Program-made: the position numbers and the translations under genes
NCBI GenBank assembly: GCA_017623155.1
Contig: JAGAPR010000077.1
Span: 1-53,009, forward strand
DNA length: 53,009 nt
From: Prevotella sp.
GTDB lineage: Bacteria; Bacteroidota; Bacteroidia; Bacteroidales; Bacteroidaceae
Direction of reading: 5' to 3'
Part shown: one piece after another, positions 1-53,009 of the stretch
How the letters are laid out: the number at the start of each line of letters is the position of its first letter
How positions within the stretch are numbered: position 1 is the first letter of the stretch
Notes under the pieces: model-generated
What the model was told of the DNA's origin: nothing
The model's database searches: none
Seen by the model: the letters and a program-made list of their open reading frames with translations, nothing else

Positions 1-187
1 CGCAGCGCCCAGGCAGCGCAGCAGCCAGCGCCAGCGGGCAGGCCAGCACCCACGCCACGCGGCGCACCCCGGCAGCGCAGCCCACGCCAGCAGGCGAGCC
101 AGCACCCGCGCCACACGCAGCACCCAGGCAATGCAGGAGCAAGCACCAGCGGGCGGGAACCGCACATGACGCAGGCACATCCATGAT
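1..187. repeat. GC-rich low-complexity tract without a gene
   Basis: Imperfect reiterations of short GC-rich words (variants of CAGCGCAGC, CCAGC, CGCCACGC) fill this stretch. One strand stays open as a Gln/Pro/Ala/Arg-rich frame and the other as a Trp/Cys-rich one, but neither has a ribosome binding site or a plausible protein composition. I see no gene. If the window ends join, this tract lies directly upstream of the leftward Ala/Pro/Lys-rich gene at the right edge and might be part of its 5' region. Confidence 0.5.
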
Positions 188-273
188 GCAATCCCTTCGG
201 GATTGCTCTTATTGCGCAACGCGCTTTGTTGCGTATGTGTGTGCGAGCATCAGGGGCACCCCTTCGGGGTGCC
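188..273. other. Cluster of UUCG-type hairpins in a gene-free region
   Basis: Two strong hairpins with TTC/TTCG loops: GCAATCCC (188-195) pairs with GGGATTGC (199-206), and GGCACCCC (255-262) with GGGGTGCC (266-273). A third, weaker hairpin (GCAAC/GTTGC) lies between them. Neither strong hairpin has a clear U-tract, so they may be RNA-stabilising or processing structures rather than terminators. From here to about 480 I see no gene, only AT-richer sequence. Confidence 0.5.
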
Positions 274-481
274 TCATGCGCCCGAATGAAATGCGCGCGT
301 TGCGTTTCGCGCGAACGTTTTAATAGGTACTGTGAGCGCCCCGCGTCCCCCGTGCGGTTGTCCGCGACCCAAAATCGGCTTAGTTTTTTGCAAATTTTTA
401 TTGATTTCATTCACCTACCACGGGTGATATAGGGAAACAAAAAAGCCCGCGTTTTCTCGCAAGCATATAATGTAGGAATCC

Positions 482-527
482 AAATAAAAAACGCCGTCCT
501 CGTTTCATCGTGAGGACGGTAAGAAAA
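482..527 (-). terminator. Intrinsic terminator of the leftward lipoprotein gene
   Basis: On the minus strand an 8-bp perfect stem (CCGTCCTC with GAGGACGG, 10-nt loop) is followed by GCGTTTTTTATTTG, a classic U-tract. It lies about 40 bp downstream of the stop codon of the leftward gene. Confidence 0.85.
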
Positions 528-567
528 TGAAATGCTTTAGTTATTATATTTCACCCGAGCTTGATAT

Positions 568-1368
568 TTATAAACCTGAAAAATCCTCGGTTATCTTTTT
601 TATTTCCTCCTGTTTTTTTGCTTCTTCCCTTGCAAGATATTCCGTTTCTATTTCTACAAACCATCTACTTGAATCTGTTAATCCGTAGTGCAAAGAAACG
701 CTTCCATCATAATCATCATCTTCTAATGGAATGGATCTTTCGAGATATGTCGCAGTTCCTTCTGCTCCTAACCACACATTGCAGATGTATCTGTATTTCT
801 CGGTATTATAGATAGAACCCGAGTAAATCTCGTCTTCATATGTGTAGGTGTGCGGATTGCCATACAGAGCGGTAAGTTTGATTGTTAAATCATTAAATTG
901 TTCTTCCTCGGTAAAGTAGTCTGAATCCGAAAAAAGCAACCAGACTTCATACATTCTATTATAGTATTGACTTGAACGGATAAATTTTACATCAAATGAA
1001 AGCACTTCATGGCCTCCTACTTTGACACTTGAACGATAGGACTCCGGAGAATAGTGGTGCGATGCGGTGGAAACATATTTGCTACTCACCGATGAAATGA
1101 TTTTTCCATCACCATACGCATACGAGGAGAAATAGCGTGATGTATCCGGGCCGTAGTTGTCCATGAATTGACGTTTGTATTTCTGCTGTTCAAAAAAGTC
1201 TTTCACAGTTTCCGGCGTAGCGCTCCAAGGAAAGCCGGAAAAGCTAATCACTTTGTCCGTTGTTTGCGTGGCTCCTATGTTATAGTTGATAGCCTCCTTT
1301 TCTGCTCTTGCACAAGACAGCAAAGCAAAGATCAAAATGCAAACCAGAACTGCGATGCGTTTTTTCAC
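568..1368 (-). CDS. Secreted or lipid-anchored protein with signal peptide, unknown function
   Basis: A 266-aa protein. GTG at 1368 is preferred: GGAGG lies 7 nt upstream of it, whereas an in-frame ATG at 1374 sits almost on top of the GGAGG. The N-terminus is a signal peptide: KKR, then a hydrophobic stretch ending LLSCARA. LLSC could be a non-canonical lipobox (Cys19), or signal peptidase I could cut after ARA. The mature part is rich in Tyr, Ser and acidic residues, with no family I recognise; the C-terminus is charged and helical. It is a single leftward transcription unit with its own promoter and terminator, the usual form of a lysogenic-conversion (moron) gene. I infer export to the cell surface; the function is unknown. 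Confidence 0.7.
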   Translation of the reverse strand: MKKRIAVLVCILIFALLSCARAEKEAINYNIGATQTTDKVISFSGFPWSATPETVKDFFEQQKYKRQFMDNYGPDTSRYFSSYAYGDGKIISSVSSKYVSTASHHYSPESYRSSVKVGGHEVLSFDVKFIRSSQYYNRMYEVWLLFSDSDYFTEEEQFNDLTIKLTALYGNPHTYTYEDEIYSGSIYNTEKYRYICNVWLGAEGTATYLERSIPLEDDDYDGSVSLHYGLTDSSRWFVEIETEYLAREEAKKQEEIKKITEDFSGL

Positions 1369-1423
1369 AATCATTCCTCCCTAAAAGCCGAAACGCCAGT
1401 TTTTCGTTTATATACATCCAACT

Positions 1424-1454
1424 ATTGTACCCCCCCCCCGTTACATTTTTGTAA
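1424..1454 (-). promoter_or_regulatory. Leftward promoter with ten-G spacer and palindrome
   Basis: On the minus strand a TACAAT -10 box (1424-1429) is immediately preceded by a run of ten G (1430-1439), and then by the palindrome GTTACA-TTTT-TGTAAC (about 1440-1455), which contains a TTACAA -35-like hexamer. The -35 to -10 spacing is about 19 bp and includes the whole G-run, so slippage would change promoter strength. The palindrome could be an operator. The assignment rests on motifs only. Confidence 0.45.
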
Positions 1455-1499
1455 CATTTCTGTATCATTTCCATTAAATTAAGTTTCATCTTACTGTAA

Positions 1500-1528
1500 T
1501 TGCTTTTTATCTTCAAAGATGCTATGTT
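1500..1528 (+). promoter_or_regulatory. Possible promoter of the leader ORF and transposase
   Basis: TTGCTT and TATGTT separated by 17 bp. The expected start site (about 1535) falls at the edge of the leader ORF's ribosome binding site, leaving almost no 5' UTR, so this is a weak call. Confidence 0.3.
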
Positions 1529-1546
1529 GTTTGTGAGGTGAGGCAG

Positions 1547-1633
1547 ATGGCAGGTCGAAACCCATTGCATTCTGACTTGTTCTGGGCTATTGGTATGCCA
1601 AGGACACAGCATAAAAAGGAACACACTAAATAA
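1547..1633 (+). CDS. 28-aa leader ORF ahead of the transposase
   Basis: A 28-codon frame (begins MAGRNPLHSD, ends HKKEHTK) with a strong ribosome binding site, GAGGTGAGG, ending 3 nt before the ATG. Its last codons run into the left arm of a terminator-like hairpin that separates it from the transposase gene. This is the geometry of a leader-peptide attenuator: ribosome position on the leader would decide whether the hairpin forms. The peptide has no run of a single regulatory amino acid and no membrane segment. It could also be an independent small basic protein. No family recognised. Confidence 0.45.
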   Translation: MAGRNPLHSDLFWAIGMPRTQHKKEHTK

Positions 1634-1675
1634 TCCCTCTCGCGCCATGGTGGCACGGGAGGGATTATTTTAATT
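1628..1675 (+). terminator. Terminator or attenuator between leader ORF and transposase
   Basis: A long hairpin: AAATAATCCCTC pairs perfectly with GAGGGATTATTT, and the apex (CGCGCCA/TGGCACG) also pairs almost completely. TTTTAATT follows. It starts inside the leader ORF stop region and ends 23 bp before the transposase ribosome binding site and start. Confidence 0.7.
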
Positions 1676-1697
1676 CCATCTTTTAAGGAGGATTCTC

Positions 1698-2732
1698 ATG
1701 CGGATGTTCAAGCGATTGACCTTTACCGACCGTCTCAGAATTGAAGCCATGCTCAAGGAAAAGAAAAGCAAGAGGGAAATTGCCGACACCCTCCGTGTGC
1801 ACATATCCACCATATATAGGGAGCTGGATCGTGGAAAATACGAACACCTCAATTCGGACTATACAACCGAAATTCGTTACAGTCCCGATGTCGCCCAGTC
1901 AAAGATAGAAGAAACATACAGTTCTATGGGGCCTGATCTCAAAATTGGCAAAGATCATGAGCTTGCCAACTATCTTGAACATTTGATGCTCGACGAATCT
2001 TATTCGCCAGATGCGGCGCTGGGCGCAGCCAAACACAGCGGGATCCAGTTTAACACATCGATTTGCAGGGCAACCCTATATAGCTATATAAGAAAAGGGG
2101 TGTTTTTGCGTCTAACCGTGAGCGATTTGCCTCGACATGGAAAGAGGAAACGCAGCTATCATCGCGTCGAACCTTCAAGAGCGCCGCGCGGTGAGAGCAT
2201 TGAGAAGCGCCCGGAGGAAATTAACGAGCGCCGGACGTTCGGCCATTGGGAAATGGATACAGTCGTGGGCGGACGCAACTCTAAAAAAGCCCTCCTGGTT
2301 CTCACGGAGAGATTGACCAGGAAGGAAGTTATCATTCGTCTGCCCAACAAAACAGCCGATAGCACGGTAAAGGCGCTGGATAAGCTCGAACGGCGATACG
2401 GACGGAAATTCTCCTCTGTGTTCAAGAGCATCACCGTTGATAACGGAAGTGAGTTTGCAGACTGCGAAGGTCTTGAAAAGTCGGTATACGGCAAACGTCA
2501 AAGGACGAAACTATACTACTGCCATCCATACAGCGCCTATGAGCGTGGAAGTAATGAGAATCAGAACATTCTTATACGCCGTTTCTTCCCTAAAGGGTGT
2601 AGCTTTGACAAGATTACACACAAGTATATTCAACATGTGGAAAGCTGGATCAATCGCTATCCGAGGGCAATATTTGGTTATAGAACAGCCGATAACCTCT
2701 TTGATGAATATGTTTTCGCGCTTGGTGCATAA
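1698..2732 (+). CDS. IS30-family DDE transposase
   Basis: A 344-aa protein, the normal length for the family, with an ideal AAGGAGG site 5-6 nt before the ATG. An N-terminal helix-turn-helix (about residues 5-50, TDRLRIEAML...STIYRELDRG) matches the IS30 DNA-binding domain. The C-terminal integrase-fold core has D187 (HWEMDTV), D248 (VDNGSEF) and E282 (ERGSNEN), giving the DD(33)E spacing; PKG follows as in IS30. The enzyme therefore looks active. I found no terminal inverted repeats around it, and it is co-directional with the phage early genes. No other integrase is recognisable in the window, so it may be the phage's own recombinase (integration or replication by transposition) rather than a passenger IS. 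An inserted IS with unrecognised ends remains possible. Confidence 0.9.
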   Translation: MRMFKRLTFTDRLRIEAMLKEKKSKREIADTLRVHISTIYRELDRGKYEHLNSDYTTEIRYSPDVAQSKIEETYSSMGPDLKIGKDHELANYLEHLMLDESYSPDAALGAAKHSGIQFNTSICRATLYSYIRKGVFLRLTVSDLPRHGKRKRSYHRVEPSRAPRGESIEKRPEEINERRTFGHWEMDTVVGGRNSKKALLVLTERLTRKEVIIRLPNKTADSTVKALDKLERRYGRKFSSVFKSITVDNGSEFADCEGLEKSVYGKRQRTKLYYCHPYSAYERGSNENQNILIRRFFPKGCSFDKITHKYIQHVESWINRYPRAIFGYRTADNLFDEYVFALGA

Positions 2733-2761
2733 ATTTTTTTCGTCTTTTTTCGCATTACCTA

Positions 2762-2790
2762 TTGACATTCACCAATCTGAATGCTAACAT
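2762..2790 (+). promoter_or_regulatory. Strong sigma-A-type promoter
   Basis: A consensus -35 TTGACA (2762-2767), 17-bp spacer and TAACAT -10 (2785-2790). Transcription should start near 2797, inside the hairpin that follows, so the first RNA feature made is a terminator-like stem. Confidence 0.75.
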
Positions 2791-2791
2791 C

Positions 2792-2831
2792 GTATGCGAA
2801 GAGACAAAAGCTCTCTCGCATACATTTTTTT
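2792..2831 (+). terminator. Terminator-like hairpin directly after the promoter
   Basis: GTATGCGA (2792-2799) pairs perfectly with TCGCATAC (2816-2823), with further GAG/CTC pairing inside, followed by seven T (2825-2831). It can end transcripts from the transposase gene. For RNA starting at the adjacent promoter (about 2797) part of the left arm would be missing, so the terminator may be partly disabled for new transcripts while still stopping read-through. Confidence 0.7.
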
Positions 2832-2851
2832 GCATAAATTTGAGGTGGCAG

Positions 2852-3106
2852 ATGATCGGCATGTACAAGTATTTGAACTATGCAGACAGGCAGACGATTC
2901 AATCAATGTGGGCAAAAGGCTCTGATCCGAAAGAGATCGCTTCCCATATTGGCGTGCATCTGGCTACGATCTACCACGAATTGAAGCGCGGTGAGACTGG
3001 CCGATTCGACAGCAACCAGCGAAATGAATACGATGCCAATGTTGCGCAGCGCCGTTTCTACGAAAGCCTCAAGGCACGCGGAAAAAAGAAGCGGGTAGCG
3101 CTGTAA
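2852..3106 (+). CDS. Small DNA-binding protein with IS30-type helix-turn-helix
   Basis: 84 aa from the ATG that follows GAGGTGG; a second ATG lies three codons in. Residues 5-50 (YLNYADRQTIQ... HLATIYHELKRG) align with the N-terminal domain of the neighbouring IS30-type transposase (FKRLTFTDRLR... HISTIYRELDRG), but there is no catalytic domain. The C-terminus is short and very basic. It is preceded by its own strong promoter and hairpin and followed closely by the early genes. The likely role, by inference, is a transcription regulator or a transposase antagonist acting on the same DNA sites, like a domesticated transposase domain. Confidence 0.7.
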   Translation: MIGMYKYLNYADRQTIQSMWAKGSDPKEIASHIGVHLATIYHELKRGETGRFDSNQRNEYDANVAQRRFYESLKARGKKKRVAL

Positions 3107-3124
3107 ATGAAAGGCGGTCACAAA

Positions 3125-3463
3125 ATGGCTATATCTCCCGGATATGTAGATCGGAAGGTGCACCTGTATCTGCTGGCTGATTCAGAAGGGAAAGAGGCAT
3201 TCGCATTCACTTCTCTCAAAGCAGCCAGAGACAAAGAGGCAGCATTGGCATACAAACCGTTGGTTTGGGAGTTCATGGACGGCTATCTAAGCCCGTTCAA
3301 CCATTCAACGGAGAAGTTTGATTTCTCCACAAGGCCCTATGAATTACTGCTTCTTGCTCGACGTTTGGGCAACTGGTATTGCAGGCGTCTTGGATGGGAT
3401 GAAGCAAAGATCATGAGTATCATTTTCAAGCGCAGGCAGATTGCGGGGAGAACGGCCAAGTGA
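3125..3463 (+). CDS. Hypothetical early protein, 112 aa
   Basis: ATG at 3125 is chosen because AAAGGCGG lies about 7 nt upstream; an in-frame ATG at 3107, just after the previous stop, has no ribosome binding site. The protein is mixed alpha/beta with a basic C-terminal segment (RRLGWDEAK...FKRRQ). No family recognised. Its TGA overlaps the GTG start of the next gene, so the two are translationally coupled in the early operon. Confidence 0.6.
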   Translation: MAISPGYVDRKVHLYLLADSEGKEAFAFTSLKAARDKEAALAYKPLVWEFMDGYLSPFNHSTEKFDFSTRPYELLLLARRLGNWYCRRLGWDEAKIMSIIFKRRQIAGRTAK

Positions 3464-3885
3464 GCGTCAACTACGATGAGCAATGGATTCGGGACTATTG
3501 CGCACGCACCGGCAAGCAACTGCCTGCGGAGCTGCGCCAAAGCGACAGGAGCAAGGGCGCAGCTCCGCAGGCGGCGCGGCGCGCGAAGTATGGCAATCAG
3601 CGTGTGGAGGTTGATGGCGAGTTTTTTGACAGCAAGCACGAAGCTGCTGCCTATGAACTTTTGAAAGTCAAACTTCGCGCCGGCGAATTTGTGGGCCTTG
3701 CCCGACAGGTTGTGTTTATGCTACCGGGCGGCGTGAAGTATATTGCCGACTTTGTAATTCACAAGCGAGATCGCACCTTTGATGTGCTGGACGCGAAAAG
3801 CGATGCCACGCGAAAAGACAAGACCTATCGCCTCAAAAAAAGGCTAATGAAAGAATGCCTCGGCATTGAAATACAGGAGGTATAG
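3460..3885 (+). CDS. DUF1064-like phage nuclease-fold protein
   Basis: 141 aa, GTG start overlapping the preceding TGA (GTGA). After a basic N-terminus, the sequence SKHEAAAYELL, KYIADFVI and FDVLDAKS follows the DUF1064 pattern seen in many Bacillota phages. The ordered E, D and D-x-K residues resemble a PD-(D/E)xK nuclease core, and the family has been suggested to be endonuclease or resolvase-like. The C-terminus ends in a Lys/Arg-rich helix. It probably acts on phage DNA during recombination or replication; activity is inferred. Confidence 0.75.
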   Translation: MSVNYDEQWIRDYCARTGKQLPAELRQSDRSKGAAPQAARRAKYGNQRVEVDGEFFDSKHEAAAYELLKVKLRAGEFVGLARQVVFMLPGGVKYIADFVIHKRDRTFDVLDAKSDATRKDKTYRLKKRLMKECLGIEIQEV

Positions 3886-3886
3886 C

Positions 3887-4177
3887 ATGGACTCCTTCAA
3901 TCAAAAGATACTCGTTTTTCTCACGATGCTGACCAATGCTTATCGCGATGAAGAAGAACAACAACTTCCTTGCCCCCTCGATCTTCCAGCTGATGGAGAT
4001 TTTACGGAGGATTTCACCGCGATTCTCGGCGCGTTCTTTTTGTTCTATCAGCATATTTTTCCTGATGCTGCAAAAGAAATGGATCTGATTCGCTTTACTC
4101 ATTTCCTCAACAGTCTCGCCATTCAGTGCTGCTATCAGGAAGAAGCAAAGGAGCAGGAGGCGGAAGAATCGGAATGA
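3887..4177 (+). CDS. Hypothetical acidic protein, 96 aa
   Basis: ATG at 3887 is supported by CAGGAGG seven nucleotides upstream and starts 1 nt after the previous stop. The protein (starts MDSFNQKILVFL) is helical, with an aromatic/hydrophobic middle (ILGAFFLFYQHIF) and a Glu-rich tail (EEAKEQEAEESE). The hydrophobic stretches are too short and charged for a confident membrane segment. No family recognised. Its stop overlaps the next ATG. Confidence 0.6.
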   Translation: MDSFNQKILVFLTMLTNAYRDEEEQQLPCPLDLPADGDFTEDFTAILGAFFLFYQHIFPDAAKEMDLIRFTHFLNSLAIQCCYQEEAKEQEAEESE

Positions 4178-4491
4178 GCAGCAAAAATTTTCGCATCGAA
4201 ACCCCGGAACAGCTCCGGGAACTGTCTCCACTGTGCAAATCCGGCAAAGTAACCAATCTGGCAACGGTTTGGAGTTCCACGCGGCGCAAAGGTGATGGCA
4301 CATCGCCCTGGGATGGCAAGATCGTGGTTTCTTTCTCTGCCGATAGGCGCGGACGCTATGCCGGTGTTCTGCGTTACGGCACGGATGATACGCCCGCTGT
4401 CGAGATTGCTGTTTTGAAATACAACGCGGCACTTGAGTGGTGCAATAAGAATTTGCAGCTTTCGTCTACGGCGGACGCGCGCTGCGATTGA
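4174..4491 (+). CDS. Hypothetical protein, 105 aa, 3' end overlaps a tRNA-like gene
   Basis: It starts at the ATG overlapping the previous TGA (ATGA), with AGGAGG about 13 nt upstream. The middle (DGKIVVSFSADRRGRYAGVLRYG) looks like a beta-sheet core; no family recognised. The last 37 nt lie inside the tRNA-like gene that begins at 4455, and the TGA stop falls in that gene's anticodon loop. The overlap implies either that mature tRNA would be cut from the mRNA, inactivating it, or that one of the two features is decayed. Confidence 0.5.
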   Translation: MSSKNFRIETPEQLRELSPLCKSGKVTNLATVWSSTRRKGDGTSPWDGKIVVSFSADRRGRYAGVLRYGTDDTPAVEIAVLKYNAALEWCNKNLQLSSTADARCD

Positions 4492-4537
4492 TGGCCTCGC
4501 AGGCGAGGAGTCGGTTCGATCCCGGCGAGCTGCACCA
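4455..4537 (+). tRNA. tRNA-like gene with 11-nt anticodon loop (specificity unclear)
   Basis: Cloverleaf with encoded CCA. The acceptor GCAGCTT pairs with GAGCTGC (one G-U), followed by A-CCA. D arm: GTC TACGGCG GAC. T arm: GTCGG-TTCGATC-CCGGC with the canonical loop. The only anticodon helix I can form is CTGCG/CGCAG (4482-4486 with 4498-4502), enclosing an 11-nt loop (ATTGATGGCCT) instead of 7. CGC/GCG extends it outward past a bulged G. Reading the arm after the loop as a type II variable arm leaves no anticodon stem. If T4488 is taken as U33 the triplet is TGA (Ser), but this is not reliable. It overlaps the end of the upstream coding region. Confidence 0.55.
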
Positions 4538-4693
4538 GGGGAAAACGTAAAAGACGCCTTAATACGACCCCGGAAACGGAATAAAGGCGGTGAGGCCAGA
4601 AACAGGCGGCGCGGAGCTGCGGCCCCGGCAACGGCGCGCAGTGGCGATGTGGAAGTGAGCTACACATGACGGGAGGGACAGACCTCCAAACAT

Positions 4694-4752
4694 GCGGATG
4701 TAAAGGCGTGCTGGATGGAAGCCAGCAGGAAGTGAGATTCTTCCCATCCGCA
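4694..4752 (+). other. tRNA-like cloverleaf lacking a D arm
   Basis: A perfect 7-bp acceptor-like helix (GCGGATG with CATCCGC) followed by A. A 5-bp helix GCTGG/CCAGC carries a 7-nt loop ATGGAAG (T at position 33, GGA, then A). A 5-bp helix GGAAG/CTTCC carries a 7-nt loop TGAGATT. All helix and loop lengths match a tRNA, but nine unpaired bases (TAAAGGCGT) replace the D arm, and the T loop lacks TTCGA. CAA, not CCA, follows. It may instead be a three-way junction of the surrounding large RNA. Confidence 0.4.
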
Positions 4753-4908
4753 CAAACGGGATGTGTTGATACATTACTGCTTGGCTAACGACCCCATGAT
4801 AAACGGTACGGCAAGCGGCTCGAATGGAGTGCTCGAACGACGAGAAACAGCCCCGAGTAATAGGGATGTGAAGTGGATTCGTGACAGCCCGGAGAGACGG
4901 GCATTGAT

Positions 4909-4989
4909 GGGGATGTTGACATGATGGACAGTCTGCGGGCTGTTTGCCTCTCCCGCTGAACGTCGGTTCGATTCCGGCCATCCTCTCCA
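4909..4989 (+). tRNA. tRNA-like gene with 12-nt anticodon loop (specificity unclear)
   Basis: The acceptor GGGGATG pairs with CATCCTC (one G-U), then T-CCA encoded. D arm GAC...GTC with GG in the loop, 5-bp anticodon stem GCGGG/CCCGC, 5-nt variable loop TGAAC, T arm GTCGG-TTCGATT-CCGGC. Everything is canonical except the anticodon loop, which is 12 nt (CTGTTTGCCTCT). If the first two bases are C32-T33 the triplet would be GTT (Asn), but five extra bases follow. The T arm is nearly identical to that of the tRNA-like gene at 4455. It lies within the structured-RNA region. Confidence 0.6.
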
Positions 4990-5154
4990 ATTCTCCGTGG
5001 ACACCGCGCAAGCGGAATAGTCGGATGGGTTAGGAAGTCCTGAACGATACCCCTCAAGCGGCACGCTGTAATTGCGGTTGTGGCAGTCAATCAAGAGGTC
5101 GTTGTCTCTGCCTGACACTCGGAAAGACGAAATACCAAGGAAGGAGGTAAGCCA

Positions 5155-5349
5155 ATGTTTTCAGGCTTTGGATATTATGACGCATTCCTGGGGCTTGTGT
5201 TCCTTTACGGAATGCAGCTGCACGCTCACTGGCAAATTGCCACAGCTGCAAAAGGAAAAACAAACGTCAAAATTCCTTGGACGGTGGATGTGCCAACAAT
5301 CCATGCCCCGTGCGTTGTTCGGTTCCATACAGCAGCGACGGGCGGTTAG
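5155..5349 (+). CDS. Hypothetical small protein, 64 aa
   Basis: The ATG at 5155 has an excellent site (AAGGAGG, 7 nt upstream). The N-terminal half (MFSGFGYYDAFLGLVFLYGM) is hydrophobic enough for one membrane segment; the rest is polar. No family recognised. It is the only gene with a good start between the structured RNA and the tRNA genes. Confidence 0.5.
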   Translation: MFSGFGYYDAFLGLVFLYGMQLHAHWQIATAAKGKTNVKIPWTVDVPTIHAPCVVRFHTAATGG

Positions 5350-5481
5350 ATATAGCCACCATAAGGATCAATGTGGAAAAGCGCAGGCGTGACATCACAG
5401 CCGCCGCGCCTGCATGGTTATCAAACAGTAGTAGTAGGGCACCATTGGGACGGCGGTTTCACAGAGCGCCGTCCCACAAAC
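5350..5481 (+). other. Non-coding spacer with two strong hairpins before tRNA-Met
   Basis: GCAGGCG (5383-5389) pairs with CGCCTGC (5407-5413), and GGGACGGCG (5447-5455) pairs perfectly with CGCCGTCCC (5467-5475), ending 6 nt before the tRNA-Met gene. There is no U-tract after either, so they are more likely processing or stability elements of a tRNA precursor than terminators. No gene seen. Confidence 0.5.
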
Positions 5482-5556
5482 GGGCGTGTAGCTCAACGGC
5501 AGAGCGGGGGTCTCATAAATCCTTGGTTTCGGGTTCAAGTCCCGCCACGCCCACCA
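5482..5556 (+). tRNA. tRNA-Met (anticodon CAT)
   Basis: Complete cloverleaf: acceptor GGGCGTG/CACGCCC, D arm GCTC...GAGC, anticodon arm GGGGT-CTCATAA-ATCCT, T arm TCGGG-TTCAAGT-CCCGC, and encoded CCA. Anticodon CAT with standard U33 and A37. CAT could also be a lysidine-modified Ile tRNA. Normal loop sizes contrast with the tRNA-like genes upstream. Confidence 0.9.
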
Positions 5557-5638
5557 TTTCGTGCTCTTACCTCCATTGTGCAGCCAGAGACTTCCGCGAG
5601 CACGAATACCGGCGACGCAACTCGGCGCGTCGCCACTT

Positions 5639-5713
5639 GGGGCGTTGGCGAAACGGGAACGCATGCGGCTTTGACCCGCAGATGAGAAGGATCGACACCT
5701 TCACGCCCTGCCA
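5639..5713 (+). tRNA. tRNA-Gln (anticodon TTG)
   Basis: Acceptor GGGGCGT/ACGCCCT (one G-U), discriminator G, encoded CCA. D arm GCG...CGC with a GGG-containing loop, anticodon arm TGCGG-CTTTGAC-CCGCA, T stem GAAGG/CCTTC with loop ATCGACA, whose first base departs from the usual T. Fold and loop sizes are otherwise standard. Confidence 0.85.
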
Positions 5714-5756
5714 GATTTGTTATCGAGCGAACCACGCAAGAAAAGAGGGACGAAAG

Positions 5757-6044
5757 ATGAGCGAGCATCCGAATGTGAAAGTGATGACCATGAAGGATTT
5801 TGCGATCCTTCCCCCCGGCCCTGGAAAATGCCCGATCTGCGCGCACGAACACGCGCCGGAGTTTCCCCACAACAAGAACAGCCTGTATTACCAGTACAAA
5901 TTTTATCAGGAACATGAGCGATGGCCTACATGGGCAGACGCAATGTCGCATTGTACCGAGGAAATGAAGGAAACCTTCATCACCATGTATGCAGAACGCG
6001 GCGTTGACATTCGTTCTGAGTGCTATCCAAATGAAAAACCGTAG
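5757..6044 (+). CDS. Hypothetical protein with CPxC-H motif, 95 aa
   Basis: ATG at 5757 with AGAGGGA upstream. The sequence contains GKCPICAHEHAPEFPH, a Cys-x-x-Cys with nearby His residues that could hold a zinc ion, followed by a Tyr/Trp-rich helical segment (NSLYYQYKFYQEHERWPTW). No second Cys pair is present, so a complete zinc ribbon is not visible. Unknown function; it lies between the tRNA genes and the DUF3102 operon. Confidence 0.6.
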   Translation: MSEHPNVKVMTMKDFAILPPGPGKCPICAHEHAPEFPHNKNSLYYQYKFYQEHERWPTWADAMSHCTEEMKETFITMYAERGVDIRSECYPNEKP

Positions 6045-6172
6045 CTGCTGCGAACAACTACGGTCAATGGAAATTTGTTTTGCGGTCACAAAAATCCTCA
6101 CTTGTATTCTACCACAAAACGCAAGGAAATGCAAGTGGCAGGCCGTTTTGACCGTATCAAAGGGAGAGAAAT
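6038..6172 (+). promoter_or_regulatory. Intergenic control region before the DUF3102 operon
   Basis: ACCGTAG (6038-6044) pairs with CTACGGT (6058-6064), a hairpin spanning the previous stop codon. ACGGTCAA (6060-6067) recurs inverted as TTGACCGT (6148-6155) about 80 bp on, a possible pair of operator half-sites. TTGCGG and TGTATT at 17-bp spacing near 6085-6110 are a weak promoter candidate. AAAGGGAGAG precedes the next ATG. Confidence 0.35.
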
Positions 6173-7123
6173 ATGAACGGAATGATTACTACTGGCGGCA
6201 GCGAACTTGCCCGCCTGGATTACCTGTCCGCAGAGGCCCGCATTTGTGCGGAGAGCCTTGCAAATAACATGCTGCGCTTGGGGCGCGTGTTTTTGGAAGC
6301 CAAAACGCTGGTCAAACATGGCGAATGGCAGACGTGGGTGCATGATAACGCCGGTATGTCTGTAAGGCAGGCGCAAAACCTGATGGCGTCCTTTGAACGC
6401 TTTGGCGGGAACCCCGTCTATGATGGCATCGACAAAAGCAAGCTCTTTAAGATGCTCGCTCTGCCGGAAGGAACTGAGGAACGTTTCCTTGAGGAAAACA
6501 ACGTGTCTGAAATGACCGCGCGCGAGGTGGATGCCGCCGTTAAAAAGGTACGCGAAGAAGCGCGCGTAGAGCTGGAAAATGAACGGCGTTTACGCCAAGA
6601 AGCCGAACAACGGGCACTGGAAGCAGAGAACCGACCCCCGGAGCTGCCCGCAGAAGTTGCCGCTGATCTGTCCGAGAAACAGGAAACCATTGCGCGCCAG
6701 CAGGCAGAGCTTGAACGACTTGCCGAAACCGGACGTTTGACCATCGAAGAAGCCAGTCGCTTGAGGAAAGAAAACGACGGTTTGAGGCGGGAAAATGAGG
6801 ATCAGGCCGAGCTTTTGCAAGATGCGCAGCAGGAATACAATCGCCTGCAGGGTGATTATCTCAACCTCCAAAGCAGCGTTGCAAAAGGTGATGCCGAGAG
6901 GATCCCCACCGATACCTTGACGGCTGATACATTCGCTTCGGCTGTTCGTCAATTCATTGGCATCTGCGCCCGTATGCCCCATATGTCGCACTCTTTTGCG
7001 ATCATGCCGCAGAGCGAGAAAACCATCTTTGACGAGCTTTTGCAGACTGTCGAAAGCTGGGCGACTGCATCCCGTAAAGCGATAGATACCTATTCCGCAG
7101 AGGAGGCATTGATTTATGACTGA
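6173..7123 (+). CDS. DUF3102-domain coiled-coil protein
   Basis: 316 aa. The N-terminal ~100 residues (RICAESLANNMLRLGRVFLEAK... EWQTWVHDNAGMSVRQAQNLM) match DUF3102, found in phages and plasmids and resembling a ParB/KorB-like helical DNA-binding region. Residues about 120-235 form a long Glu/Arg/Gln-rich coiled coil; the C-terminal ~70 residues are globular and helical. It probably binds DNA and oligomerises. The stop overlaps the next start by 8 bp (ATGACTGA), so it is coupled to the ORF6C gene. It heads the early/middle operon. Confidence 0.75.
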   Translation: MNGMITTGGSELARLDYLSAEARICAESLANNMLRLGRVFLEAKTLVKHGEWQTWVHDNAGMSVRQAQNLMASFERFGGNPVYDGIDKSKLFKMLALPEGTEERFLEENNVSEMTAREVDAAVKKVREEARVELENERRLRQEAEQRALEAENRPPELPAEVAADLSEKQETIARQQAELERLAETGRLTIEEASRLRKENDGLRRENEDQAELLQDAQQEYNRLQGDYLNLQSSVAKGDAERIPTDTLTADTFASAVRQFIGICARMPHMSHSFAIMPQSEKTIFDELLQTVESWATASRKAIDTYSAEEALIYD

Positions 7124-7598
7124 TTCCAACAACGCCCTGTCCAACCTCACACCGGCGCAGGCTGAAGCCCTGCCCGCTGTGATCCAACAGGTACTTGGCC
7201 CAATCATGGAGAACATGGCGCGGATGTTCGCCCAAAACGCGCAGGCGCTTGAGCAGATCGCTGCCACGCAGCAGGCACAGGCTGACCGCATGGAGGCGCT
7301 GGAAAAGCAAATTCGCCTCAATACCCTGGTTACAACCAAACAGGTGCAGTATATCAACAACGCCATCCGTGCAAGAGCACGCGAACTGCTGATGAAAAAG
7401 GAAATTGAGGACGCGAAGGCCATCCAGAAGATTTCCAACGCCATCCGCAAGAGCATCCTTTCCCGTTATGGAGTTGCAGCCTTGCACGAAATACCGAAGC
7501 ATGAGTATTCGGTGGTCATGAACCAGGTGAATATGTGGAACGACATGCTTTGCATGCGCGATGTTGTAAAGGAGGTACGTTCCCGTGAATCTGAATGA
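7116..7598 (+). CDS. Phage ORF6C-domain protein
   Basis: 160 aa. A Gln/Ala-rich helical N-terminus (QAEALPAVIQQV... IAATQQAQADRMEALEKQI) is followed by a C-terminal domain with IRKSILSRYGVAALHEIPKHEYSVVMNQVNMW, the pattern of ORF6C, a C-terminal module of phage antirepressor and replication-associated proteins. No separate Bro/AntA N-terminal DNA-binding domain is present; the DUF3102 protein, translated from an overlapping frame, may supply it. Exact role unknown. Confidence 0.7.
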   Translation: MTDSNNALSNLTPAQAEALPAVIQQVLGPIMENMARMFAQNAQALEQIAATQQAQADRMEALEKQIRLNTLVTTKQVQYINNAIRARARELLMKKEIEDAKAIQKISNAIRKSILSRYGVAALHEIPKHEYSVVMNQVNMWNDMLCMRDVVKEVRSRESE

Positions 7599-8160
7599 AT
7601 ATCAGGCCAAAGCCATGCGCACCAGCGGAGAAGGTCATGATCGCATTGAAAATGGTCTTATGGGCCTTATGGGCGAATGCGGAGAGATTGTTGACCTCCT
7701 CAAGAAGCACATCTTTCAAAGCAGTATAGATGCTGATCTGCCGGTCGATAAGCTGGAAAAAGAGACCGGGGACGTACTTTGGTACTGTGCTGAATTTGCG
7801 ACAGGCATGGGCATGAAGCTTTCCGAGGTCGCCAGCTACGAAGAAAATTATAGCTCATGCATGGCGCTGCGCGAAAGATTTATGGCCAGGGTTTCCCGGC
7901 TCTGTCTCAAGAGGACGGCCATCAGCATGCTTTCTTATGCGGTAGAGGCATACCAGCACTTCTACGACCGCGACGATCTGTATTTAACCCTCTGGTCTGT
8001 CTCTCGCCTTATGGCCCTGATTAACCATCTGTGCAAAACGCTCGATATGCCTATTACGCATGTAATGGAGCAGAACATCGAAAAGCTGCTTGCGCGCTAT
8101 CCTGATGGTTTTGATCCCGAAAGAAGCATGCACAGGCCAGAATATCAACAAACCACCTGA
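7585..8160 (+). CDS. MazG-like nucleotide pyrophosphohydrolase
   Basis: 191 aa, GTG start after AAGGAGG, overlapping the preceding gene by 14 bp. The MazG signature is clear: NGLMGLMGECGEIVDLLKK gives E31 and E34, and KETGDVLWYCAE gives E60 and D63, the metal-binding acidic set of the all-alpha NTP pyrophosphatases. The second half (residues about 95-165) is an extra helical region. Phage MazG proteins hydrolyse NTPs/dNTPs or (p)ppGpp-type signals and help sustain metabolism during infection; the substrate here is not predictable. Confidence 0.85.
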   Translation: MNLNEYQAKAMRTSGEGHDRIENGLMGLMGECGEIVDLLKKHIFQSSIDADLPVDKLEKETGDVLWYCAEFATGMGMKLSEVASYEENYSSCMALRERFMARVSRLCLKRTAISMLSYAVEAYQHFYDRDDLYLTLWSVSRLMALINHLCKTLDMPITHVMEQNIEKLLARYPDGFDPERSMHRPEYQQTT

Positions 8161-8180
8161 CCAACAGAAAGGAACCTCAT

Positions 8181-9047
8181 ATGAGCGTCAACTATATGCT
8201 TGAGATCATCGGGCTTGATGATTGGGAGCTGACGCATCCCCTCCCTGCAACCGCTTATAAGCTGATGCGCAAGCTGCAATATCTGGCGAATAAAGAGCGG
8301 TTCCCGGAGCGGATGAATGTTTCCAACGGTCTGTTGATGTCAATGGTCGGTTGCTCTGAGGACAGCCTGATAAAAGCCCGAAACCAGCTTATCCAGGCTG
8401 GATTGATCCAATACAAAGGGCAAAAGAAGCTCACGCCTCTGTATATGATCCAGTATTTCAGCAATAACCCAGCTTATAACTCTAAAAAACCGGGTTATGA
8501 GCAGGGAATAAAACGGGGTTATGAACATGGAATAGCGCCGGATTATGAGCAGGGAACATATATAAACAATACGGGATCAAGCTATACAGACGAAACATGG
8601 TTTAGTGCATATGTTTCAGGAGACGAAGATATACCGACAACAGCAGAAAAGATTGATAAATCAAGCATCAATGCGCGTGCGCGCGACCCCCTTCCCACGG
8701 ACTCGCAAAGATTTGACGCTCTGTTTCCGAAACGGGAAAACGAATGGGAACTCGAACCGAGAGACAGACGCTACTTGTCGGCAGCACGCGCCTCTCTCAC
8801 AATCAACCCGCACACCAGAAAGCTATTTGCTGGGCGCGAGGATACTGTGAGGCGGATTGTTGATAGCAGCCGCTTCCCCCCGGAAATGGTGTGCCACGCC
8901 ATTGACAAAACCGAAATCAGGAACAGCCGTTACCCTCTCGACAACCCGGTTCAGTATATGCTTACGCTACTATTCGACTGGGAAGAACGCGGCCTCGCAA
9001 CGGTACAGGCATTGCAGGAGAGCAAAAACGACTGGACACCAGCATGA
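8181..9047 (+). CDS. Helix-turn-helix replication-initiator-like protein
   Basis: 288 aa with AAAGGAA upstream. The N-terminal ~90 residues (LPATAYKLMRKLQYLANKERFPERMNVSNGLLMSMVGCSEDSLIKARNQLIQAGLIQY) form a winged helix typical of Bacillota phage replication organisers and DnaD-type N-termini. The middle is low-complexity with repeats of GYEQG/GYEHG (residues about 105-125). The C-terminal part (RRIVDSSRFPPEMVCHAIDKTEIRN... YMLTLLFDWEERG) resembles the helical tail of such proteins. It probably binds the phage origin; no helicase loader or polymerase gene is next to it. Confidence 0.7.
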   Translation: MSVNYMLEIIGLDDWELTHPLPATAYKLMRKLQYLANKERFPERMNVSNGLLMSMVGCSEDSLIKARNQLIQAGLIQYKGQKKLTPLYMIQYFSNNPAYNSKKPGYEQGIKRGYEHGIAPDYEQGTYINNTGSSYTDETWFSAYVSGDEDIPTTAEKIDKSSINARARDPLPTDSQRFDALFPKRENEWELEPRDRRYLSAARASLTINPHTRKLFAGREDTVRRIVDSSRFPPEMVCHAIDKTEIRNSRYPLDNPVQYMLTLLFDWEERGLATVQALQESKNDWTPA

Positions 9048-9058
9048 AGGAGATAACT

Positions 9059-10045
9059 ATGGGCTATAACACCAAAATCGATTGGTGCGATTCGAGCTGG
9101 AACCCTGTTACTGGTTGCCAGCACGATTGCAAATACTGCTATGCAAAACGTCTTGCCGAACGGTACGGCGGTCACGACCACGACGAGAATAAGCGCCCCA
9201 CCGGCGCGTATTCCGCGATTGGTGTTCAGGATTTGGAAAAGCCGAAGTACATCATGCGCAAAAACGGCCTGCACAAAGCTCCATATCCCTGGTTCTTCCT
9301 CCCCACTTTTCACCGTTACCGCCTCGATCAGCCGAAAAGATGGTCAGAACCGCGCACAATCTTTGTGTGCAGCATGGCAGACCTGTTCGGTAAATGGGTG
9401 CCGGATGAGTGGATTAAGGCCGTCTTTGAAGCCTGCGCAGAAGCGCCAAGACATCGCTATCTTTTCCTGACCAAAAATCCTGATCGCTATGGCTACATTG
9501 ACGGCTGGGATCATCGGTATAACGGTGGATTTGCCAAGGATTACATGTGGTTTGGAACGACCGTCACCCAGCAGCATGAATTGAAACGCATACGAGACCT
9601 CGCATGCATCAATGCACATACGTTTCTATCCATCGAGCCGATCTTGGAACGCATAGACCTTGACCGTTATTTGCCTACTGCAACAAGCAACTGGCAGTGC
9701 TCCTACTGCGGCCATTATGCAGACAGTTATTCGCTTCATTGCCATTCCTGCGGGCGCGAAGGCGGTTACTCTGGTTCCTTCCGCAAACAGCCGGTCAACT
9801 GGATCATCATTGGAGCCGAAACGGGAAACCGCAAAAACAAGGTGACGCCGCAGCGCGAATGGATTGATGAGATTGTCCGCGTATGTGATGAACATGGAAT
9901 CCCTGTGTTCATGAAGGAATCTCTACGCGATCTGATGGGTGATGGCTTCCGGCAGGAGTTCCCATGGGATGATCGGCAATACCACGCTTTCGCTGATAAG
10001 CCGACCGGCGCCCTTGCCAGCCAGCCCGTTTTCTTGGAGGGATGA
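9059..10045 (+). CDS. DUF5131 (phage Gp37/Gp68) radical-SAM-like protein
   Basis: 328 aa. ATG at 9059 is chosen because AAGGAG (9047-9052) lies 6 nt upstream; the ATG at 9044 overlapping the previous stop has no such site. The family signature is strong: KIDWCDSSWNPVTGC, then C20-x3-C24-x2-C27 (CQHDCKYC), the Fe-S cluster pattern of radical SAM enzymes. FVCSMADLFGKW and FLTKNPDRY follow. A second cysteine set (CSYCGHYADSYSLHCHSC, about residues 220-240) is an inserted zinc ribbon. The reaction is unknown. It lies upstream of thyX and two DNA methylases, which is compatible with nucleic-acid modification. Confidence 0.85.
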   Translation: MGYNTKIDWCDSSWNPVTGCQHDCKYCYAKRLAERYGGHDHDENKRPTGAYSAIGVQDLEKPKYIMRKNGLHKAPYPWFFLPTFHRYRLDQPKRWSEPRTIFVCSMADLFGKWVPDEWIKAVFEACAEAPRHRYLFLTKNPDRYGYIDGWDHRYNGGFAKDYMWFGTTVTQQHELKRIRDLACINAHTFLSIEPILERIDLDRYLPTATSNWQCSYCGHYADSYSLHCHSCGREGGYSGSFRKQPVNWIIIGAETGNRKNKVTPQREWIDEIVRVCDEHGIPVFMKESLRDLMGDGFRQEFPWDDRQYHAFADKPTGALASQPVFLEG

Positions 10046-10047
10046 AT

Positions 10048-10443
10048 ATGGGGCGCATTGTTGAACATGTGGTGACGCAAACCATTCGCAGGCTTGAATT
10101 GACGCGTGAGGATGTAGAGAAGAGAAAGAGCCGCGAAGCTGCTAACAGCAGAATGAAAGTCCATCCTGCAATCACCCGACATGAGCAATATTTTGCCGAA
10201 CGCCTTACAAAATGCCCGGTGTGTGGAAAGGCCCCACGTTATTTGAAAACAGGCAGCTATGATGAAAGTGGTTATGAATACAAGTTCGTTTGCGGCCCAC
10301 ACAGCGACGTAACAGTCTCAATCGCTCTTGAATGCGGAAATTGGTATTCCACGCCCTCTAAGGCTGGTGCAGATTGGAATAAACGTGCTGCCAGAGTTGG
10401 TTTAAGCAGTTCAAAGGAGGACAACCCATGTACTCATCAATAG
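10048..10443 (+). CDS. Lar-like zinc-ribbon protein
   Basis: 131 aa from ATG 10048 (GGAGG is 7 nt upstream; the ATG at 10042 is too close). The C-terminal half has KCPVCGKAPRY... YKFVCGPH... LECGNWYSTPSKAGADWNKRA. A Cys-pair ribbon followed by A-x-x-WN-x-R is typical of the Lar restriction-alleviation family and related small phage proteins. The spacing differs from classic Lar, so this is a family-level guess. The N-terminal third is a charged helix. Lar proteins modulate type I restriction; whether this one does is unknown. Confidence 0.5.
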   Translation: MGRIVEHVVTQTIRRLELTREDVEKRKSREAANSRMKVHPAITRHEQYFAERLTKCPVCGKAPRYLKTGSYDESGYEYKFVCGPHSDVTVSIALECGNWYSTPSKAGADWNKRAARVGLSSSKEDNPCTHQ

Positions 10444-10646
10444 AGATTGTCACCGCCGTAGGCGAGCAAAATCCCGGCAAGCCTGCTGCTCTGCTTGAAA
10501 TTGGCGCTTTGTATTTCGTCTATCAGCTTGGACAGATGAAGCCATTCATCCACTCCACGTATCGCATCCGCTTTTCCAACCTCATTGGCGGCGGGTGGTG
10601 CGATATTGTGCTTGATACACGAAAGATCAAAAAGCAGGAGAAATAG
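10428..10646 (+). CDS. Hypothetical protein, 72 aa
   Basis: ATG after AAAGGAGG; overlaps the end of the preceding gene by 16 bp. The sequence suggests a small beta-rich fold (IEIVTAVGEQNPGKPAALLE, then FVYQLGQMKPFIHSTYRIRF) with a Lys-rich end. No family recognised. It is part of a tightly packed middle operon. Confidence 0.6.
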   Translation: MYSSIEIVTAVGEQNPGKPAALLEIGALYFVYQLGQMKPFIHSTYRIRFSNLIGGGWCDIVLDTRKIKKQEK

Positions 10647-10648
10647 TC

Positions 10649-11041
10649 ATGAATGTAGATTGGATCATCGCAAAACGCCTGATGGATGCCTTTCCGGGCA
10701 GCTTCATTGTTCATAACGGCGAGTTCATAGCGCACCGAGGAGCAAATGAGTTTTTCAACCTTTCCACATGTAAGGACGAGCTGGAAGTGAAATGCAAGGT
10801 GCTGGAATATCTCTCCCGTGGCGCGTATAAGACCGCACCGTTCCGCACGGATAAGGCAAATCAAAGGCTTTGGGACTTCATGCGTTCAGGAATCAATAGT
10901 TATCTTGGAACCAGCTTCACACACAAAGATATGGATGAGATTTACACCTACCTTGGAAATGGCGTAAACCGTCCAAAGACCATACGATTCATAGAATCCG
11001 GGTACGATATGCGGATTCTGAGTGAAGGAGGAGCAAAATGA
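10649..11041 (+). CDS. Hypothetical protein, 130 aa
   Basis: Starts 2 nt after the previous stop with CAGGAG upstream; its TGA overlaps the thyX ATG. Mixed alpha/beta, including FPGSFIVHNGEFIAHRGANEFFNL and a C-terminal KTIRFIESGYDMRIL. No family recognised. Translational coupling to thyX suggests co-expression. Confidence 0.6.
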   Translation: MNVDWIIAKRLMDAFPGSFIVHNGEFIAHRGANEFFNLSTCKDELEVKCKVLEYLSRGAYKTAPFRTDKANQRLWDFMRSGINSYLGTSFTHKDMDEIYTYLGNGVNRPKTIRFIESGYDMRILSEGGAK

Positions 11042-11724
11042 AATACGAAATGCAAGTCATACTCCACAGATGGACGCTTGAACCTGATTTTCTGGCGGGA
11101 GAAGCCGCGTGCATCTGCACCGATTTTGACAATGAAGAAAAGGCGCTCACTACGGCGCTTTCTTCACACCACGACAGTGTAATGGAGCACTGCGCCTTTA
11201 CATTCATCGTAAGCGGTGTTAGCCGCGTGCTGCTGGCACAGCTCACCAGGCATCGCATTGCCAGCTTCAGCGTCCGCAGCCAACGTTACGTCAGCTATCG
11301 GGATGGATTTGGTTATGTGATCCCGCCATCCATCGAAGCGCTTGGCGAAGAAAAGGTTGCGCAATATGAGGCGCAGATGGAGCAGATGCACAAGTGGTAC
11401 TGCGGCTGGTGCGATGATTTGGGCGACGCGCACAAGGAGGACGCCCGTTTTGTTCTCCCGAACGCCTGTGAAACCAAAATCATGCTGACCATGAACGCCC
11501 GTGAGCTTCACCACTTCTTTGCCCTGCGGATGTGCAGCCGCGCGCAATGGGAAATCCGCAGGATGGCCGATGAAATGTACAGGCAGGCTCGGAATGTTGC
11601 GCCGATGCTATTTGCAAAAGCTGGCCCCGGTTGCTGGAATAGTGGTTGCCCGGAAGCACGCCCGTGCAAAGCGCCCAGAAAGAAGTTTATGTTTTGTAAG
11701 CGAGAAAAAAAGGAGACGCGATGA
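11038..11724 (+). CDS. thyX: Flavin-dependent thymidylate synthase ThyX
   Basis: 228 aa, the usual ThyX length. The signature RHR-x7-S is present (R71-H72-R73 to S81, RHRIASFSVRSQRY). The N-terminal HDSVMEHCAFTF and C-terminal NARELHHFFALRMCSRAQWEIR blocks are also typical and build the FAD/dUMP site. It makes dTMP from dUMP using methylene-tetrahydrofolate and NADPH, feeding phage DNA synthesis. The C-terminus has an extra Cys/Lys-rich tail (residues about 200-228). Overlaps both neighbours by 4 bp (ATGA). Confidence 0.95.
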   Translation: MKYEMQVILHRWTLEPDFLAGEAACICTDFDNEEKALTTALSSHHDSVMEHCAFTFIVSGVSRVLLAQLTRHRIASFSVRSQRYVSYRDGFGYVIPPSIEALGEEKVAQYEAQMEQMHKWYCGWCDDLGDAHKEDARFVLPNACETKIMLTMNARELHHFFALRMCSRAQWEIRRMADEMYRQARNVAPMLFAKAGPGCWNSGCPEARPCKAPRKKFMFCKREKKETR

Positions 11725-12545
11725 GGGCGGTATTTAGGTATCCGGGAAGCAAGTGGAGCATTGCGGGATGGATCGTAGCACACTTCCCGCTTGAGTACGA
11801 AAAGATGGTCTATCTTGAGCCTTTCGCCGGAAGCGGCGCAGTATTCTTCAACAAGAATCCCGGAGCTGTAGAAACGGTCAACGATCTGGATAGTGATATT
11901 GTGAATCTGTTCCGAGTACTGCGAGATCGACCAGACGAACTAAAACGTGCTTTGGAGCTTACCCCATACAGCCGCGAAGAATACGACCTTGCTTTTGAAC
12001 CTACGGAGGATCCTCTGGAAAAAGCTCGTCGCTATATGGTAAAGACCACACAGGCCATTGGTGCAAAACTCAACAGCAAATGCGGTTGGCGCAACCACAA
12101 GCAGATGAAGATTGGCGGAACGGCCTGTAAATGGAATGGCATCACAGAAACCATCGATGAAGCAGCTGCGAGGCTGAAAGGCTCCACCACCAACCTTGTG
12201 CAGATCGAGCACATGGATGCTCTGCGCCTGATCGAACGCTACAACACGCCGGATGTGCTGATTTACATTGATCCACCATATGTGCGAAGCAGCCGTAAAA
12301 GCGGTGCTTTGTATCGGTTTGAAATGGATGATAGGCAGCATGTGCAGCTGCTTGAGATCATCACCAAGAGCCGAGCGAAGATCATCCTTTCTGGCTATCA
12401 AAACGAACTGTATGATCGGTATCTGAAAGGCTGGAAAACTGATTCGACCATGAGCCAAACCACATCCACCGAAATGGCCCTGGAAACCATTTGGATGAAT
12501 TATACCCCGCCATATGAACAGCTGCGCATGCCGCAAATAATTTGA
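11721..12545 (+). CDS. Dam-type DNA adenine-N6 methyltransferase
   Basis: 274 aa, ATGA overlap with thyX, AAAAGGAG site. D12-class layout: N-terminal FRYPGSKW, SAM-binding EPFAGSGA (33-40), and catalytic DPPY (184-187, YIDPPYVRSS), with the target-recognition region between. It transfers a methyl group to N6 of adenine in a short DNA site, probably protecting phage DNA from restriction or timing packaging; the site cannot be read from sequence. No matching nuclease is adjacent, so it is an orphan methylase. Confidence 0.92.
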   Translation: MRAVFRYPGSKWSIAGWIVAHFPLEYEKMVYLEPFAGSGAVFFNKNPGAVETVNDLDSDIVNLFRVLRDRPDELKRALELTPYSREEYDLAFEPTEDPLEKARRYMVKTTQAIGAKLNSKCGWRNHKQMKIGGTACKWNGITETIDEAAARLKGSTTNLVQIEHMDALRLIERYNTPDVLIYIDPPYVRSSRKSGALYRFEMDDRQHVQLLEIITKSRAKIILSGYQNELYDRYLKGWKTDSTMSQTTSTEMALETIWMNYTPPYEQLRMPQII

Positions 12546-12557
12546 GAAGGTGCACAC

Positions 12558-13472
12558 ATGCGTATAGGCATACACGATGCAGACGATACACGTTTTCCCA
12601 ACCTCGCGCTGATGAAAATATCAGCATGGCATAAAGCGCACGGAGACGACGTGGAGTGGTGGAAACCAATGTTTCCGTATGACAAGGTGTATTCCAGCAA
12701 GGTGTTCACCTTTACGCCGGAGTGCGCCTTTCTGCCTCCCAACACCATCAAAGGTGGGACAGGATACGGCTTGTATAATGAGTTGCCGAACGAAATAGAC
12801 ACCATGCAGCCTGATTACACCATTTATCCCGATTGCAATTATGCGATAGGGTTTCTGACACGCGGATGCATCAGAAACTGCCCGTGGTGCGTTGTCCCTA
12901 AAAAAGAAGGAGCCATACGACCATACCGCACATGGCAGGAGATCAAACGCCCGGACAGCAGGGATATTGTTTTCATGGACAATAACGTGCTGGCCTGTCC
13001 CCACGGCATTGAACAGATGCAAAGCATGGTTGGCCAAAAAGTGCGTATCGACTTCAACCAAGGACTTGATGCACGTTTGATAACGCCGGAGGTTGCGGAA
13101 TTGCTGTCGCAGCTCAAATGGATTCGATTCATCCGCATGAGCTGCGACACAAACCAAATGCTTTTCACCGTCACGACCGCGATCCATCTTCTTGAACGCT
13201 TTGGTATCAAACCATACCGTATATTCATCTATCTTCTTGTGCAAGATGTGCAATCCGCTGAGTTTAGGGCAACGGCACTCAGAGATATGGGCGTCGAAGT
13301 CTTTGCACAACCCTATCGGGATTTTGAGAACAACCTTGAACCGACACCAGAAACCAAGGCGTTCGCTCGATGGGTTAATCACAAAGCAATATTCAATAGT
13401 GTGCGCACATTTGCAGAATACAATACACGCAACCGTGAACGAAAGGGAGAATCATGCGAGAAATTGTTGTAG
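12558..13472 (+). CDS. Radical SAM family protein
   Basis: 304 aa; AGAAGG site. The C104-x3-C108-x2-C111 motif (RGCIRNCPWC) binds the 4Fe-4S cluster that cleaves SAM. The N-terminus (RIGIHDADDTRFPNLALMKISAWHKAHGD) resembles the B12-binding-like region of radical SAM methylthiotransferase relatives, and a TIM-barrel-like remainder follows (DIVFMDNNVLA, IRFIRMSCDT). The substrate is unknown. It lies between an adenine methylase and a cytosine methylase and overlaps the latter by 19 bp, so a nucleic-acid substrate is a reasonable inference; tRNA or protein modification is possible. Confidence 0.8.
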   Translation: MRIGIHDADDTRFPNLALMKISAWHKAHGDDVEWWKPMFPYDKVYSSKVFTFTPECAFLPPNTIKGGTGYGLYNELPNEIDTMQPDYTIYPDCNYAIGFLTRGCIRNCPWCVVPKKEGAIRPYRTWQEIKRPDSRDIVFMDNNVLACPHGIEQMQSMVGQKVRIDFNQGLDARLITPEVAELLSQLKWIRFIRMSCDTNQMLFTVTTAIHLLERFGIKPYRIFIYLLVQDVQSAEFRATALRDMGVEVFAQPYRDFENNLEPTPETKAFARWVNHKAIFNSVRTFAEYNTRNRERKGESCEKLL

Positions 13473-15097
13473 ACAACTTTGCCGGTGGCGGCGGCGCTTC
13501 CACCGGCATTGAAATGGCGATTGGTCGCAGCGTGGATATTGCCATCAACCACGATCCTGCCGCCATTGCCATGCACCGCGCCAACCATCCCATGAGCGAG
13601 CATTATTGCGAGGATGTATGGCATGTTGATCCCGTGGAGGCTTGCAAGGGCAGGCCGGTTGCGCTGGCCTGGTTCTCTCCTGATTGCAAGCACCACAGCA
13701 AGGCCAAGGGCGGGAAACCCGTAAGCAAGAAGATTCGCGGCCTCGCGTGGGTCGCCGTCCGCTGGGCAAAGAAGGTGCATCCTCGCGTAATCATGCTGGA
13801 AAACGTAGAAGAATTTCAGGATTGGGGCCGTCTGGATGGGAATATGAGGCCCGATCCGCGCTACAAGGGTGAAACCTTCCGGCGCTTTGTGCGGCAGCTT
13901 GAGCAGCTGGGTTACAAGGTGGAATGGAGGCTTCTGCGCGCCTGTAACTACGGCGCAGCGACGATCCGCAAGCGTTTATTTGTTGTCGCCAGGTGCGACG
14001 GACTGCCAATCGTCTGGCCGGAGCCGACACACGCCGAGCCGGACACGCTCGAAGTGGTTGCCGGTCTTAAAAAGCCGTGGGTGCCGGTTGCCGATGTACT
14101 GAATTTTGACCTTCCCTGTCCTTCCATCTTTGCAACGAGCGAGGAAATCAAGGAACAATATGGCATCAATGCTGTACGCCCGCTGTCTGAGAAAACCATG
14201 CGCCGGATCGCGCGCGGCGTGATGAAATTCGTCATCAACAATCCGAAACCATTTATCGTACAGGTAAACCATGGCGGCGATGGATTCCGGGGGCAGGATA
14301 TAAGCGATCCGCTGGACACCATTACCGCAAAGCACGGAACAGGCGTAGTTATGCCGGTTATGATGCGCAATAACGAAAACGCAGTCGGAACAGCAGCGGA
14401 TGAACCGCTTGGCACCATTACGACGGGCGGACACCACATGATGATTGCACCCAGCATGATCCAGTATCATGCCGAAAAATCAGGAGAGGTGCGTGGGCAG
14501 GCGGTGGACGAACCCATCATGACGCCGGACGCCAGCAACCGTTATGGCATGGTTTCCACCTTTATCAGCAAGTATTACGGCGGAGGATGCACCAATCCGG
14601 CCAGCGGTGCAGATGAGCCGCTTCCAACGGTTACGGCCATTGACCATAACGCCGTGTGCGCTGCCTATGTGACACAGTTCAACAACAACTGTGATGGGCA
14701 GAGCGTGGACGCACCGCTGAACACCATGACCGCGCACAGCAACCATTTTGGCGAGGTCTGCGCTTTCCTGACCAAATACTACGGCAACGGCGAAAATGCC
14801 GTGTCCTGCGAGCAACCTATGCCCACAATCACAGCAAAAGACCGCATGGCGCTGGTAACGGTTCACGGGCAGGATTACCAGATCGTAGATATTGGCCTAC
14901 GTATGCTGACACCGCGCGAGCTTTTCGACGCACAGGGCTTCCCTTCTGACTACATCATCGACGTGGACGCAGACGGCAAACCCTATCCCAAAAGCGAACA
15001 GGTGGCGCGCTGCGGCAACGCCGTATGCCCGCCTATTCCTGCAGCCCTGGTAAGGGCGAATTTGCCAGAGCTTTGCGAGGAGGCAAAATCAGCATGA
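13454..15097 (+). CDS. DNA (cytosine-5)-methyltransferase with internal repeats
   Basis: 547 aa, longer than a minimal C5 methylase. Motif I DNFAGGGGAS (7-16); catalytic Cys78 in SPDCKHHS, where the usual PCQ is PDC; motif VI ENVEE (116-120); RKRLFVVA (motif VIII-like). C-terminal motifs are RMLTPRELFDAQGF and ARCGNAVCPPI. Between about residues 270 and 480 a unit of roughly 40 residues recurs about six times (A.DEPL.TIT...H....... related to SDPLDTIT, ADEPLGTIT, VDAPLNTMT, CEQPMPTIT). It fills the target-recognition position and is known from phage C5 methylases. It probably methylates phage DNA against host restriction; no partner nuclease is seen. Confidence 0.92.
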   Translation: MREIVVDNFAGGGGASTGIEMAIGRSVDIAINHDPAAIAMHRANHPMSEHYCEDVWHVDPVEACKGRPVALAWFSPDCKHHSKAKGGKPVSKKIRGLAWVAVRWAKKVHPRVIMLENVEEFQDWGRLDGNMRPDPRYKGETFRRFVRQLEQLGYKVEWRLLRACNYGAATIRKRLFVVARCDGLPIVWPEPTHAEPDTLEVVAGLKKPWVPVADVLNFDLPCPSIFATSEEIKEQYGINAVRPLSEKTMRRIARGVMKFVINNPKPFIVQVNHGGDGFRGQDISDPLDTITAKHGTGVVMPVMMRNNENAVGTAADEPLGTITTGGHHMMIAPSMIQYHAEKSGEVRGQAVDEPIMTPDASNRYGMVSTFISKYYGGGCTNPASGADEPLPTVTAIDHNAVCAAYVTQFNNNCDGQSVDAPLNTMTAHSNHFGEVCAFLTKYYGNGENAVSCEQPMPTITAKDRMALVTVHGQDYQIVDIGLRMLTPRELFDAQGFPSDYIIDVDADGKPYPKSEQVARCGNAVCPPIPAALVRANLPELCEEAKSA

Positions 15098-15399
15098 CAC
15101 ATCTTGAATTTACCTGTTCGGACGAAAAGGCGACCGCGCTTCTTCGGGCTGCAAGGTGTTTTGACGAAGGTACGGAGCTTGAACCCGTAAAGTGTGGTGA
15201 CTGGATCGTGCACATCGAGCATGTGCGGAATATCGAAGAAACAGACGAACAAATGCATCTGGAATGCTCCGTTTGCGGCAGAAAAGTATTTGAATGCAGT
15301 CCACTTGATGACATGCGGATTTGCATAAAGAAATACCCATACTGCCATTGCGGCGTAAAAATGCACGGCTTTCGATTTGCGGAGGAAAAAGACCCATGA
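15094..15399 (+). CDS. Hypothetical zinc-binding protein, 101 aa
   Basis: ATG overlapping the methylase stop (ATGA), with GAGGAGG upstream. The C-terminal half has CSVCGRKVFEC... CIKKYPYCHCGVKMHG, two Cys pairs fitting a zinc ribbon. The N-terminal half (MTHLEFTCSDEKATALLRAARCF) is an alpha/beta segment. It resembles the many small zinc-ribbon proteins of phage middle operons. No specific function. Confidence 0.65.
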   Translation: MTHLEFTCSDEKATALLRAARCFDEGTELEPVKCGDWIVHIEHVRNIEETDEQMHLECSVCGRKVFECSPLDDMRICIKKYPYCHCGVKMHGFRFAEEKDP

Positions 15400-15641
15400 G
15401 AAGAATCCACATAGCTACAAGCGTTCGTGGGCTTATGGCCCAAAGCGACTATCATCTGCAAGAAATCGCGCCGAATTTCTATGCGGACGGTAAACCGCTC
15501 AAAACGGCGAAACAAGTACGCGCAGCCCTTCAAGAAATGCTGGACGAAGGGATGGAATGGATCCCTGATGTCAACTGCGACAACTATGATTCAACGGGAC
15601 GTTGTTTGGGACATCCATGTAAGGAGGAACACAATGGATAA
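15396..15641 (+). CDS. Hypothetical protein, 81 aa
   Basis: Starts at the ATGA overlap with the preceding gene, with CGGAGGA upstream. Contains TAKQVRAALQEMLDEGMEWIPD and a Cys/Asp-rich end (VNCDNYDSTGRCLGHPC). Unknown family; probably a small regulatory or nucleic-acid-binding factor. Translation is coupled to both sides. Confidence 0.55.
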   Translation: MRRIHIATSVRGLMAQSDYHLQEIAPNFYADGKPLKTAKQVRAALQEMLDEGMEWIPDVNCDNYDSTGRCLGHPCKEEHNG

Positions 15642-16083
15642 ACTCATAACGGATAATCCGCAAAATAACTTCAGCACCGCGATGAACATGATATATGGGA
15701 AAGATGGCTGGCAGTACATTCGCCACGGCGAAGGAATGCCCGCGACCGATTTTTGTCTCATGCTCTGCAAGGATCGAAATTGCGAAATGCCAGACTACGA
15801 CAACATGACTGCGGAAGCAAAGGACGAAATGCTTTGCGATTGCGTGTTCGAAGCCTGCCCTGTGGCTACGGTGTATGCCGCTCTTTACGGCCTCGGTCAT
15901 ATTCGCAACCGGCTTAAAGCATATGAGGACACGGGTTTTACACCTGATGGCATTATTCAACTCCAAAAGCAGTTGGAGCAGAAGGACGCTGCTATTGCCC
16001 AGCAAGCAAAACAGCTTCAGGAAGCCGTTACAAAGATCAACTCTCTTCGGGAGCCGCAGGATTGGAACGACGGCCATGCGTGA
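15634..16083 (+). CDS. Hypothetical phage protein with LKAYEDTG motif, 149 aa
   Basis: ATG after AAGGAGG. The block IRNRLKAYEDTGFTPDGI is a recurrent motif of small Bacillota phage proteins of unknown function, here followed by a coiled-coil tail (QKQLEQKDAAIAQQAKQLQEAVTKINSL). The N-terminal two thirds hold several Cys (CLMLCKDRNCEM, MLCDCVFEAC). The overall domain mixture suggests a modular adaptor; no function is known. Confidence 0.65.
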   Translation: MDKLITDNPQNNFSTAMNMIYGKDGWQYIRHGEGMPATDFCLMLCKDRNCEMPDYDNMTAEAKDEMLCDCVFEACPVATVYAALYGLGHIRNRLKAYEDTGFTPDGIIQLQKQLEQKDAAIAQQAKQLQEAVTKINSLREPQDWNDGHA

Positions 16084-16552
16084 AATCATTTTTAGGGGTA
16101 AAAGCTTGTTGCACAAACAATGGTATTACGGCAGTCTGCTTGATCCTGATTTTGAGAAAAAAGGCTACTGCCTCATCACGCAGCTGTACAGTGATGCAAA
16201 TGCTCGTCCGATTTCCGAACCAATAAAATTTCTCCCCTTTGTCGTAAAAGCCGAGACTGTCGGTGAATACACCGGCTTAACGGATACGAATGCAAAGCAT
16301 ATTTATGAAGGGGATGTTGTTGAGAGCCGCGCCAGCGAAAACCCGGAGGACTGGAAACGATGGCTGGTCAGTTGGCAGGATGGAGCCTTTTGGTTCTCCA
16401 CCGAACCGAAGAAAAAAAGAAAGCACACATACTGCCTGGAAGATACTTTGTGTGAAGATAACATTGCGTTCTACGGGCTGGTGGTCGTCGGCAACATCCA
16501 CGACAATCCCGAACTGATGAAGGAGGGCGCACATGGTACAAACGGTATGTGA
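16076..16552 (+). CDS. YopX family protein
   Basis: 158 aa, ATG overlapping the previous stop by 8 bp. The YopX pattern is clear: REIIFRGKSL..QWYYGSLL at the N-terminus, GEYTGLTDTNAKHIYEGDVVE in the middle, and VVVGNIHDNPELM at the C-terminus. YopX proteins are common in phages of Bacillota and form small multimeric beta folds of unknown role. Located in the middle operon just before small zinc-binding genes. Confidence 0.88.
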   Translation: MREIIFRGKSLLHKQWYYGSLLDPDFEKKGYCLITQLYSDANARPISEPIKFLPFVVKAETVGEYTGLTDTNAKHIYEGDVVESRASENPEDWKRWLVSWQDGAFWFSTEPKKKRKHTYCLEDTLCEDNIAFYGLVVVGNIHDNPELMKEGAHGTNGM

Positions 16553-16751
16553 CAGGTGCGGGAATGCGATAAAGCGACCTCACCGGCATAAAAACCTTGT
16601 AACGAAATTCCACTTTGTCCATTTTTCATTATTCAATCATAATGGAACCAACGATGAAATCCGTGATGAATTTGATCTTTGCGAAAATTGTGCCAAAACC
16701 CTGTGGAACTGGCTGCACAAAACTCCCGCAGAAAGGAAAGACGATGTATAA
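16533..16751 (+). CDS. Hypothetical zinc-finger protein, 72 aa
   Basis: ATG after AAGGAGGG, overlapping the YopX gene by 20 bp. CDRCGNAI near the N-terminus and CENCAKTLWNWL near the C-terminus form two Cys-x-x-Cys knuckles about 38 residues apart, with basic and aromatic residues between. Probably a small zinc-binding nucleic-acid or protein-interaction factor. Confidence 0.65.
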   Translation: MVQTVCDRCGNAIKRPHRHKNLVTKFHFVHFSLFNHNGTNDEIRDEFDLCENCAKTLWNWLHKTPAERKDDV

Positions 16752-17091
16752 GCACCCTTTTGCAAACGATCCGTTCCGTGCGGTCTACACAGTCTTTAAG
16801 ACCCTTTGGCCTGAAAAGGACTGCGCATGCTTTTGGAACAGCAACATCGAAGATGATGACGGCGAAACCGTATATGGCGTAACAGTTTTTTCTGATGGAG
16901 CGCTCATGCCCGAAGTTCATATAAACCCGTGCCTAAAAGTGAGCGATGCTGTGGAAATACTGGCACACGAACTGGCTCATGTGGCCGTTCTGCACATTGA
17001 TGATGGTCACGGGGCTGAGTGGGAAAAGGCATTTGATGCAATTCACCGTGAGTATGAACGATTTTACTGCGGAGGGAAACACGATGTATAA
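16744..17091 (+). CDS. SprT-like zinc metalloprotease-fold protein
   Basis: 115 aa. HELAH (75-79) with a third ligand His89 in DDGHGAEW is the SprT/Spartan signature (HExxH, then HG.EW). Residues 50-62 (VFSDGALMPEVHI) form the typical preceding strand. Spartan-like proteases digest proteins crosslinked to DNA, and phage members are usually minimal catalytic domains like this one. It lacks the C-terminal zinc ribbon of full SprT. The start overlaps the previous gene's end. Confidence 0.8.
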   Translation: MYKHPFANDPFRAVYTVFKTLWPEKDCACFWNSNIEDDDGETVYGVTVFSDGALMPEVHINPCLKVSDAVEILAHELAHVAVLHIDDGHGAEWEKAFDAIHREYERFYCGGKHDV

Positions 17092-17740
17092 GCCTATTCT
17101 GTTCAACACACAGATGGTCAGGGCTATTCTGAAAGGCCAAAAGACGCAGACGCGAAGGATCGCAAAGGTGTTAAACGGTCTCGAATCCCGAACTGATGGA
17201 CTTGCACCAGAGCATTTTGCATTTTTCATCGCTCCACTTTCTGGTTTGCTTTACTGGAAGGACATCGAGCGGCAGGTAAAGATAGATGGTAAGTTAGTCC
17301 GTCCGCCCTATGATCCGGGAGATATTCTTTGGGTGCGGGAAACATGGGACAGGCCATCGCGCGGCCCATTCTACTACAAAGCGGATGGCGACCGGCGCGC
17401 AAAGCGTCCTGGCAGAAATCCTTGGAAACCCTCCATCCATATGCCCAAAGAGGCAGCGAGGATTTTTCTTCGTGTTACGAACGTGAGGATTCAGCGTCTG
17501 CAAGAAATCAGCGGGAAGGACGTTCTTGCAGAGGGCGTTGATAATGGCGAAAGCAATCCTACGATGGGTATGCGCTGGGAGAATATGCAGCGCATAGCAT
17601 TTTCTGAATTGTGGGATGGCACCGTTGATCCTTCCGAAATCGAAAAATACGGCTGGCGCGGAAATCCATGGGTTTGGGTTATCGAGTTTGAATGCTGCGA
17701 TCGTCCTTCAGATTGGTTGTCTAAAGGAGGTAGCAAATGA
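17084..17740 (+). CDS. ASCH/PUA-like phage protein
   Basis: 218 aa, start overlapping the previous stop, GGAGGG upstream. The N-terminus KPILFNTQMVRAILKGQKTQTRR and the block PYDPGDILWVRETW are the signature of a widespread phage protein related to ASCH (PUA-like) domains. ARIFLRVTNVRIQRLQEIS and GNPWVWVIEFE follow the same family. ASCH domains bind RNA or modified nucleotides; the exact role in phages is not known. Confidence 0.75.
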   Translation: MYKPILFNTQMVRAILKGQKTQTRRIAKVLNGLESRTDGLAPEHFAFFIAPLSGLLYWKDIERQVKIDGKLVRPPYDPGDILWVRETWDRPSRGPFYYKADGDRRAKRPGRNPWKPSIHMPKEAARIFLRVTNVRIQRLQEISGKDVLAEGVDNGESNPTMGMRWENMQRIAFSELWDGTVDPSEIEKYGWRGNPWVWVIEFECCDRPSDWLSKGGSK

Positions 17741-18012
17741 GCGCATCCGTCGATCGACTCTTGGACGAATACAAAACGAAGCTCGTTTCTATAAATCCTG
17801 ATTATGAGCAGCATTTCCACGCTTTGCTTGACTTAATCAAAGGGCAAAATCAAAACAATACATCCTGGTCGATTGATCTTATACACGCAACGATGCACAC
17901 GGCTTATAGCTGCGCATTGAGGGGATTTCAACCGTCCGTTGTCATTGAATTGACAAAAACATCAATCTCCACTGGCGTTGATGAAAGTCGGTTATATCAG
18001 TTTTTGAGATAA
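17737..18012 (+). CDS. Hypothetical protein, 91 aa, end of middle operon
   Basis: ATG after AAAGGAGG, overlapping the preceding stop. Helical throughout (SVDRLLDEYKTKLVSI, IDLIHATMHTAYSCALRGF). No family recognised. It is the last gene before a strong palindromic terminator. Confidence 0.6.
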   Translation: MSASVDRLLDEYKTKLVSINPDYEQHFHALLDLIKGQNQNNTSWSIDLIHATMHTAYSCALRGFQPSVVIELTKTSISTGVDESRLYQFLR

Positions 18013-18013
18013 C

Positions 18014-18037
18014 AAAAACGCAAACGTGTGCGTTTTT
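18014..18037. terminator. Palindromic terminator, inverted copy of a 24-bp element
   Basis: Perfect 9-bp arms AAAAACGCA/TGCGTTTTT around a 6-nt loop AACGTG, working in both directions. It separates the middle operon from the late regulator. The 24-bp element is the exact reverse complement of the one at 30174-30197 and nearly that at 45192-45214. Confidence 0.85.
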
Positions 18038-18056
18038 CAGAGAGGAGGAGATTGCC

Positions 18057-18758
18057 GTGGGAACCAGCAAAACCACCTTCGAGGATGCGTTGGTATCCGC
18101 TGCCCAAGAAAGACCAAACGAAGTTGTTGACGTGTTATCAGCCATGCACGTATATATGACGGATAAAAGCGGAGAACCCAAAACATCCAAGACATTGGTC
18201 AAAGAGCTTAAAAGGCTTTTTCTCGTTCTTCCAAAGTCGAAGCAGGAGGAATACGCCCAAATTCTCTTTTTGTCCGAGGCTGATCGCTGGCTATCCTGGA
18301 TCAAAGAGCCAGCAAACAAAGCGCTTGACATCCGAAACCGCGATGTCAAGTTGCTTACGAGCGTGCTGCCCATCATGCAAGCCGTCCGCGCTCTCGAAGA
18401 ACGTAGCGTGTGGGAACGCGAACGTATGACGAAGTTGACGCAAAATTTGAGTGGCATGCCCCATGGCGGCACTCCTTCTGGTTTTGATGAAGCGCTTACG
18501 GCATTAGACGAGCTGCAAGCAGAGCATCAGGCTCGCATCATGGAATACAAGGAAGCTCTCCTACGCGCCGAAACCATCATCCGCTCAATCCCGCATGCAG
18601 ATATGCAATCTTTCGTGTTGATGCTCTATGTGGAAAAACTGCCGCCAAAACGAATCAAAAGTGAGCTTAATATGTCCCGATGGCAGTTCGCAGATGCCAA
18701 AACCTCTATTGAGCAGGCAGAGAGCATGGCAAGTGTTATGTGGAAAACTCCATCATGA
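18057..18758 (+). CDS. Putative late-gene regulator with sigma-70 region-4-like C-terminus
   Basis: 233 aa, GTG start 6 nt after GAGGAGGAG. The first ~140 residues are helical and unfamiliar. The C-terminal ~80 residues (ALLRAETIIRSIPHADMQSFVLMLYVEKLPPKRIKSELNMSRWQFADAKTSIEQA) have the helix-turn-helix layout of RinA/ArpU/DUF1492-type phage regulators that resemble sigma-70 region 4. Such proteins switch on packaging and structural genes, and this one lies immediately before them, next to a promoter and terminator at 18784-18865. The fusion to a large N-terminal domain is unusual. Function inferred from context. Confidence 0.6.
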   Translation: MGTSKTTFEDALVSAAQERPNEVVDVLSAMHVYMTDKSGEPKTSKTLVKELKRLFLVLPKSKQEEYAQILFLSEADRWLSWIKEPANKALDIRNRDVKLLTSVLPIMQAVRALEERSVWERERMTKLTQNLSGMPHGGTPSGFDEALTALDELQAEHQARIMEYKEALLRAETIIRSIPHADMQSFVLMLYVEKLPPKRIKSELNMSRWQFADAKTSIEQAESMASVMWKTPS

Positions 18759-18783
18759 TTCCCCTGTTTCAGAAAATTACCTG

Positions 18784-18812
18784 TTGATTCTGCTTGTCAA
18801 GTGTGATAGTAT
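18784..18812 (+). promoter_or_regulatory. Candidate late promoter
   Basis: TTGATT (18784-18789), 17-bp spacer, TAGTAT (18807-18812). Predicted start about 18819, so the first 25-45 nt of RNA lead straight into the GCGGCG hairpin terminator. This is the only intergenic space between regulator and structural genes. Confidence 0.5.
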
Positions 18813-18842
18813 GGTATCAGGAAAAGTTTGAAAAACAAGTTG

Positions 18843-18865
18843 AGCGGCGGAAACGCCGCTTTTTT
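18843..18865 (+). terminator. Intrinsic terminator or attenuator before the late genes
   Basis: GCGGCG-GAAA-CGCCGC, plus a flanking A-T pair, followed by six T. It lies between the candidate promoter and the ribosome binding site of the next gene, so late transcription must read through it, suggesting conditional antitermination. Confidence 0.85.
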
Positions 18866-18889
18866 GCTGTGCATAAGGAGGTACGATAT

Positions 18890-19552
18890 ATGCCATCAGT
18901 CTATTTGCGTGTCGATACCTCTGATCTGGATAATTTGCTGGATGAAATGCGTAGCGTTTTGACAGAAGCCGAAGCGCGCAAGGTGCTTGTTCGCGTCCTC
19001 AGTCCTGGGCGCGTTGGGAGCAAGATTAAAACGATTCTCGTCAACACGCTCCCAGCCGAATACTACGCTAAACCTGGATGGATCAGAAAAGCCGTAGGGC
19101 CTGCGAAATTCTCAGGCGGCAGTACGGTTTCGTGCGTCATTCCCTTGGATGGTGCACGCGGCCCGCTTGGCGATGTTTTTTCCGCAAGTGGGTCTTCTGG
19201 CGGAAAAGGCGTCCGTTCTAATTGGGAGGGACGCAAGGGACAAAAGACCGGGAAGGGCAAACGCAGGCAGCGCAAAGTAACTATCACAGCCAACATCGTA
19301 AAAAGCGGAGCAAGCACACTTCCCCCAACGATGGCTCACCAGGGAGGGCAACCGCCTTTTATGCTTTTTGGCGGCGGAGGCGTATACACACGCACTACAA
19401 AAGCGCGCTACCCTATTGCGCGTGTTGTCGGTCTCGCACTCCCGCAGATGCCGCTTAACAGAAGTGAGCCTGCCGTGCAGGATGCTATCCACGACTACAT
19501 GGAAGAGCGCATGCTTCACGAATGCCAACAACTGCTTGGAAGGTTTGGATAA
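18890..19552 (+). CDS. Possible minor tail/neck protein, gpZ-like
   Basis: 220 aa from ATG 18890 (AAGGAGG 8 nt upstream). The arrangement YYAKPGWIRKAVGPAKFSGGSTVSCVIPLDGARGPL and the basic middle (RKGQKTGKGKRRQRKVT) resemble prophage minor tail protein Z, a lambda-type tail completion protein. The C-terminal helix (VQDAIHDYMEERMLHECQQLL) fits. The match is weak and the position ahead of the terminase genes is unusual, so a packaging or neck role is equally possible. The stop overlaps the next ATG (TAATG). Confidence 0.45.
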   Translation: MPSVYLRVDTSDLDNLLDEMRSVLTEAEARKVLVRVLSPGRVGSKIKTILVNTLPAEYYAKPGWIRKAVGPAKFSGGSTVSCVIPLDGARGPLGDVFSASGSSGGKGVRSNWEGRKGQKTGKGKRRQRKVTITANIVKSGASTLPPTMAHQGGQPPFMLFGGGGVYTRTTKARYPIARVVGLALPQMPLNRSEPAVQDAIHDYMEERMLHECQQLLGRFG

Positions 19553-20073
19553 TGGGTATTTATCTCACAAAAAAAGAACTGGCAACCGTTGTCGGCTACA
19601 CATACCGCAGGCTGCACGACATCAACATGTCGCTGCCGGATGATGGTAAACTGTTTGTTGAGGGCGAGAATAAAAAATATGATCTCGCCATTTTTGTGCA
19701 GCGCTGGGTGCGCTATAAAACCGATCAGGCCACCAGCGCAGAAATGTCGCTGGATGAGGTTAAGGCCATTCACGAACAGGTCAAAACCGAAAAAACACAA
19801 CTCGAAGTGGCCCGCATGCGCGGTTCGATGGTGGACATACAGGATGTTCGCCGTTTGTGGGGCGACATTGCCAACACTGTGCGGCAAAGTCTTATTCATC
19901 TGCCGAGTACCGTTGCACCGATGGTAACGATGATGGATAACACGGAAATCATCGGGAATATCATTGCAACCGAAATCAACAAAGCCCTGAATCTGATTGC
20001 TGATGCTCCCGTGCCTGATTACGCTGCGTGCGATGATACCAACGAGAGCGAGGAGGATGACGGGGAGGTGTAA
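19552..20073 (+). CDS. Terminase small subunit
   Basis: 173 aa. The N-terminal winged-helix-like region (LTKKELATVVGYTYRRLHDINMSLPDDGKL) and coiled middle (EQVKTEKTQLEVARMRGSMVDIQDVRRLWGDIANTVRQSLIHLPS) match Nu1/terminase-small proteins paired with GpA-type large subunits. It recognises phage DNA for packaging and recruits the large subunit encoded immediately downstream. The C-terminus is acidic (DDTNESEEDDGEV). Confidence 0.8.
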   Translation: MGIYLTKKELATVVGYTYRRLHDINMSLPDDGKLFVEGENKKYDLAIFVQRWVRYKTDQATSAEMSLDEVKAIHEQVKTEKTQLEVARMRGSMVDIQDVRRLWGDIANTVRQSLIHLPSTVAPMVTMMDNTEIIGNIIATEINKALNLIADAPVPDYAACDDTNESEEDDGEV

Positions 20074-20076
20074 ATA

Positions 20077-21939
20077 TTGGGCATGCTCGCCGATCTCGCC
20101 CGATACACCTATTCTATGTTCCGCCCCCCGAAGAAGCAGACCGTTTCTGAATGGGCGGACGAAAACCGCGTCCTCGTTTCTGAGAGTTCCGCAGAGCCGG
20201 GACGCTGGCGCACTGACCGCGCGCCTTATCAACGCGAGATTATGGACGCCTTTACTCAACCCGGAATCAGTGAAATTGTCATCATGGCAAGCGCACAGGT
20301 CGGCAAATCGGAAATCGAGCTGAACATGATGGGATACGCCATCGACAACGATCCTGGCCCGATCCTCTATGTGCAGCCGACTGACGATGTAGCCGAGGAC
20401 TATTCCAAACGACGCATAGCCCCTATGCTTTCTGCCTGTCCGTCATTGCGCGAGAAAGTTCATAAAGCTAAAGGACGCGATGCAGCCAATACCATTACCA
20501 TGAAAACCTTCGCCGGTGGCAGTCTTGCCATCATCGGAGCAAACAGCCCTGCCGGATTGGCCTCGAAGCCAGTTCGGTATATTTTTTTCGACGAAACAGA
20601 CCGATTCCCGGTCAGTGCCGGAACAGAGGGTGATCCCATTGAGCTTGCCGAGCGCCGCACCGAGACGTTCAGGCATAACCGAAAGATGGTGAAAACATCG
20701 ACCCCGACCATCAAGGGGGTGAGCAAAATCGAGAAAGCATATCAACGAGGCACGCAAGAAGAATGGCATGTTGAATGTCCGCATTGCGGAGAATACAGCT
20801 ATTTGCGCTTCGAGGACATCCGTTTTGAGAAGGAAGAGTTCTTCGATGATAACGGCGAAAAGAACTACCGCGTTCTGAGTGTTCATTGGCGCTGCCCTTC
20901 ATGCCATGGCGAAACAGGCGAACACGAAGCAAAACGTTGTCCGGCAAAATGGGTTTCTAAAAACCCGGACGCCATACACAACGGCGTTCGCAGCTTTCGT
21001 CTGAATGCTTTTATGTCCCCTTGGTCTGATTGGAAAGACCTTGTATTGAAATTTCTCAATGCCAAGGATGATCCTGAAGCCTTGAAGGTGTTCTATAACA
21101 CGTTTCTCGGCGAAACGTGGGAGGTGCGCGACCGAAGCGGCACGGCTGAAACCCTTCACATGCGACGTGAACACTATAACGCAGAGGTTCCGACTGGCGT
21201 CCTATTGCTGACGATGGCAATCGACACACAGGATAACCGATTGGAATACGAGGTTGTAGGCTGGGGCCGCGATGAGGAAAGCTGGGGCATCTCTAAAGGC
21301 GTTATTCCAGGACGCGCAGATGCGCCGGGGGTTTGGGAGGAAGTAGATAATCTTCTTGATCGGCAATGGAAGATGAAAAACGGGATGGCAATGCGCATCC
21401 TTGCCACCTTCATTGACTCTGGCGGTCACTTTACAGAGGATGTCTACAACGAGTGCATGAAGCGCGCCAATCGCCGTATCTGGCCCATCAAGGGCGAGGG
21501 CGGCGAGGGAAAGCCCTATGTGCGCCTGATGAAAAAGACAAACAAGAAAGGGCTTACTGGTTTTATGATCGGCGTTGACAGCGGCAAGGAAGCGATTATG
21601 TACGCCACCACCGTTGATAAACCCGGGCCGAGATATATGCACTATCCGACCGATCCACGCAGCGGTTATGACATCGAATATTTTCGCGGCCTTGTATCGG
21701 AAAAAATGGTGATCCATCGCCGTGCTGGTCAAAACGTCATCACCTGGGAAAAGATTTACGAACGCAACGAGCCTTTGGACTTGCGCAACTACAACCGCGC
21801 TGCCTACAAGTATTTCAACTGGGACTTCAACAAATACGAAGAAATGCTCAGCGGAAGCACAAAGCAGAAAACCGTCACAAAGGCACAGGCCGAAAAGAAG
21901 CGACGGAAAACCGTTGTTTCCAGCGGCATTAAGGTATAG
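20077..21939 (+). CDS. Terminase large subunit, GpA family
   Basis: 620 aa. TTG at 20077 is favoured because GGGGAGGTG lies 6 nt upstream; an ATG at 20083 is too far. ATPase: Walker A variant ASAQVGKSE (71-79), Walker B YIFFDETDR (about 169-176), coupling motif KTSTPTIKG. A zinc-ribbon-like insert has CPHCGE... CPSCHG. The C-terminal nuclease half includes LLLTMAIDTQDNRLEY and FIDSGGH, with metal-binding Asp residues. GpA (lambda-type) terminases cut concatemers and drive packaging into the prohead. Confidence 0.93.
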   Translation: MGMLADLARYTYSMFRPPKKQTVSEWADENRVLVSESSAEPGRWRTDRAPYQREIMDAFTQPGISEIVIMASAQVGKSEIELNMMGYAIDNDPGPILYVQPTDDVAEDYSKRRIAPMLSACPSLREKVHKAKGRDAANTITMKTFAGGSLAIIGANSPAGLASKPVRYIFFDETDRFPVSAGTEGDPIELAERRTETFRHNRKMVKTSTPTIKGVSKIEKAYQRGTQEEWHVECPHCGEYSYLRFEDIRFEKEEFFDDNGEKNYRVLSVHWRCPSCHGETGEHEAKRCPAKWVSKNPDAIHNGVRSFRLNAFMSPWSDWKDLVLKFLNAKDDPEALKVFYNTFLGETWEVRDRSGTAETLHMRREHYNAEVPTGVLLLTMAIDTQDNRLEYEVVGWGRDEESWGISKGVIPGRADAPGVWEEVDNLLDRQWKMKNGMAMRILATFIDSGGHFTEDVYNECMKRANRRIWPIKGEGGEGKPYVRLMKKTNKKGLTGFMIGVDSGKEAIMYATTVDKPGPRYMHYPTDPRSGYDIEYFRGLVSEKMVIHRRAGQNVITWEKIYERNEPLDLRNYNRAAYKYFNWDFNKYEEMLSGSTKQKTVTKAQAEKKRRKTVVSSGIKV

Positions 21940-21950
21940 GAGGGCGCCAA

Positions 21951-22196
21951 ATGTCTGTTCAATACGCATACACATTGACCGAGGCAAAGGAAATGCTGGC
22001 GCGTTGGAAGGACTGCGAAATGCAGCTTGCAAGTGGTCAAGCAAAGCATTACCGAATCGGATCGCGCGAATTTACTTCCGTCGATCTGCCGGAGATTGCC
22101 AAGCGAATCACCTATTTCAGCAATGTGGTTGATGCTCTGACCAATGGAACAGCTCGCAAGGCTCGCGTAGTTCGCGTTGTGCCGCGCGATCTGTAA
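21951..22196 (+). CDS. Small head-tail joining protein, gpW/DUF6148-like
   Basis: 81 aa; GGAGG upstream. YTLTEAKEMLARWKDCEMQLASGQAKHYRIGSREFTSVDLPEIAKRITYF follows the gpW/DUF6148 pattern (helix, IGSR...L...L..I..RI.Y). In lambda, gpW sits between terminase and portal genes, as here, and completes the head so that the tail can join. Confidence 0.75.
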   Translation: MSVQYAYTLTEAKEMLARWKDCEMQLASGQAKHYRIGSREFTSVDLPEIAKRITYFSNVVDALTNGTARKARVVRVVPRDL

Positions 22197-22199
22197 TCC

Positions 22200-22223
22200 A
22201 AAAGCGTCAACGTTTTCGCTTTT
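22200..22223 (+). terminator. Hairpin terminator between gpW-like and portal genes
   Basis: AAAAGCG pairs with CGCTTTT around a 10-nt loop (TCAACGTTTT), just after the stop codon. Weaker than, but similar in design to, the AAAAACGCA/TGCGTTTTT elements; likely an internal attenuator. Confidence 0.55.
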
Positions 22224-22243
22224 AAGAAAATGAGGTACAGCAC

Positions 22244-23887
22244 ATGAAAAAACAGGATCAACCGAATCTGCGCGAACGAGCGCTTTTTTTGGTTAACCCC
22301 GAAAAAGGGAATCGTGCTTATATGGAGCGTGTGCGCCGGGAACGGGCAGAGCTTCGGGAAGAAAGGCGAGAAGCCGTCCGAATGGCTGCTTCTGGCTACG
22401 GCAATCACGGTGCGAGCCAAACCATCAACAGTTTGCTTGGCTGGATTGTAGGTGGCGGCAGCGCAGAGGATGACAGCGACCTTCACGGCGCATTGCTGCG
22501 CCAACGCTCGCGCGATCTATACGCTGGTGGTGGACTGGGCCGCAGCGGCCCCGCTACCCTGACCACAAACGTTGTTGCCTGGGGTATAAAGCCGAAGCCG
22601 AAAATCGACGGAGAACTGCTGGGCATGACCGACGAAGAATGCGACGAATGGGAGCGTAAAACCCTTCGTGAATTTAACCTTTGGGCTGACAACGCCATGT
22701 GCGACTGGGAACGGAAAAAGAATTTCTACACCCTGCAGCAGCTCGCATTTCGCAGTGAACTTGTGAGCGGCGATGTGTTTGTGATCTTCGGCATGAAGGA
22801 GAACAAGCGAACCCCGTACCAAACGACTATCCGTTTGCTGGAAGCGGATCGTATTTCTACTCCTGATAGCGGAGGCGAAAGTACGAGCGTGGAAGTCAAC
22901 GGCGGCGGAAGGATCATTGACGGTATCGAGATCGACGCGGAAGGCGCGGTTATCCGCTATCACATTACCAACCGGCATCCGCTGGCAGAGAGCAACAGCC
23001 AAAGTCTCGAATGGACGGCGATTGATGCTTTTGGCAAGGACACGGGTTATCCCAACATTCTGCATGTAATGACGATGGAAAGGCCGGAGCAACGTCGAGG
23101 CATTCCTTTTGTAGCTGCGCAGATCGAGCAGATTAAGCAGCTCGACCGCTATATCACCAGCGAGCTTGCGGCCAACGTGGTTTCTTCCATGTTGACTGCC
23201 TTTTTGGAAAGTGACGATGATGACGGCAAATCTGGCATGGAGGATGCTATTAACGAGGATGAGAAGGTCACGGACGATGAGCTGAAAATCGAACTCGCTC
23301 CCGGAGCAATCTATGATCTTCCGCCCGGAAAGCATGTCAAGGAGGTTAATCCCCTCCGAAATAACAGCGCATTCGATTCTTTTATCACCACGCTGGAAAC
23401 CATCATCGGCAGCAGTTTTGAGATCCCCAAAGAAGTGCTGATCAAGAAGTATGACAGCAACTATACCGCAGCGCGCGGTGCTCTGCTTGACTTCTGGCGT
23501 TTGGTTCGCGTCCACCGCACGAACTTCAATAACGATTTCAACCAGCCAATCTACGAACAATGGCTTTCGGAAGCGGTTGCTATCGGCCGCATTGATGCCC
23601 CTGGCTTCTTCGACGATCCGGCAATCCGTAAGGCTTGGTGCGGATGTATGTGGATGGGCGCGAGCATGGGTCACGTCGATCCCCTCAAGGAGGTCAACGC
23701 TGCCGAAAAGCGCATCGCCAACAACATCAGCACTCAGGAGCAAGAGGCCAGCGAGTACAACGGCAACGACTGGAATGCGAATGTGCGCCAGCGCAAGAAG
23801 GAAATCGCCATGTTTGCGGAAGCAAGGCCTGCTCAAACGCAAACCAAAGAACCCAAATCGAAGGAGGAGAAGGAAAATGCCGAATAG
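22244..23887 (+). CDS. Portal protein, lambda family
   Basis: 547 aa. Typical lambda gpB-like features: RDLYAGGGLGRSGPATLTTNVVAWGIKPKPKID near the N-terminus, SELVSGDVFVIFG, RIIDGIEIDAEGAVIRYHITNRHP, ERPEQRRGIPFVA, and the C-terminal DSNYTAARGALLDFWRLVRVHRTNF. It forms the dodecameric ring through which DNA enters and to which the neck binds. The C-terminus is charged and its gene overlaps the protease gene by 11 bp, as lambda B and C are adjacent. Confidence 0.92.
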   Translation: MKKQDQPNLRERALFLVNPEKGNRAYMERVRRERAELREERREAVRMAASGYGNHGASQTINSLLGWIVGGGSAEDDSDLHGALLRQRSRDLYAGGGLGRSGPATLTTNVVAWGIKPKPKIDGELLGMTDEECDEWERKTLREFNLWADNAMCDWERKKNFYTLQQLAFRSELVSGDVFVIFGMKENKRTPYQTTIRLLEADRISTPDSGGESTSVEVNGGGRIIDGIEIDAEGAVIRYHITNRHPLAESNSQSLEWTAIDAFGKDTGYPNILHVMTMERPEQRRGIPFVAAQIEQIKQLDRYITSELAANVVSSMLTAFLESDDDDGKSGMEDAINEDEKVTDDELKIELAPGAIYDLPPGKHVKEVNPLRNNSAFDSFITTLETIIGSSFEIPKEVLIKKYDSNYTAARGALLDFWRLVRVHRTNFNNDFNQPIYEQWLSEAVAIGRIDAPGFFDDPAIRKAWCGCMWMGASMGHVDPLKEVNAAEKRIANNISTQEQEASEYNGNDWNANVRQRKKEIAMFAEARPAQTQTKEPKSKEEKENAE

Positions 23888-25049
23888 AGAGTTTTTTAGA
23901 CTCATGTACGCCATGCAGCTCCGCCCCGGAAGCAGCGAGGGCGAAATACTCTTGTACGGCGAGATCATCCAAGACATGCCCGAAGCGTGGAAATGGTCGA
24001 AAGAGGACAAAAGCGCGGCCGATTTCGACAAGGCCGTGAAAGCCCTGCAAAAAGAGGGCGCTACCAGACTCTTGCTGCGCATCAACTCCCCTGGCGGCAT
24101 TGTAAGTGAGGCCGTTGCGATGCGCTCCATCTTGGTCAACGCAGGCTTTGAAAAAATTCGCATTCGCATTGAGGGAATCTGCGCAAGTGCTGCTACCATT
24201 CCGGCAACGCTTCCCGGCGCGCGTGTCAGTATTACTCCCGGAAGTGACTACATGCTTCACAATCCGTGGACTCGCGCCAGAGGAAACGCGAATGAGATTG
24301 AAGCCGTTGTGCGGTATCTCCGCACGCAGGAATCCGCGATGCGCGCCCTTTATGCCGCCAAGTGCGGACAAAGCGATGAACAGCTGAAGGACTGGATGGA
24401 CGCCGAAACGTGGTTCAGCGCAGAGGAAGCCGTAAAATATGGCTTTTGCGATGAGGTTGTCGATGAGGAAATCGGAGACAACGCCGAACCGCTGGTTGCT
24501 TGTGTCTCGCCCCGCGCCGCGAGCGTTATGCGCTCTCTTTACAACACCGTTCCTGATCGCTACAAGCAGCAAGAGGAACAACCCATTGTCAGCAACGCGC
24601 CCGGAGCCTCGCTCACGGAGCCGTCTGAAAATAAACAAAGCAAGGAGGAACCCCAAATGCCGGACATCAAGGACATTACCCGTGAACAGCTCCAGAGCGA
24701 GAATCCCGATCTGCACAGCGCCATTATGAGCGCGGGCGCAGAACAGGAACGCGCGCGTATCCAGGAGATTGACGATCTCACTATGCCCGGATACGAAGAC
24801 ATGGCCGCGCAAGCCAAGGCTTCTGGCATGAGCGCTATGGACTTCCACAAGCAGATCATCAAGGTCCAGAAGGAACGCGGTCAGCAGTTTGCCGCTGCAC
24901 GCAAAAGCGAAACCGCTCCCGCTGCGTCCGTGACTGGCGGTGCTGCCGAGGAAAGCAATGGCAGCTCCAAGGATGACTACGACGCCTTTGCCAAGGAAAT
25001 GGCTGGCTATGCTGCCGAGGCCCGCAAGTCCTACGGCGGCATGTACTAA
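23877..25049 (+). CDS. ClpP-like prohead protease fused to scaffold region
   Basis: 390 aa, start overlapping the portal gene, AAGGAGGAGAAGG upstream. The protease domain (about 20-215) has the SPGG turn (71-74), catalytic Ser104 in CASAAT, His128 in MLHNPW, and the AETWFSAEEAVKYGFCDEV ending. Residues 215-260 are a polar linker, and the rest is the helical scaffold region, which also has its own start codon. This is the lambda C/Nu3 arrangement: the protease matures the prohead and removes the scaffold. Confidence 0.92.
   Translation: MPNREFFRLMYAMQLRPGSSEGEILLYGEIIQDMPEAWKWSKEDKSAADFDKAVKALQKEGATRLLLRINSPGGIVSEAVAMRSILVNAGFEKIRIRIEGICASAATIPATLPGARVSITPGSDYMLHNPWTRARGNANEIEAVVRYLRTQESAMRALYAAKCGQSDEQLKDWMDAETWFSAEEAVKYGFCDEVVDEEIGDNAEPLVACVSPRAASVMRSLYNTVPDRYKQQEEQPIVSNAPGASLTEPSENKQSKEEPQMPDIKDITREQLQSENPDLHSAIMSAGAEQERARIQEIDDLTMPGYEDMAAQAKASGMSAMDFHKQIIKVQKERGQQFAAARKSETAPAASVTGGAAEESNGSSKDDYDAFAKEMAGYAAEARKSYGGMY
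24657..25049 (+). CDS. Nested scaffold protein (in-frame internal start)
   Basis: An in-frame ATG at codon 261 of the protease gene is preceded by AAGGAGG eight nucleotides upstream, too good to be accidental inside coding sequence. The product would be 130 aa: acidic and helical (ITREQLQSENPDLHSAIM, RARIQEIDDL, FHKQIIKVQKERGQQF), with a Ser/Ala linker and C-terminal KSYGGMY. By analogy with lambda Nu3 within C, it is the major scaffold guiding capsid assembly. Confidence 0.75.
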   Translation: MPDIKDITREQLQSENPDLHSAIMSAGAEQERARIQEIDDLTMPGYEDMAAQAKASGMSAMDFHKQIIKVQKERGQQFAAARKSETAPAASVTGGAAEESNGSSKDDYDAFAKEMAGYAAEARKSYGGMY

Positions 25050-25070
25050 TCAGCAAAGGAGGAAAAGCAC

Positions 25071-25475
25071 ATGAGCCTTTATGAAGTGATTGGCACCAAC
25101 AATCCCAGCTACCTTCTGGCCGATCCGCAGGGTGCGGATAAAATCGCCATCCCCTGCGTTCCTGGCAACGGAACCGTGAAACGTGGTACGGTCATGTATC
25201 GTACCGCCAACGGCATGTATGCTCCCGCGTCTGCTGCCGAGGCCATTAGCACCAACAGCCTTGTCGTGCTCGATCAGACTGTGGACACCGACGCCAACGA
25301 GACCGTTGCCGAGGATGCCGCCGCTTATCGCGCCGGTCGCCTGCTGCGCGATAAGGTGACGCTCAAGGACGATGCGGCCCTGACGGACGCCGTAATTCTC
25401 GTTCTGCGTCAACAGGGCATCGTCATGGATCAGATGGACACCGCCGAGACGTTCAATAACGTTGTCGGTGGCTAA
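25071..25475 (+). CDS. Head decoration protein, gpD-like
   Basis: 134 aa; AAAGGAGG site. The beta-rich sequence with GNGTVKRGTVMYRTANGMYAPA, LVVLDQTVD and AYRAGRLLRDKVTL fits the lambda gpD/HDPD decoration family, and it lies between scaffold and capsid genes as D does in lambda. Trimers cap the expanded capsid and stabilise packaged DNA. Confidence 0.8.
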   Translation: MSLYEVIGTNNPSYLLADPQGADKIAIPCVPGNGTVKRGTVMYRTANGMYAPASAAEAISTNSLVVLDQTVDTDANETVAEDAAAYRAGRLLRDKVTLKDDAALTDAVILVLRQQGIVMDQMDTAETFNNVVGG

Positions 25476-25497
25476 CACTAAGGAAGGAGTGAAACCT

Positions 25498-26541
25498 ATG
25501 CCTATGGATATTTACAGCACCCGCGCCCAGCTCGCGGCCATCGAACTGATGCCCCGTGAGTATTCTTTTCTGTTCGACACCTTCTGCGCTGATGCTGGCG
25601 TGAGCGAAGAAGAAAAAGCGATCTACGATTTCCGCAAGGGTCATCGCAGAATGGCCCCCATCGTCCATCCCGGCACTGGCGGTGTTGTGATGGCCCGACC
25701 CAGCTACGAGACCCGCGAGATCGGCTTCTGTACCATCGCTCCCGAGCGCATTGTTACCAAGCCTGACATCGAAACCCGTTCCTTCGGCGAGCAGGTGTTC
25801 GGCGCAATGACGCCCGAGCAGCGCGCCAAAAAGATGATGGCGCAAGACCTTATGGATATGCGCGCCGCCATTCAGCGCCGCCGCTGCTGGATGGCTCGCC
25901 AGGTACTTCTTGAAGGCAAGCTGAGCGTATTCCGCTACACCAACGAGGGCCGCGACAAGGAAACCACTTTGGTGGCCGATTACAGCTTCACGCAGAATTT
26001 CACCCCCGATACTCCGTGGGGCGGCGTCGGCGCGAAGATCAACTACGATATGCAGACCATCTATGATATGGTCTATGAGGGCCTGGGCATCGTGGATAAG
26101 ATCGTCATGGCTCCTGATGTTGCGGAAGCTATGATGACCAACAGCGACTATATCAAGCTGTTCGATGGCCGCAATATCGATATGGGCGCGATCAATACCA
26201 AGTATCGCGGACAGGGCGTTCGCTTCATCGGCTGGAACAGCGATGGCGTGGAAATGTATTCCCTCTCCGGCAAGTTCGAGGATGATGACGGCACCACCAA
26301 GCCCATCCTGCCCAGCGGCACGCTGATCGCTGGTGGCACCGGCATGCTCAAGTGCCTCCACGGCCCTGTCACCCAGGTTGAGGAACCCGGCATGACCGCC
26401 AAGCACAAGACCTACATCAAGAAGGAAGTCCCCCTGCGCTACGCCAGCGTGAACGACAACGCTGTGAAGAACCGCCTGACTTCCTGCCCCACCATCATGC
26501 CTTTCAACGTGGATGCGTGGGTTGTGGCGCATGTGCTGTAA
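25498..26541 (+). CDS. Major capsid protein, lambda gpE family
   Basis: 347 aa (ATG 25498, GGAGTG 7-8 nt upstream; ATG 25504 also possible). YDFRKGHRRMAPIVHPGTGG, the long helix region RAKKMMAQDLMDMRAAIQRRRCWMARQVLLEGKL and VDKIVMAPDVAEAMM follow the phage capsid E family (HK97 fold). Immediately downstream of the decoration gene. Codon use is strongly biased to C-ending codons, as expected for the most expressed gene. Confidence 0.9.
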   Translation: MPMDIYSTRAQLAAIELMPREYSFLFDTFCADAGVSEEEKAIYDFRKGHRRMAPIVHPGTGGVVMARPSYETREIGFCTIAPERIVTKPDIETRSFGEQVFGAMTPEQRAKKMMAQDLMDMRAAIQRRRCWMARQVLLEGKLSVFRYTNEGRDKETTLVADYSFTQNFTPDTPWGGVGAKINYDMQTIYDMVYEGLGIVDKIVMAPDVAEAMMTNSDYIKLFDGRNIDMGAINTKYRGQGVRFIGWNSDGVEMYSLSGKFEDDDGTTKPILPSGTLIAGGTGMLKCLHGPVTQVEEPGMTAKHKTYIKKEVPLRYASVNDNAVKNRLTSCPTIMPFNVDAWVVAHVL

Positions 26542-26561
26542 GGCACGGAAAGGAGCTTTCT

Positions 26562-26927
26562 ATGTCTGCTGGATATGTCGCTATTCACTACGTCCGCGTT
26601 GACGGAGCGCTGTATACTCCGGGCGAGGTCATCAACGCCGACATCCCCGAGGATAAGGAAAAGAGGCTCCTGGAAAAGGGCGCGATCCGCAAAACGGGCG
26701 CGTCCTTTTCCGACCCTTGTATTCCCGTCCCGGATGATTCGCTCGTTCTTCCCGAACCTGAAAAGCAGCCGGAATCCGCCGAGGAGACCGCAACGGAAGA
26801 AGCCGACGAGGAAACCGAAATGGAGGATGCGCCGGTGATCGACGTTTCGGATGGCATTATTGCCGAACCTGAAGCGGACGAAGAAAAGCCCAAGGCCAAA
26901 AAGAGCGCGAGGAGGAATGCCAAGTGA
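26562..26927 (+). CDS. Hypothetical head-module protein with acidic tail, 121 aa
   Basis: ATG after AAAGGAG. The N-terminal ~45 residues (YVAIHYVRVDGALYTPGEVINADIPEDKEKRLLEKGAIRK) look like a small beta domain common in proteins encoded just after capsid genes. The rest is low-complexity Glu/Pro-rich, ending with a Lys/Arg cluster. The next small gene repeats the theme. Possibly a capsid accessory or connector protein; unknown. Confidence 0.6.
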   Translation: MSAGYVAIHYVRVDGALYTPGEVINADIPEDKEKRLLEKGAIRKTGASFSDPCIPVPDDSLVLPEPEKQPESAEETATEEADEETEMEDAPVIDVSDGIIAEPEADEEKPKAKKSARRNAK

Positions 26928-27109
26928 AGGTAAAGCACATTGCGACCGGCGACACCAAAACGGTCAACGCTGCATATGGCGCTCGCCTGATCGAAAGCGG
27001 GCAGGCTGTTCTTGTCCACGAAACGGCCAAACCCGCGCCTAAGTCTGAAAAGTCTGCCGAACCCAAGCGCACCAGCGCCGAAAAGGCAGCTAAGTCCAAG
27101 GACGAATGA
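26924..27109 (+). CDS. Hypothetical small head-module protein, 61 aa
   Basis: GTG start overlapping the previous stop (GTGA), GAGGAGG upstream. The N-terminal beta part (KVKHIATGDTKTVNAAYGARLIESGQAVLVHE) resembles that of the preceding protein, suggesting duplication of a small domain, followed by a Lys/Ala/Pro/Ser tail. Translationally coupled on both sides. Confidence 0.6.
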   Translation: MKVKHIATGDTKTVNAAYGARLIESGQAVLVHETAKPAPKSEKSAEPKRTSAEKAAKSKDE

Positions 27110-27447
27110 GCCTCAAAGACCGCATCAAGGCCGATATCGACAGGGTTTTCATCAACTTCGACCACTACGCCAGCAAGCACATCTGGAACGGATGTGAGCT
27201 CGATTGCGTGTGTGACGAAGAAGTAGCGCTCAAACGCAAAAACAATAATGTTGTTGACCTGAGCTGGGATAACAACACGACCGAGACCGTTGTGTACGCC
27301 AAGGTCGAGGGCTTCCCTGGTCGCGTCATTCCCAACGAGCATATCATCTTCGACAATAAGCCGATGAAGATATTGCAGCGTCAGATTGACGAGGGCATGT
27401 ACACGATCCTGCTCGTCAGCAACGAACCCAAGGCGGTGGCGTTATGA
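27106..27447 (+). CDS. Putative head-tail connector protein, 113 aa
   Basis: ATGA overlap with the previous gene. KADIDRVFINFDHYASKHIWNG, DNTTETVVYAKVEGFPGRVIPNEHIIFDNKPMKILQ and YTILLVSN suggest a beta-barrel such as gpFII-type stoppers or head-closure proteins. Its place between capsid and sheath genes supports this. No strong family match by eye. Confidence 0.55.
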   Translation: MSLKDRIKADIDRVFINFDHYASKHIWNGCELDCVCDEEVALKRKNNNVVDLSWDNNTTETVVYAKVEGFPGRVIPNEHIIFDNKPMKILQRQIDEGMYTILLVSNEPKAVAL

Positions 27448-28091
27448 GAACACGCCAGCGCCTGCAGGGATTGAAGGAATGGACGATTGAGAATCTTTGC
27501 AAAGGTCGTTCATACAAAGCGCCCGCGAACGATGGAAACCTCAAAGGAATCACCTATCAGGAGCCGAGCTGCTTCCTGGGCTGGACACCGGCAATGCCAA
27601 ACGCCGCAGAGACGTTTGGCATCGACCCGTCCAACGTATGTCCCGGCATATTGATTATGCCTGCTCCATCCAAAGCGAAACACGTTGAAGAAAAACGGTT
27701 TGACCGCTACAGCAACGTCCGCAGACCGAAGGAGTTCAGCCAAACGTTGAGCGTTCAAATGCTCTTTGAGCTTTATGAACCGGGAATATTCCTCCCTGGT
27801 TGGAAGAAAGACGACGGCACGGTGGATCATACAAAGATTGCCGACGCTACCGAAGAAGGGCTTATGACGCTTTATGACTGGCTGGATGACGCGAAGGAAA
27901 AGCTGTTGGCCGTCAGAACCATCCCCGGAACTGACCTGTACCTTGACGATGATTCCCTTGAATATTCGCCTTATACGGATCAGAGCTATATCGTGGACAA
28001 ACGACCGATGTACTACGGCGTAATCTTTGTCAATTTCCTCTGCCATGCGACCGAAGGGCCCAATCCCGCATTAGAGGAACTTTTGAAATAA
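27444..28091 (+). CDS. Putative tail terminator/completion protein, 215 aa
   Basis: ATGA overlap with the connector gene. Alpha/beta protein with FSQTLSVQMLFELYEPG, EGLMTLYDWLDDAKEKLLAVRTIPGTDLYLDDDSLEY and a C-terminal MYYGVIFVNFLCHA. Proteins at this position, immediately before the sheath gene, usually cap the tail. No cysteine or catalytic motif. Function from synteny. Confidence 0.55.
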   Translation: MRTRQRLQGLKEWTIENLCKGRSYKAPANDGNLKGITYQEPSCFLGWTPAMPNAAETFGIDPSNVCPGILIMPAPSKAKHVEEKRFDRYSNVRRPKEFSQTLSVQMLFELYEPGIFLPGWKKDDGTVDHTKIADATEEGLMTLYDWLDDAKEKLLAVRTIPGTDLYLDDDSLEYSPYTDQSYIVDKRPMYYGVIFVNFLCHATEGPNPALEELLK

Positions 28092-28109
28092 CGAATGGAG
28101 GTATAACCG

Positions 28110-29582
28110 ATGTACACGCTTCCCGACTACCTCCACGGCGCGTATGGTCTTACTGAGCTTGCCGGTGCAAAAATCGCCGCGCAGAGCCAGAACGCCATCG
28201 TGATCGTGGGTACTGCTCCCGTGAACACTGTTGCGGGCGGCACGCAAAACGTGAACAAGCCCATTGCCGTTCAGAATATGACCGAGGCCAAAAAGTATTT
28301 TGGCTACAGCGATCAGTGGGCGGATTTCACGCTCTGCGAAGCCATGCACGTTTTCTTTGACCTGAACGGCGTCGGCCCCCTGGTGCTTATCAACGTGCTT
28401 GATCCCACGAAGCACAAGGCTTCCCAGGCAACGACCACTTCCCTCACGCCCGCCAACGGTCGCATTACCATTGCTGCGGCTGGGAATATCATCATGGATT
28501 CTGTTTCTGTCAATGGGAAAACCAAAGGAACGGATTATTCTATGAATTACAGTCCTGACCGCGCCATCCTCACCATCGCCGAAGCTGCCCCCGGTTCCCT
28601 TGGCACCGAGGAACTGACCGTTACCTACGATACGGTCGATCCTGCCAGCGTCACCGCCGAGGATGTGATCGGCCTGACGGATGACGAGGGTTCCAATGTC
28701 GGCCTGTATGCCATTCGCAATGTCTATCAGGCGACCGGCTTCATCCCCAGCTATCTTCTGGCCCCCGGTTTCAGCAGCATCCCCGCCGTGCACGCCGCCA
28801 TGATTACGGCCTCCAAGAAGATCAACCATCATTGGGATGTGTACATGATGACCGATCTTCCCCTTGTTGATGAGGACGAAAACGAGCTTACCATGGGTAA
28901 TGCTGCCACCTGGAAGCAGACCAACGGTTACACCCAGGAGAATGAAACGGTTTACTTCCCGATGGCTGTCGGTACTGATGGCAAGAAGTATCACCTGTCC
29001 GTTCTTGCTGCGGCCAACTTCCAAAAGCTGCTGGTGTCGCAGGACGGCATTCCCTACAAGACGGCCAGCAACACCGAATGCGAGATCATCCAGAATCTCT
29101 ACATGGGCGAAAGCAATCTTGGCCGCATCTGGGGCGATGACATGGTAAATGAAAAGCTCAACAAGAACGGCATTGCCAGCGCGGCCTATGTCGGCGGTCG
29201 CTGGGCGATCTGGGGTTGTCACAGCGCTGATTACAACCAGACCGAAGCCTCCGAAGTCAACATTGCGGAAACCAACCGCATGATGCTGTTCTACCTGAGC
29301 AACGATTTCCAGCATCGCCGTATGCGCAGCGTTGACAAGCCCATGACGAAGAACGACATCGCTTCCATCGTCTCTCAGGAACAGGCGCGGCTTGACGCCC
29401 TTGTCAAGATCGGCGCTCTTACCTACGGTGTTGTGGAGCTTGATGCCGATGCCAACGGCATCAGCGATCTCGTCAAGGGCGATTACACCTTTGCTTTCCG
29501 CGTGACCACCACGCCGCTTGCCAAGAGCATGACGGCTATCGTCGCGTGGACGAACGAAGGTTTTGCGACCTATTTCGCCTGA
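28110..29582 (+). CDS. Contractile tail sheath protein
   Basis: 490 aa. The N-terminus (YLHGAYGLTELAGAKIAAQSQNAIVIVGTAPVN, then NKPIAVQNMTEAKKYFGY) and C-terminal domain (WGCHSADYN... NIAETNRMMLFYLSNDFQHRRMRSVDKPMTKNDIASIVSQEQARLDALV) match phage sheath proteins (P2 FI type). An Ig-like insertion lies around residues 105-195. It polymerises around the tube and contracts to drive injection, making this a myovirus. Followed by the tube gene. Confidence 0.93.
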   Translation: MYTLPDYLHGAYGLTELAGAKIAAQSQNAIVIVGTAPVNTVAGGTQNVNKPIAVQNMTEAKKYFGYSDQWADFTLCEAMHVFFDLNGVGPLVLINVLDPTKHKASQATTTSLTPANGRITIAAAGNIIMDSVSVNGKTKGTDYSMNYSPDRAILTIAEAAPGSLGTEELTVTYDTVDPASVTAEDVIGLTDDEGSNVGLYAIRNVYQATGFIPSYLLAPGFSSIPAVHAAMITASKKINHHWDVYMMTDLPLVDEDENELTMGNAATWKQTNGYTQENETVYFPMAVGTDGKKYHLSVLAAANFQKLLVSQDGIPYKTASNTECEIIQNLYMGESNLGRIWGDDMVNEKLNKNGIASAAYVGGRWAIWGCHSADYNQTEASEVNIAETNRMMLFYLSNDFQHRRMRSVDKPMTKNDIASIVSQEQARLDALVKIGALTYGVVELDADANGISDLVKGDYTFAFRVTTTPLAKSMTAIVAWTNEGFATYFA

Positions 29583-29595
29583 TTCACAGCCCATC

Positions 29596-29625
29596 CCCTC
29601 CCCGGCTTAACGGGGAGGGTTATTC
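29596..29625 (+). terminator. Hairpin terminator between sheath and tube genes
   Basis: A perfect 9-bp stem CCCTCCCCG/CGGGGAGGG with loop GCTTAA, followed by TTATTCT. The weak U-tract suggests partial termination, which would set the sheath-to-tube ratio. Confidence 0.65.
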
Positions 29626-29646
29626 TAAAACAAGGAGGAACCCACG

Positions 29647-30162
29647 ATGCCCAAGAAGATTGCCTGTAACGTGGAGGGTATTCGCGTCCTCGACAACGAG
29701 AACGTGATTGAGGACGTGCAGAGCATGGAACTGCCCGAAATCGCCTTTACGACTACGGAGGTCGATTCCAGCGGCATGGTCGCCGCCATTGACGTTCCCA
29801 GCATGACCCATATTGATGCTATGGAATACAGCATCGAGCACAACAATGGCTTGAACTGCAACCTTCTTTCCTCTCCCGGCAAGCATTTTACCGAGCTTCG
29901 CATTGCGCGCCAGGCGTTCAACAGCGCCAAAGGCGAAATGGAGCTTGAGAGCATCAAGCACCGTATGACCGGCGTGCTCAAGTCGTCTAAGGGTGGTTCG
30001 GTCGAGCAGAAAAACCCGCTCGGTACTACGGAAACGTACAGCGTCCTGCGTTATGAAAAGGAGGTCAACGGCGAAATCGTCATTCTGATTGACGTAACTG
30101 CCGGTATCCTCAAGGTCAACGGCAAGGACTATACCAGCGACATTGAAAGTCTGCTGAACTAA
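29647..30162 (+). CDS. Major tail tube protein, P2 FII family
   Basis: 171 aa. NVEGIRVLDNENVIEDVQSMELPEIAFTTTEV, SIEHNNGLNCNLLSSPGK and LRYEKEVNGEIVILIDVTAGILKVNGKDY fit the phage major tail tube (FII) pattern. It stacks as hexamer rings inside the sheath. AAGGAGG is 9 nt upstream; strong hairpins on both sides isolate it as a separately tuned gene. Confidence 0.9.
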   Translation: MPKKIACNVEGIRVLDNENVIEDVQSMELPEIAFTTTEVDSSGMVAAIDVPSMTHIDAMEYSIEHNNGLNCNLLSSPGKHFTELRIARQAFNSAKGEMELESIKHRMTGVLKSSKGGSVEQKNPLGTTETYSVLRYEKEVNGEIVILIDVTAGILKVNGKDYTSDIESLLN

Positions 30163-30168
30163 CCCCAA

Positions 30169-30202
30169 CAGGGAAAAACGCACACGTTTGCGTTTTTCCC
30201 TG
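30169..30202. terminator. Strong palindromic terminator containing the 24-bp element
   Basis: A 14-bp perfect stem: CAGGG plus AAAAACGCA on the left, TGCGTTTTT plus CCCTG on the right, loop CACGTT. The inner 24 bp (30174-30197) is identical to 45192-45214, apart from one A, and is the reverse complement of 18014-18037. Confidence 0.88.
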
Positions 30203-30224
30203 CTCTTTTTAGAAAGGAATTGCT

Positions 30225-30758
30225 ATGAGCGAAGAACTGATGGTAAATAGCGCTGCCACGCAGGAAACGTCGCAGCAGCCCGACGAGCAGGCACAGCAGC
30301 AGCCCGATGGGCAGGCGCAGCAGCAGCCCGATAAGCAGGCGCAGCAGCAGCCCGATAAGCAGGCGCAGCAGCCCAAGAAACCCACTCCCGAAGAAATCCA
30401 GCAGAAGATGAAGGAAACGCGCGACAGGATGGCACGCGGTACGCTGGTGTTGGACAAACCCATCCGCGCCGGTGGCGAAGATGTCACGGAACTGGACTAC
30501 GACTTTACCCGCCTTACCGGCCTTGAATATGCCCGCGCCATGTCTGACGCCGGAAATACCGACATCTACAAGATCAATGCGTTGCAAGCGTTCAACCTTT
30601 TCTGCATCAGCGCTGAAAAACAGAACATGAGCAAGAAGGTTGCCGCTATCGACATCATGCGCGACATGGGTGCCGCCGATGCTGTAAAGGCCGTTCAGGT
30701 CGCATCGCTTTTTTTCGTTCTCGCTTCCAGGACGGCGAAGAATCATTCCTCGAACTGA
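30225..30758 (+). CDS. Tail assembly chaperone (short form)
   Basis: 177 aa; AAAGGAA site. The N-terminus carries four 8-residue repeats (QQQPDKQA type, residues about 17-48). The globular part (MARGTLVLDKPIRAGGEDVTELDYDFTRLTGLEYARAM) is typical of XkdN/gpE-like chaperones that coat the tape measure protein before the tube forms. A U-run near the end allows a -1 frameshift to a longer form, the hallmark of tail chaperone genes. It sits two genes before the tape measure. Confidence 0.8.
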   Translation: MSEELMVNSAATQETSQQPDEQAQQQPDGQAQQQPDKQAQQQPDKQAQQPKKPTPEEIQQKMKETRDRMARGTLVLDKPIRAGGEDVTELDYDFTRLTGLEYARAMSDAGNTDIYKINALQAFNLFCISAEKQNMSKKVAAIDIMRDMGAADAVKAVQVASLFFVLASRTAKNHSSN

Positions 30759-30883
30759 TTTCGATGCTTGCACTCGTCAGCAAAACACCCGTCACGGACA
30801 TGATGAGCGTCGAACTGGCACATGTTGAAATCCTGGAAGAAGCGGTCGTTGCCGCGCTACGCAGGCTGCGGCCAGAAAAATGA
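30225..30883 (+). CDS. Tail assembly chaperone, -1 frameshifted long form
   Basis: The zero frame reads CTT TTT TTC GTT at 30708-30719. Slippage by -1 on T TTT TTC (30710-30716) leads into a frame open for 55 more codons, beginning RSRFQDGEESFLELISMLAL and ending ALRRLRPEK-stop at 30883, whose sequence is protein-like. This matches the E/E+E' (P2) and G/GT (lambda) strategy in which a minority of chaperone carries a C-terminal extension that binds the tape measure. The extension has no convincing independent start. Confidence 0.8.
30273..30368 (+). repeat. Four tandem 24-bp repeats inside the chaperone gene
   Basis: Four in-frame copies of a 24-nt unit encoding QQPD(E/G/K)QAQ, the third and fourth identical. 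Copy number could change by slippage without shifting the frame. Confidence 0.9.
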
Positions 30884-30889
30884 AACCAC

Positions 30890-30920
30890 AAACCGGCGAG
30901 AGGGAGCCTTTCGCCGGTTT
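30890..30920 (+). terminator. Terminator after the chaperone frameshift region
   Basis: AAACCGGCGA (30890-30899) pairs with TCGCCGGTTT (30911-30920) around an 11-nt loop, followed by TATC. The U-tract is short, so it may attenuate or simply stabilise the mRNA end. Confidence 0.65.
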
Positions 30921-30946
30921 TATCACTTGAAACGGAGGCGTCGGGC

Positions 30947-31864
30947 GTGAAACTTGTATACGAAGGTGTTGACATCACCAGCGAAGTGCATATTCGTAAG
31001 TGCGTATATCACGAAGCAGGCGGAGGTCGCCTTGACAGCCTTGATATAGAGTTAGAAAACGCGGAGCGCTGGTATCGGTGGAAACCGCAGCGCGACGATC
31101 ATATAAACGTATCTCTCGACAGTCTTACCACGGGCAGGATGTATTTGCAATCAATCATTCCTGAAAACAGCAAATTCCGCCTCTTTGCTACGAGCGCACC
31201 GAGCGCCGCAGCACTGAAAAGATGGGCCAGCTATGAAAACGCGACGCTCAAGCAGATCATGGATTCGTGCTCGGCAGAGCTTGGTATGAACGCCGAAATC
31301 TACGGTTTAGACGAAAATGCTGTTTACCCCTATTTGCTTCGCAAAAACGAAACCTGCACCGCTTTTATTACAAGGCTCCTTGAGTGGGAGGGTGCAACGC
31401 TAAAGTGTGTAAACGGCAGACTGGCGGCGATTGCCATTGAATATGCGCAAAAGCTGCGCACAAGCAGAAGTATAGCCTTGCGTGCAGATCAACAAGGCGT
31501 TATGTACTGTCTGCAAGACAAAATGCGCTGGGCAGGCGTTACGATTAAAACACCTCACGCAACGGCGTCCGCCGTCGATACTGCTGTGAATGGCATGCAG
31601 CACAGGACGCTTGCTGATTTGCCCGCAAGGGATGCCTTTACTGCTGGAAGGTGGGCAAGAGGCATGCTGCTCACCAACAATCGCAAGGCGGAGACCTTGC
31701 AAATCGCTATGACGTTCGATGAATCATTATGCGCACTGGTACGCGTTGATATACAGGCCGATAAAAACCTTGGCGGCAAATGGCTTGCAGAAGAAGTCGA
31801 GCATGATCTCAAAAACGAGAAAACGAGCCTTATATTACGCCGCTGCATTGATACCATTCGTTGA
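30947..31864 (+). CDS. Baseplate hub / late control protein D-like
   Basis: 305 aa, GTG start with CGGAGG upstream. DITSEVHIRKCVYHEAGGGRLDSLDIELENAERWYRWKPQRDDHINV, then YENATLKQIMDSCSAELGM and CTAFITRLLEWEGATLKCVNGRLAAI, are the pattern of phage late control gene D proteins (P2 gpD), the hub at the base of the tube. In P2 this gene follows the tape measure; here it precedes it. Confidence 0.8.
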   Translation: MKLVYEGVDITSEVHIRKCVYHEAGGGRLDSLDIELENAERWYRWKPQRDDHINVSLDSLTTGRMYLQSIIPENSKFRLFATSAPSAAALKRWASYENATLKQIMDSCSAELGMNAEIYGLDENAVYPYLLRKNETCTAFITRLLEWEGATLKCVNGRLAAIAIEYAQKLRTSRSIALRADQQGVMYCLQDKMRWAGVTIKTPHATASAVDTAVNGMQHRTLADLPARDAFTAGRWARGMLLTNNRKAETLQIAMTFDESLCALVRVDIQADKNLGGKWLAEEVEHDLKNEKTSLILRRCIDTIR

Positions 31865-31875
31865 GGAGGGAGCAT

Positions 31876-32079
31876 ATGCAGCCAGATGGCAGAGCGCTCA
31901 TTGAGCGCGGAATCATTCTCTGCGTTGCTGACGATGGTTATACCATCGCGAGCACAGATCGACCCGGAATCACAACTCCTATTCTTAAAGCTCTAAACGG
32001 CAGTGTTTACGATGTGAATACCGCCGTTTATTTTTTTGTGTTCGATGATGGCGATGGAGGAATCATCGGGGCTATGTAA
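31876..32079 (+). CDS. Small baseplate-module protein, 67 aa, unknown
   Basis: ATG after GAGGAGGG. A beta-rich sequence (GIILCVADDGYTIASTDRPGITTPIL, VYFFVFDDGDGGIIGAM). Its position between the hub and tape measure genes suggests a hub or spike accessory. No family recognised. Confidence 0.55.
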   Translation: MQPDGRALIERGIILCVADDGYTIASTDRPGITTPILKALNGSVYDVNTAVYFFVFDDGDGGIIGAM

Positions 32080-32094
32080 CGGAGGTCATTACAT

Positions 32095-35000
32095 ATGGGA
32101 CAAAGATCGCTTAACACTGTCATTACCATTGGCGGTAACGTAGATGGCAGTTTTGGAAAGCTGGGCAGTGCGCTACTCAACCTGGGGAGCATGCTCGATT
32201 CTGTCAGTTCCAAAGCCTTTAATTTTGGCAAAGAAAGCGTATTGAGTTATAGAGATTACGATGACTTGATGCGCGAAACGCAGGCAGTTGGTGAGTTCAC
32301 CACGGCGCAGATGGAGCATCTGGATACCATCAACAGGACACTTGCGCAAACCACTACATATACGCCTAACCAGATTGCCGAAGCGGAAGTTCTGCTCGGC
32401 CAGCTGGGCCTTACCACCACTCAGATTCAGGACATGCTTATTCCCTCACTGAATCTGGCAATGGCGGGAAATATCTCCCTTGCAGATTCCGTTGGTTATT
32501 TGTATGCCGCGCTGAAATCCACAGACGCGCCGCTGTCCTACGCAGACGAATTGACCGATCAAATGGCTGTTGCAGCTGCAAAGGGCGCAGCAGACGTGGA
32601 TACTCTGGGCGAAAGTCTGGAACGCCTCGGCAGCGGCGCGAAGATGTTCAAAGGCGGAAGCAGGGAAATTCTCACGCTGCTCACGCTCATTAGTGACTTC
32701 GGCGAAGATATGCGCGGCGCTGAAGCTGGTACAGCCCTTCGCAACTTTGCCCTCTCTTTGTTTGCGCCTACTGGTAAAACCAAAGAGGTTATTGCCATGC
32801 TTGAAACGCTTGGCATGACCACGGATGAATACAACGCCTATCTTGAGGAAGAGGGGATTGTATCAACCGCCGCAGCAGCGGCCATTGAAGAACTTGGTTT
32901 GTCGCTATACGATGATTACGGCAATGCGCGCAGCATGCTTGAAATCATCCCTCAATTAAACACCGCATTATCGTCTATGTCTGATGAGGTAAGAAATCCG
33001 ATTCTTAGGCAGATTTTCGGCAAACGCGGCTTCACCACCGCCAGCAACCTCATGGCGGTAGTTGGTTCGTTTGGCGATATGTATACGGCGATTGACAATA
33101 GCGATGGAGCTGCAGAGCGCATGGTGGAAACCATGCAGGGAGGCCTCGGTGGCGCTCTGCGCGAGTTGGAAGCTGCGAGTACACTGCTGCAAAACACGTT
33201 CGGTGAGCAAGCATCTGGCGATGTTCAGTTTGTTGCCGAACTTCTGCACGGCATTTCTGTAGATATGGCCAATATGGACACAACGGCAATCGCTGGCATG
33301 ACAGGCATGCTTGAGGTAATAGCCGTTGCAGGCCCCGGACTGTTGGCGGCGGGCGGTTTTGTACGAACGCTGGGACTGATATTCGGCAACAAGGGGGCAG
33401 CGATTGCAACAGGTGCTATTGCTGTTGCGGGTGCAATCAACGGTATTCGCTTAGCCGCAGAAGCCTATAACGAAGCACAGCTTCAGAATACCTTCGGAAC
33501 GCTTGAATTTGATACAACTGCGATTATTACCGACATCCAAAGCATAGGCGATGCTTACGCGACAGAACGCGCAGAGATCGACAGTTTCAAGCAAGCCCTA
33601 ACCGAAGCCGTTACTGCCTACGAAGCGGCCTCTACTGATTTGGCGGGGAAACTCCTGTCCGGCCTCATAACACAAAAAACGTTCACGCAGCCCGAAATTG
33701 ACGGGATGATGTCCCTTGGCGAACAGATGTCAAATCATGTGCTGGAAGGTATACGTCAGTCTACTGCTGCCAACATGAGCTATTGGGAAATGTTGTGGGG
33801 CGAAAGCTACTCCGATACAAGCGATCCGGCGTTACAAGGCATTATGGAGGCCGAAAGAGCCATCTATGATGCCAGCATAGCAGAAGCAACACAGCTTGGA
33901 GCAAACCTTCGTCAAGCGATCATTGACGCGCTTGCTGGCGACGGAACTGTCAGTCAAGACGAATACGATCAAATTCGAGCGCACATGGACGCTTTGAACG
34001 AGGCAATGGTTCAGGCAGAACGCGATGCACAAGATAGGCAACAGTATATCGAGCGTCAAGAGGAGCTTCATCGAGCTGCGAGCATGAGCGCAGATGACGG
34101 CATTGCTCTCCTGCAAAAAAACGCAGAAGAACGCAATGAAACAATCGCTCAACTCGAAGCGGATTACCGAGCTATGATGAATGGCTTGGAATGGGATGCG
34201 GCAAAATACGGCATCGAAATCAGCGAGGCCGATAAAGAAGCAGCAATTCAACAATTCGAGGAGCGTCGCGCTGCGATGCTTGCTGGTTATGACGAGCACG
34301 AACGCTCCATCGTTGATGCTCTGATGTCGGGAGGCACTTACGCAGGTCAATGGGATACCATAAAAAGTCTTTACGATCAAGGGTTCTTCACAGATGATGG
34401 CATGGCTGCTGCTTTCAACAATCCGAGCGCTATTCCCTGGGCGCAGATGAGCCGTGAGGAGCAGGAAGGACTTCTTGATGCCGCGCGTCAACTGAGCTTC
34501 GGCAGTCTTAGTGATATTCTTGAATACAGCCGGGGAAATGGCGGCGAGTTCGGCAACATGGCCGCAGCTATACAGGATTACGCCTACAATGTCATAAGTG
34601 AATCTTTCAGCCAATTCAAAGGCAGAGAGATGAACTACCAACAGTTCGGCGTAGATCCGTATGGGGAATTTGCCGGACAGTTCTCCATGGCGCTCCCGAT
34701 TGAGGTGCCAGATGGAGCGGCGGACGGCGTAGAGTATTCCACTGGATTTCAAGCCTCTGTCAACGCAACGCCAGCAGAACAACTTGTAAACTTTCCCAGC
34801 GGATCGTCGGATGGTTCGAGTTATACAAGCGCCTTTCAAGGCAGTCTTAAAACTGCCACGCAGTACGTTAGAATTGTCACCATCGGAGGCGTCAGCCTTG
34901 GCGGCGGCGCAACCGGAAAGTCGACCGCCAGCGCGGGAACAAAGAAATTCGCAGAGGGCGGACGCGCCACGGAAGCCTCGATTTTCGGTGAAGCAGGTCC

Positions 35001-35271
35001 CGAATGGGCCATTCCCGAAGAACATACCTCGCGTACTGCCGCGCTGCTTAACGCCGCGCGCGAGGCAAGCGGTTTCGGTTGGGGTGAGTTGATTGCCCGC
35101 ACGGGTGGCTTGAATGCCAATCCCAACCATACACCGACACAACTTGTGTATTCTCCTACGATCTACGCCAACGACGCAACGGACGTGGAAGCGAAACTGC
35201 TCGAGGATAAGGAGCGTCTTGACCGCTGGTGGCGCGACCGTGTGTTCCGCGAAGAAATGGAGGCGTACTGA
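32095..35271 (+). CDS. Tail tape measure protein, TP901 type
   Basis: 1058 aa, the largest gene. The N-terminal TP901-type core is clear (QAVGEFTTAQMEHLDTINRTLAQTTTYTPNQIAEAEVLLGQLGL; YADELTDQMAVAAAKGAADVDTLGESLERLGSGAK; NPILRQIFGKRG). A hydrophobic stretch (about 395-465, GPGLLAAGGFV, GAIAVAGAINGI) may enter the membrane. Charged helices follow, and near the C-terminus comes FAEGGRATEASIFGEAGPEWAIPEE, a common tape-measure ending. Length sets tail length: about 1,000 residues would give roughly 150 nm. AACGGAGG site. Confidence 0.92.
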   Translation: MGQRSLNTVITIGGNVDGSFGKLGSALLNLGSMLDSVSSKAFNFGKESVLSYRDYDDLMRETQAVGEFTTAQMEHLDTINRTLAQTTTYTPNQIAEAEVLLGQLGLTTTQIQDMLIPSLNLAMAGNISLADSVGYLYAALKSTDAPLSYADELTDQMAVAAAKGAADVDTLGESLERLGSGAKMFKGGSREILTLLTLISDFGEDMRGAEAGTALRNFALSLFAPTGKTKEVIAMLETLGMTTDEYNAYLEEEGIVSTAAAAAIEELGLSLYDDYGNARSMLEIIPQLNTALSSMSDEVRNPILRQIFGKRGFTTASNLMAVVGSFGDMYTAIDNSDGAAERMVETMQGGLGGALRELEAASTLLQNTFGEQASGDVQFVAELLHGISVDMANMDTTAIAGMTGMLEVIAVAGPGLLAAGGFVRTLGLIFGNKGAAIATGAIAVAGAINGIRLAAEAYNEAQLQNTFGTLEFDTTAIITDIQSIGDAYATERAEIDSFKQALTEAVTAYEAASTDLAGKLLSGLITQKTFTQPEIDGMMSLGEQMSNHVLEGIRQSTAANMSYWEMLWGESYSDTSDPALQGIMEAERAIYDASIAEATQLGANLRQAIIDALAGDGTVSQDEYDQIRAHMDALNEAMVQAERDAQDRQQYIERQEELHRAASMSADDGIALLQKNAEERNETIAQLEADYRAMMNGLEWDAAKYGIEISEADKEAAIQQFEERRAAMLAGYDEHERSIVDALMSGGTYAGQWDTIKSLYDQGFFTDDGMAAAFNNPSAIPWAQMSREEQEGLLDAARQLSFGSLSDILEYSRGNGGEFGNMAAAIQDYAYNVISESFSQFKGREMNYQQFGVDPYGEFAGQFSMALPIEVPDGAADGVEYSTGFQASVNATPAEQLVNFPSGSSDGSSYTSAFQGSLKTATQYVRIVTIGGVSLGGGATGKSTASAGTKKFAEGGRATEASIFGEAGPEWAIPEEHTSRTAALLNAAREASGFGWGELIARTGGLNANPNHTPTQLVYSPTIYANDATDVEAKLLEDKERLDRWWRDRVFREEMEAY

Positions 35272-35504
35272 TGCAGATAAGCGATTTGGAATATCATTGC
35301 AGTGCTGGCGAAACCTTTGATACTGCCGCGCGTTATGTGTACGGCGATGAGCGCTATGCCGCCGATCTGATGAATGCCAATCCTGAATACTGTGGGAAGC
35401 TGGCGTTTGCGGGAGGCGAAACGCTTCGATTGCCCGTTGTGGATTCCCCTTCTACATCGGAAGAACCCGGCTCTGACATAGCGCCGTGGCGAAGGGAGGC
35501 ATAA
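35271..35504 (+). CDS. LysM-like tail protein, gpX type
   Basis: 77 aa; ATG overlaps the tape measure stop (TGATG). YHCSAGETFDTAARYVYGDERYAADLMNANPEYCGKLAFAGGETLRLPV is a LysM-like fold as in P2 gpX and similar baseplate proteins: a D-x-x-A..yg....a..l..aNp pattern, then G-x-x-L-x-x-P. It joins the tail tip or hub. Confidence 0.75.
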   Translation: MQISDLEYHCSAGETFDTAARYVYGDERYAADLMNANPEYCGKLAFAGGETLRLPVVDSPSTSEEPGSDIAPWRREA

Positions 35505-35508
35505 TGTA

Positions 35509-36348
35509 ATGGCAACACTGATCGAGTGGTACACACATAAATTCGAGGTGGCTTCCGATTCGATCCGCGTATTTGACGATTTAAGTGTCAGCGGAACATG
35601 CGAAACGGAGGATAAGGAATCCAGCAAGGAAAAATACGTCAGCCTGAAAAACCGTAAGCCTGCGGAAATAACCCTGACGGCCATTCTCAACGCTTATCTT
35701 GGTTGTGATGTGCAAAATGAAGTTATGACTTTCGTAGACGAGGCGCAGAAGGGAACAAGCAGTTTCATTTATGCCAACGGCGGAAAGCTGATGGGCTGCA
35801 AGATGATGCTGACGAGCGCCAAAGCAACGAAGATCGACATAGCGCCTGGTGGCAAGTGGACACACGCCCAGGTCGCGCTTACCTTCAAGCAATCAACCAA
35901 GGCAGACGGTACTGTTGCCAGCAGCAGTAGCGGTGGAGGCTCGAGTGGAGGCGGAGGATCAAGCAGCAAAAGCGGCGGCGGAGGCAGCAGTAAAACACAA
36001 TACGGTACACCGTGGCAAAGTCTCATAGGTACTTCCAGCGTTTTTGCGCCTGCAGCCGAGGAAAAGGCAAAGCAAGGCGCTATTGAATACGCAAATAGCC
36101 AAGCAGCGAAAGACGCCGCAAAGGCTCAATTAATCAGCAGCGCTTACAAACCCACCAATCCTGCCAGCACCCTCAGTGCTCTCACAAAAGCTGCAACGAG
36201 TTCGAAATCTTCTTCCGGCAGCAAATCTTCCAGCAGCTCAAGCAGTTCAAAAACATCTTCCGCAGCAGCCACCATTTCTAAAGTGAGTTCCGTTATTAAA
36301 AGCGTTACAAGCAAAACCAGTTCCACAAAAGTAACTGTCAAAAAATGA
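35509..36348 (+). CDS. Baseplate-associated protein with Ser/Gly-rich tail
   Basis: 279 aa. Residues 1-130 look folded (WYTHKFEVASDSIRVFDDL... AEITLTAILNAYLGCDVQNEVMTFVDEAQKG... KATKIDIAPGGKWTHAQVALTFKQ), possibly related to gpU/XkdP-type baseplate proteins, but the match is weak. Residues 140-165 are almost pure Ser/Gly and 215-275 are Ser/Lys/Thr-rich. Such linkers are disordered or flexible. Position between gpX-like and gp25-like genes supports a baseplate role. Confidence 0.5.
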   Translation: MATLIEWYTHKFEVASDSIRVFDDLSVSGTCETEDKESSKEKYVSLKNRKPAEITLTAILNAYLGCDVQNEVMTFVDEAQKGTSSFIYANGGKLMGCKMMLTSAKATKIDIAPGGKWTHAQVALTFKQSTKADGTVASSSSGGGSSGGGGSSSKSGGGGSSKTQYGTPWQSLIGTSSVFAPAAEEKAKQGAIEYANSQAAKDAAKAQLISSAYKPTNPASTLSALTKAATSSKSSSGSKSSSSSSSSKTSSAAATISKVSSVIKSVTSKTSSTKVTVKK

Positions 36349-36359
36349 GGTGATGGGGT

Positions 36360-36671
36360 GTGCTGTACACAATCAATAATGTTTTAGAACCTATCGCATT
36401 CGAGGAACTTGCATCCGAGCCGGAAAAGCGCGTGGTGCAAAACTGTAAAAATCTCCTGATGACACGGCGCGGCGAAGTACCCTATGATCGCATGCGTGGC
36501 CTCAATGCCGAGCTTGAGGCGCTTCCCATCGCCGAGGCACAAGAGCGCATATTGAAGGATGTGGACATTGCGTTGGCATGGGAACCGCGCGCACACGCTG
36601 TAATGGCAAATTGCCGGTATAGCGCAAGCGGCGGACTTCTCATCGAGTGCGTGATTGATGTTGAAGTATAG
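36360..36671 (+). CDS. Baseplate wedge protein, gp25/gpW-like
   Basis: 103 aa, GTG start after GAGGTGAT. Residues 1-100 follow the T4 gp25/P2 gpW layout: VVQNCKNLLMTRRGEVPYDRMRGLN, EAQERILKDVDIALAWEPRAHAVMANC. gp25-like proteins connect the sheath to the baseplate and start sheath assembly. It precedes the J-like gene exactly as W precedes J in P2. Confidence 0.85.
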   Translation: MLYTINNVLEPIAFEELASEPEKRVVQNCKNLLMTRRGEVPYDRMRGLNAELEALPIAEAQERILKDVDIALAWEPRAHAVMANCRYSASGGLLIECVIDVEV

Positions 36672-36682
36672 GAGTGATGACG

Positions 36683-37783
36683 ATGGACAAAAACGAACTC
36701 CACTATGTTACCTATGATCCGTCTGAAATATGGCTTGAAATGGTCTCTGCCTACATTGAAGCAGGCGGAGATATTCTTTATCCCGGCGATGAAAAAGAGT
36801 TGCTTTTGCGCGGCGTTCAGGCCATTGTGACACAGGTTTTCGCGGGCGTTGACAATGCACTTCGCATGCAAACGCTTCGATACGCCATCGGCGAGTACCT
36901 TGATCTGTTGGGCGATGCCCGCAACTGCCCGCGCATTGAAGCACAGGCTGCACACTCCCGCGTCGCAATTACGTTCGGTGCAAGCGGCCAGAGCAAAACC
37001 ATTGCTGCAGGAACGGCCATGACGGCAGACGGCGAGCACATCTATGTGACCACGGAATCCTTCACACAAACCGGCTTTGCACAGGTGGAGGAGGTTGATG
37101 TGGTGTGCAGGAATGAAGGAGCTGAAGGAAATGGTTTGCTGGCGGGAATGCAAATGCAGTTCATGGTCAGCAACCCGGCTGTCGAAAGCATCTTCGTTTT
37201 GGCAGACGCCACAGGAGGCCAGGAGCGCGAAGATGACGATACATACAGGGATCGTATCAGGCTCCACGGCCAAACAAGCGTTACAACCGGCCCTGCTACA
37301 CAGTATGAAAACGTCGCTATGAGCGTCAGCAGCGAAATTCTGGATGCGCGCGCGCTGAATATCGGAGCCGGACACGTCGGCGTTTATGTAATCCTGAAAA
37401 ATGATGTCGGCGAAAGCGGCCTGCTTGCTGCTGTCGGCGACGCCCTTTCTGCCGACGAGGTTCGACCGCTCACCGATACGGTTTCTGTGATGAAAGCAAC
37501 GGACATTCCTTACACGCTGAATGTTCAGTACGCAGTTGAAGAAAAAAGCAACATCACCGAAGCTGTTTCCATTGCCCTTGAGGAGTACCAGGATTGGCAG
37601 GACAACACGATTGGCCGCGCTTTCAACCCTGACAGGCTCGTAGCGGCGCTTTATCAGGCGGGGGCCTCCCGCGTTACCTACGTTGAAGGAAGCGCCTTTA
37701 ACGGCGGTGATGCGGTCTATACGCCCATCGGCACCAATGAACGCTGCAAAGGCACAATCTCCATCGGCATACTCGCAGAGTGA
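36683..37783 (+). CDS. Baseplate protein J-like (wedge)
   Basis: 366 aa from ATG 36683 (GGAG 8 nt upstream; earlier in-frame starts lie on the Shine-Dalgarno itself). DYLDLLGDARNCPRIEAQAAHSRVAITFG, AGTAMTADGEHIYVTTE, EGNGLLAGMQMQF and EREDDDTYRDRIRL(H) fit baseplate J/gp47 proteins, including the DxxYRxRI box. With gp25-like and I-like proteins it forms the wedges of a simple P2-type baseplate. Confidence 0.9.
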   Translation: MDKNELHYVTYDPSEIWLEMVSAYIEAGGDILYPGDEKELLLRGVQAIVTQVFAGVDNALRMQTLRYAIGEYLDLLGDARNCPRIEAQAAHSRVAITFGASGQSKTIAAGTAMTADGEHIYVTTESFTQTGFAQVEEVDVVCRNEGAEGNGLLAGMQMQFMVSNPAVESIFVLADATGGQEREDDDTYRDRIRLHGQTSVTTGPATQYENVAMSVSSEILDARALNIGAGHVGVYVILKNDVGESGLLAAVGDALSADEVRPLTDTVSVMKATDIPYTLNVQYAVEEKSNITEAVSIALEEYQDWQDNTIGRAFNPDRLVAALYQAGASRVTYVEGSAFNGGDAVYTPIGTNERCKGTISIGILAE

Positions 37784-37795
37784 GGCGGTGAAAGC

Positions 37796-38377
37796 ATGGT
37801 CGAATTTGAATTGGAACAGCTATTCCCACGTTTTCTGCTGATGGATAAAAACGGCTATGCGATGGCAAAGGCCATCGAAGCCGCCATGCGCTGCATGTGC
37901 AAGATCGTCCGCGACGGTGTAAACCTGATCGTGGATTATGATTCCATGCCGGAGTGGAGGCTTGATGAACTGGCTTGGGAGTTCAACTGCCCCTATGACT
38001 ACAAGGGCAGCATCGAGCAGAAACGGCGCTGGATCAAGGAATCTGCGCCTGCATATGCCATCCACGGAACGAAAGCGGCCATTATCAAGTATCTGATTGG
38101 TGCCTTTGAAAGCGTAGAAGTGGAAGAAGGATCGGAGTATTATGCCGATCCTTTTCATTTCCGCGTGATGGTCAGCGGCGAGCTGACCGCCGAAAAGGAA
38201 GAATGGCTGCGCAAAGCCGTCAATCTGGTCAAAAACGTCCGCAGCGTCCTTGATGAGTTCGCCACAGGAAGTCATGGCAAAATCGCCGTGCATGGCACCG
38301 GCAAGGAAATTGCCAGAATTGCATTCCCTTTATGTGGCGACTGCACATGCGGAACATGGCCCGAAATGGCCGAATAG
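37796..38377 (+). CDS. Tail protein I-like
   Basis: 193 aa. MPEWRLDELAWEFNCPYDYKG, KRRWIKESAPAYAIHGTKAAIIKYLIGAFES and FHFRVMVSGELTAEKEEWLRKAVNLVKNVRSVLDEF reproduce the P2 gpI pattern. It links wedge proteins to the tail fibres encoded downstream. The C-terminus has a Cys-rich end (PLCGDCTCGTWP) that may bind metal. Confidence 0.88.
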   Translation: MVEFELEQLFPRFLLMDKNGYAMAKAIEAAMRCMCKIVRDGVNLIVDYDSMPEWRLDELAWEFNCPYDYKGSIEQKRRWIKESAPAYAIHGTKAAIIKYLIGAFESVEVEEGSEYYADPFHFRVMVSGELTAEKEEWLRKAVNLVKNVRSVLDEFATGSHGKIAVHGTGKEIARIAFPLCGDCTCGTWPEMAE

Positions 38378-38388
38378 GAGGTATCAGC

Positions 38389-38700
38389 TTGTTTACCAGC
38401 ACCCTTTTGAACAGCATGCGCCAGCACATGATGGAAAGCATCAGCTATGCCACGTACACGGCTGGCGGCGCGGAACACAAAGCACGCATCGAGAGCGCCG
38501 ACGTTATCGCGGATGGGCGCGTTTCCGTCAGCTTTATCATTGATCCGACGCTTACAGGCGGCGAAGAAGTAACCCACGTCAGTTTGTATGACGAAAACAA
38601 CGCCTTGTTGGTGAGCAGAGATGAGCGGATTGCCCGCGCGGATGCCAATGAAGGTATTATGTATCGCTTCTACTTCACCGTCGAGGAAGTATTTTCGTAA
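38389..38700 (+). CDS. Hypothetical tail protein, 103 aa
   Basis: TTG start 7 nt after AGGAGG; the only in-frame ATG before it lies inside the previous gene without a site. Beta-rich (ISYATYTAGGAEHKARIESADVIADGRVSVSFIIDPTLTGGEEVTHVSLYD). Position between the I-like and fibre genes suggests a fibre attachment or baseplate component. No family recognised. Confidence 0.6.
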   Translation: MFTSTLLNSMRQHMMESISYATYTAGGAEHKARIESADVIADGRVSVSFIIDPTLTGGEEVTHVSLYDENNALLVSRDERIARADANEGIMYRFYFTVEEVFS

Positions 38701-38730
38701 TCGCTACGCGCATCACGCGAGGAGGGAATT

Positions 38731-39726
38731 ATGAGCAAAGAAACATACACCCCTACCAACTGGAAAGATCATGTTGTTGAACGTCCGAGGACGTACACTT
38801 CCATCCAGAACGAGGATGGCACCATCACCTTGTACCCTGCGCCCGGAACTACCGAGCAGCAAGGCACGCCGATCACCGCATCCAACCTCAACAACATGGA
38901 AACCGGCATTGCCAAAGCGATGCCGAAAGCCAACTATCTGACCGAGGAAGAAGTGGCCGTAATCCTTAACGGAACCGAAGAAGAAGGGCTTCCCGAAGGA
39001 TATGTAGGTCACATCAGCCTTTTCCACCTGTCGGCGTTGCTGAACAAACTGTTCTTGAAGCAGCAGAACGTTGCCAACAACCTTCTTACGGCGGAGGAAG
39101 GGTTTGCGCTTGATGCCCGCATGGGCAAGTATCTGGCTGAAACCAGAGCAGGCATGAAACAGCTTGTGCTTTCGCTGCCGCTGGAAAACTGGAAACCGAC
39201 CGTGAATGTACCCAAAGCGACCGCCGCCGTGTTTGCGGAAACCGATACGACCGTAACCTATACCCTCACCATGGAAGAAGGATGGACGTATGCAACGGGT
39301 TGCGAGGTCGCATTTGATGTTGCGCAAGCGGCAACAAATGCATCCGCAAAGGTTGTTTCCGTCAAGATCGGGGAAGGAAGCTGGGCTTTTGTGACCTCTC
39401 CGACGCTGACGGTCGGCAAAACCGTCGTGGTCAAACTGGCGGACGCTGCTGGTGCATACGCCGCCACCGCCACCATTTCCAGCACTGTTTACACCGAAAA
39501 GACGCCCTACACACAAAACGTCGCCTTGGAGGGCTTGACAGCGGATACCTTCAAATCCTCCGTTGTTTATACCGTGCCTGGCGAAAGCCTGAAAGCTGTT
39601 CAAAAGGCAAAGGCTGCGCCGGTGAAGCAGGGCGACGGCATTCTTACGTTCAGCGCGGCGAAAAAGCCATCTGAAGCCATGTCCTTTGGCATCTTACTCA
39701 TTACGACCGGGGAGGCGGGAACATGA
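38731..39726 (+). CDS. Tail fibre / structural protein, 331 aa
   Basis: AGGAGGG site. The N-terminus (YTPTNWKDHVVERPRTYTSIQNEDGTITLYPAPGTTEQQGTPITASNLNNMETGIA) is a very common attachment region of Bacillota phage tail fibres. Residues about 155-300 look like Ig/bacterial big-domain-like beta folds (TVNVPKATAAVFAETDTTVTYTLTMEEGW). The gene overlaps the DGR target gene by 4 bp, so the two proteins are probably made and assembled together, this one as the shaft. Confidence 0.7.
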   Translation: MSKETYTPTNWKDHVVERPRTYTSIQNEDGTITLYPAPGTTEQQGTPITASNLNNMETGIAKAMPKANYLTEEEVAVILNGTEEEGLPEGYVGHISLFHLSALLNKLFLKQQNVANNLLTAEEGFALDARMGKYLAETRAGMKQLVLSLPLENWKPTVNVPKATAAVFAETDTTVTYTLTMEEGWTYATGCEVAFDVAQAATNASAKVVSVKIGEGSWAFVTSPTLTVGKTVVVKLADAAGAYAATATISSTVYTEKTPYTQNVALEGLTADTFKSSVVYTVPGESLKAVQKAKAAPVKQGDGILTFSAAKKPSEAMSFGILLITTGEAGT

Positions 39727-41159
39727 TTTACGGCAGCAACACAGCATTCAACGAAGGATCGTCCCTTGATCTGATTTCGGCGGCAGTACTGCCGGAAGTA
39801 GCCTTGCGAACGGTGTGCATCGTGACCAGCGAGAACGTCACGGAAATTCTGATGCAAACCAAAGCACCTGACCACGCGACAGGCCGCTGCTGGGTACAGA
39901 TCGAGCAGTACGGCGAGCGCAACACCATTTCCAATGGCGGCGGATTGATGTTCAAGCTGGGACAGGCTTGGCGATCCAATGGAACCGATTGGGTGCCGGT
40001 CAGCGCCTATTACTCGCTTTGGAGCGAATGGGTGCAATTCTCCTGGGAATTTATCGAAGTGGGTTATGAATGGAATTACGCCCAGGCAAGTCCGCTCCTG
40101 ACGCGCACGGGCGCGGCGGTTGGCCTTGAGGCCAGCGCTGGTGTCGGTGTTCTGGCTGGTTCCAGCGGTTTTGACAAGCTGCCGATCTATCGGGACATCG
40201 TTCGCGTGAATCTGGCCGACGATGGCACGATCAACGCCATCGAGGGCGATGAGAAGTTTAAGACGGACGGCAGCAACGGCCAGGTGATGACGCGGATTCC
40301 CGCATTCTATTACAAGGTCGTGAACAATTCCGACGCAAGCAAGCTCGCTGTGAGCGTTTGCAACAACAAGCATGAGGGCTACGAGCTGCATCCTGCATTC
40401 AAGCACAACAACGCCGAGCAACAGTACATCTACGTCGGCAGCTACAAGACCGGCGCGGGCTACACCAGTAAGGCGGGAATTGCGCCGCTGACCAATCAGA
40501 CGCGCGGCGCTACGCGCAGCGGCATCGCAGGAACGCGCGGCGGAGGCTGGTCGATGGTTGACCTCGCCACCCGTCAGGCTATTTCCCTGCTCATGTACAT
40601 CGAGTTCGGCACGCTCGATCTTCAGACGGCGATTGCTCCGGGCGTATCTAATTCCAACAACACCGCTGCCGTCAATACGGGCGGCACGGATGATATTGCC
40701 GGTCATACCGGCAGATGTAGCGGAACCGCCGATAAGGTCAATTTCCGCTGGCGCTACATCGAAGATTGGTGGGGCAATGTCTGGGAGTGGATTGACGGTC
40801 TGAATATCAACGGCGGCGCGTTCTACTACTGCTTGAACCAGGCACAGTTCGCCGATGACACGGCCAGCAACTATACGAAGCTGTCCTACTCTGTCGGCAC
40901 GGGCCTTTCCACTTCCTACGGCACGCGCCTCGGCTACGATCCTGCGGCTCCTTGGTCGCTTCTTCCCAGTGCACACAGCGGCGGCAGCAGCGGAAGCTAT
41001 CTCTGCGACGCTTGCTGGTCGGGTACTGGCTGGCGTGTCGCTAATGCCGGGGGCTACTGGGACAACGCCCTCGCTTGCGGCCCGGCGGCGTGGAATTGGG
41101 ACGATGCCTCGTCGAATGCCAGCGCCGCCCACGGCTCGCGCCTTCTTTTCATCCCCTAA
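39723..41159 (+). CDS. DGR-diversified receptor-binding protein (C-type-lectin-like)
   Basis: 478 aa, ATGA overlap with the upstream fibre gene. The C-terminal ~220 residues resemble the formylglycine-generating-enzyme/C-type-lectin-like fold used by DGR target proteins: IPAFYYKV, FRWRYIEDWWGNVWEWIDGLNI, then GWRVANAGGYW... HGSRLLF. The last ~40 residues, the ligand-facing surface, are encoded by the variable repeat (41027-41141). It presumably forms the tail tip that contacts the host surface. Variant positions (Tyr, Asp, Ala, Ser) correspond to Asn/Asp codons in the template. Confidence 0.88.
   Translation: MIYGSNTAFNEGSSLDLISAAVLPEVALRTVCIVTSENVTEILMQTKAPDHATGRCWVQIEQYGERNTISNGGGLMFKLGQAWRSNGTDWVPVSAYYSLWSEWVQFSWEFIEVGYEWNYAQASPLLTRTGAAVGLEASAGVGVLAGSSGFDKLPIYRDIVRVNLADDGTINAIEGDEKFKTDGSNGQVMTRIPAFYYKVVNNSDASKLAVSVCNNKHEGYELHPAFKHNNAEQQYIYVGSYKTGAGYTSKAGIAPLTNQTRGATRSGIAGTRGGGWSMVDLATRQAISLLMYIEFGTLDLQTAIAPGVSNSNNTAAVNTGGTDDIAGHTGRCSGTADKVNFRWRYIEDWWGNVWEWIDGLNINGGAFYYCLNQAQFADDTASNYTKLSYSVGTGLSTSYGTRLGYDPAAPWSLLPSAHSGGSSGSYLCDACWSGTGWRVANAGGYWDNALACGPAAWNWDDASSNASAAHGSRLLFIP
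41027..41141 (+). repeat. DGR variable repeat (VR)
   Basis: 115 bp aligned without gaps to the template repeat at 41294-41408. Nine differences, each at a template adenine: A to G at five sites, A to C at three, A to T at one; none among the 92 non-adenine sites. The 3' end (CACGGCTCGCGC) is GC-rich and identical in both, as expected for the initiation-of-mutagenic-homing region. Confidence 0.95.
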
Positions 41160-41193
41160 GGGGGATGCAAGGGGGAGCGCACTCCCCCTTGCA
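41150..41193 (+). other. Hairpins just downstream of VR (DGR homing signal candidate and terminator)
   Basis: Hairpin 1: CATCCCC-TAAG-GGGGATG (41150-41167), 7 bp and a 4-nt loop that contains the target gene's stop codon, 8 nt past the VR. Hairpin 2: TGCAAGGGGGAG-CGCA-CTCCCCCTTGCA (41166-41193), 12 bp. They share TG, so only one fully forms at a time. In the Bordetella phage DGR a short stem with a 4-nt loop a few bases past the VR is needed for efficient homing; hairpin 1 matches that in place and size. Hairpin 2 could be a terminator, but has no good U-tract. Confidence 0.7.
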
Positions 41194-41249
41194 CGCTTCT
41201 TAACGGCGTAATTCAGGAGGCGGAAACCCTTTTACGAAACGCAACGCGC

Positions 41250-41268
41250 ACGCGCGCCTCACGCGCGT
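41250..41268 (+). other. GC hairpin preceding the template repeat
   Basis: ACGCGCG (41250-41256) pairs with CGCGCGT (41262-41268), loop CCTCA, with a further GCGC/GCGC pairing outside. It lies 25 nt upstream of the template repeat and may help fold or delimit the DGR template RNA. Confidence 0.45.
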
Positions 41269-41293
41269 AGCGCATAACGGGATGGCCGCGCTG

Positions 41294-41408
41294 TGGCTGG
41301 CGTGTCGCTAATGCCGGGGGCAACTGGAACAACGCCCTCGATTGCGGCCCGGCGGCGTGGAATTGGAACAATGACTCGTCGAATGCCAACGCCAACCACG
41401 GCTCGCGC
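41294..41408 (+). repeat. DGR template repeat (TR)
   Basis: 115 bp, 23 of them adenines, arranged mainly as AAC/AAT codons in the target frame, the typical TR design. It lies between the target gene and the reverse transcriptase and is presumably transcribed as the non-coding template RNA. No ORF of note covers it; 41409-41538 before the RT start holds no gene. Confidence 0.95.
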
Positions 41409-41538
41409 ACTCTTGTGAAAACTGAATACATGGCGCGGTCATCCCACGGCCATCAAAGGCCGAGAAATTGATCCCAGGGACGCAGGCTGGTAGCCAAAAA
41501 GCGAACGCTTGCGAGGGTCACAAGAAGGGTTGCTGGAT

Positions 41539-42684
41539 ATGAAAAGAATCGGCAATGTATATCCCACGATGCAAAGTGTGTCGAACTGTGAAAGGGCGAT
41601 CCACAAAGCATCGGAACACAAAAGAAGCAGGATTGAAGTCAAAGAAGTCCTGGACGATTTGACACAGCGCGCAAAGGCGCTCCCTGCACTCATCGACAAC
41701 TACGTTCCATCGCCATACCGCAAGATCACCAGAGCGGATGGCCTGAAACGCAAGCAGCGGCACATCCTTGTGCCGAAATTTTGGCCGGATCAGTGCGTAC
41801 AGCATGCGGTCATCGATCCTCTGGTGCCTCATCTGATCAAACGGATGTACTATTGGAGCTGCGGAAGCATCAAAGGTCGCGGCGTAAAGCATGCACAGCG
41901 TGGGATTGAACGCGCTACCATGCGTGATCCGAAGCATGCAAAGTATTGCCTGCAAATGGACATCAAGCATTGCTATGAGAACATACGCAACGAGCCTTTG
42001 ATAGCCATATTGCACCAATTCATCAAGGATAAGCGCGCCTTGGCTGTTCTGGAACGAATCGTAAAGTCGAACGAAACACTTCCTATCGGCAATTATTCAA
42101 GTCCCTGGTTCTGCAACCTCTACCTTACACCGCTTGACCGCTTCATCACGGAGCAGATCAAGCCTGCGCATTATGTGCGCTACGCGGATGATTTCGTTCT
42201 GTTGGACAGCAACAAGCGGAAATTGACCAAAGCCGAAAAACTGATCCGGGAGTTTACAGAAAAGCATCTGTTCCTTTCGCTGCATGACAACGCCTGCGTT
42301 TTCAAGGTGCGACGCGCTGGAGAGAACCCCAAAAGCAATAACCGCCCCGTGGACTTCGTAGGCATGCGCTTTTGCATCGGATATACGGTGCTTCGCAAGC
42401 AAAACGCGCTGGCGCTCATGCGCCAAAGCAGAAAAATTCAAAAGGCCCTCATCGAAGGGAAACCCATCAACTACAAGACTGCCAGCGGCTTTATCTCTCG
42501 TTCCGCGCAGCTCAAGCATTGCAGATCGCATGGCCTGCGTGTGAAATACGTCGATCCCATTGACATCAAAATTCTCAAAGGAGTGATTAAGGGTGAAAGT
42601 AAACGCCAACAGCGCGCCCGTTCTGTCGTATGCCGTGCAGAGGCATCCCCAGCAGCCGGACAAAGCCATTGTAACCCTGCGTGA
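41539..42684 (+). CDS. DGR reverse transcriptase
   Basis: 381 aa from ATG 41539 (AGAAGGG 9 nt upstream; an upstream TTG lacks a site). RT motifs: QMDIKHCYENI with catalytic D141, LPIGNYSSPWFCNLYLTPLDR (183-201), and YVRYADD with D217/D218. GMRFCIGYT corresponds to a later palm/thumb motif. The block normally read as I/LGxxxSQ in DGR RTs is IGNYSSPW here, with Ser in place of Gln, a residue linked to low-fidelity adenine copying. It copies the TR RNA with random bases at adenines. The C-terminal 30 codons overlap the next gene. Confidence 0.92.
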   Translation: MKRIGNVYPTMQSVSNCERAIHKASEHKRSRIEVKEVLDDLTQRAKALPALIDNYVPSPYRKITRADGLKRKQRHILVPKFWPDQCVQHAVIDPLVPHLIKRMYYWSCGSIKGRGVKHAQRGIERATMRDPKHAKYCLQMDIKHCYENIRNEPLIAILHQFIKDKRALAVLERIVKSNETLPIGNYSSPWFCNLYLTPLDRFITEQIKPAHYVRYADDFVLLDSNKRKLTKAEKLIREFTEKHLFLSLHDNACVFKVRRAGENPKSNNRPVDFVGMRFCIGYTVLRKQNALALMRQSRKIQKALIEGKPINYKTASGFISRSAQLKHCRSHGLRVKYVDPIDIKILKGVIKGESKRQQRARSVVCRAEASPAAGQSHCNPA

Positions 42685-42907
42685 GAACGTGGTTACGGTG
42701 GATGAAAACACCGTAACATATGATGAGTACATCGTTATCGTGCCGTGGTACGACAACCTGACGATGGATGTTGCGAAGAACGTCGATCAATGGTTGGCGT
42801 CTGCCCGCAGCATGGAACCTTCTGCCGCCACGTTGGCTGTTGCTGCCGAAGAACTGGCCGACATGCAGAATGCCCTTGATATTTTGGAGGAATACGCAGA
42901 TGAGTGA
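42593..42907 (+). CDS. Hypothetical tail-module protein, 104 aa
   Basis: GTG start with AAAGGAG upstream, lying 92 bp inside the RT gene in another frame. NVVTVDENTVTYDEYIVIVPWYDNLTMDVAKNVDQWLASAR and a C-terminal acidic helix (LADMQNALDILEEYADE). Acidic overall, so unlike the basic four-helix Avd accessory of many DGRs. Similar small proteins occur downstream of tail fibres in Bacillota phages. Unknown function. Confidence 0.6.
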   Translation: MKVNANSAPVLSYAVQRHPQQPDKAIVTLRENVVTVDENTVTYDEYIVIVPWYDNLTMDVAKNVDQWLASARSMEPSAATLAVAAEELADMQNALDILEEYADE

Positions 42908-43343
42908 GAACATTGAGGGAAAGTACAGCAGGATAGCACAGCGCGTCGTAAGCGCTATGGAGGTTGCTGGCGTGCTTATTACGGACGATGATCAGCGCCT
43001 GCAGGCTTCAGGAATCTACAAGAACTGGAAAGCCGGTTCCTATGCCGTGGGCGATGTGCGAAATGCCAACGGCCAGACGTGGGAGTGCCACCAGGCTCAC
43101 GACAACGCTGTTTATCCCGACATCACGCCCGGAAGCAGCGCATGGCCCACCTTCTGGCGTCCGCTGCACGGCAAATCCGCTCAGACCGCCCGCCCGTGGG
43201 TAAAGCCTGAAAACGGCACCACCGATACCTACAAGGCCGGTGAATGCATGATCTGGACGGATGGCCGCATCTTGCGCGCCAAACGCGAAACCAACTTCTC
43301 CCCGGACGAATACGCCCAGGATTGGGAGGAAGTCACCGAATGA
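42900..43343 (+). CDS. Carbohydrate-binding-module-like tail protein
   Basis: 147 aa; start overlaps the previous stop by 8 bp. IYKNWKAGSYAVGDVRNANGQTWECHQAHDN... WPTFWRPL has the pattern of CBM5/12-type (chitin-binding type 3-like) modules: W..G..Y..GD.V...G..W.C...H. A second, weaker copy follows (YKAGECMIWTDGRILRAKRET... YAQDWEEV). Probably a surface-glycan-binding component or fibre accessory. Confidence 0.7.
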   Translation: MSENIEGKYSRIAQRVVSAMEVAGVLITDDDQRLQASGIYKNWKAGSYAVGDVRNANGQTWECHQAHDNAVYPDITPGSSAWPTFWRPLHGKSAQTARPWVKPENGTTDTYKAGECMIWTDGRILRAKRETNFSPDEYAQDWEEVTE

Positions 43344-43507
43344 GTAACCTTGAAATCATCGACCGTATGAGCAAAATGCTTGAACAAGCCTCCTGCATCA
43401 TTCGTGAGCAGGAGGCTTTGTTATTGCAGCATGGCATTCACACGGATACCGGCAATCTGGAAGCACAGCGCACGGCGCTGTTGGAGGACATCGAAAACAC
43501 CATTTGA
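43340..43507 (+). CDS. Hypothetical small helical protein, 55 aa
   Basis: ATG overlapping the preceding TGA, GGGAGGA upstream. Almost entirely helical (EIIDRMSKMLEQASCIIREQEALLLQH, NLEAQRTALLEDIENTI). XkdX-sized proteins of this kind often lie between fibre and lysis genes. Unknown function. Confidence 0.6.
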   Translation: MSNLEIIDRMSKMLEQASCIIREQEALLLQHGIHTDTGNLEAQRTALLEDIENTI

Positions 43508-43522
43508 TAGGAGGGGTTCACA

Positions 43523-44341
43523 TTGAGCATGGTTGAAAACGAAGTGGTTGCCCGTGCAGGCGAAGCGCTGCTTTCGCGGATTGAAAGTGGTGGATTGCAC
43601 ATTCCCTATAAGACGGGCGGAACCACCCTTGAGGGTGGCATGGACTGCCATACGCTGGCGGAATATCTGTTGATGCTTGCGGGCGTACCTTCCTCCGACT
43701 GTGACCTGAGTGGCAGCAACGCCCACTGGCGCGCTTGCTCATGGCGCGGCACGCCGGAAGAATGCGCGGAGCAGTTTGGCGAAGTGCCGGTAGGCGCTGC
43801 GGTGTTCATCGTTAAGGAAGTTAGCGAGAGCACCCCGGAAAAATACCGTTACGACGGCCTGAAGGACGCCGAACACATGGGCGTGGTGCTCGACGGATGC
43901 GCGATCCACGCGAGCAGCACCCGCGAGTGCGTAGCGCGGAGCAAATTCGAGGGCGAAACCATTCCCAACGGCGGTTGGAACATGATCGGGCTGTTCCCCT
44001 GGGTGGAATACGGCCTTGACGTGGAGGGTGACGCGGGCGATCTGGAAGTAATTGAGGATGACGGCATCCCGATCTACGACACGCTGGAAGCGGCCGAAGC
44101 TGCCGTTCCCGTCCAGGTATCCCCTTATACCAAGTATGTGCGCATCATTTCTCCCGATGAAAACCCCGTGAAGATTCGTGAGCAGCCGAAACGCAACGCT
44201 GTCTACAAGTACAGCGCCCCGCACGGCGAGCTGTGCTTGTATCAGGGCGAAAAGAACGGTTTCTACAAAATTCGCTATAACGGCAAGAGCCGCTATGTGA
44301 TGCAGGAATACGGCCAGATTATCAAGGTCAAAAAGGGGTGA
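43523..44341 (+). CDS. Endolysin: NlpC/P60-like hydrolase with SH3 domain
   Basis: 272 aa. TTG at 43523 is favoured by AGGAGGGG 7 nt upstream; ATG 43529 is alternative. The N-terminal domain has a candidate catalytic Cys42 (GGMDCHTLAEYLL) and His118/His129 (EHMGVVLDGCAIHASST) in the order of NlpC/P60-type cysteine peptidases, with GAAVFIV between. Residues about 195-272 (YVRIISPDENPVKIREQPKRNAVYKYSAPHGELCLYQGEKNGFYKIRYNGKSRYVMQEY) are a bacterial SH3 domain that binds the wall. It degrades peptidoglycan at lysis. Confidence 0.85.
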   Translation: MSMVENEVVARAGEALLSRIESGGLHIPYKTGGTTLEGGMDCHTLAEYLLMLAGVPSSDCDLSGSNAHWRACSWRGTPEECAEQFGEVPVGAAVFIVKEVSESTPEKYRYDGLKDAEHMGVVLDGCAIHASSTRECVARSKFEGETIPNGGWNMIGLFPWVEYGLDVEGDAGDLEVIEDDGIPIYDTLEAAEAAVPVQVSPYTKYVRIISPDENPVKIREQPKRNAVYKYSAPHGELCLYQGEKNGFYKIRYNGKSRYVMQEYGQIIKVKKG

Positions 44342-44345
44342 TCGC

Positions 44346-44495
44346 ATGAAATGGCTTTGCTGGCTGTTTGACATCACCATCGGCAACCTGTTTGGCCGCT
44401 GGATGTGCTCCTGTGGCTACGAAGGACGCCGTTTCTTTGGCATCAGGAACTGCCCCAAATGCCACGGGAACGGCGAATGCACCTGGAATGGTTGA
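44346..44495 (+). CDS. Small zinc-ribbon protein, 49 aa
   Basis: ATG 5 nt after the endolysin stop, with AAGGGGTG upstream. WMCSCGYEGRRFF... RNCPKCHGNGECTWNG forms two Cys pairs, a zinc-ribbon or DnaJ-like knuckle. The first 18 residues are hydrophobic (WLCWLFDITIGNLFG), perhaps membrane-associated. Likely in the lysis operon. Confidence 0.55.
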   Translation: MKWLCWLFDITIGNLFGRWMCSCGYEGRRFFGIRNCPKCHGNGECTWNG

Positions 44496-44507
44496 GGAGG
44501 GGCGGGT

Positions 44508-44798
44508 GTGCAGCAAGTGTGTATCAACTGCATCATCAAAGGAGAACAGCCCCATTGTCATTCCTGCATGGTACGCGGTCGCGTAGTCGGTTGGGACTTA
44601 CTGCCGGAATGCTGCAAAGGCTGCGACTACATCGATTCTGAGGGCCATTGTGCCGCCTTTGGAAGCACCGAAGGCGTCAAGGATGACCGTTGTGGCCTGC
44701 GCTCATCCCCTCTCGGCATCAAGGATTACTCCAAGCTACGCGAGGAGCGTCAAAATGATACGCAGGAAGGGGGTGTTACCAATGGAACAGATCAATGA
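44508..44798 (+). CDS. Cys-rich hypothetical protein, 96 aa
   Basis: GTG after GAGGAGGGG. Ten Cys, mostly in the first 60 residues (CINCIIKG...CHSC, CCKGCDYIDSEGHCAAFG), suggesting two zinc sites; the tail is polar. The C-terminus overlaps the next gene by 17 bp. Unknown function. Confidence 0.55.
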   Translation: MQQVCINCIIKGEQPHCHSCMVRGRVVGWDLLPECCKGCDYIDSEGHCAAFGSTEGVKDDRCGLRSSPLGIKDYSKLREERQNDTQEGGVTNGTDQ

Positions 44799-45192
44799 AT
44801 TTGGCAAGGTTGCCGGGTCGCTTTCGGCGATTCTCGGCCTGCTTGCGCTGCTCCTGTTCAACCCCATCAAGAACCACGTTAAGAAAAAACGTGAGGAGCG
44901 TCGCAAGGCGCAAGAGGAAGATGCCGCATTTCGCAAAGAGATGCGGGAAGCCCTGGGCAAAATCAACGAAACACTGTCTCTTTTGACGGATGACATCGGC
45001 GATCTCCAATACGAGCGACTTTCCCAAGCCCACGAATACTACACCGATCAAGGCTGGTGTCCTGGATCGAAAAAGGAAATGCTTTGCCAAATGCACAAAA
45101 GCTACCGAGCCAAGAATCGCAATCACCTGTCCGAACACTACGAGGAAGAAATCATGCGGCTTGACAGTAAACCGCACACACAACAGAGTTGA
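44782..45192 (+). CDS. Membrane-anchored helical protein, holin-like accessory
   Basis: 136 aa from ATG 44782 (GGAAGGGGGTG upstream). One N-terminal membrane segment (about 12-30, GSLSAILGLLALLLFNPI), then a strongly basic stretch (KKKREERRKAQEE) and coiled-coil helices. Topology N-out/C-in or a hook type is suggested. It lies between the endolysin and a multi-TM holin candidate, so it is probably a lysis accessory, but it is not a member of a holin family I recognise. Confidence 0.55.
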   Translation: MEQINEFGKVAGSLSAILGLLALLLFNPIKNHVKKKREERRKAQEEDAAFRKEMREALGKINETLSLLTDDIGDLQYERLSQAHEYYTDQGWCPGSKKEMLCQMHKSYRAKNRNHLSEHYEEEIMRLDSKPHTQQS

Positions 45193-45214
45193 AAACGCAC
45201 ACGTTTGCGTTTTT
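45192..45214. terminator. Terminator, third copy of the 24-bp palindromic element
   Basis: AAAACGCA/TGCGTTTT around loop CACGTT, followed by T. The sequence equals 30174-30197 minus one A and starts on the last base of the previous stop codon. Located between two lysis genes. Confidence 0.8.
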
Positions 45215-45246
45215 GACAATATATCAAACACAAAGGAGGAACCCTT

Positions 45247-45828
45247 ATGGAACTGTTGAGCATCCTGCTCGTTGCCCTGATGATCGAGGCGGTTGTGGAA
45301 ACCGTCAAACCCCTCTGGAAAGCGGATGGCAAGCATCTTACCGCTGCCGAGATCGTATCTATCCTGATCGGTATGCTGGTGGCCGTCACCTGCAAGATCA
45401 ACATGCTCGCTCCCTTTGTGGCGCTGGATGCGCCCGTGTGGGTGGAGTACATCTTCTATGCACTGACGGGTATTGCGCTGGGCCGTGGCCCGTCGTTCGT
45501 ACATGATCTGTGGACGAAGATCAACGAATGGAGCAACGGCAATTTCGTTACCGAGACTGTACAGACTGGCACCGCATATCTGGATGACGAGGATTTGAAC
45601 ATCGAAAATTGGAGCCTCCCCATGCTGCGCTCCTTCTGCGCCTCGAATGGCGTCCCCTGCGCCGGTTGCACCACCAGACAGGATTACATGGATGCAATCG
45701 AGAATTGGGGCGTTACCGTTCCTGCGGCGGAGGAAGGCTTGAAAGACCCCGAAACGCCGAAGTACACCGATCCCGATGCGTACCTGATGCGTGAGACTGG
45801 CAATCCGCCCACGGATGGCGCGGAATAA
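45247..45828 (+). CDS. Holin-like membrane protein with C-terminal HeH/LEM-like region
   Basis: 193 aa; AAAGGAGG site. Three hydrophobic segments lie within the first 90 residues (ELLSILLVALMIEAVVETV; AAEIVSILIGMLVAVTC; VEYIFYALTGIALG), typical of phage holins. The C-terminal soluble part has LNIENWSLPMLRSFCASNGVPCAGCTTRQDYMDAI, resembling HeH/LEM or SAP-like helix-extended-helix motifs. It would form membrane lesions for endolysin release. The C-terminal domain is unusual for a holin. Confidence 0.7.
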   Translation: MELLSILLVALMIEAVVETVKPLWKADGKHLTAAEIVSILIGMLVAVTCKINMLAPFVALDAPVWVEYIFYALTGIALGRGPSFVHDLWTKINEWSNGNFVTETVQTGTAYLDDEDLNIENWSLPMLRSFCASNGVPCAGCTTRQDYMDAIENWGVTVPAAEEGLKDPETPKYTDPDAYLMRETGNPPTDGAE

Positions 45829-45848
45829 TCCGCGCCCATGTATTTCTT

Positions 45849-45884
45849 CCCGGAGGATCACCCTCCGGGGAATTTTCTTTTTTA
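45849..45884 (+). terminator. Terminator after the holin-like gene
   Basis: CCCGGAGG/CCTCCGGG, loop ATCAC, followed by GGAATTTTCTTTTTT. Strong stem and U-rich tail; likely ends the late operon. Confidence 0.88.
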
Positions 45885-45896
45885 GGGAGAACGACG

Positions 45897-46229
45897 ATGC
45901 AATCCAAAGAAAAAGAAGAATCCTACGCATTGTGCCTCGATTGGCATGAAAAACCGTTGCTGCGCGCGGCAATGGAATACTCCGCCAGGGTTGAACTGGA
46001 CATACTGGCAGAAGCGAATCAAAAGAAACCTCGAAATGTCGCAGGAATACGTGCTTGTGTTTCGACCTTACACGTCAAGGTGGGCATACTGAGGAAACTC
46101 TACGAGGTTTTTGAGGAGCCGGACGAAGATGGGTACAGGTTTCCGTTCGTCGATCCAATTCAAGAAAGACGCCTACGGCGACGGAAGGAAGAACACAAAG
46201 CAAAAACCAAACAATCCTATTCGGATTGA
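45897..46229 (+). CDS. Hypothetical basic protein, 110 aa
   Basis: ATG with TAGGGAG upstream, just past the late terminator. Helical, with a strongly basic tail (RRLRRRKEEHKAKTKQ). LLRAAMEYSARVELDILAEANQKKPRN may bind nucleic acid. No family recognised. It is the last rightward gene before the convergence with the leftward operon. Confidence 0.55.
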   Translation: MQSKEKEESYALCLDWHEKPLLRAAMEYSARVELDILAEANQKKPRNVAGIRACVSTLHVKVGILRKLYEVFEEPDEDGYRFPFVDPIQERRLRRRKEEHKAKTKQSYSD

Positions 46230-46295
46230 ACATTGACGGCGCGCCCTCGACCGCGCACGTGAAATTGAACACGTCTGAAACCGTTGATTTACAAG

Positions 46296-46328
46296 GACTG
46301 GCAGGGCTTATCCCTGTCGGTCTTTTTT
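46296..46328 (+). terminator. Strong rightward terminator
   Basis: An 11-bp stem: GACTGGCAGGG with CCCTGTCGGTC, loop CTTAT, followed by six T. Ends rightward transcription at the convergent junction. Confidence 0.88.
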
Positions 46329-46462
46329 ATTGCAATTTATAAACGTAGTTGCAATATTTGCATGCAATGTTGAAAATAACGCGCGCTTTTGTTTCAAAAA
46401 CGCACGTTATAGACGCTGCGTGTGTTCCTTAAGATCAAAAAGGGCCGTTTTTGATTGCAAAA
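46329..46462. other. Convergent intergenic region with palindromes
   Basis: No gene. Contains TTGCAAT twice about 20 bp apart, the perfect palindrome TTGCATGCAA, and a longer inverted pair AATAACG/CGTTAT enclosing AAAACGC-type sequence. These could be protein-binding sites; no further evidence. Confidence 0.35.
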
Positions 46463-46485
46463 CAAAAAAGCCCCCTTGCGGGGGC
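46463..46485 (-). terminator. Leftward operon terminator
   Basis: On the minus strand GCCCCC-GCAA-GGGGGC followed by TTTTTTG. Placed about 20 bp after the stop codon of the last leftward gene. Confidence 0.9.
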
Positions 46486-46504
46486 AAAATGATTTACGGG
46501 CGTA

Positions 46505-46885
46505 TTATGCAGGCATGGTATAACTATGATTCAGGCAGTTGACACGGATGTATTCCTGATAGAGCCATTCTGGGGAACGGTCGCGCGTGCCAGCCTTGGA
46601 CGCCTCAAGGTATTGCGACATGTTCAGCGATTCATAGTAGAGGCGGAAAAGCTGCGTGTCATAATCCTGCTGGAAGAACCACTCCCGGAAACGCTCTATT
46701 TCGCGTTTTGCGGCGTTTGCAATCGCCTCCCTTGCTTCGGCAGGCAAAGTCTTGTCATACAGCTTAACGCCGCCGAAATTAGCGATATGAGCAACATTTT
46801 TGTAGTCGTTGCCCTCTGTGCGGTTGCGATCACAAACCGTCAGTCCGTTGCCAAGACAACAGAACATCAAATCACACGTTTTCAT
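46505..46885 (-). CDS. Hypothetical protein, 126 aa
   Basis: Minus-strand ATG at 46885 with GAAGGAG upstream. The N-terminus CDLMFCCLGNGLTVCDRNRTEGNDYKNVAHI is a recurrent type in mobile elements of Clostridia but of unknown function. Cys5/9/10/18 could form a metal site. The rest is helical with Arg/Glu. It overlaps the upstream gene by 14 bp. Last gene of the leftward operon. Confidence 0.6.
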   Translation of the reverse strand: MKTCDLMFCCLGNGLTVCDRNRTEGNDYKNVAHIANFGGVKLYDKTLPAEAREAIANAAKREIERFREWFFQQDYDTQLFRLYYESLNMSQYLEASKAGTRDRSPEWLYQEYIRVNCLNHSYTMPA

Positions 46886-47135
46886 TGTCTTTTTCTCCTT
46901 CAGGAAAGGTAATCTCGCGGGATTTGCGGCCCGTAGTTGTATTGTATTCGATCACACATTTCGTGGGCACATGGAGGCTTTTTGCAAATATCTGCGCATA
47001 CCTCCGGGCGTATTTTTCGGCTCCCGCTATAGATCGGCAGCTCACGCGAATCTTATGCGTCCCATCCTCTGCAACCTCTGGAATGGACTTGGAGAAGTAA
47101 AAGCAGAAACGGTACATCTTACAGCTTGTGCGCAT
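46872..47135 (-). CDS. Hypothetical protein, 87 aa
   Basis: Start ATG 47135 is chosen because GAAAGGATG precedes it by 5-9 nt; an in-frame ATG six codons upstream has no site. Alpha/beta with MYRFCFYFSKSIPEVAEDGTHKIRVSCRSIAGAEKYARRYAQIF, a ferredoxin-like pattern of beta-strands around a helix. Unknown family; coupled to the next gene. Confidence 0.6.
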   Translation of the reverse strand: MRTSCKMYRFCFYFSKSIPEVAEDGTHKIRVSCRSIAGAEKYARRYAQIFAKSLHVPTKCVIEYNTTTGRKSREITFPEGEKDNENV

Positions 47136-47149
47136 GGTATCATCCTTTC

Positions 47150-47248
47150 TCAAATATGGACAACAATTACATTCGTCAGCACGATTACAATACCCAGGCC
47201 GATGGTTGCGGCCCAGCCGGTCAATTCTTCGATGGTTCTTTTGCTCAC
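47150..47248 (-). CDS. Very small membrane protein, 32 aa
   Basis: GTG at 47248 with AGAGAGGGA upstream, 32 codons. MSKRTIEELTGWAA then a single hydrophobic segment TIGLGIVIVLTNVIVVHI to the stop. Charge pattern and length fit a one-pass small membrane protein. It lies in an otherwise empty gap between two leftward genes. Unknown role. Confidence 0.5.
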   Translation of the reverse strand: MSKRTIEELTGWAATIGLGIVIVLTNVIVVHI

Positions 47249-47268
47249 AAGGGATCCCTCTCTTTCTG

Positions 47269-47565
47269 TTATCTTGGCATATGTCCGTATTTCAGAACGT
47301 GTTCACAAAGCTGGATACAATCTGCCGTGGAGGCTTTGATGCGCGCACAGGTTGAAACATTGTCATGCAGCGTTTCGGCTGTGCCAGCCAAGGATAGACG
47401 GGTTTTGTGCAGCTCCGGGAAGCAATGCACGCTGTATTTCCATACGACGGGCATATACTTGATGCGCCCGCACCCATTTTTGCATACTCCGAAACGATCT
47501 TCAAAGAAAGTGATGCCGTACTCACGTTCACCAAAGGTCACGCGAACAATGCTTTGTTCCGTCAT
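47269..47565 (-). CDS. Hypothetical protein, 98 aa
   Basis: ATG 47565 with AAAGGAG upstream, directly after a hairpin leader. FGEREYGITFFEDRFGVCKNGCGRIKYMPVVWKY has a Cys pair; the remainder is helical. No family recognised. Confidence 0.6.
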   Translation of the reverse strand: MTEQSIVRVTFGEREYGITFFEDRFGVCKNGCGRIKYMPVVWKYSVHCFPELHKTRLSLAGTAETLHDNVSTCARIKASTADCIQLCEHVLKYGHMPR

Positions 47566-47634
47566 CGTCTACTCCTTTCTGCCCGCGTACAAGGCCCACG
47601 GGCGGGCGCTGGATGAAATGGTTTCGGGGCGTTA
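47566..47634 (-). repeat. Recurrent hairpin leader, copy 1
   Basis: From the upstream stop codon: conserved box CGCCCCGAAACCATTTC, then GCCCG(CC)CGTGGGC, overlapping a second stem GCCCGT/GCGGGC that ends right before AGAAAGGAG. The two stems share bases and cannot coexist. Related copies lie at 48388, 49326, 51323 and, more divergent, 48853. Confidence 0.75.
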
Positions 47635-48387
47635 TTCCATGATCTCTACACGGTCGTATTGCACAAGGGAATCGCTGTTGATGAGGCGGAGGAGATCGGC
47701 TTTCGTGAAGTTATACCCGCCCTCTGAATACCCCGGAATGAAATAGGCGTATGTGCCGCTGTCAAGTTCCTGCTGCAGATCAGTAAACAATCCGATGGAG
47801 TCACCAGGAACGATTTTCCCGGATTTGCTCGTGATAAGCCGGTTGGCGCAACTCACGTCACCCACGATGTATTGACCATTTTTGTTGGAATACTCAAGGA
47901 ACAGGCGGTGATTGCCAAGGTCGGATTGCTTGCTTTCCGGGTCATCAGGATAGAAGTCACAGCCGCGTTTTCTCAAGTACAGCACGCCTTTTGAGGAAAA
48001 GCAGGAGGCAAACTGATCGAGGCTATAATCCGTATCCTTGGGAAGCTGATCCGGCGCAACATAGCGCAGAACGTAGTAGCAGCAGAGCTTCACAGCCTCA
48101 TCCTGAAATGCTTTGTCCGCGTATGGATCGAATACGGATTGCTCCTCGAAGATGCGCTTCGTAACGTGATGCGCATCCCAACCAAGATTGCCATTGGATT
48201 TTGAAGGGAAATGATGACCGGCTTTTTCGGCCAAACCTCGTAAAGCAGCAAGCGCGCACGCTTTGTAATGCTCCGTACCGCGCAAGGTGTGTTGGAGTGA
48301 CAGCCGATAAAACAGGTTGGGGGCGTTTTGGAAAACCTGAATCAGCTCTTCATCGGAGTGCGCTTCCAATCGCTTGAAGATCGTCAT
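47632..48387 (-). CDS. Hypothetical protein, 251 aa
   Basis: ATG 48387 with AAAGGA upstream. KRLEAHSDEELIQVFQNAPNLFYRLSLQHTLRG, then HHFPSKSNGNLGWDAHHVTKRIFEEQSVFD, followed by FLEYSNKNGQYIVGDVSCANRLI and a Tyr/Gly-rich C-terminal region. No known catalytic motif. Large for this operon; function unknown. Confidence 0.6.
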   Translation of the reverse strand: MTIFKRLEAHSDEELIQVFQNAPNLFYRLSLQHTLRGTEHYKACALAALRGLAEKAGHHFPSKSNGNLGWDAHHVTKRIFEEQSVFDPYADKAFQDEAVKLCCYYVLRYVAPDQLPKDTDYSLDQFASCFSSKGVLYLRKRGCDFYPDDPESKQSDLGNHRLFLEYSNKNGQYIVGDVSCANRLITSKSGKIVPGDSIGLFTDLQQELDSGTYAYFIPGYSEGGYNFTKADLLRLINSDSLVQYDRVEIME

Positions 48388-48462
48388 AGTATCAATCCTT
48401 TCTGCCTGCGTATGATGCCCGCAGGCGGGCGATGTTCTGAAGCAAATGTTTCCGGGGCGTTA
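48388..48462 (-). repeat. Recurrent hairpin leader, copy 2
   Basis: Box CGCCCCGGAAACATTTGC after the stop, then GCCCGC-CT-GCGGGC and, overlapping it, GCCTGC/GCAGGC immediately before AGAAAGGA. Relative to copy 1 the second stem changes C to T on one side and G to A on the other, so pairing is kept. Confidence 0.75.
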
Positions 48463-48852
48463 CGTTATAGCGTATTCCATGCGATCGGCAGCGGCGCAGA
48501 ACTCGCGGAGCTTGCAGCCATTACACAGGGCGCGGTTTGCACCTTCCGGGTCATTCATCTGGCGGCAGGCCCGGCCATGAATGCCGCAAATCATCGGGAT
48601 ATAATCGCCTGTCGCGGCGGCTTGCTCGTATGCCTGCTGACGTTCGCTGGTGACAACCGGGAACACGGGCAGCGGCGTCCTATTCTCGGCGACGTATGCG
48701 CCCGCTGCGGGTATGTCTTTGAAGAACTTCCCGCATCCGGCATACACGAAGGTTTTACCGCCGTCGTAGCTGTGCCACAACTGGACATTGTAGCGGTATT
48801 CCGCGCCGGGGTCGGGGCTGGTGATGATCCTGGTTTCACAGATAGTTTTCAT
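48460..48852 (-). CDS. Hypothetical Cys-cluster protein, 130 aa
   Basis: ATG 48852 with AAGGAGG upstream. The C-terminal CGIHGRACRQMND, then CNGCKLREFC, gives five Cys that could hold zinc or an Fe-S cluster. The N-terminal half is beta-rich (YRYNVQLWHSYDGGKTFVYAGCGKFF). No family recognised. Confidence 0.6.
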   Translation of the reverse strand: MKTICETRIITSPDPGAEYRYNVQLWHSYDGGKTFVYAGCGKFFKDIPAAGAYVAENRTPLPVFPVVTSERQQAYEQAAATGDYIPMICGIHGRACRQMNDPEGANRALCNGCKLREFCAAADRMEYAIT

Positions 48853-48917
48853 TGTGTCCTCCTTCTGCCACCCGTCGCCCGGGCAGCGCGGCTTCTGAAA
48901 TGGTTTCAGGGCGTTTA
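48853..48917 (-). repeat. Recurrent hairpin leader, divergent copy 3
   Basis: After the stop: ACGCCCTGAAACCATTTCAG (same box), then a GC-rich fold in which CTGCC pairs with GGCAG directly before AAGGAGG. Sequence of the stem differs from the other copies, but layout and position are the same. Confidence 0.6.
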
Positions 48918-49151
48918 TTTGGGCAGTTGCTCAAGCGCACGGGCAAACAGATCGCGGCGCGCGGCGGAGGCGTCCTTGTCGAAATAATGCCCCCAAAAAT
49001 AATTGTCGCCATCGGAACATTGCCACGTTACATACATTGTTCCCAGACTGGTTTCCATGCGGCCAAGCACAATTTCCAAATGCTCGTCGATTCGCACAAC
49101 TTCAATGATCGTATATCCCGCGTTGGTGCGGGCGGATGTGGTTTCCATCAC
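48915..49151 (-). CDS. Hypothetical protein, 78 aa
   Basis: ATG 49151 with AAGGAGG 7 nt upstream. METTSARTNAGYTIIEVVRIDEHLEIVLGRMETSLGTMYVTWQCSDGDNYFWGHYFD suggests a small beta-barrel-like protein with a helical C-terminal end. Unknown function; follows the 54-aa gene with an 9-bp gap. Confidence 0.6.
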   Translation of the reverse strand: MMETTSARTNAGYTIIEVVRIDEHLEIVLGRMETSLGTMYVTWQCSDGDNYFWGHYFDKDASAARRDLFARALEQLPK

Positions 49152-49160
49152 TGCGCCTCC

Positions 49161-49325
49161 TTACTTTTTCACCGTTTTGAAAGTCACTTCGTGGCCGGGA
49201 TTCTCTGCAACGAGCTTTCTTTTAAGGTCATCAACCATCATGTTATTATCGAGAGCCGCTTGGATCACTTCAACCAGCTTCTTTCCGTCGAGATAAGCCC
49301 AAATATAGGCGCGTTTATATGCCAT
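49161..49325 (-). CDS. Small hypothetical protein, 54 aa
   Basis: ATG 49325 with AAAGGA upstream, after a hairpin leader; stop TAA at 49161. AYKRAYIWAYLDGKKLVEVIQAALDNNMMVDDLKRKLVAENPGHEVTFKTVKK: strand-helix-helix-strand pattern, amphipathic, basic end. Confidence 0.55.
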   Translation of the reverse strand: MAYKRAYIWAYLDGKKLVEVIQAALDNNMMVDDLKRKLVAENPGHEVTFKTVKK

Positions 49326-49403
49326 CGCGATATTCCTTTCTGCCCGCGTATAAGGCCCACGGGCGGGCGCTGGTGGTGGATGAAACGTTTTGGGGGCGTA
49401 TCA
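49326..49403 (-). repeat. Recurrent hairpin leader, copy 4
   Basis: After the stop: ACGCCCCCAAAACGTTTC, a short insert, then the same GCCCGCCCGTGGGCC...GCGGGC block as copy 1, ending in AGAAAGGA. Its hairpin block is nearly identical to copies 1 and 6 (51323). Confidence 0.75.
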
Positions 49404-50591
49404 ATGCAGCTTCCGGGCCTTGTAGGCTTCCATACTGATGACGTTACCGCTTACCAGGCGCGGCGGCTCCTTGGCGTAGGTGGATGCGAAGTCATCAAGC
49501 GAAACGGCGTCCGCGTCCTCGTTCTCATCCGGCAAGGGCAAGGCAAGAATCCCGCCGATTTCGTCCTCGGTGAAGTGGCGAGGATTCCCAAGCGCGGCGA
49601 TATACACCACCGTAAGGCGGGCGGCAAGATCGCGCAGCACTTCGCCGTGTACCTCGCGGAATGCTTCCTCCATTTTGGCGTTGAGGAGGTCAACCGTTTC
49701 GGGATCGGTTTCCAGCTCCGCAAGGGCAGTCACACGGGCCAGATGATGCACACGGCGGAGGTTGTCTTTCCTGCCCTCCTCACGTTGGCGGCGTTCCTTT
49801 TCGCGGGCTTCTTCGTCCCTCTTTTGGGCTTCCTGCCGGATGCGCTCGCGCTCTCCGGCCTGACGGTCATACTCGGCGCGGTATTCATCCGGCCACAACT
49901 CGCGGTGCTGCAATTCAAAGCGGCGCGGGTTGAACTCACCGTATGCATCCGCAGGCAGATGACCGAACGTTTCCAGGGCGTATGCCTCGATCTGTGCGCG
50001 GCGCTCATCGCTCATGCGGCGATGGCAGAAAACGAATTTGGCACCCGGAGCATTGAGCGCGGGATCAATTTCACGCACGCCGTGGTAGTCCTGGTATGCG
50101 TCGTAGGTGTCGTACTGGTATTGGCGCGTGTAGAAGTCCACCAGATCATCAACGGGGCCGTCCGTCCATTCAATGTCAACCGAATTGCACATCGAGGCGG
50201 AGGAAGAAGTGACGGAGAATTTCACACCGGGGAAAATGGTTGCAAGGCGTGTGCGGATCGCGGCGGCGGTCTGCGCCTGCGGGGAGGGCGTGCGCTTCCC
50301 GCGCTGGTCAAGGGCGGATTTGCGCCGCTGCTCGCGGTTCTGCACTGCCTTGGTCAACTTCTCCTGCGCATATTCACGGGAGCGGACATGGTACGCTTCG
50401 TAAATGTCCGGCTGATATGCTGTGCCGGAGTAAAGACGGATCGTAATGCGACCGTCTTTCTCATGCCATACGGTGATGCAATCCGCGTCTTTATGTTCGA
50501 CCACCTTCGCGCCATCTTTGCGAAGGTTTTCCAGCACGGCGGCGCGGGCCTGCAAGCGGCCCTCTTTGGTTCTCAAGCTATCGTTTCTCAT
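49401..50591 (-). CDS. LPD29-domain protein
   Basis: 396 aa, AAAGGAG upstream. Residues about 108-180 (TAAAIRTRLATIFPGVKFSVTSSSASMCNSVDIEWTDGPVDDLVDFYTRQYQYDTYDAYQDYHG) match large polyvalent protein-associated domain 29, found in plasmid, ICE and phage proteins. A long Arg/Glu-rich coiled coil follows (about 235-290) and then a helical C-terminus. The N-terminus (DADCITVWHEKDGRITIRLYSG) is beta-rich. Function unknown; such proteins often ride on conjugative or phage elements. Confidence 0.75.
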   Translation of the reverse strand: MRNDSLRTKEGRLQARAAVLENLRKDGAKVVEHKDADCITVWHEKDGRITIRLYSGTAYQPDIYEAYHVRSREYAQEKLTKAVQNREQRRKSALDQRGKRTPSPQAQTAAAIRTRLATIFPGVKFSVTSSSASMCNSVDIEWTDGPVDDLVDFYTRQYQYDTYDAYQDYHGVREIDPALNAPGAKFVFCHRRMSDERRAQIEAYALETFGHLPADAYGEFNPRRFELQHRELWPDEYRAEYDRQAGERERIRQEAQKRDEEAREKERRQREEGRKDNLRRVHHLARVTALAELETDPETVDLLNAKMEEAFREVHGEVLRDLAARLTVVYIAALGNPRHFTEDEIGGILALPLPDENEDADAVSLDDFASTYAKEPPRLVSGNVISMEAYKARKLH

Positions 50592-50617
50592 AGTGTAAGC
50601 TCCTTTCGTGCGAATGG

Positions 50618-51322
50618 TTACGCGGCGTATTTGGCTGCAAATTCATCGGGCGTATATGCAGGCGGCAGGCTTGCAAGCAGCGCGGAAAGATCATCCGCAG
50701 CTTTCGGTTCCTCGGCTGGCTGCTCAAGCATTTTCAGGAATTGTGCGGCGGTGATCTTGCGTACCTGTCCGATCCAGCGATCCGCTTTATCCAGCTTTGT
50801 CATACCGGGGCGCTCGCCCACAACAAGGATCGTGGTCGTGATACTCATATCCTCAAACGCTCTGCCGCCGTTTTCCTGAACGGCTTTGATAGCTTCAGCG
50901 CGGGTCATGCCTGGGAGCTTGCCGGTAAAGGCGACCGTTTCCCCGGCAAACGTCCGCCCTTTGGGGGATGAATCATTTTCGGGGCGTATGGTGGCGCTTT
51001 TTTCTGCCGGCGCTTTTTCCTTCGGCGTATCCAGGGCGGCAAGCTCCTGCTTTTGCTGCATGCGCTTTTGGTGTACTTCGTCCATGCGGCGGAGGCGTTC
51101 CCGGTGTTTGGCCTCTGCAAGCTGTGCACGCGCTGCCGCATTGATCTTCTGCGTTTCGGCTTTGGCTTTAGCCTTTTCGATAGCTTCGGCGCGCTGTTCT
51201 TCGCTGGCTCTTGCTTTGGCCTGTTTGGCTTCGCGTTCGCGTCTGCACAATACGCGCAGACGCCATAGACAAATCACGATGATTGCTACAGGGATTGAAA
51301 ACACGACGATCATTTGAGACAT
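50618..51322 (-). CDS. Membrane-anchored BRCT-domain protein
   Basis: 234 aa from ATG 51322 (GGAGGG upstream; an in-frame ATG ten codons earlier lies within the hairpin leader). One N-terminal membrane helix (about 4-20), a long Ala/Lys/Glu/Arg coiled coil (about 28-96), a linker, then a BRCT domain (about 124-200: FAGETVAFTGKLPGMTRAEAIKAVQENGG... TTTILVVGERPGMTKLDKADRWIGQVRKITAAQFLKML) like that of NAD-dependent DNA ligase. A BRCT module on a membrane stalk could bring DNA or repair proteins to the membrane; no other ligase domain is present. Confidence 0.75.
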   Translation of the reverse strand: MSQMIVVFSIPVAIIVICLWRLRVLCRREREAKQAKARASEEQRAEAIEKAKAKAETQKINAAARAQLAEAKHRERLRRMDEVHQKRMQQKQELAALDTPKEKAPAEKSATIRPENDSSPKGRTFAGETVAFTGKLPGMTRAEAIKAVQENGGRAFEDMSITTTILVVGERPGMTKLDKADRWIGQVRKITAAQFLKMLEQPAEEPKAADDLSALLASLPPAYTPDEFAAKYAA

Positions 51323-51391
51323 ATTTCCCTCCTGCCCGCGTATAAGGCCCACGGGCGGGCATTGTTATGCGAAACGGTTTCGGGGCGTTTA
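51323..51391 (-). repeat. Recurrent hairpin leader, copy 6
   Basis: After the stop: ACGCCCCGAAACCGTTTC, then the same GCCCGCCCGTGGGCC...GCGGGC fold, followed by AGGAGGGAAAT. This copy replaces AGAAAGGA by a direct AGGAGGG site. Confidence 0.75.
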
Positions 51392-52123
51392 CGCCGCTGT
51401 TTCTGCGGCGATAATGGCGAGCTGGTCAAGGGTGATCTCCGGCGCTTCGGGGTTTCGCCTCTTTGCGTCCGCGATGATTCGATAGGCCGCAGGGGCCAAA
51501 GCCTGCTTTTTCGCGGGGCGGATCGGGAGCAAAACGGCGTCGCCCAGGTCGCTGGCTGCGTATACCGGCGAAAGTGGGTTTTCGGGATCGACCATCAAAA
51601 CCGCGTCCGGCAGCACGGTGAGCAGCTCAAACAGATACACGGCATTCACAGTCGGCAGGCCGTCGCCAAATTCCCACACGGGCGCATGCTTGCGGCCATG
51701 CTCGGCGCGCTGAAGCTCGATATATGCGTTGAGCTCTCCGCGATCCACATACGCAAGGCGGATGCTCCGGCGCTTGATGACCGGATCGAAAACACGTTCC
51801 AGGTCAAGCGATTTCAGATCGTCCGGGAGAACAGGCAACGGCAAAGCCTTGCGCAGACGATAGGCGCGGTAGCCATCACATGCACATTGCAAGCCGTTCT
51901 TGTCCGTCCAGGTGTATGCAAGCGCCTTGTTTGCGCGGGCGTTTGCACCCTTGAGCATGTGCCCGATACAGGCAGCAGCGGCGCGGTTGCTGGCATTGGG
52001 AACCCGGCGCAGATCGTCGTAAATGGCAAGGGTCAGCATGTCCAGCTCGACGCGGGTATCTGCGTCCAGGTCAGAACGTTCTTTGAGCGTATGCAGGCGG
52101 GTATAAATCTCGGCATGGGTCAT
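51389..52123 (-). CDS. Hypothetical protein, 244 aa
   Basis: ATG 52123 chosen for AAGGAGG upstream. Residues 1-70 are helical (YTRLHTLKERSDLDADTRVELDMLTLAIYDDL). ALAYTWTDKNGLQCACDGYRAYRL and RRSIRLAYVDRGELNAYIELQRAE suggest a beta-clamp-like or DNA-binding fold, not a sure match. The C-terminus is helical (EITLDQLAIIAAETAA). Similar proteins occur in mobile elements of Clostridia. Function unknown. Confidence 0.6.
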   Translation of the reverse strand: MTHAEIYTRLHTLKERSDLDADTRVELDMLTLAIYDDLRRVPNASNRAAAACIGHMLKGANARANKALAYTWTDKNGLQCACDGYRAYRLRKALPLPVLPDDLKSLDLERVFDPVIKRRSIRLAYVDRGELNAYIELQRAEHGRKHAPVWEFGDGLPTVNAVYLFELLTVLPDAVLMVDPENPLSPVYAASDLGDAVLLPIRPAKKQALAPAAYRIIADAKRRNPEAPEITLDQLAIIAAETAA

Positions 52124-52250
52124 GGGGTGATCCTCCTTCGGTCGGTGAAATGGTTTGCGAGCGTATAGCTTTCCGCGACGATCCCGCGCGGGGATCGTTT
52201 CGGCCGGTTGCCGTCCGGCTCTCATCGGGCGGAGGGATTCGGACGCCGTT
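52124..52250 (-). promoter_or_regulatory. Leader region with hairpins, part of the recurrent box
   Basis: Contains AACCATTTCAC, matching the conserved box of the other leaders, an 8-bp hairpin ACGATCCC/GGGATCGT (52178-52198), and GCCGG/CCGGC (52203-52219). The ribosome binding site of the next gene, AAGGAGG, lies at its 3' end. Confidence 0.5.
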
Positions 52251-52574
52251 TCACACGTCAATATCAAAGCGCGCTATCATGTCGTCGCACCAATTTGTGA
52301 ACGGGTTCCAGACAAACAAGCTCAACACGCGGCTACCCGGCAGCGCGTCCCTGTCAAATGCGATATACTCCCCGTGCTGATCCTTGCCATCCGGCACGCC
52401 ATCAGCCCGGACAGATTCAACCGTCGAATATCTCACATCAACCAGCACAAAGGGGGCGCGATGCAGGATAATTTCCCAGCGCGCGACACCAGCGGAAACG
52501 CAGCACGACAGCACCAGGGACACCAGCAAATACAGCGTGATTGTCAAAGTCAAAATCTTTCTTGCGGTTTGCAT
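52251..52574 (-). CDS. Small membrane or exported protein, 107 aa
   Basis: ATG 52574 chosen for GGGGAGG upstream. The N-terminal hydrophobic segment (about 5-25, ARKILTLTITLYLLVSLVLSCCVSA) ends LVLSCC, a possible lipobox or single membrane anchor. The rest is beta-rich (WEIILHRAPFVLVDVRYSTVESVRADG). Unknown function. Confidence 0.55.
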   Translation of the reverse strand: MQTARKILTLTITLYLLVSLVLSCCVSAGVARWEIILHRAPFVLVDVRYSTVESVRADGVPDGKDQHGEYIAFDRDALPGSRVLSLFVWNPFTNWCDDMIARFDIDV

Positions 52575-52591
52575 TGCGCATCCTCCCCGTA

Positions 52592-52996
52592 TCAGCCACA
52601 CACGGCGCGAAGCTCAAGCGCAAGAGCCTGCGCAGCGCGGAAAGCCTTGTGCGTCAACTTTTTGTTCCAGCTCTCCATAACGGGCGACCAATAGAAACCG
52701 GCCTTTTCTACGGCTTCGCGGGCGGCTTTGCTGGGCTTGCGGGTGAAGATGACGCGGGTGCGGTCGTGATCGCCGTCAAACAGGATTTTCCAGCCCTTGC
52801 CCTTGAGCGTCGTGCCGACAAACGCCTTTTCAGGAACGGGGCCGCGCGTCTGCTTCGGATCGCGGGCGGGCTGCTCCGGCTGCGCTTCGGGCGCGGGCTC
52901 CTGGGCAGCTTCGATAGCGACAACAGGCGCGGCGACTTCGGCGGGCTTTGCGTCGGCAGCTTTGGCGCGCGTCTTCGCGGGCACTTTGCGCTGCAC
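52592..52996 (-). CDS. Hypothetical protein, possibly incomplete at the window edge
   Basis: 134 aa from the GTG at 52996, but the frame remains open to 53009, so the start may lie outside the window. The N-terminal third is Ala/Pro/Lys-rich and probably disordered. The C-terminal domain (GKGWKILFDGDHDRTRVIFTRKPSKAAREAVEKAGFYWSPVMESWNKKLTHKAFRAAQAL) matches a small module common in conjugative and phage proteins of Clostridia, with RPS...K.GF.WSP...W..KLT.KA..AA. Function unknown. Confidence 0.6.
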   Translation of the reverse strand: MQRKVPAKTRAKAADAKPAEVAAPVVAIEAAQEPAPEAQPEQPARDPKQTRGPVPEKAFVGTTLKGKGWKILFDGDHDRTRVIFTRKPSKAAREAVEKAGFYWSPVMESWNKKLTHKAFRAAQALALELRAVCG

Positions 52997-53009
52997 CTTT
53001 GCAGGGGCG

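Follow-up and report, generated by a model that had tools for sequence, protein, structure and literature searches.

The 53,009-nucleotide stretch of DNA analysed here (the window) carries a tail protein gene, a variable repeat (VR), a template repeat (TR), a structured RNA and a reverse transcriptase (RT), all on the forward strand and in that order. A profile search of the window identified Baseplate_J and Tail_P2_I genes directly upstream of the tail protein gene, a gene order that matches contractile-tailed phages. Completeness of the genome bin is 84% and contamination 4%, which leaves the host unsure. The features are as follows.

39723-41159, + strand: target gene, tail protein, with an FGE-type C-type-lectin-like C-terminal domain modelled from about residue 108
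41027-41141, + strand: VR, ending 15 nt short of the end of the last sense codon
41166-41193, + strand: hairpin 3' of the VR, between VR and TR; perfect 12-bp stem, 4-nt loop
41294-41408, + strand: TR, with 23 adenines, nine of which differ in the VR
41411-41418, + strand: 5' arm of the proposed helix P0, TCTTGTGA, starting 2 nt past the TR
41447-41527, + strand: RT-18-like structured RNA in the TR-RT spacer (Rfam RF03021, 32.1 bits; model R1, 35.5 bits)
41447-41451/41458-41462, + strand: helix P1 of the spacer RNA
41481-41487/41507-41513, + strand: helix P2 of the spacer RNA, with a UGGUA/GAAC internal loop
41518-41525, + strand: 3' arm of the proposed helix P0, TCACAAGA, overlapping the Shine-Dalgarno-like AAGAAGG of the RT (41522-41528)
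41539-42684, + strand: RT, 381 aa, with LPIGNYSSPW in motif 4 and YADD

Target, VR, TR and the RT open reading frame ending at 42684 had been placed identically in a preliminary description of this DNA, which mentioned neither the absence of a detectable accessory protein (Avd) nor the conserved RNA in the spacer. For the RT, ATG 41539 is the most likely start because of the Shine-Dalgarno-like motif ahead of it; TTG 41509 is the start given mechanically by the open reading frame list.

The target gene and its repeats

TR and VR align without gaps over 115 positions. All nine mismatches fall on template adenines, at exactly the positions listed in the preliminary description, and the 92 non-adenine positions are identical. 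The earlier chance estimate of five in ten million corresponds to 0.2^9 = 5.1e-7, and drawing without replacement gives a hypergeometric p of 1.2e-7. A search that ignores base identity recovers the repeat as well (132 nt, 88%). Its 3' edge is fuzzy, because 41409 adds a tenth adenine mismatch and 41410 a non-adenine one; the repeats part at 41409-41415, in the manner expected of a putative IMH/IMH* pair. A 601-base DNA query found no further copy elsewhere in the bin. A stop can be reached in none of the 13 adenine-bearing VR codons, and eight residues now differ between the coding of TR and VR. Hairpins downstream of the VR recur in the relatives, with a median stem of 7 bp over 105 loci (mean of 4.0 in shuffles).

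The target matches PHROG 5302 (tail protein) with an E-value of 8e-65 and follows the Baseplate_J and Tail_P2_I genes, which supports a tail protein; the position at the tail tip proposed earlier is suggested by gene order. In the AlphaFold2 model (mean pLDDT 79.4) confidence is low for residues 1-107. The best nine matches of a Foldseek search of the model against the PDB were DGR (diversity-generating retroelement) variable proteins, three of them with E ≤ 0.001, among them TaqVP (E = 1.2e-10), with TM-scores of just 0.36-0.50. A profile of the target matched TaqVP (PDB code 5vf4) with an E-value of 9.6e-11, and its last part matched Mtd weakly (E = 0.14). These results bear out the C-type-lectin end proposed earlier, and the VR thus occupies the 3' end of a target gene whose product has this fold, as DGRs have it, at modest TM-scores.

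The RNA between template repeat and reverse transcriptase

The spacer RNA appears to be a relative of Rfam RT-18 (RF03021), its Rfam score lying under the gathering cut-off of 41.3 bits. A model built from 54 RT-18 matches, with the window left out (R1), found it with an E-value of 3.7e-6, the runner-up place in the 53 kb reaching 10.2 bits, and it is the sole R1 match with E ≤ 0.001 in the bin (150 of 592 candidates scored). The alignment with RF03021 is full-length and both RNAs share two helices and the internal-loop GUA and GAA, whereas the first hairpin is stretched in the window and P0 lies outside the 84-nt Rfam model. Such an RNA was detected in 79 of the 80 relatives of viral origin and in 38 of the 42 from genomes. 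It sits between TR end and RT start in all 103 loci that have both TR and RNA matches, a count that includes both DGRs of the bin, that of the window and a second one. For 11 of the 12 RNA pairs, pairing is kept through two-sided changes in at least one alignment row. The fold of the window spacer is no more stable than that of shuffles (z = -0.52), and neither P2 nor P0 is present in its minimum-energy fold.

From the partial covariation in the alignment, we propose that the outer helix P0 ties the end of the TR to the Shine-Dalgarno sequence of the RT. In the window by itself P0 is borderline, with 5 of 100 shuffles pairing equally well. It is not predicted by RNAalifold, and two of five measures, pairs changed on both sides and further pair types, are no higher than in shuffles.

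A core shared by RT-18 and Phage_DGR was sought with a descriptor consisting of stem, GUA, inner stem, GAA and stem. It matches the window and an archaeal-virus contig, L038 (0/300 shuffles as good in each case). This candidate was rejected: the descriptor occurs in just 65 of 121 RT-18 loci, is absent from BPP-1, Epona, Perkons, cr52_1 and the bin's other DGR, and fits one of eight cellular DGRs, at 0.053. The case for unifying these RNAs is therefore made from position and consensus appearance. With filters off, R1 placed its best match on L038 in the spacer (15.1 bits, E = 0.028); on Epona the spacer was also best, but 8.0 bits (E = 1.7) with the next place at 7.9 is no evidence, and on the BPP-1 spacer R1 gave no match.

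In most loci the RNA ends 0-18 nt upstream of the RT, whose Shine-Dalgarno sequence lies within the RNA 3' end and would be covered by P0. It might thus be a mere leader controlling RT translation and not a site at which the RT binds and primes. We consider this unlikely, since P0 would start right at the end of the TR, a placement that a leader alone would not require, and since in BPP-1 a different family, Phage_DGR, occupies the same place; there, according to the available text of PMC12875486, the spacer folds and recruits RT-Avd and a spacer adenine primes the cDNA. The two roles are compatible and not mutually exclusive, and a binding and priming site for the RT is the reading that we prefer.

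The reverse transcriptase and the state of the element

The RT matches Pfam RVT_1 (E = 2.7e-18) and PHROG 1423. Comparison with DGR RTs had been suggested in the preliminary description, and the RT does group with them. A tree of 45 rows (35 DGR RTs and 10 group II-like RTs; built by a quick method and including 18 of the 122 relatives of viral or genomic origin) separates it, among the DGR RTs, from the ten group II-like RTs with an SH-aLRT of 100, and the best match of its profile in the PDB is the BPP-1 RT chain (PDB code 8ub7, E = 8.7e-46; next match E = 7.4e-27). Because of the adenine-only differences, the RT tree, the RT profile match and the target fold, we assign the element, judging from its sequence, to the DGRs; the earlier DGR reading is thereby upheld. 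The closest RT relative has 50% identity, a near-identical relative of the window phage was not found, and a direct search of viral_contigs for its RT gave no match.

SQ in motif 4 is a feature of DGR RTs in general. The window RT has SP; among 126 aligned RTs, SP occurs in 4 and SQ in 100 (two rows are misaligned). Three relatives, L081-L083, carry SP too, yet their TR/VR pairs are adenine-biased (17/18, 17/18 and 15/16 mismatches at adenines), and SQ was therefore not taken as DGR-defining. The SP motif, the fact that just 9 of 23 template adenines differ and the divergence of the spacer RNA would all suit a decayed or silent DGR, whose VR differences are old and whose RT or RNA is defunct. 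Against this stand the open reading frames of both RT and target, the lack of any non-adenine change within 115 nt and the SP-bearing relatives, and we judge decay to be quite improbable. In three pairs of relatives (L065/L068, L080/L088 and L089/L090), 6,727 flanking positions are identical and 49 VR positions differ, 48 of them at template adenines, which amounts to natural diversification by Avd-less cassettes. Five other pairs have an identical RT and zero VR difference (L060/L061, L065/L067, L081/L082, L093/L094 and L098/L149). The window copy itself may be active at present.

Generic RT profiles match as well, namely PADLOC RT models and, at E = 9.8e-23 but with a score far below the model's cut-off, NCBIfam group II. 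It is nevertheless hardly conceivable that the repeat arose by chance or by ordinary duplication next to an RT of the group II or retron type, an origin contradicted already by the p-value of the adenine-only differences, by tree and profile, and by template-base scans of 80 relatives, which returned A in 59, G in two (both the mirror of the A pair) and C or T in none.

An Avd-less layout and its possible mechanism

The search for Avd covered the profiles PF22296 and PF05635. PF22296 (bAvd) matched nothing in the genome of the window or in 29 further records, related or chosen for comparison, with BPP-1 positive as control; PF05635 was absent from the 25 records of phages or viruses searched and had two matches in the bin, on contigs 57 and 102, apart from its RT contigs. 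A gene overlapping the RT end (42593-42907, 104 aa) has relatives 3' of the RT at 29 of the 119 loci. As an Avd analogue it was rejected, weakly: it is acidic (net charge -12, against +6 for BPP-1 Avd), and it has a relative in fecal phage MT835573, where the 10-kb stretch examined holds no weighty RT match.

The window shares with the BPP-1 DGR (mtd-avd-TR-brt) a C-type-lectin-ended target, the VR at its 3' end, a post-VR hairpin, the succession of TR, structured spacer RNA and RT, and adenine-only differences. BPP-1, however, has Avd between VR and TR, where none was found in the window, and its spacer RNA is Phage_DGR (RF03022) and not an RT-18 relative; with no Avd found, we do not file the window DGR as BPP-1-type. 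It would fit lineage 3 of Wu et al., which the available part of PMC7290462 describes as DGRs of the form "target gene-TR-RT" that lack Avd; shared with them are the order target-VR-TR-RT, the absence of avd and a C-type-lectin target in a tail protein. Lactobacillus phage LBR48, Butyrivibrio phage Arawn and viral contig L050 have RTs 34-50% identical to that of the window and, like it, an RT-18-like RNA upstream of the RT. Mismatches between TR and VR fall on adenines in Arawn (9/9) and L050 (16/16), and motif 4 reads SSP in the window, TSA in L050 and SQ in LBR48 and Arawn. DGRs are a known kind of element, and this one is of the sort with an Avd-less layout and a conserved spacer RNA.

The available text of PMC12875486 describes Avd as essential in BPP-1, where retrohoming depends on it, so that an Avd-less mechanism needs a different explanation; for DGRs without Avd, "another small protein" has been proposed in the part of PMC5883640 at hand. 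Very probably, the element is a phage DGR of the order target-VR-TR-RT, with no detected accessory protein, whose RT works from the folded spacer RNA. The TR would be transcribed together with the spacer behind it, and the RT would bind the folded RNA, an RT-18 relative closed by P0 from 2 nt after the TR. Synthesis of cDNA may then begin at the 3' end of the TR, with misincorporation opposite template adenines, and the cDNA would replace the VR next to the hairpin, at which homing may occur. In the C-type-lectin domain of the tail protein, as many as 13 residues could be altered, and receptor binding probably with them; by analogy with BPP-1, the element may switch host tropism, as proposed earlier.

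Beyond the window, a bolder proposal, possible but more doubtful than not, is that RT-18 serves Avd-less phage DGRs as their spacer RNA and shares one ancestral DGR RNA with RT-4 and Phage_DGR, which occupy the same place; RNA and RT would together replace the work of Avd, and P0 would couple template binding and RT synthesis in mutual control. The window DGR itself is ordinary and well-formed, and its potential importance lies in the RNA. The conserved partner adjoining the RT is here an RNA and not a protein, through which the start of cDNA synthesis in Avd-less DGRs becomes directly testable.

Setting, repeats and target protein

The 53-kb contig belongs to a 2.74 Mb bin (84% complete, 4% contaminated). 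PHROG and Pfam matches, from a scan of 29 selected ORFs, comprise terminase, portal, protease, major head protein, tail sheath, tape measure, Baseplate_J and Tail_P2_I, and the target and reverse transcriptase (RT) genes come after the last two. Judged by these matches, this gene set is that of a contractile-tailed phage. The phage also carries tRNA-Asn, tRNA-Met and tRNA-Gln genes (4909-5713) and a DNA methyltransferase family match (13454-15097); a transposase-family match lies at 1698-2729. For the diversity-generating retroelement (DGR), the target ORF, VR, TR and RT were confirmed at the positions given in the preliminary description; the list below adds the spacer RNA and the helix P0:

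39723-41159, + strand, target ORF
41027-41141, + strand, variable repeat (VR)
41294-41408, + strand, template repeat (TR)
41411-41418 and 41518-41525, arms of the proposed outer helix P0
41447-41527, stretch matched by the Rfam RT-18 model
41539-42684, + strand, RT ORF

The TR holds 23 adenines over 115 positions, and the nine adenine-only differences claimed earlier stand, as 9/9 positions differing between TR and VR are template adenines (p 1.2e-7); a search blind to base identity also recovered the repeat. These adenines occupy 13 codons (AAC 6, AAT 4, GAT 1, GAC 1, CAC 1), where no random change at the adenines can reach a stop codon. Changes at these template adenines give access to 3.7e13 residue combinations, and eight residues now differ between the TR- and VR-encoded versions.

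A Pfam scan of the target protein returned no match, and PHROG 5302 (tail protein) was matched at 8e-65. The proposed kinship with DGR target proteins was borne out by a profile built from 28 targets, which matched the Thermus aquaticus DGR variable protein TaqVP (5vf4; entry identified from PMC6328139) with E 9.6e-11; its match to the variable end of Mtd has E 0.14. The AlphaFold2 model, confident from about residue 108, agrees: its nine top PDB matches comprise three TaqVP chains (E 1e-10), five chains of Mtd (E 2e-3 to 1.4e-2) and one Treponema denticola variable protein (E 0.15), with TM-scores of 0.25-0.50.

Reverse transcriptase and diversification in relatives

In a 45-RT tree, made by a quick method and with locus L018 as a long branch, the window RT pairs with that of locus L050 (99) within the DGR RTs, and the split between these and ten group II-like RTs has a support of 100; a grouping outside DGR RTs is thereby contradicted. 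A 34-RT profile matched PDB entry 8ub7 at 8.7e-46 (runner-up entry, 7.4e-27), whose RT sequence is BPP-1 Brt, letter for letter in the compared text. Motif 4 of the window RT reads SSPW; SQ is present in 100/126 aligned RTs. Among these 126 rows YxDD is replaced by YMDN (14), YVDN (1) or NxDD (15), yet loci with such RTs (L093, L106, L110, L115 and others) have adenine-only TR/VR differences, with 22/22 mismatches at A in L093 and 17/17 in L067 despite the altered YxDD. A small acidic gene (42593-42907) overlaps the RT end and is kept after the RT in 29/119 loci.

With all four bases tried as template base, 59 of the 80 viral relatives have an adenine-biased TR/VR pair, none has one for C or T, and two have one for G, each the mirror image of the adenine pair; a looser search, biased toward adenine, found a pair in 106/131 loci. 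Three pairs of relatives, L065/L068, L080/L088 and L089/L090, show zero differences over 6,727 flanking positions and 15, 14 and 20 differences in the VR, 48/49 of them at template adenines. Five relative pairs with identical RTs also have identical VRs, and L067 and L065 are identical in RT, TR and VR.

An RNA between template and reverse transcriptase

Rfam RT-18 (RF03021) matches the window spacer at 32.1 bits, below the Rfam cut-off, and exceeds it in 64/80 viral relatives (19, 16, 12 and 17 per 20). A model, R1, made from 54 RT-18 stretches with the window excluded (53 of the 64, near-copies removed, plus locus L034), scores 35.5 bits on the window (next-best place, 10.2) and recovers the RNA in 15 of the remaining 16 viral relatives; the one missed, L074, is on a contig ending 27 nt before its RT. 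The 42 genomic relatives come mainly from Clostridia and Levilactobacillus; R1 matches 38 at E<=0.1, with E below 1e-4 for 37, and the four missed include L154 and L173, truncated at the RT. The records contain duplicates: L103 is LBR48, L098 and L149 are one and the same contig, and so are L109 and L151. The RNA sits between TR and RT in 103/103 loci having both a TR and an RNA match, with covariation in 11/12 pairs of the RNA; fold stability of the window spacer is unremarkable (z -0.52). At this position BPP-1 has instead a Phage_DGR RNA and Epona an RT-4 RNA.

A second DGR in the same bin (L040, contig 80, 5278-5975) has 21/21 TR/VR mismatches at A, RT motif 4 GNHPSIF and a weak R1 match (25.2 bits, E 0.0036) ending 10 nt upstream of its RT. 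The crAss-like phage cr52_1 (L039) has an R1 match of 34.3 bits at the start of an RT (4001-5026) whose in-frame TAG codons likely reflect stop-codon reassignment.

The bases directly 3' of the TR are complementary to the RT-18 end, and the proposed helix P0 would join the TR end to the RT's Shine-Dalgarno. Over 84 distinct loci the longest complementary run is 8.1, against 5.9 in single-base shuffles, 6.2 when the two arms are exchanged and 5.4 for an alternative linker stretch (55 loci); 46/84 loci exceed 95% of their own shuffles. In an alignment of 55/84 loci (17 excluded because of their linker length and a further 12 for being long or divergent), pairing holds in 71% of cells versus at most 64% after sliding, and both sides change in 52 cells versus at most 30, while two of five measures stay within shuffles. 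The window helix, TCTTGTGA/TCACAAGA, overlaps part of the Shine-Dalgarno and taken alone is borderline, 5/100 shuffles being equally good.

RT-18 was reportedly defined by Weinberg et al. in 2017. No paper found in open-licence PubMed Central names it, and since the search was limited to that collection, its tie to DGRs may already be in print.

Accessory protein and standing of the element

The bAvd profile PF22296 gave no match in the bin, nor in any of 29 further records, of which 24 are viral contigs and five are phages, with BPP-1 detected as positive control. PF05635 gave none in 25 phage or virus records and matched two places in the bin, both on contigs without a DGR RT. Because many viral records are fragments, absence of Avd holds for the searched stretches and is not established record by record; for the three pairs with VR differences, the search covered the records of L088 and of L067, the latter as counterpart of L065. 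In the window cassette the VR-to-RT interval is too short to fit Avd. Target-TR-RT DGRs lacking Avd are already known: PMC7290462 puts DGRs without an accessory homologue at a quarter, and in PMC5883640 two F. prausnitzii phages were the only ones with Avd. The window element is a real DGR of an already known kind.
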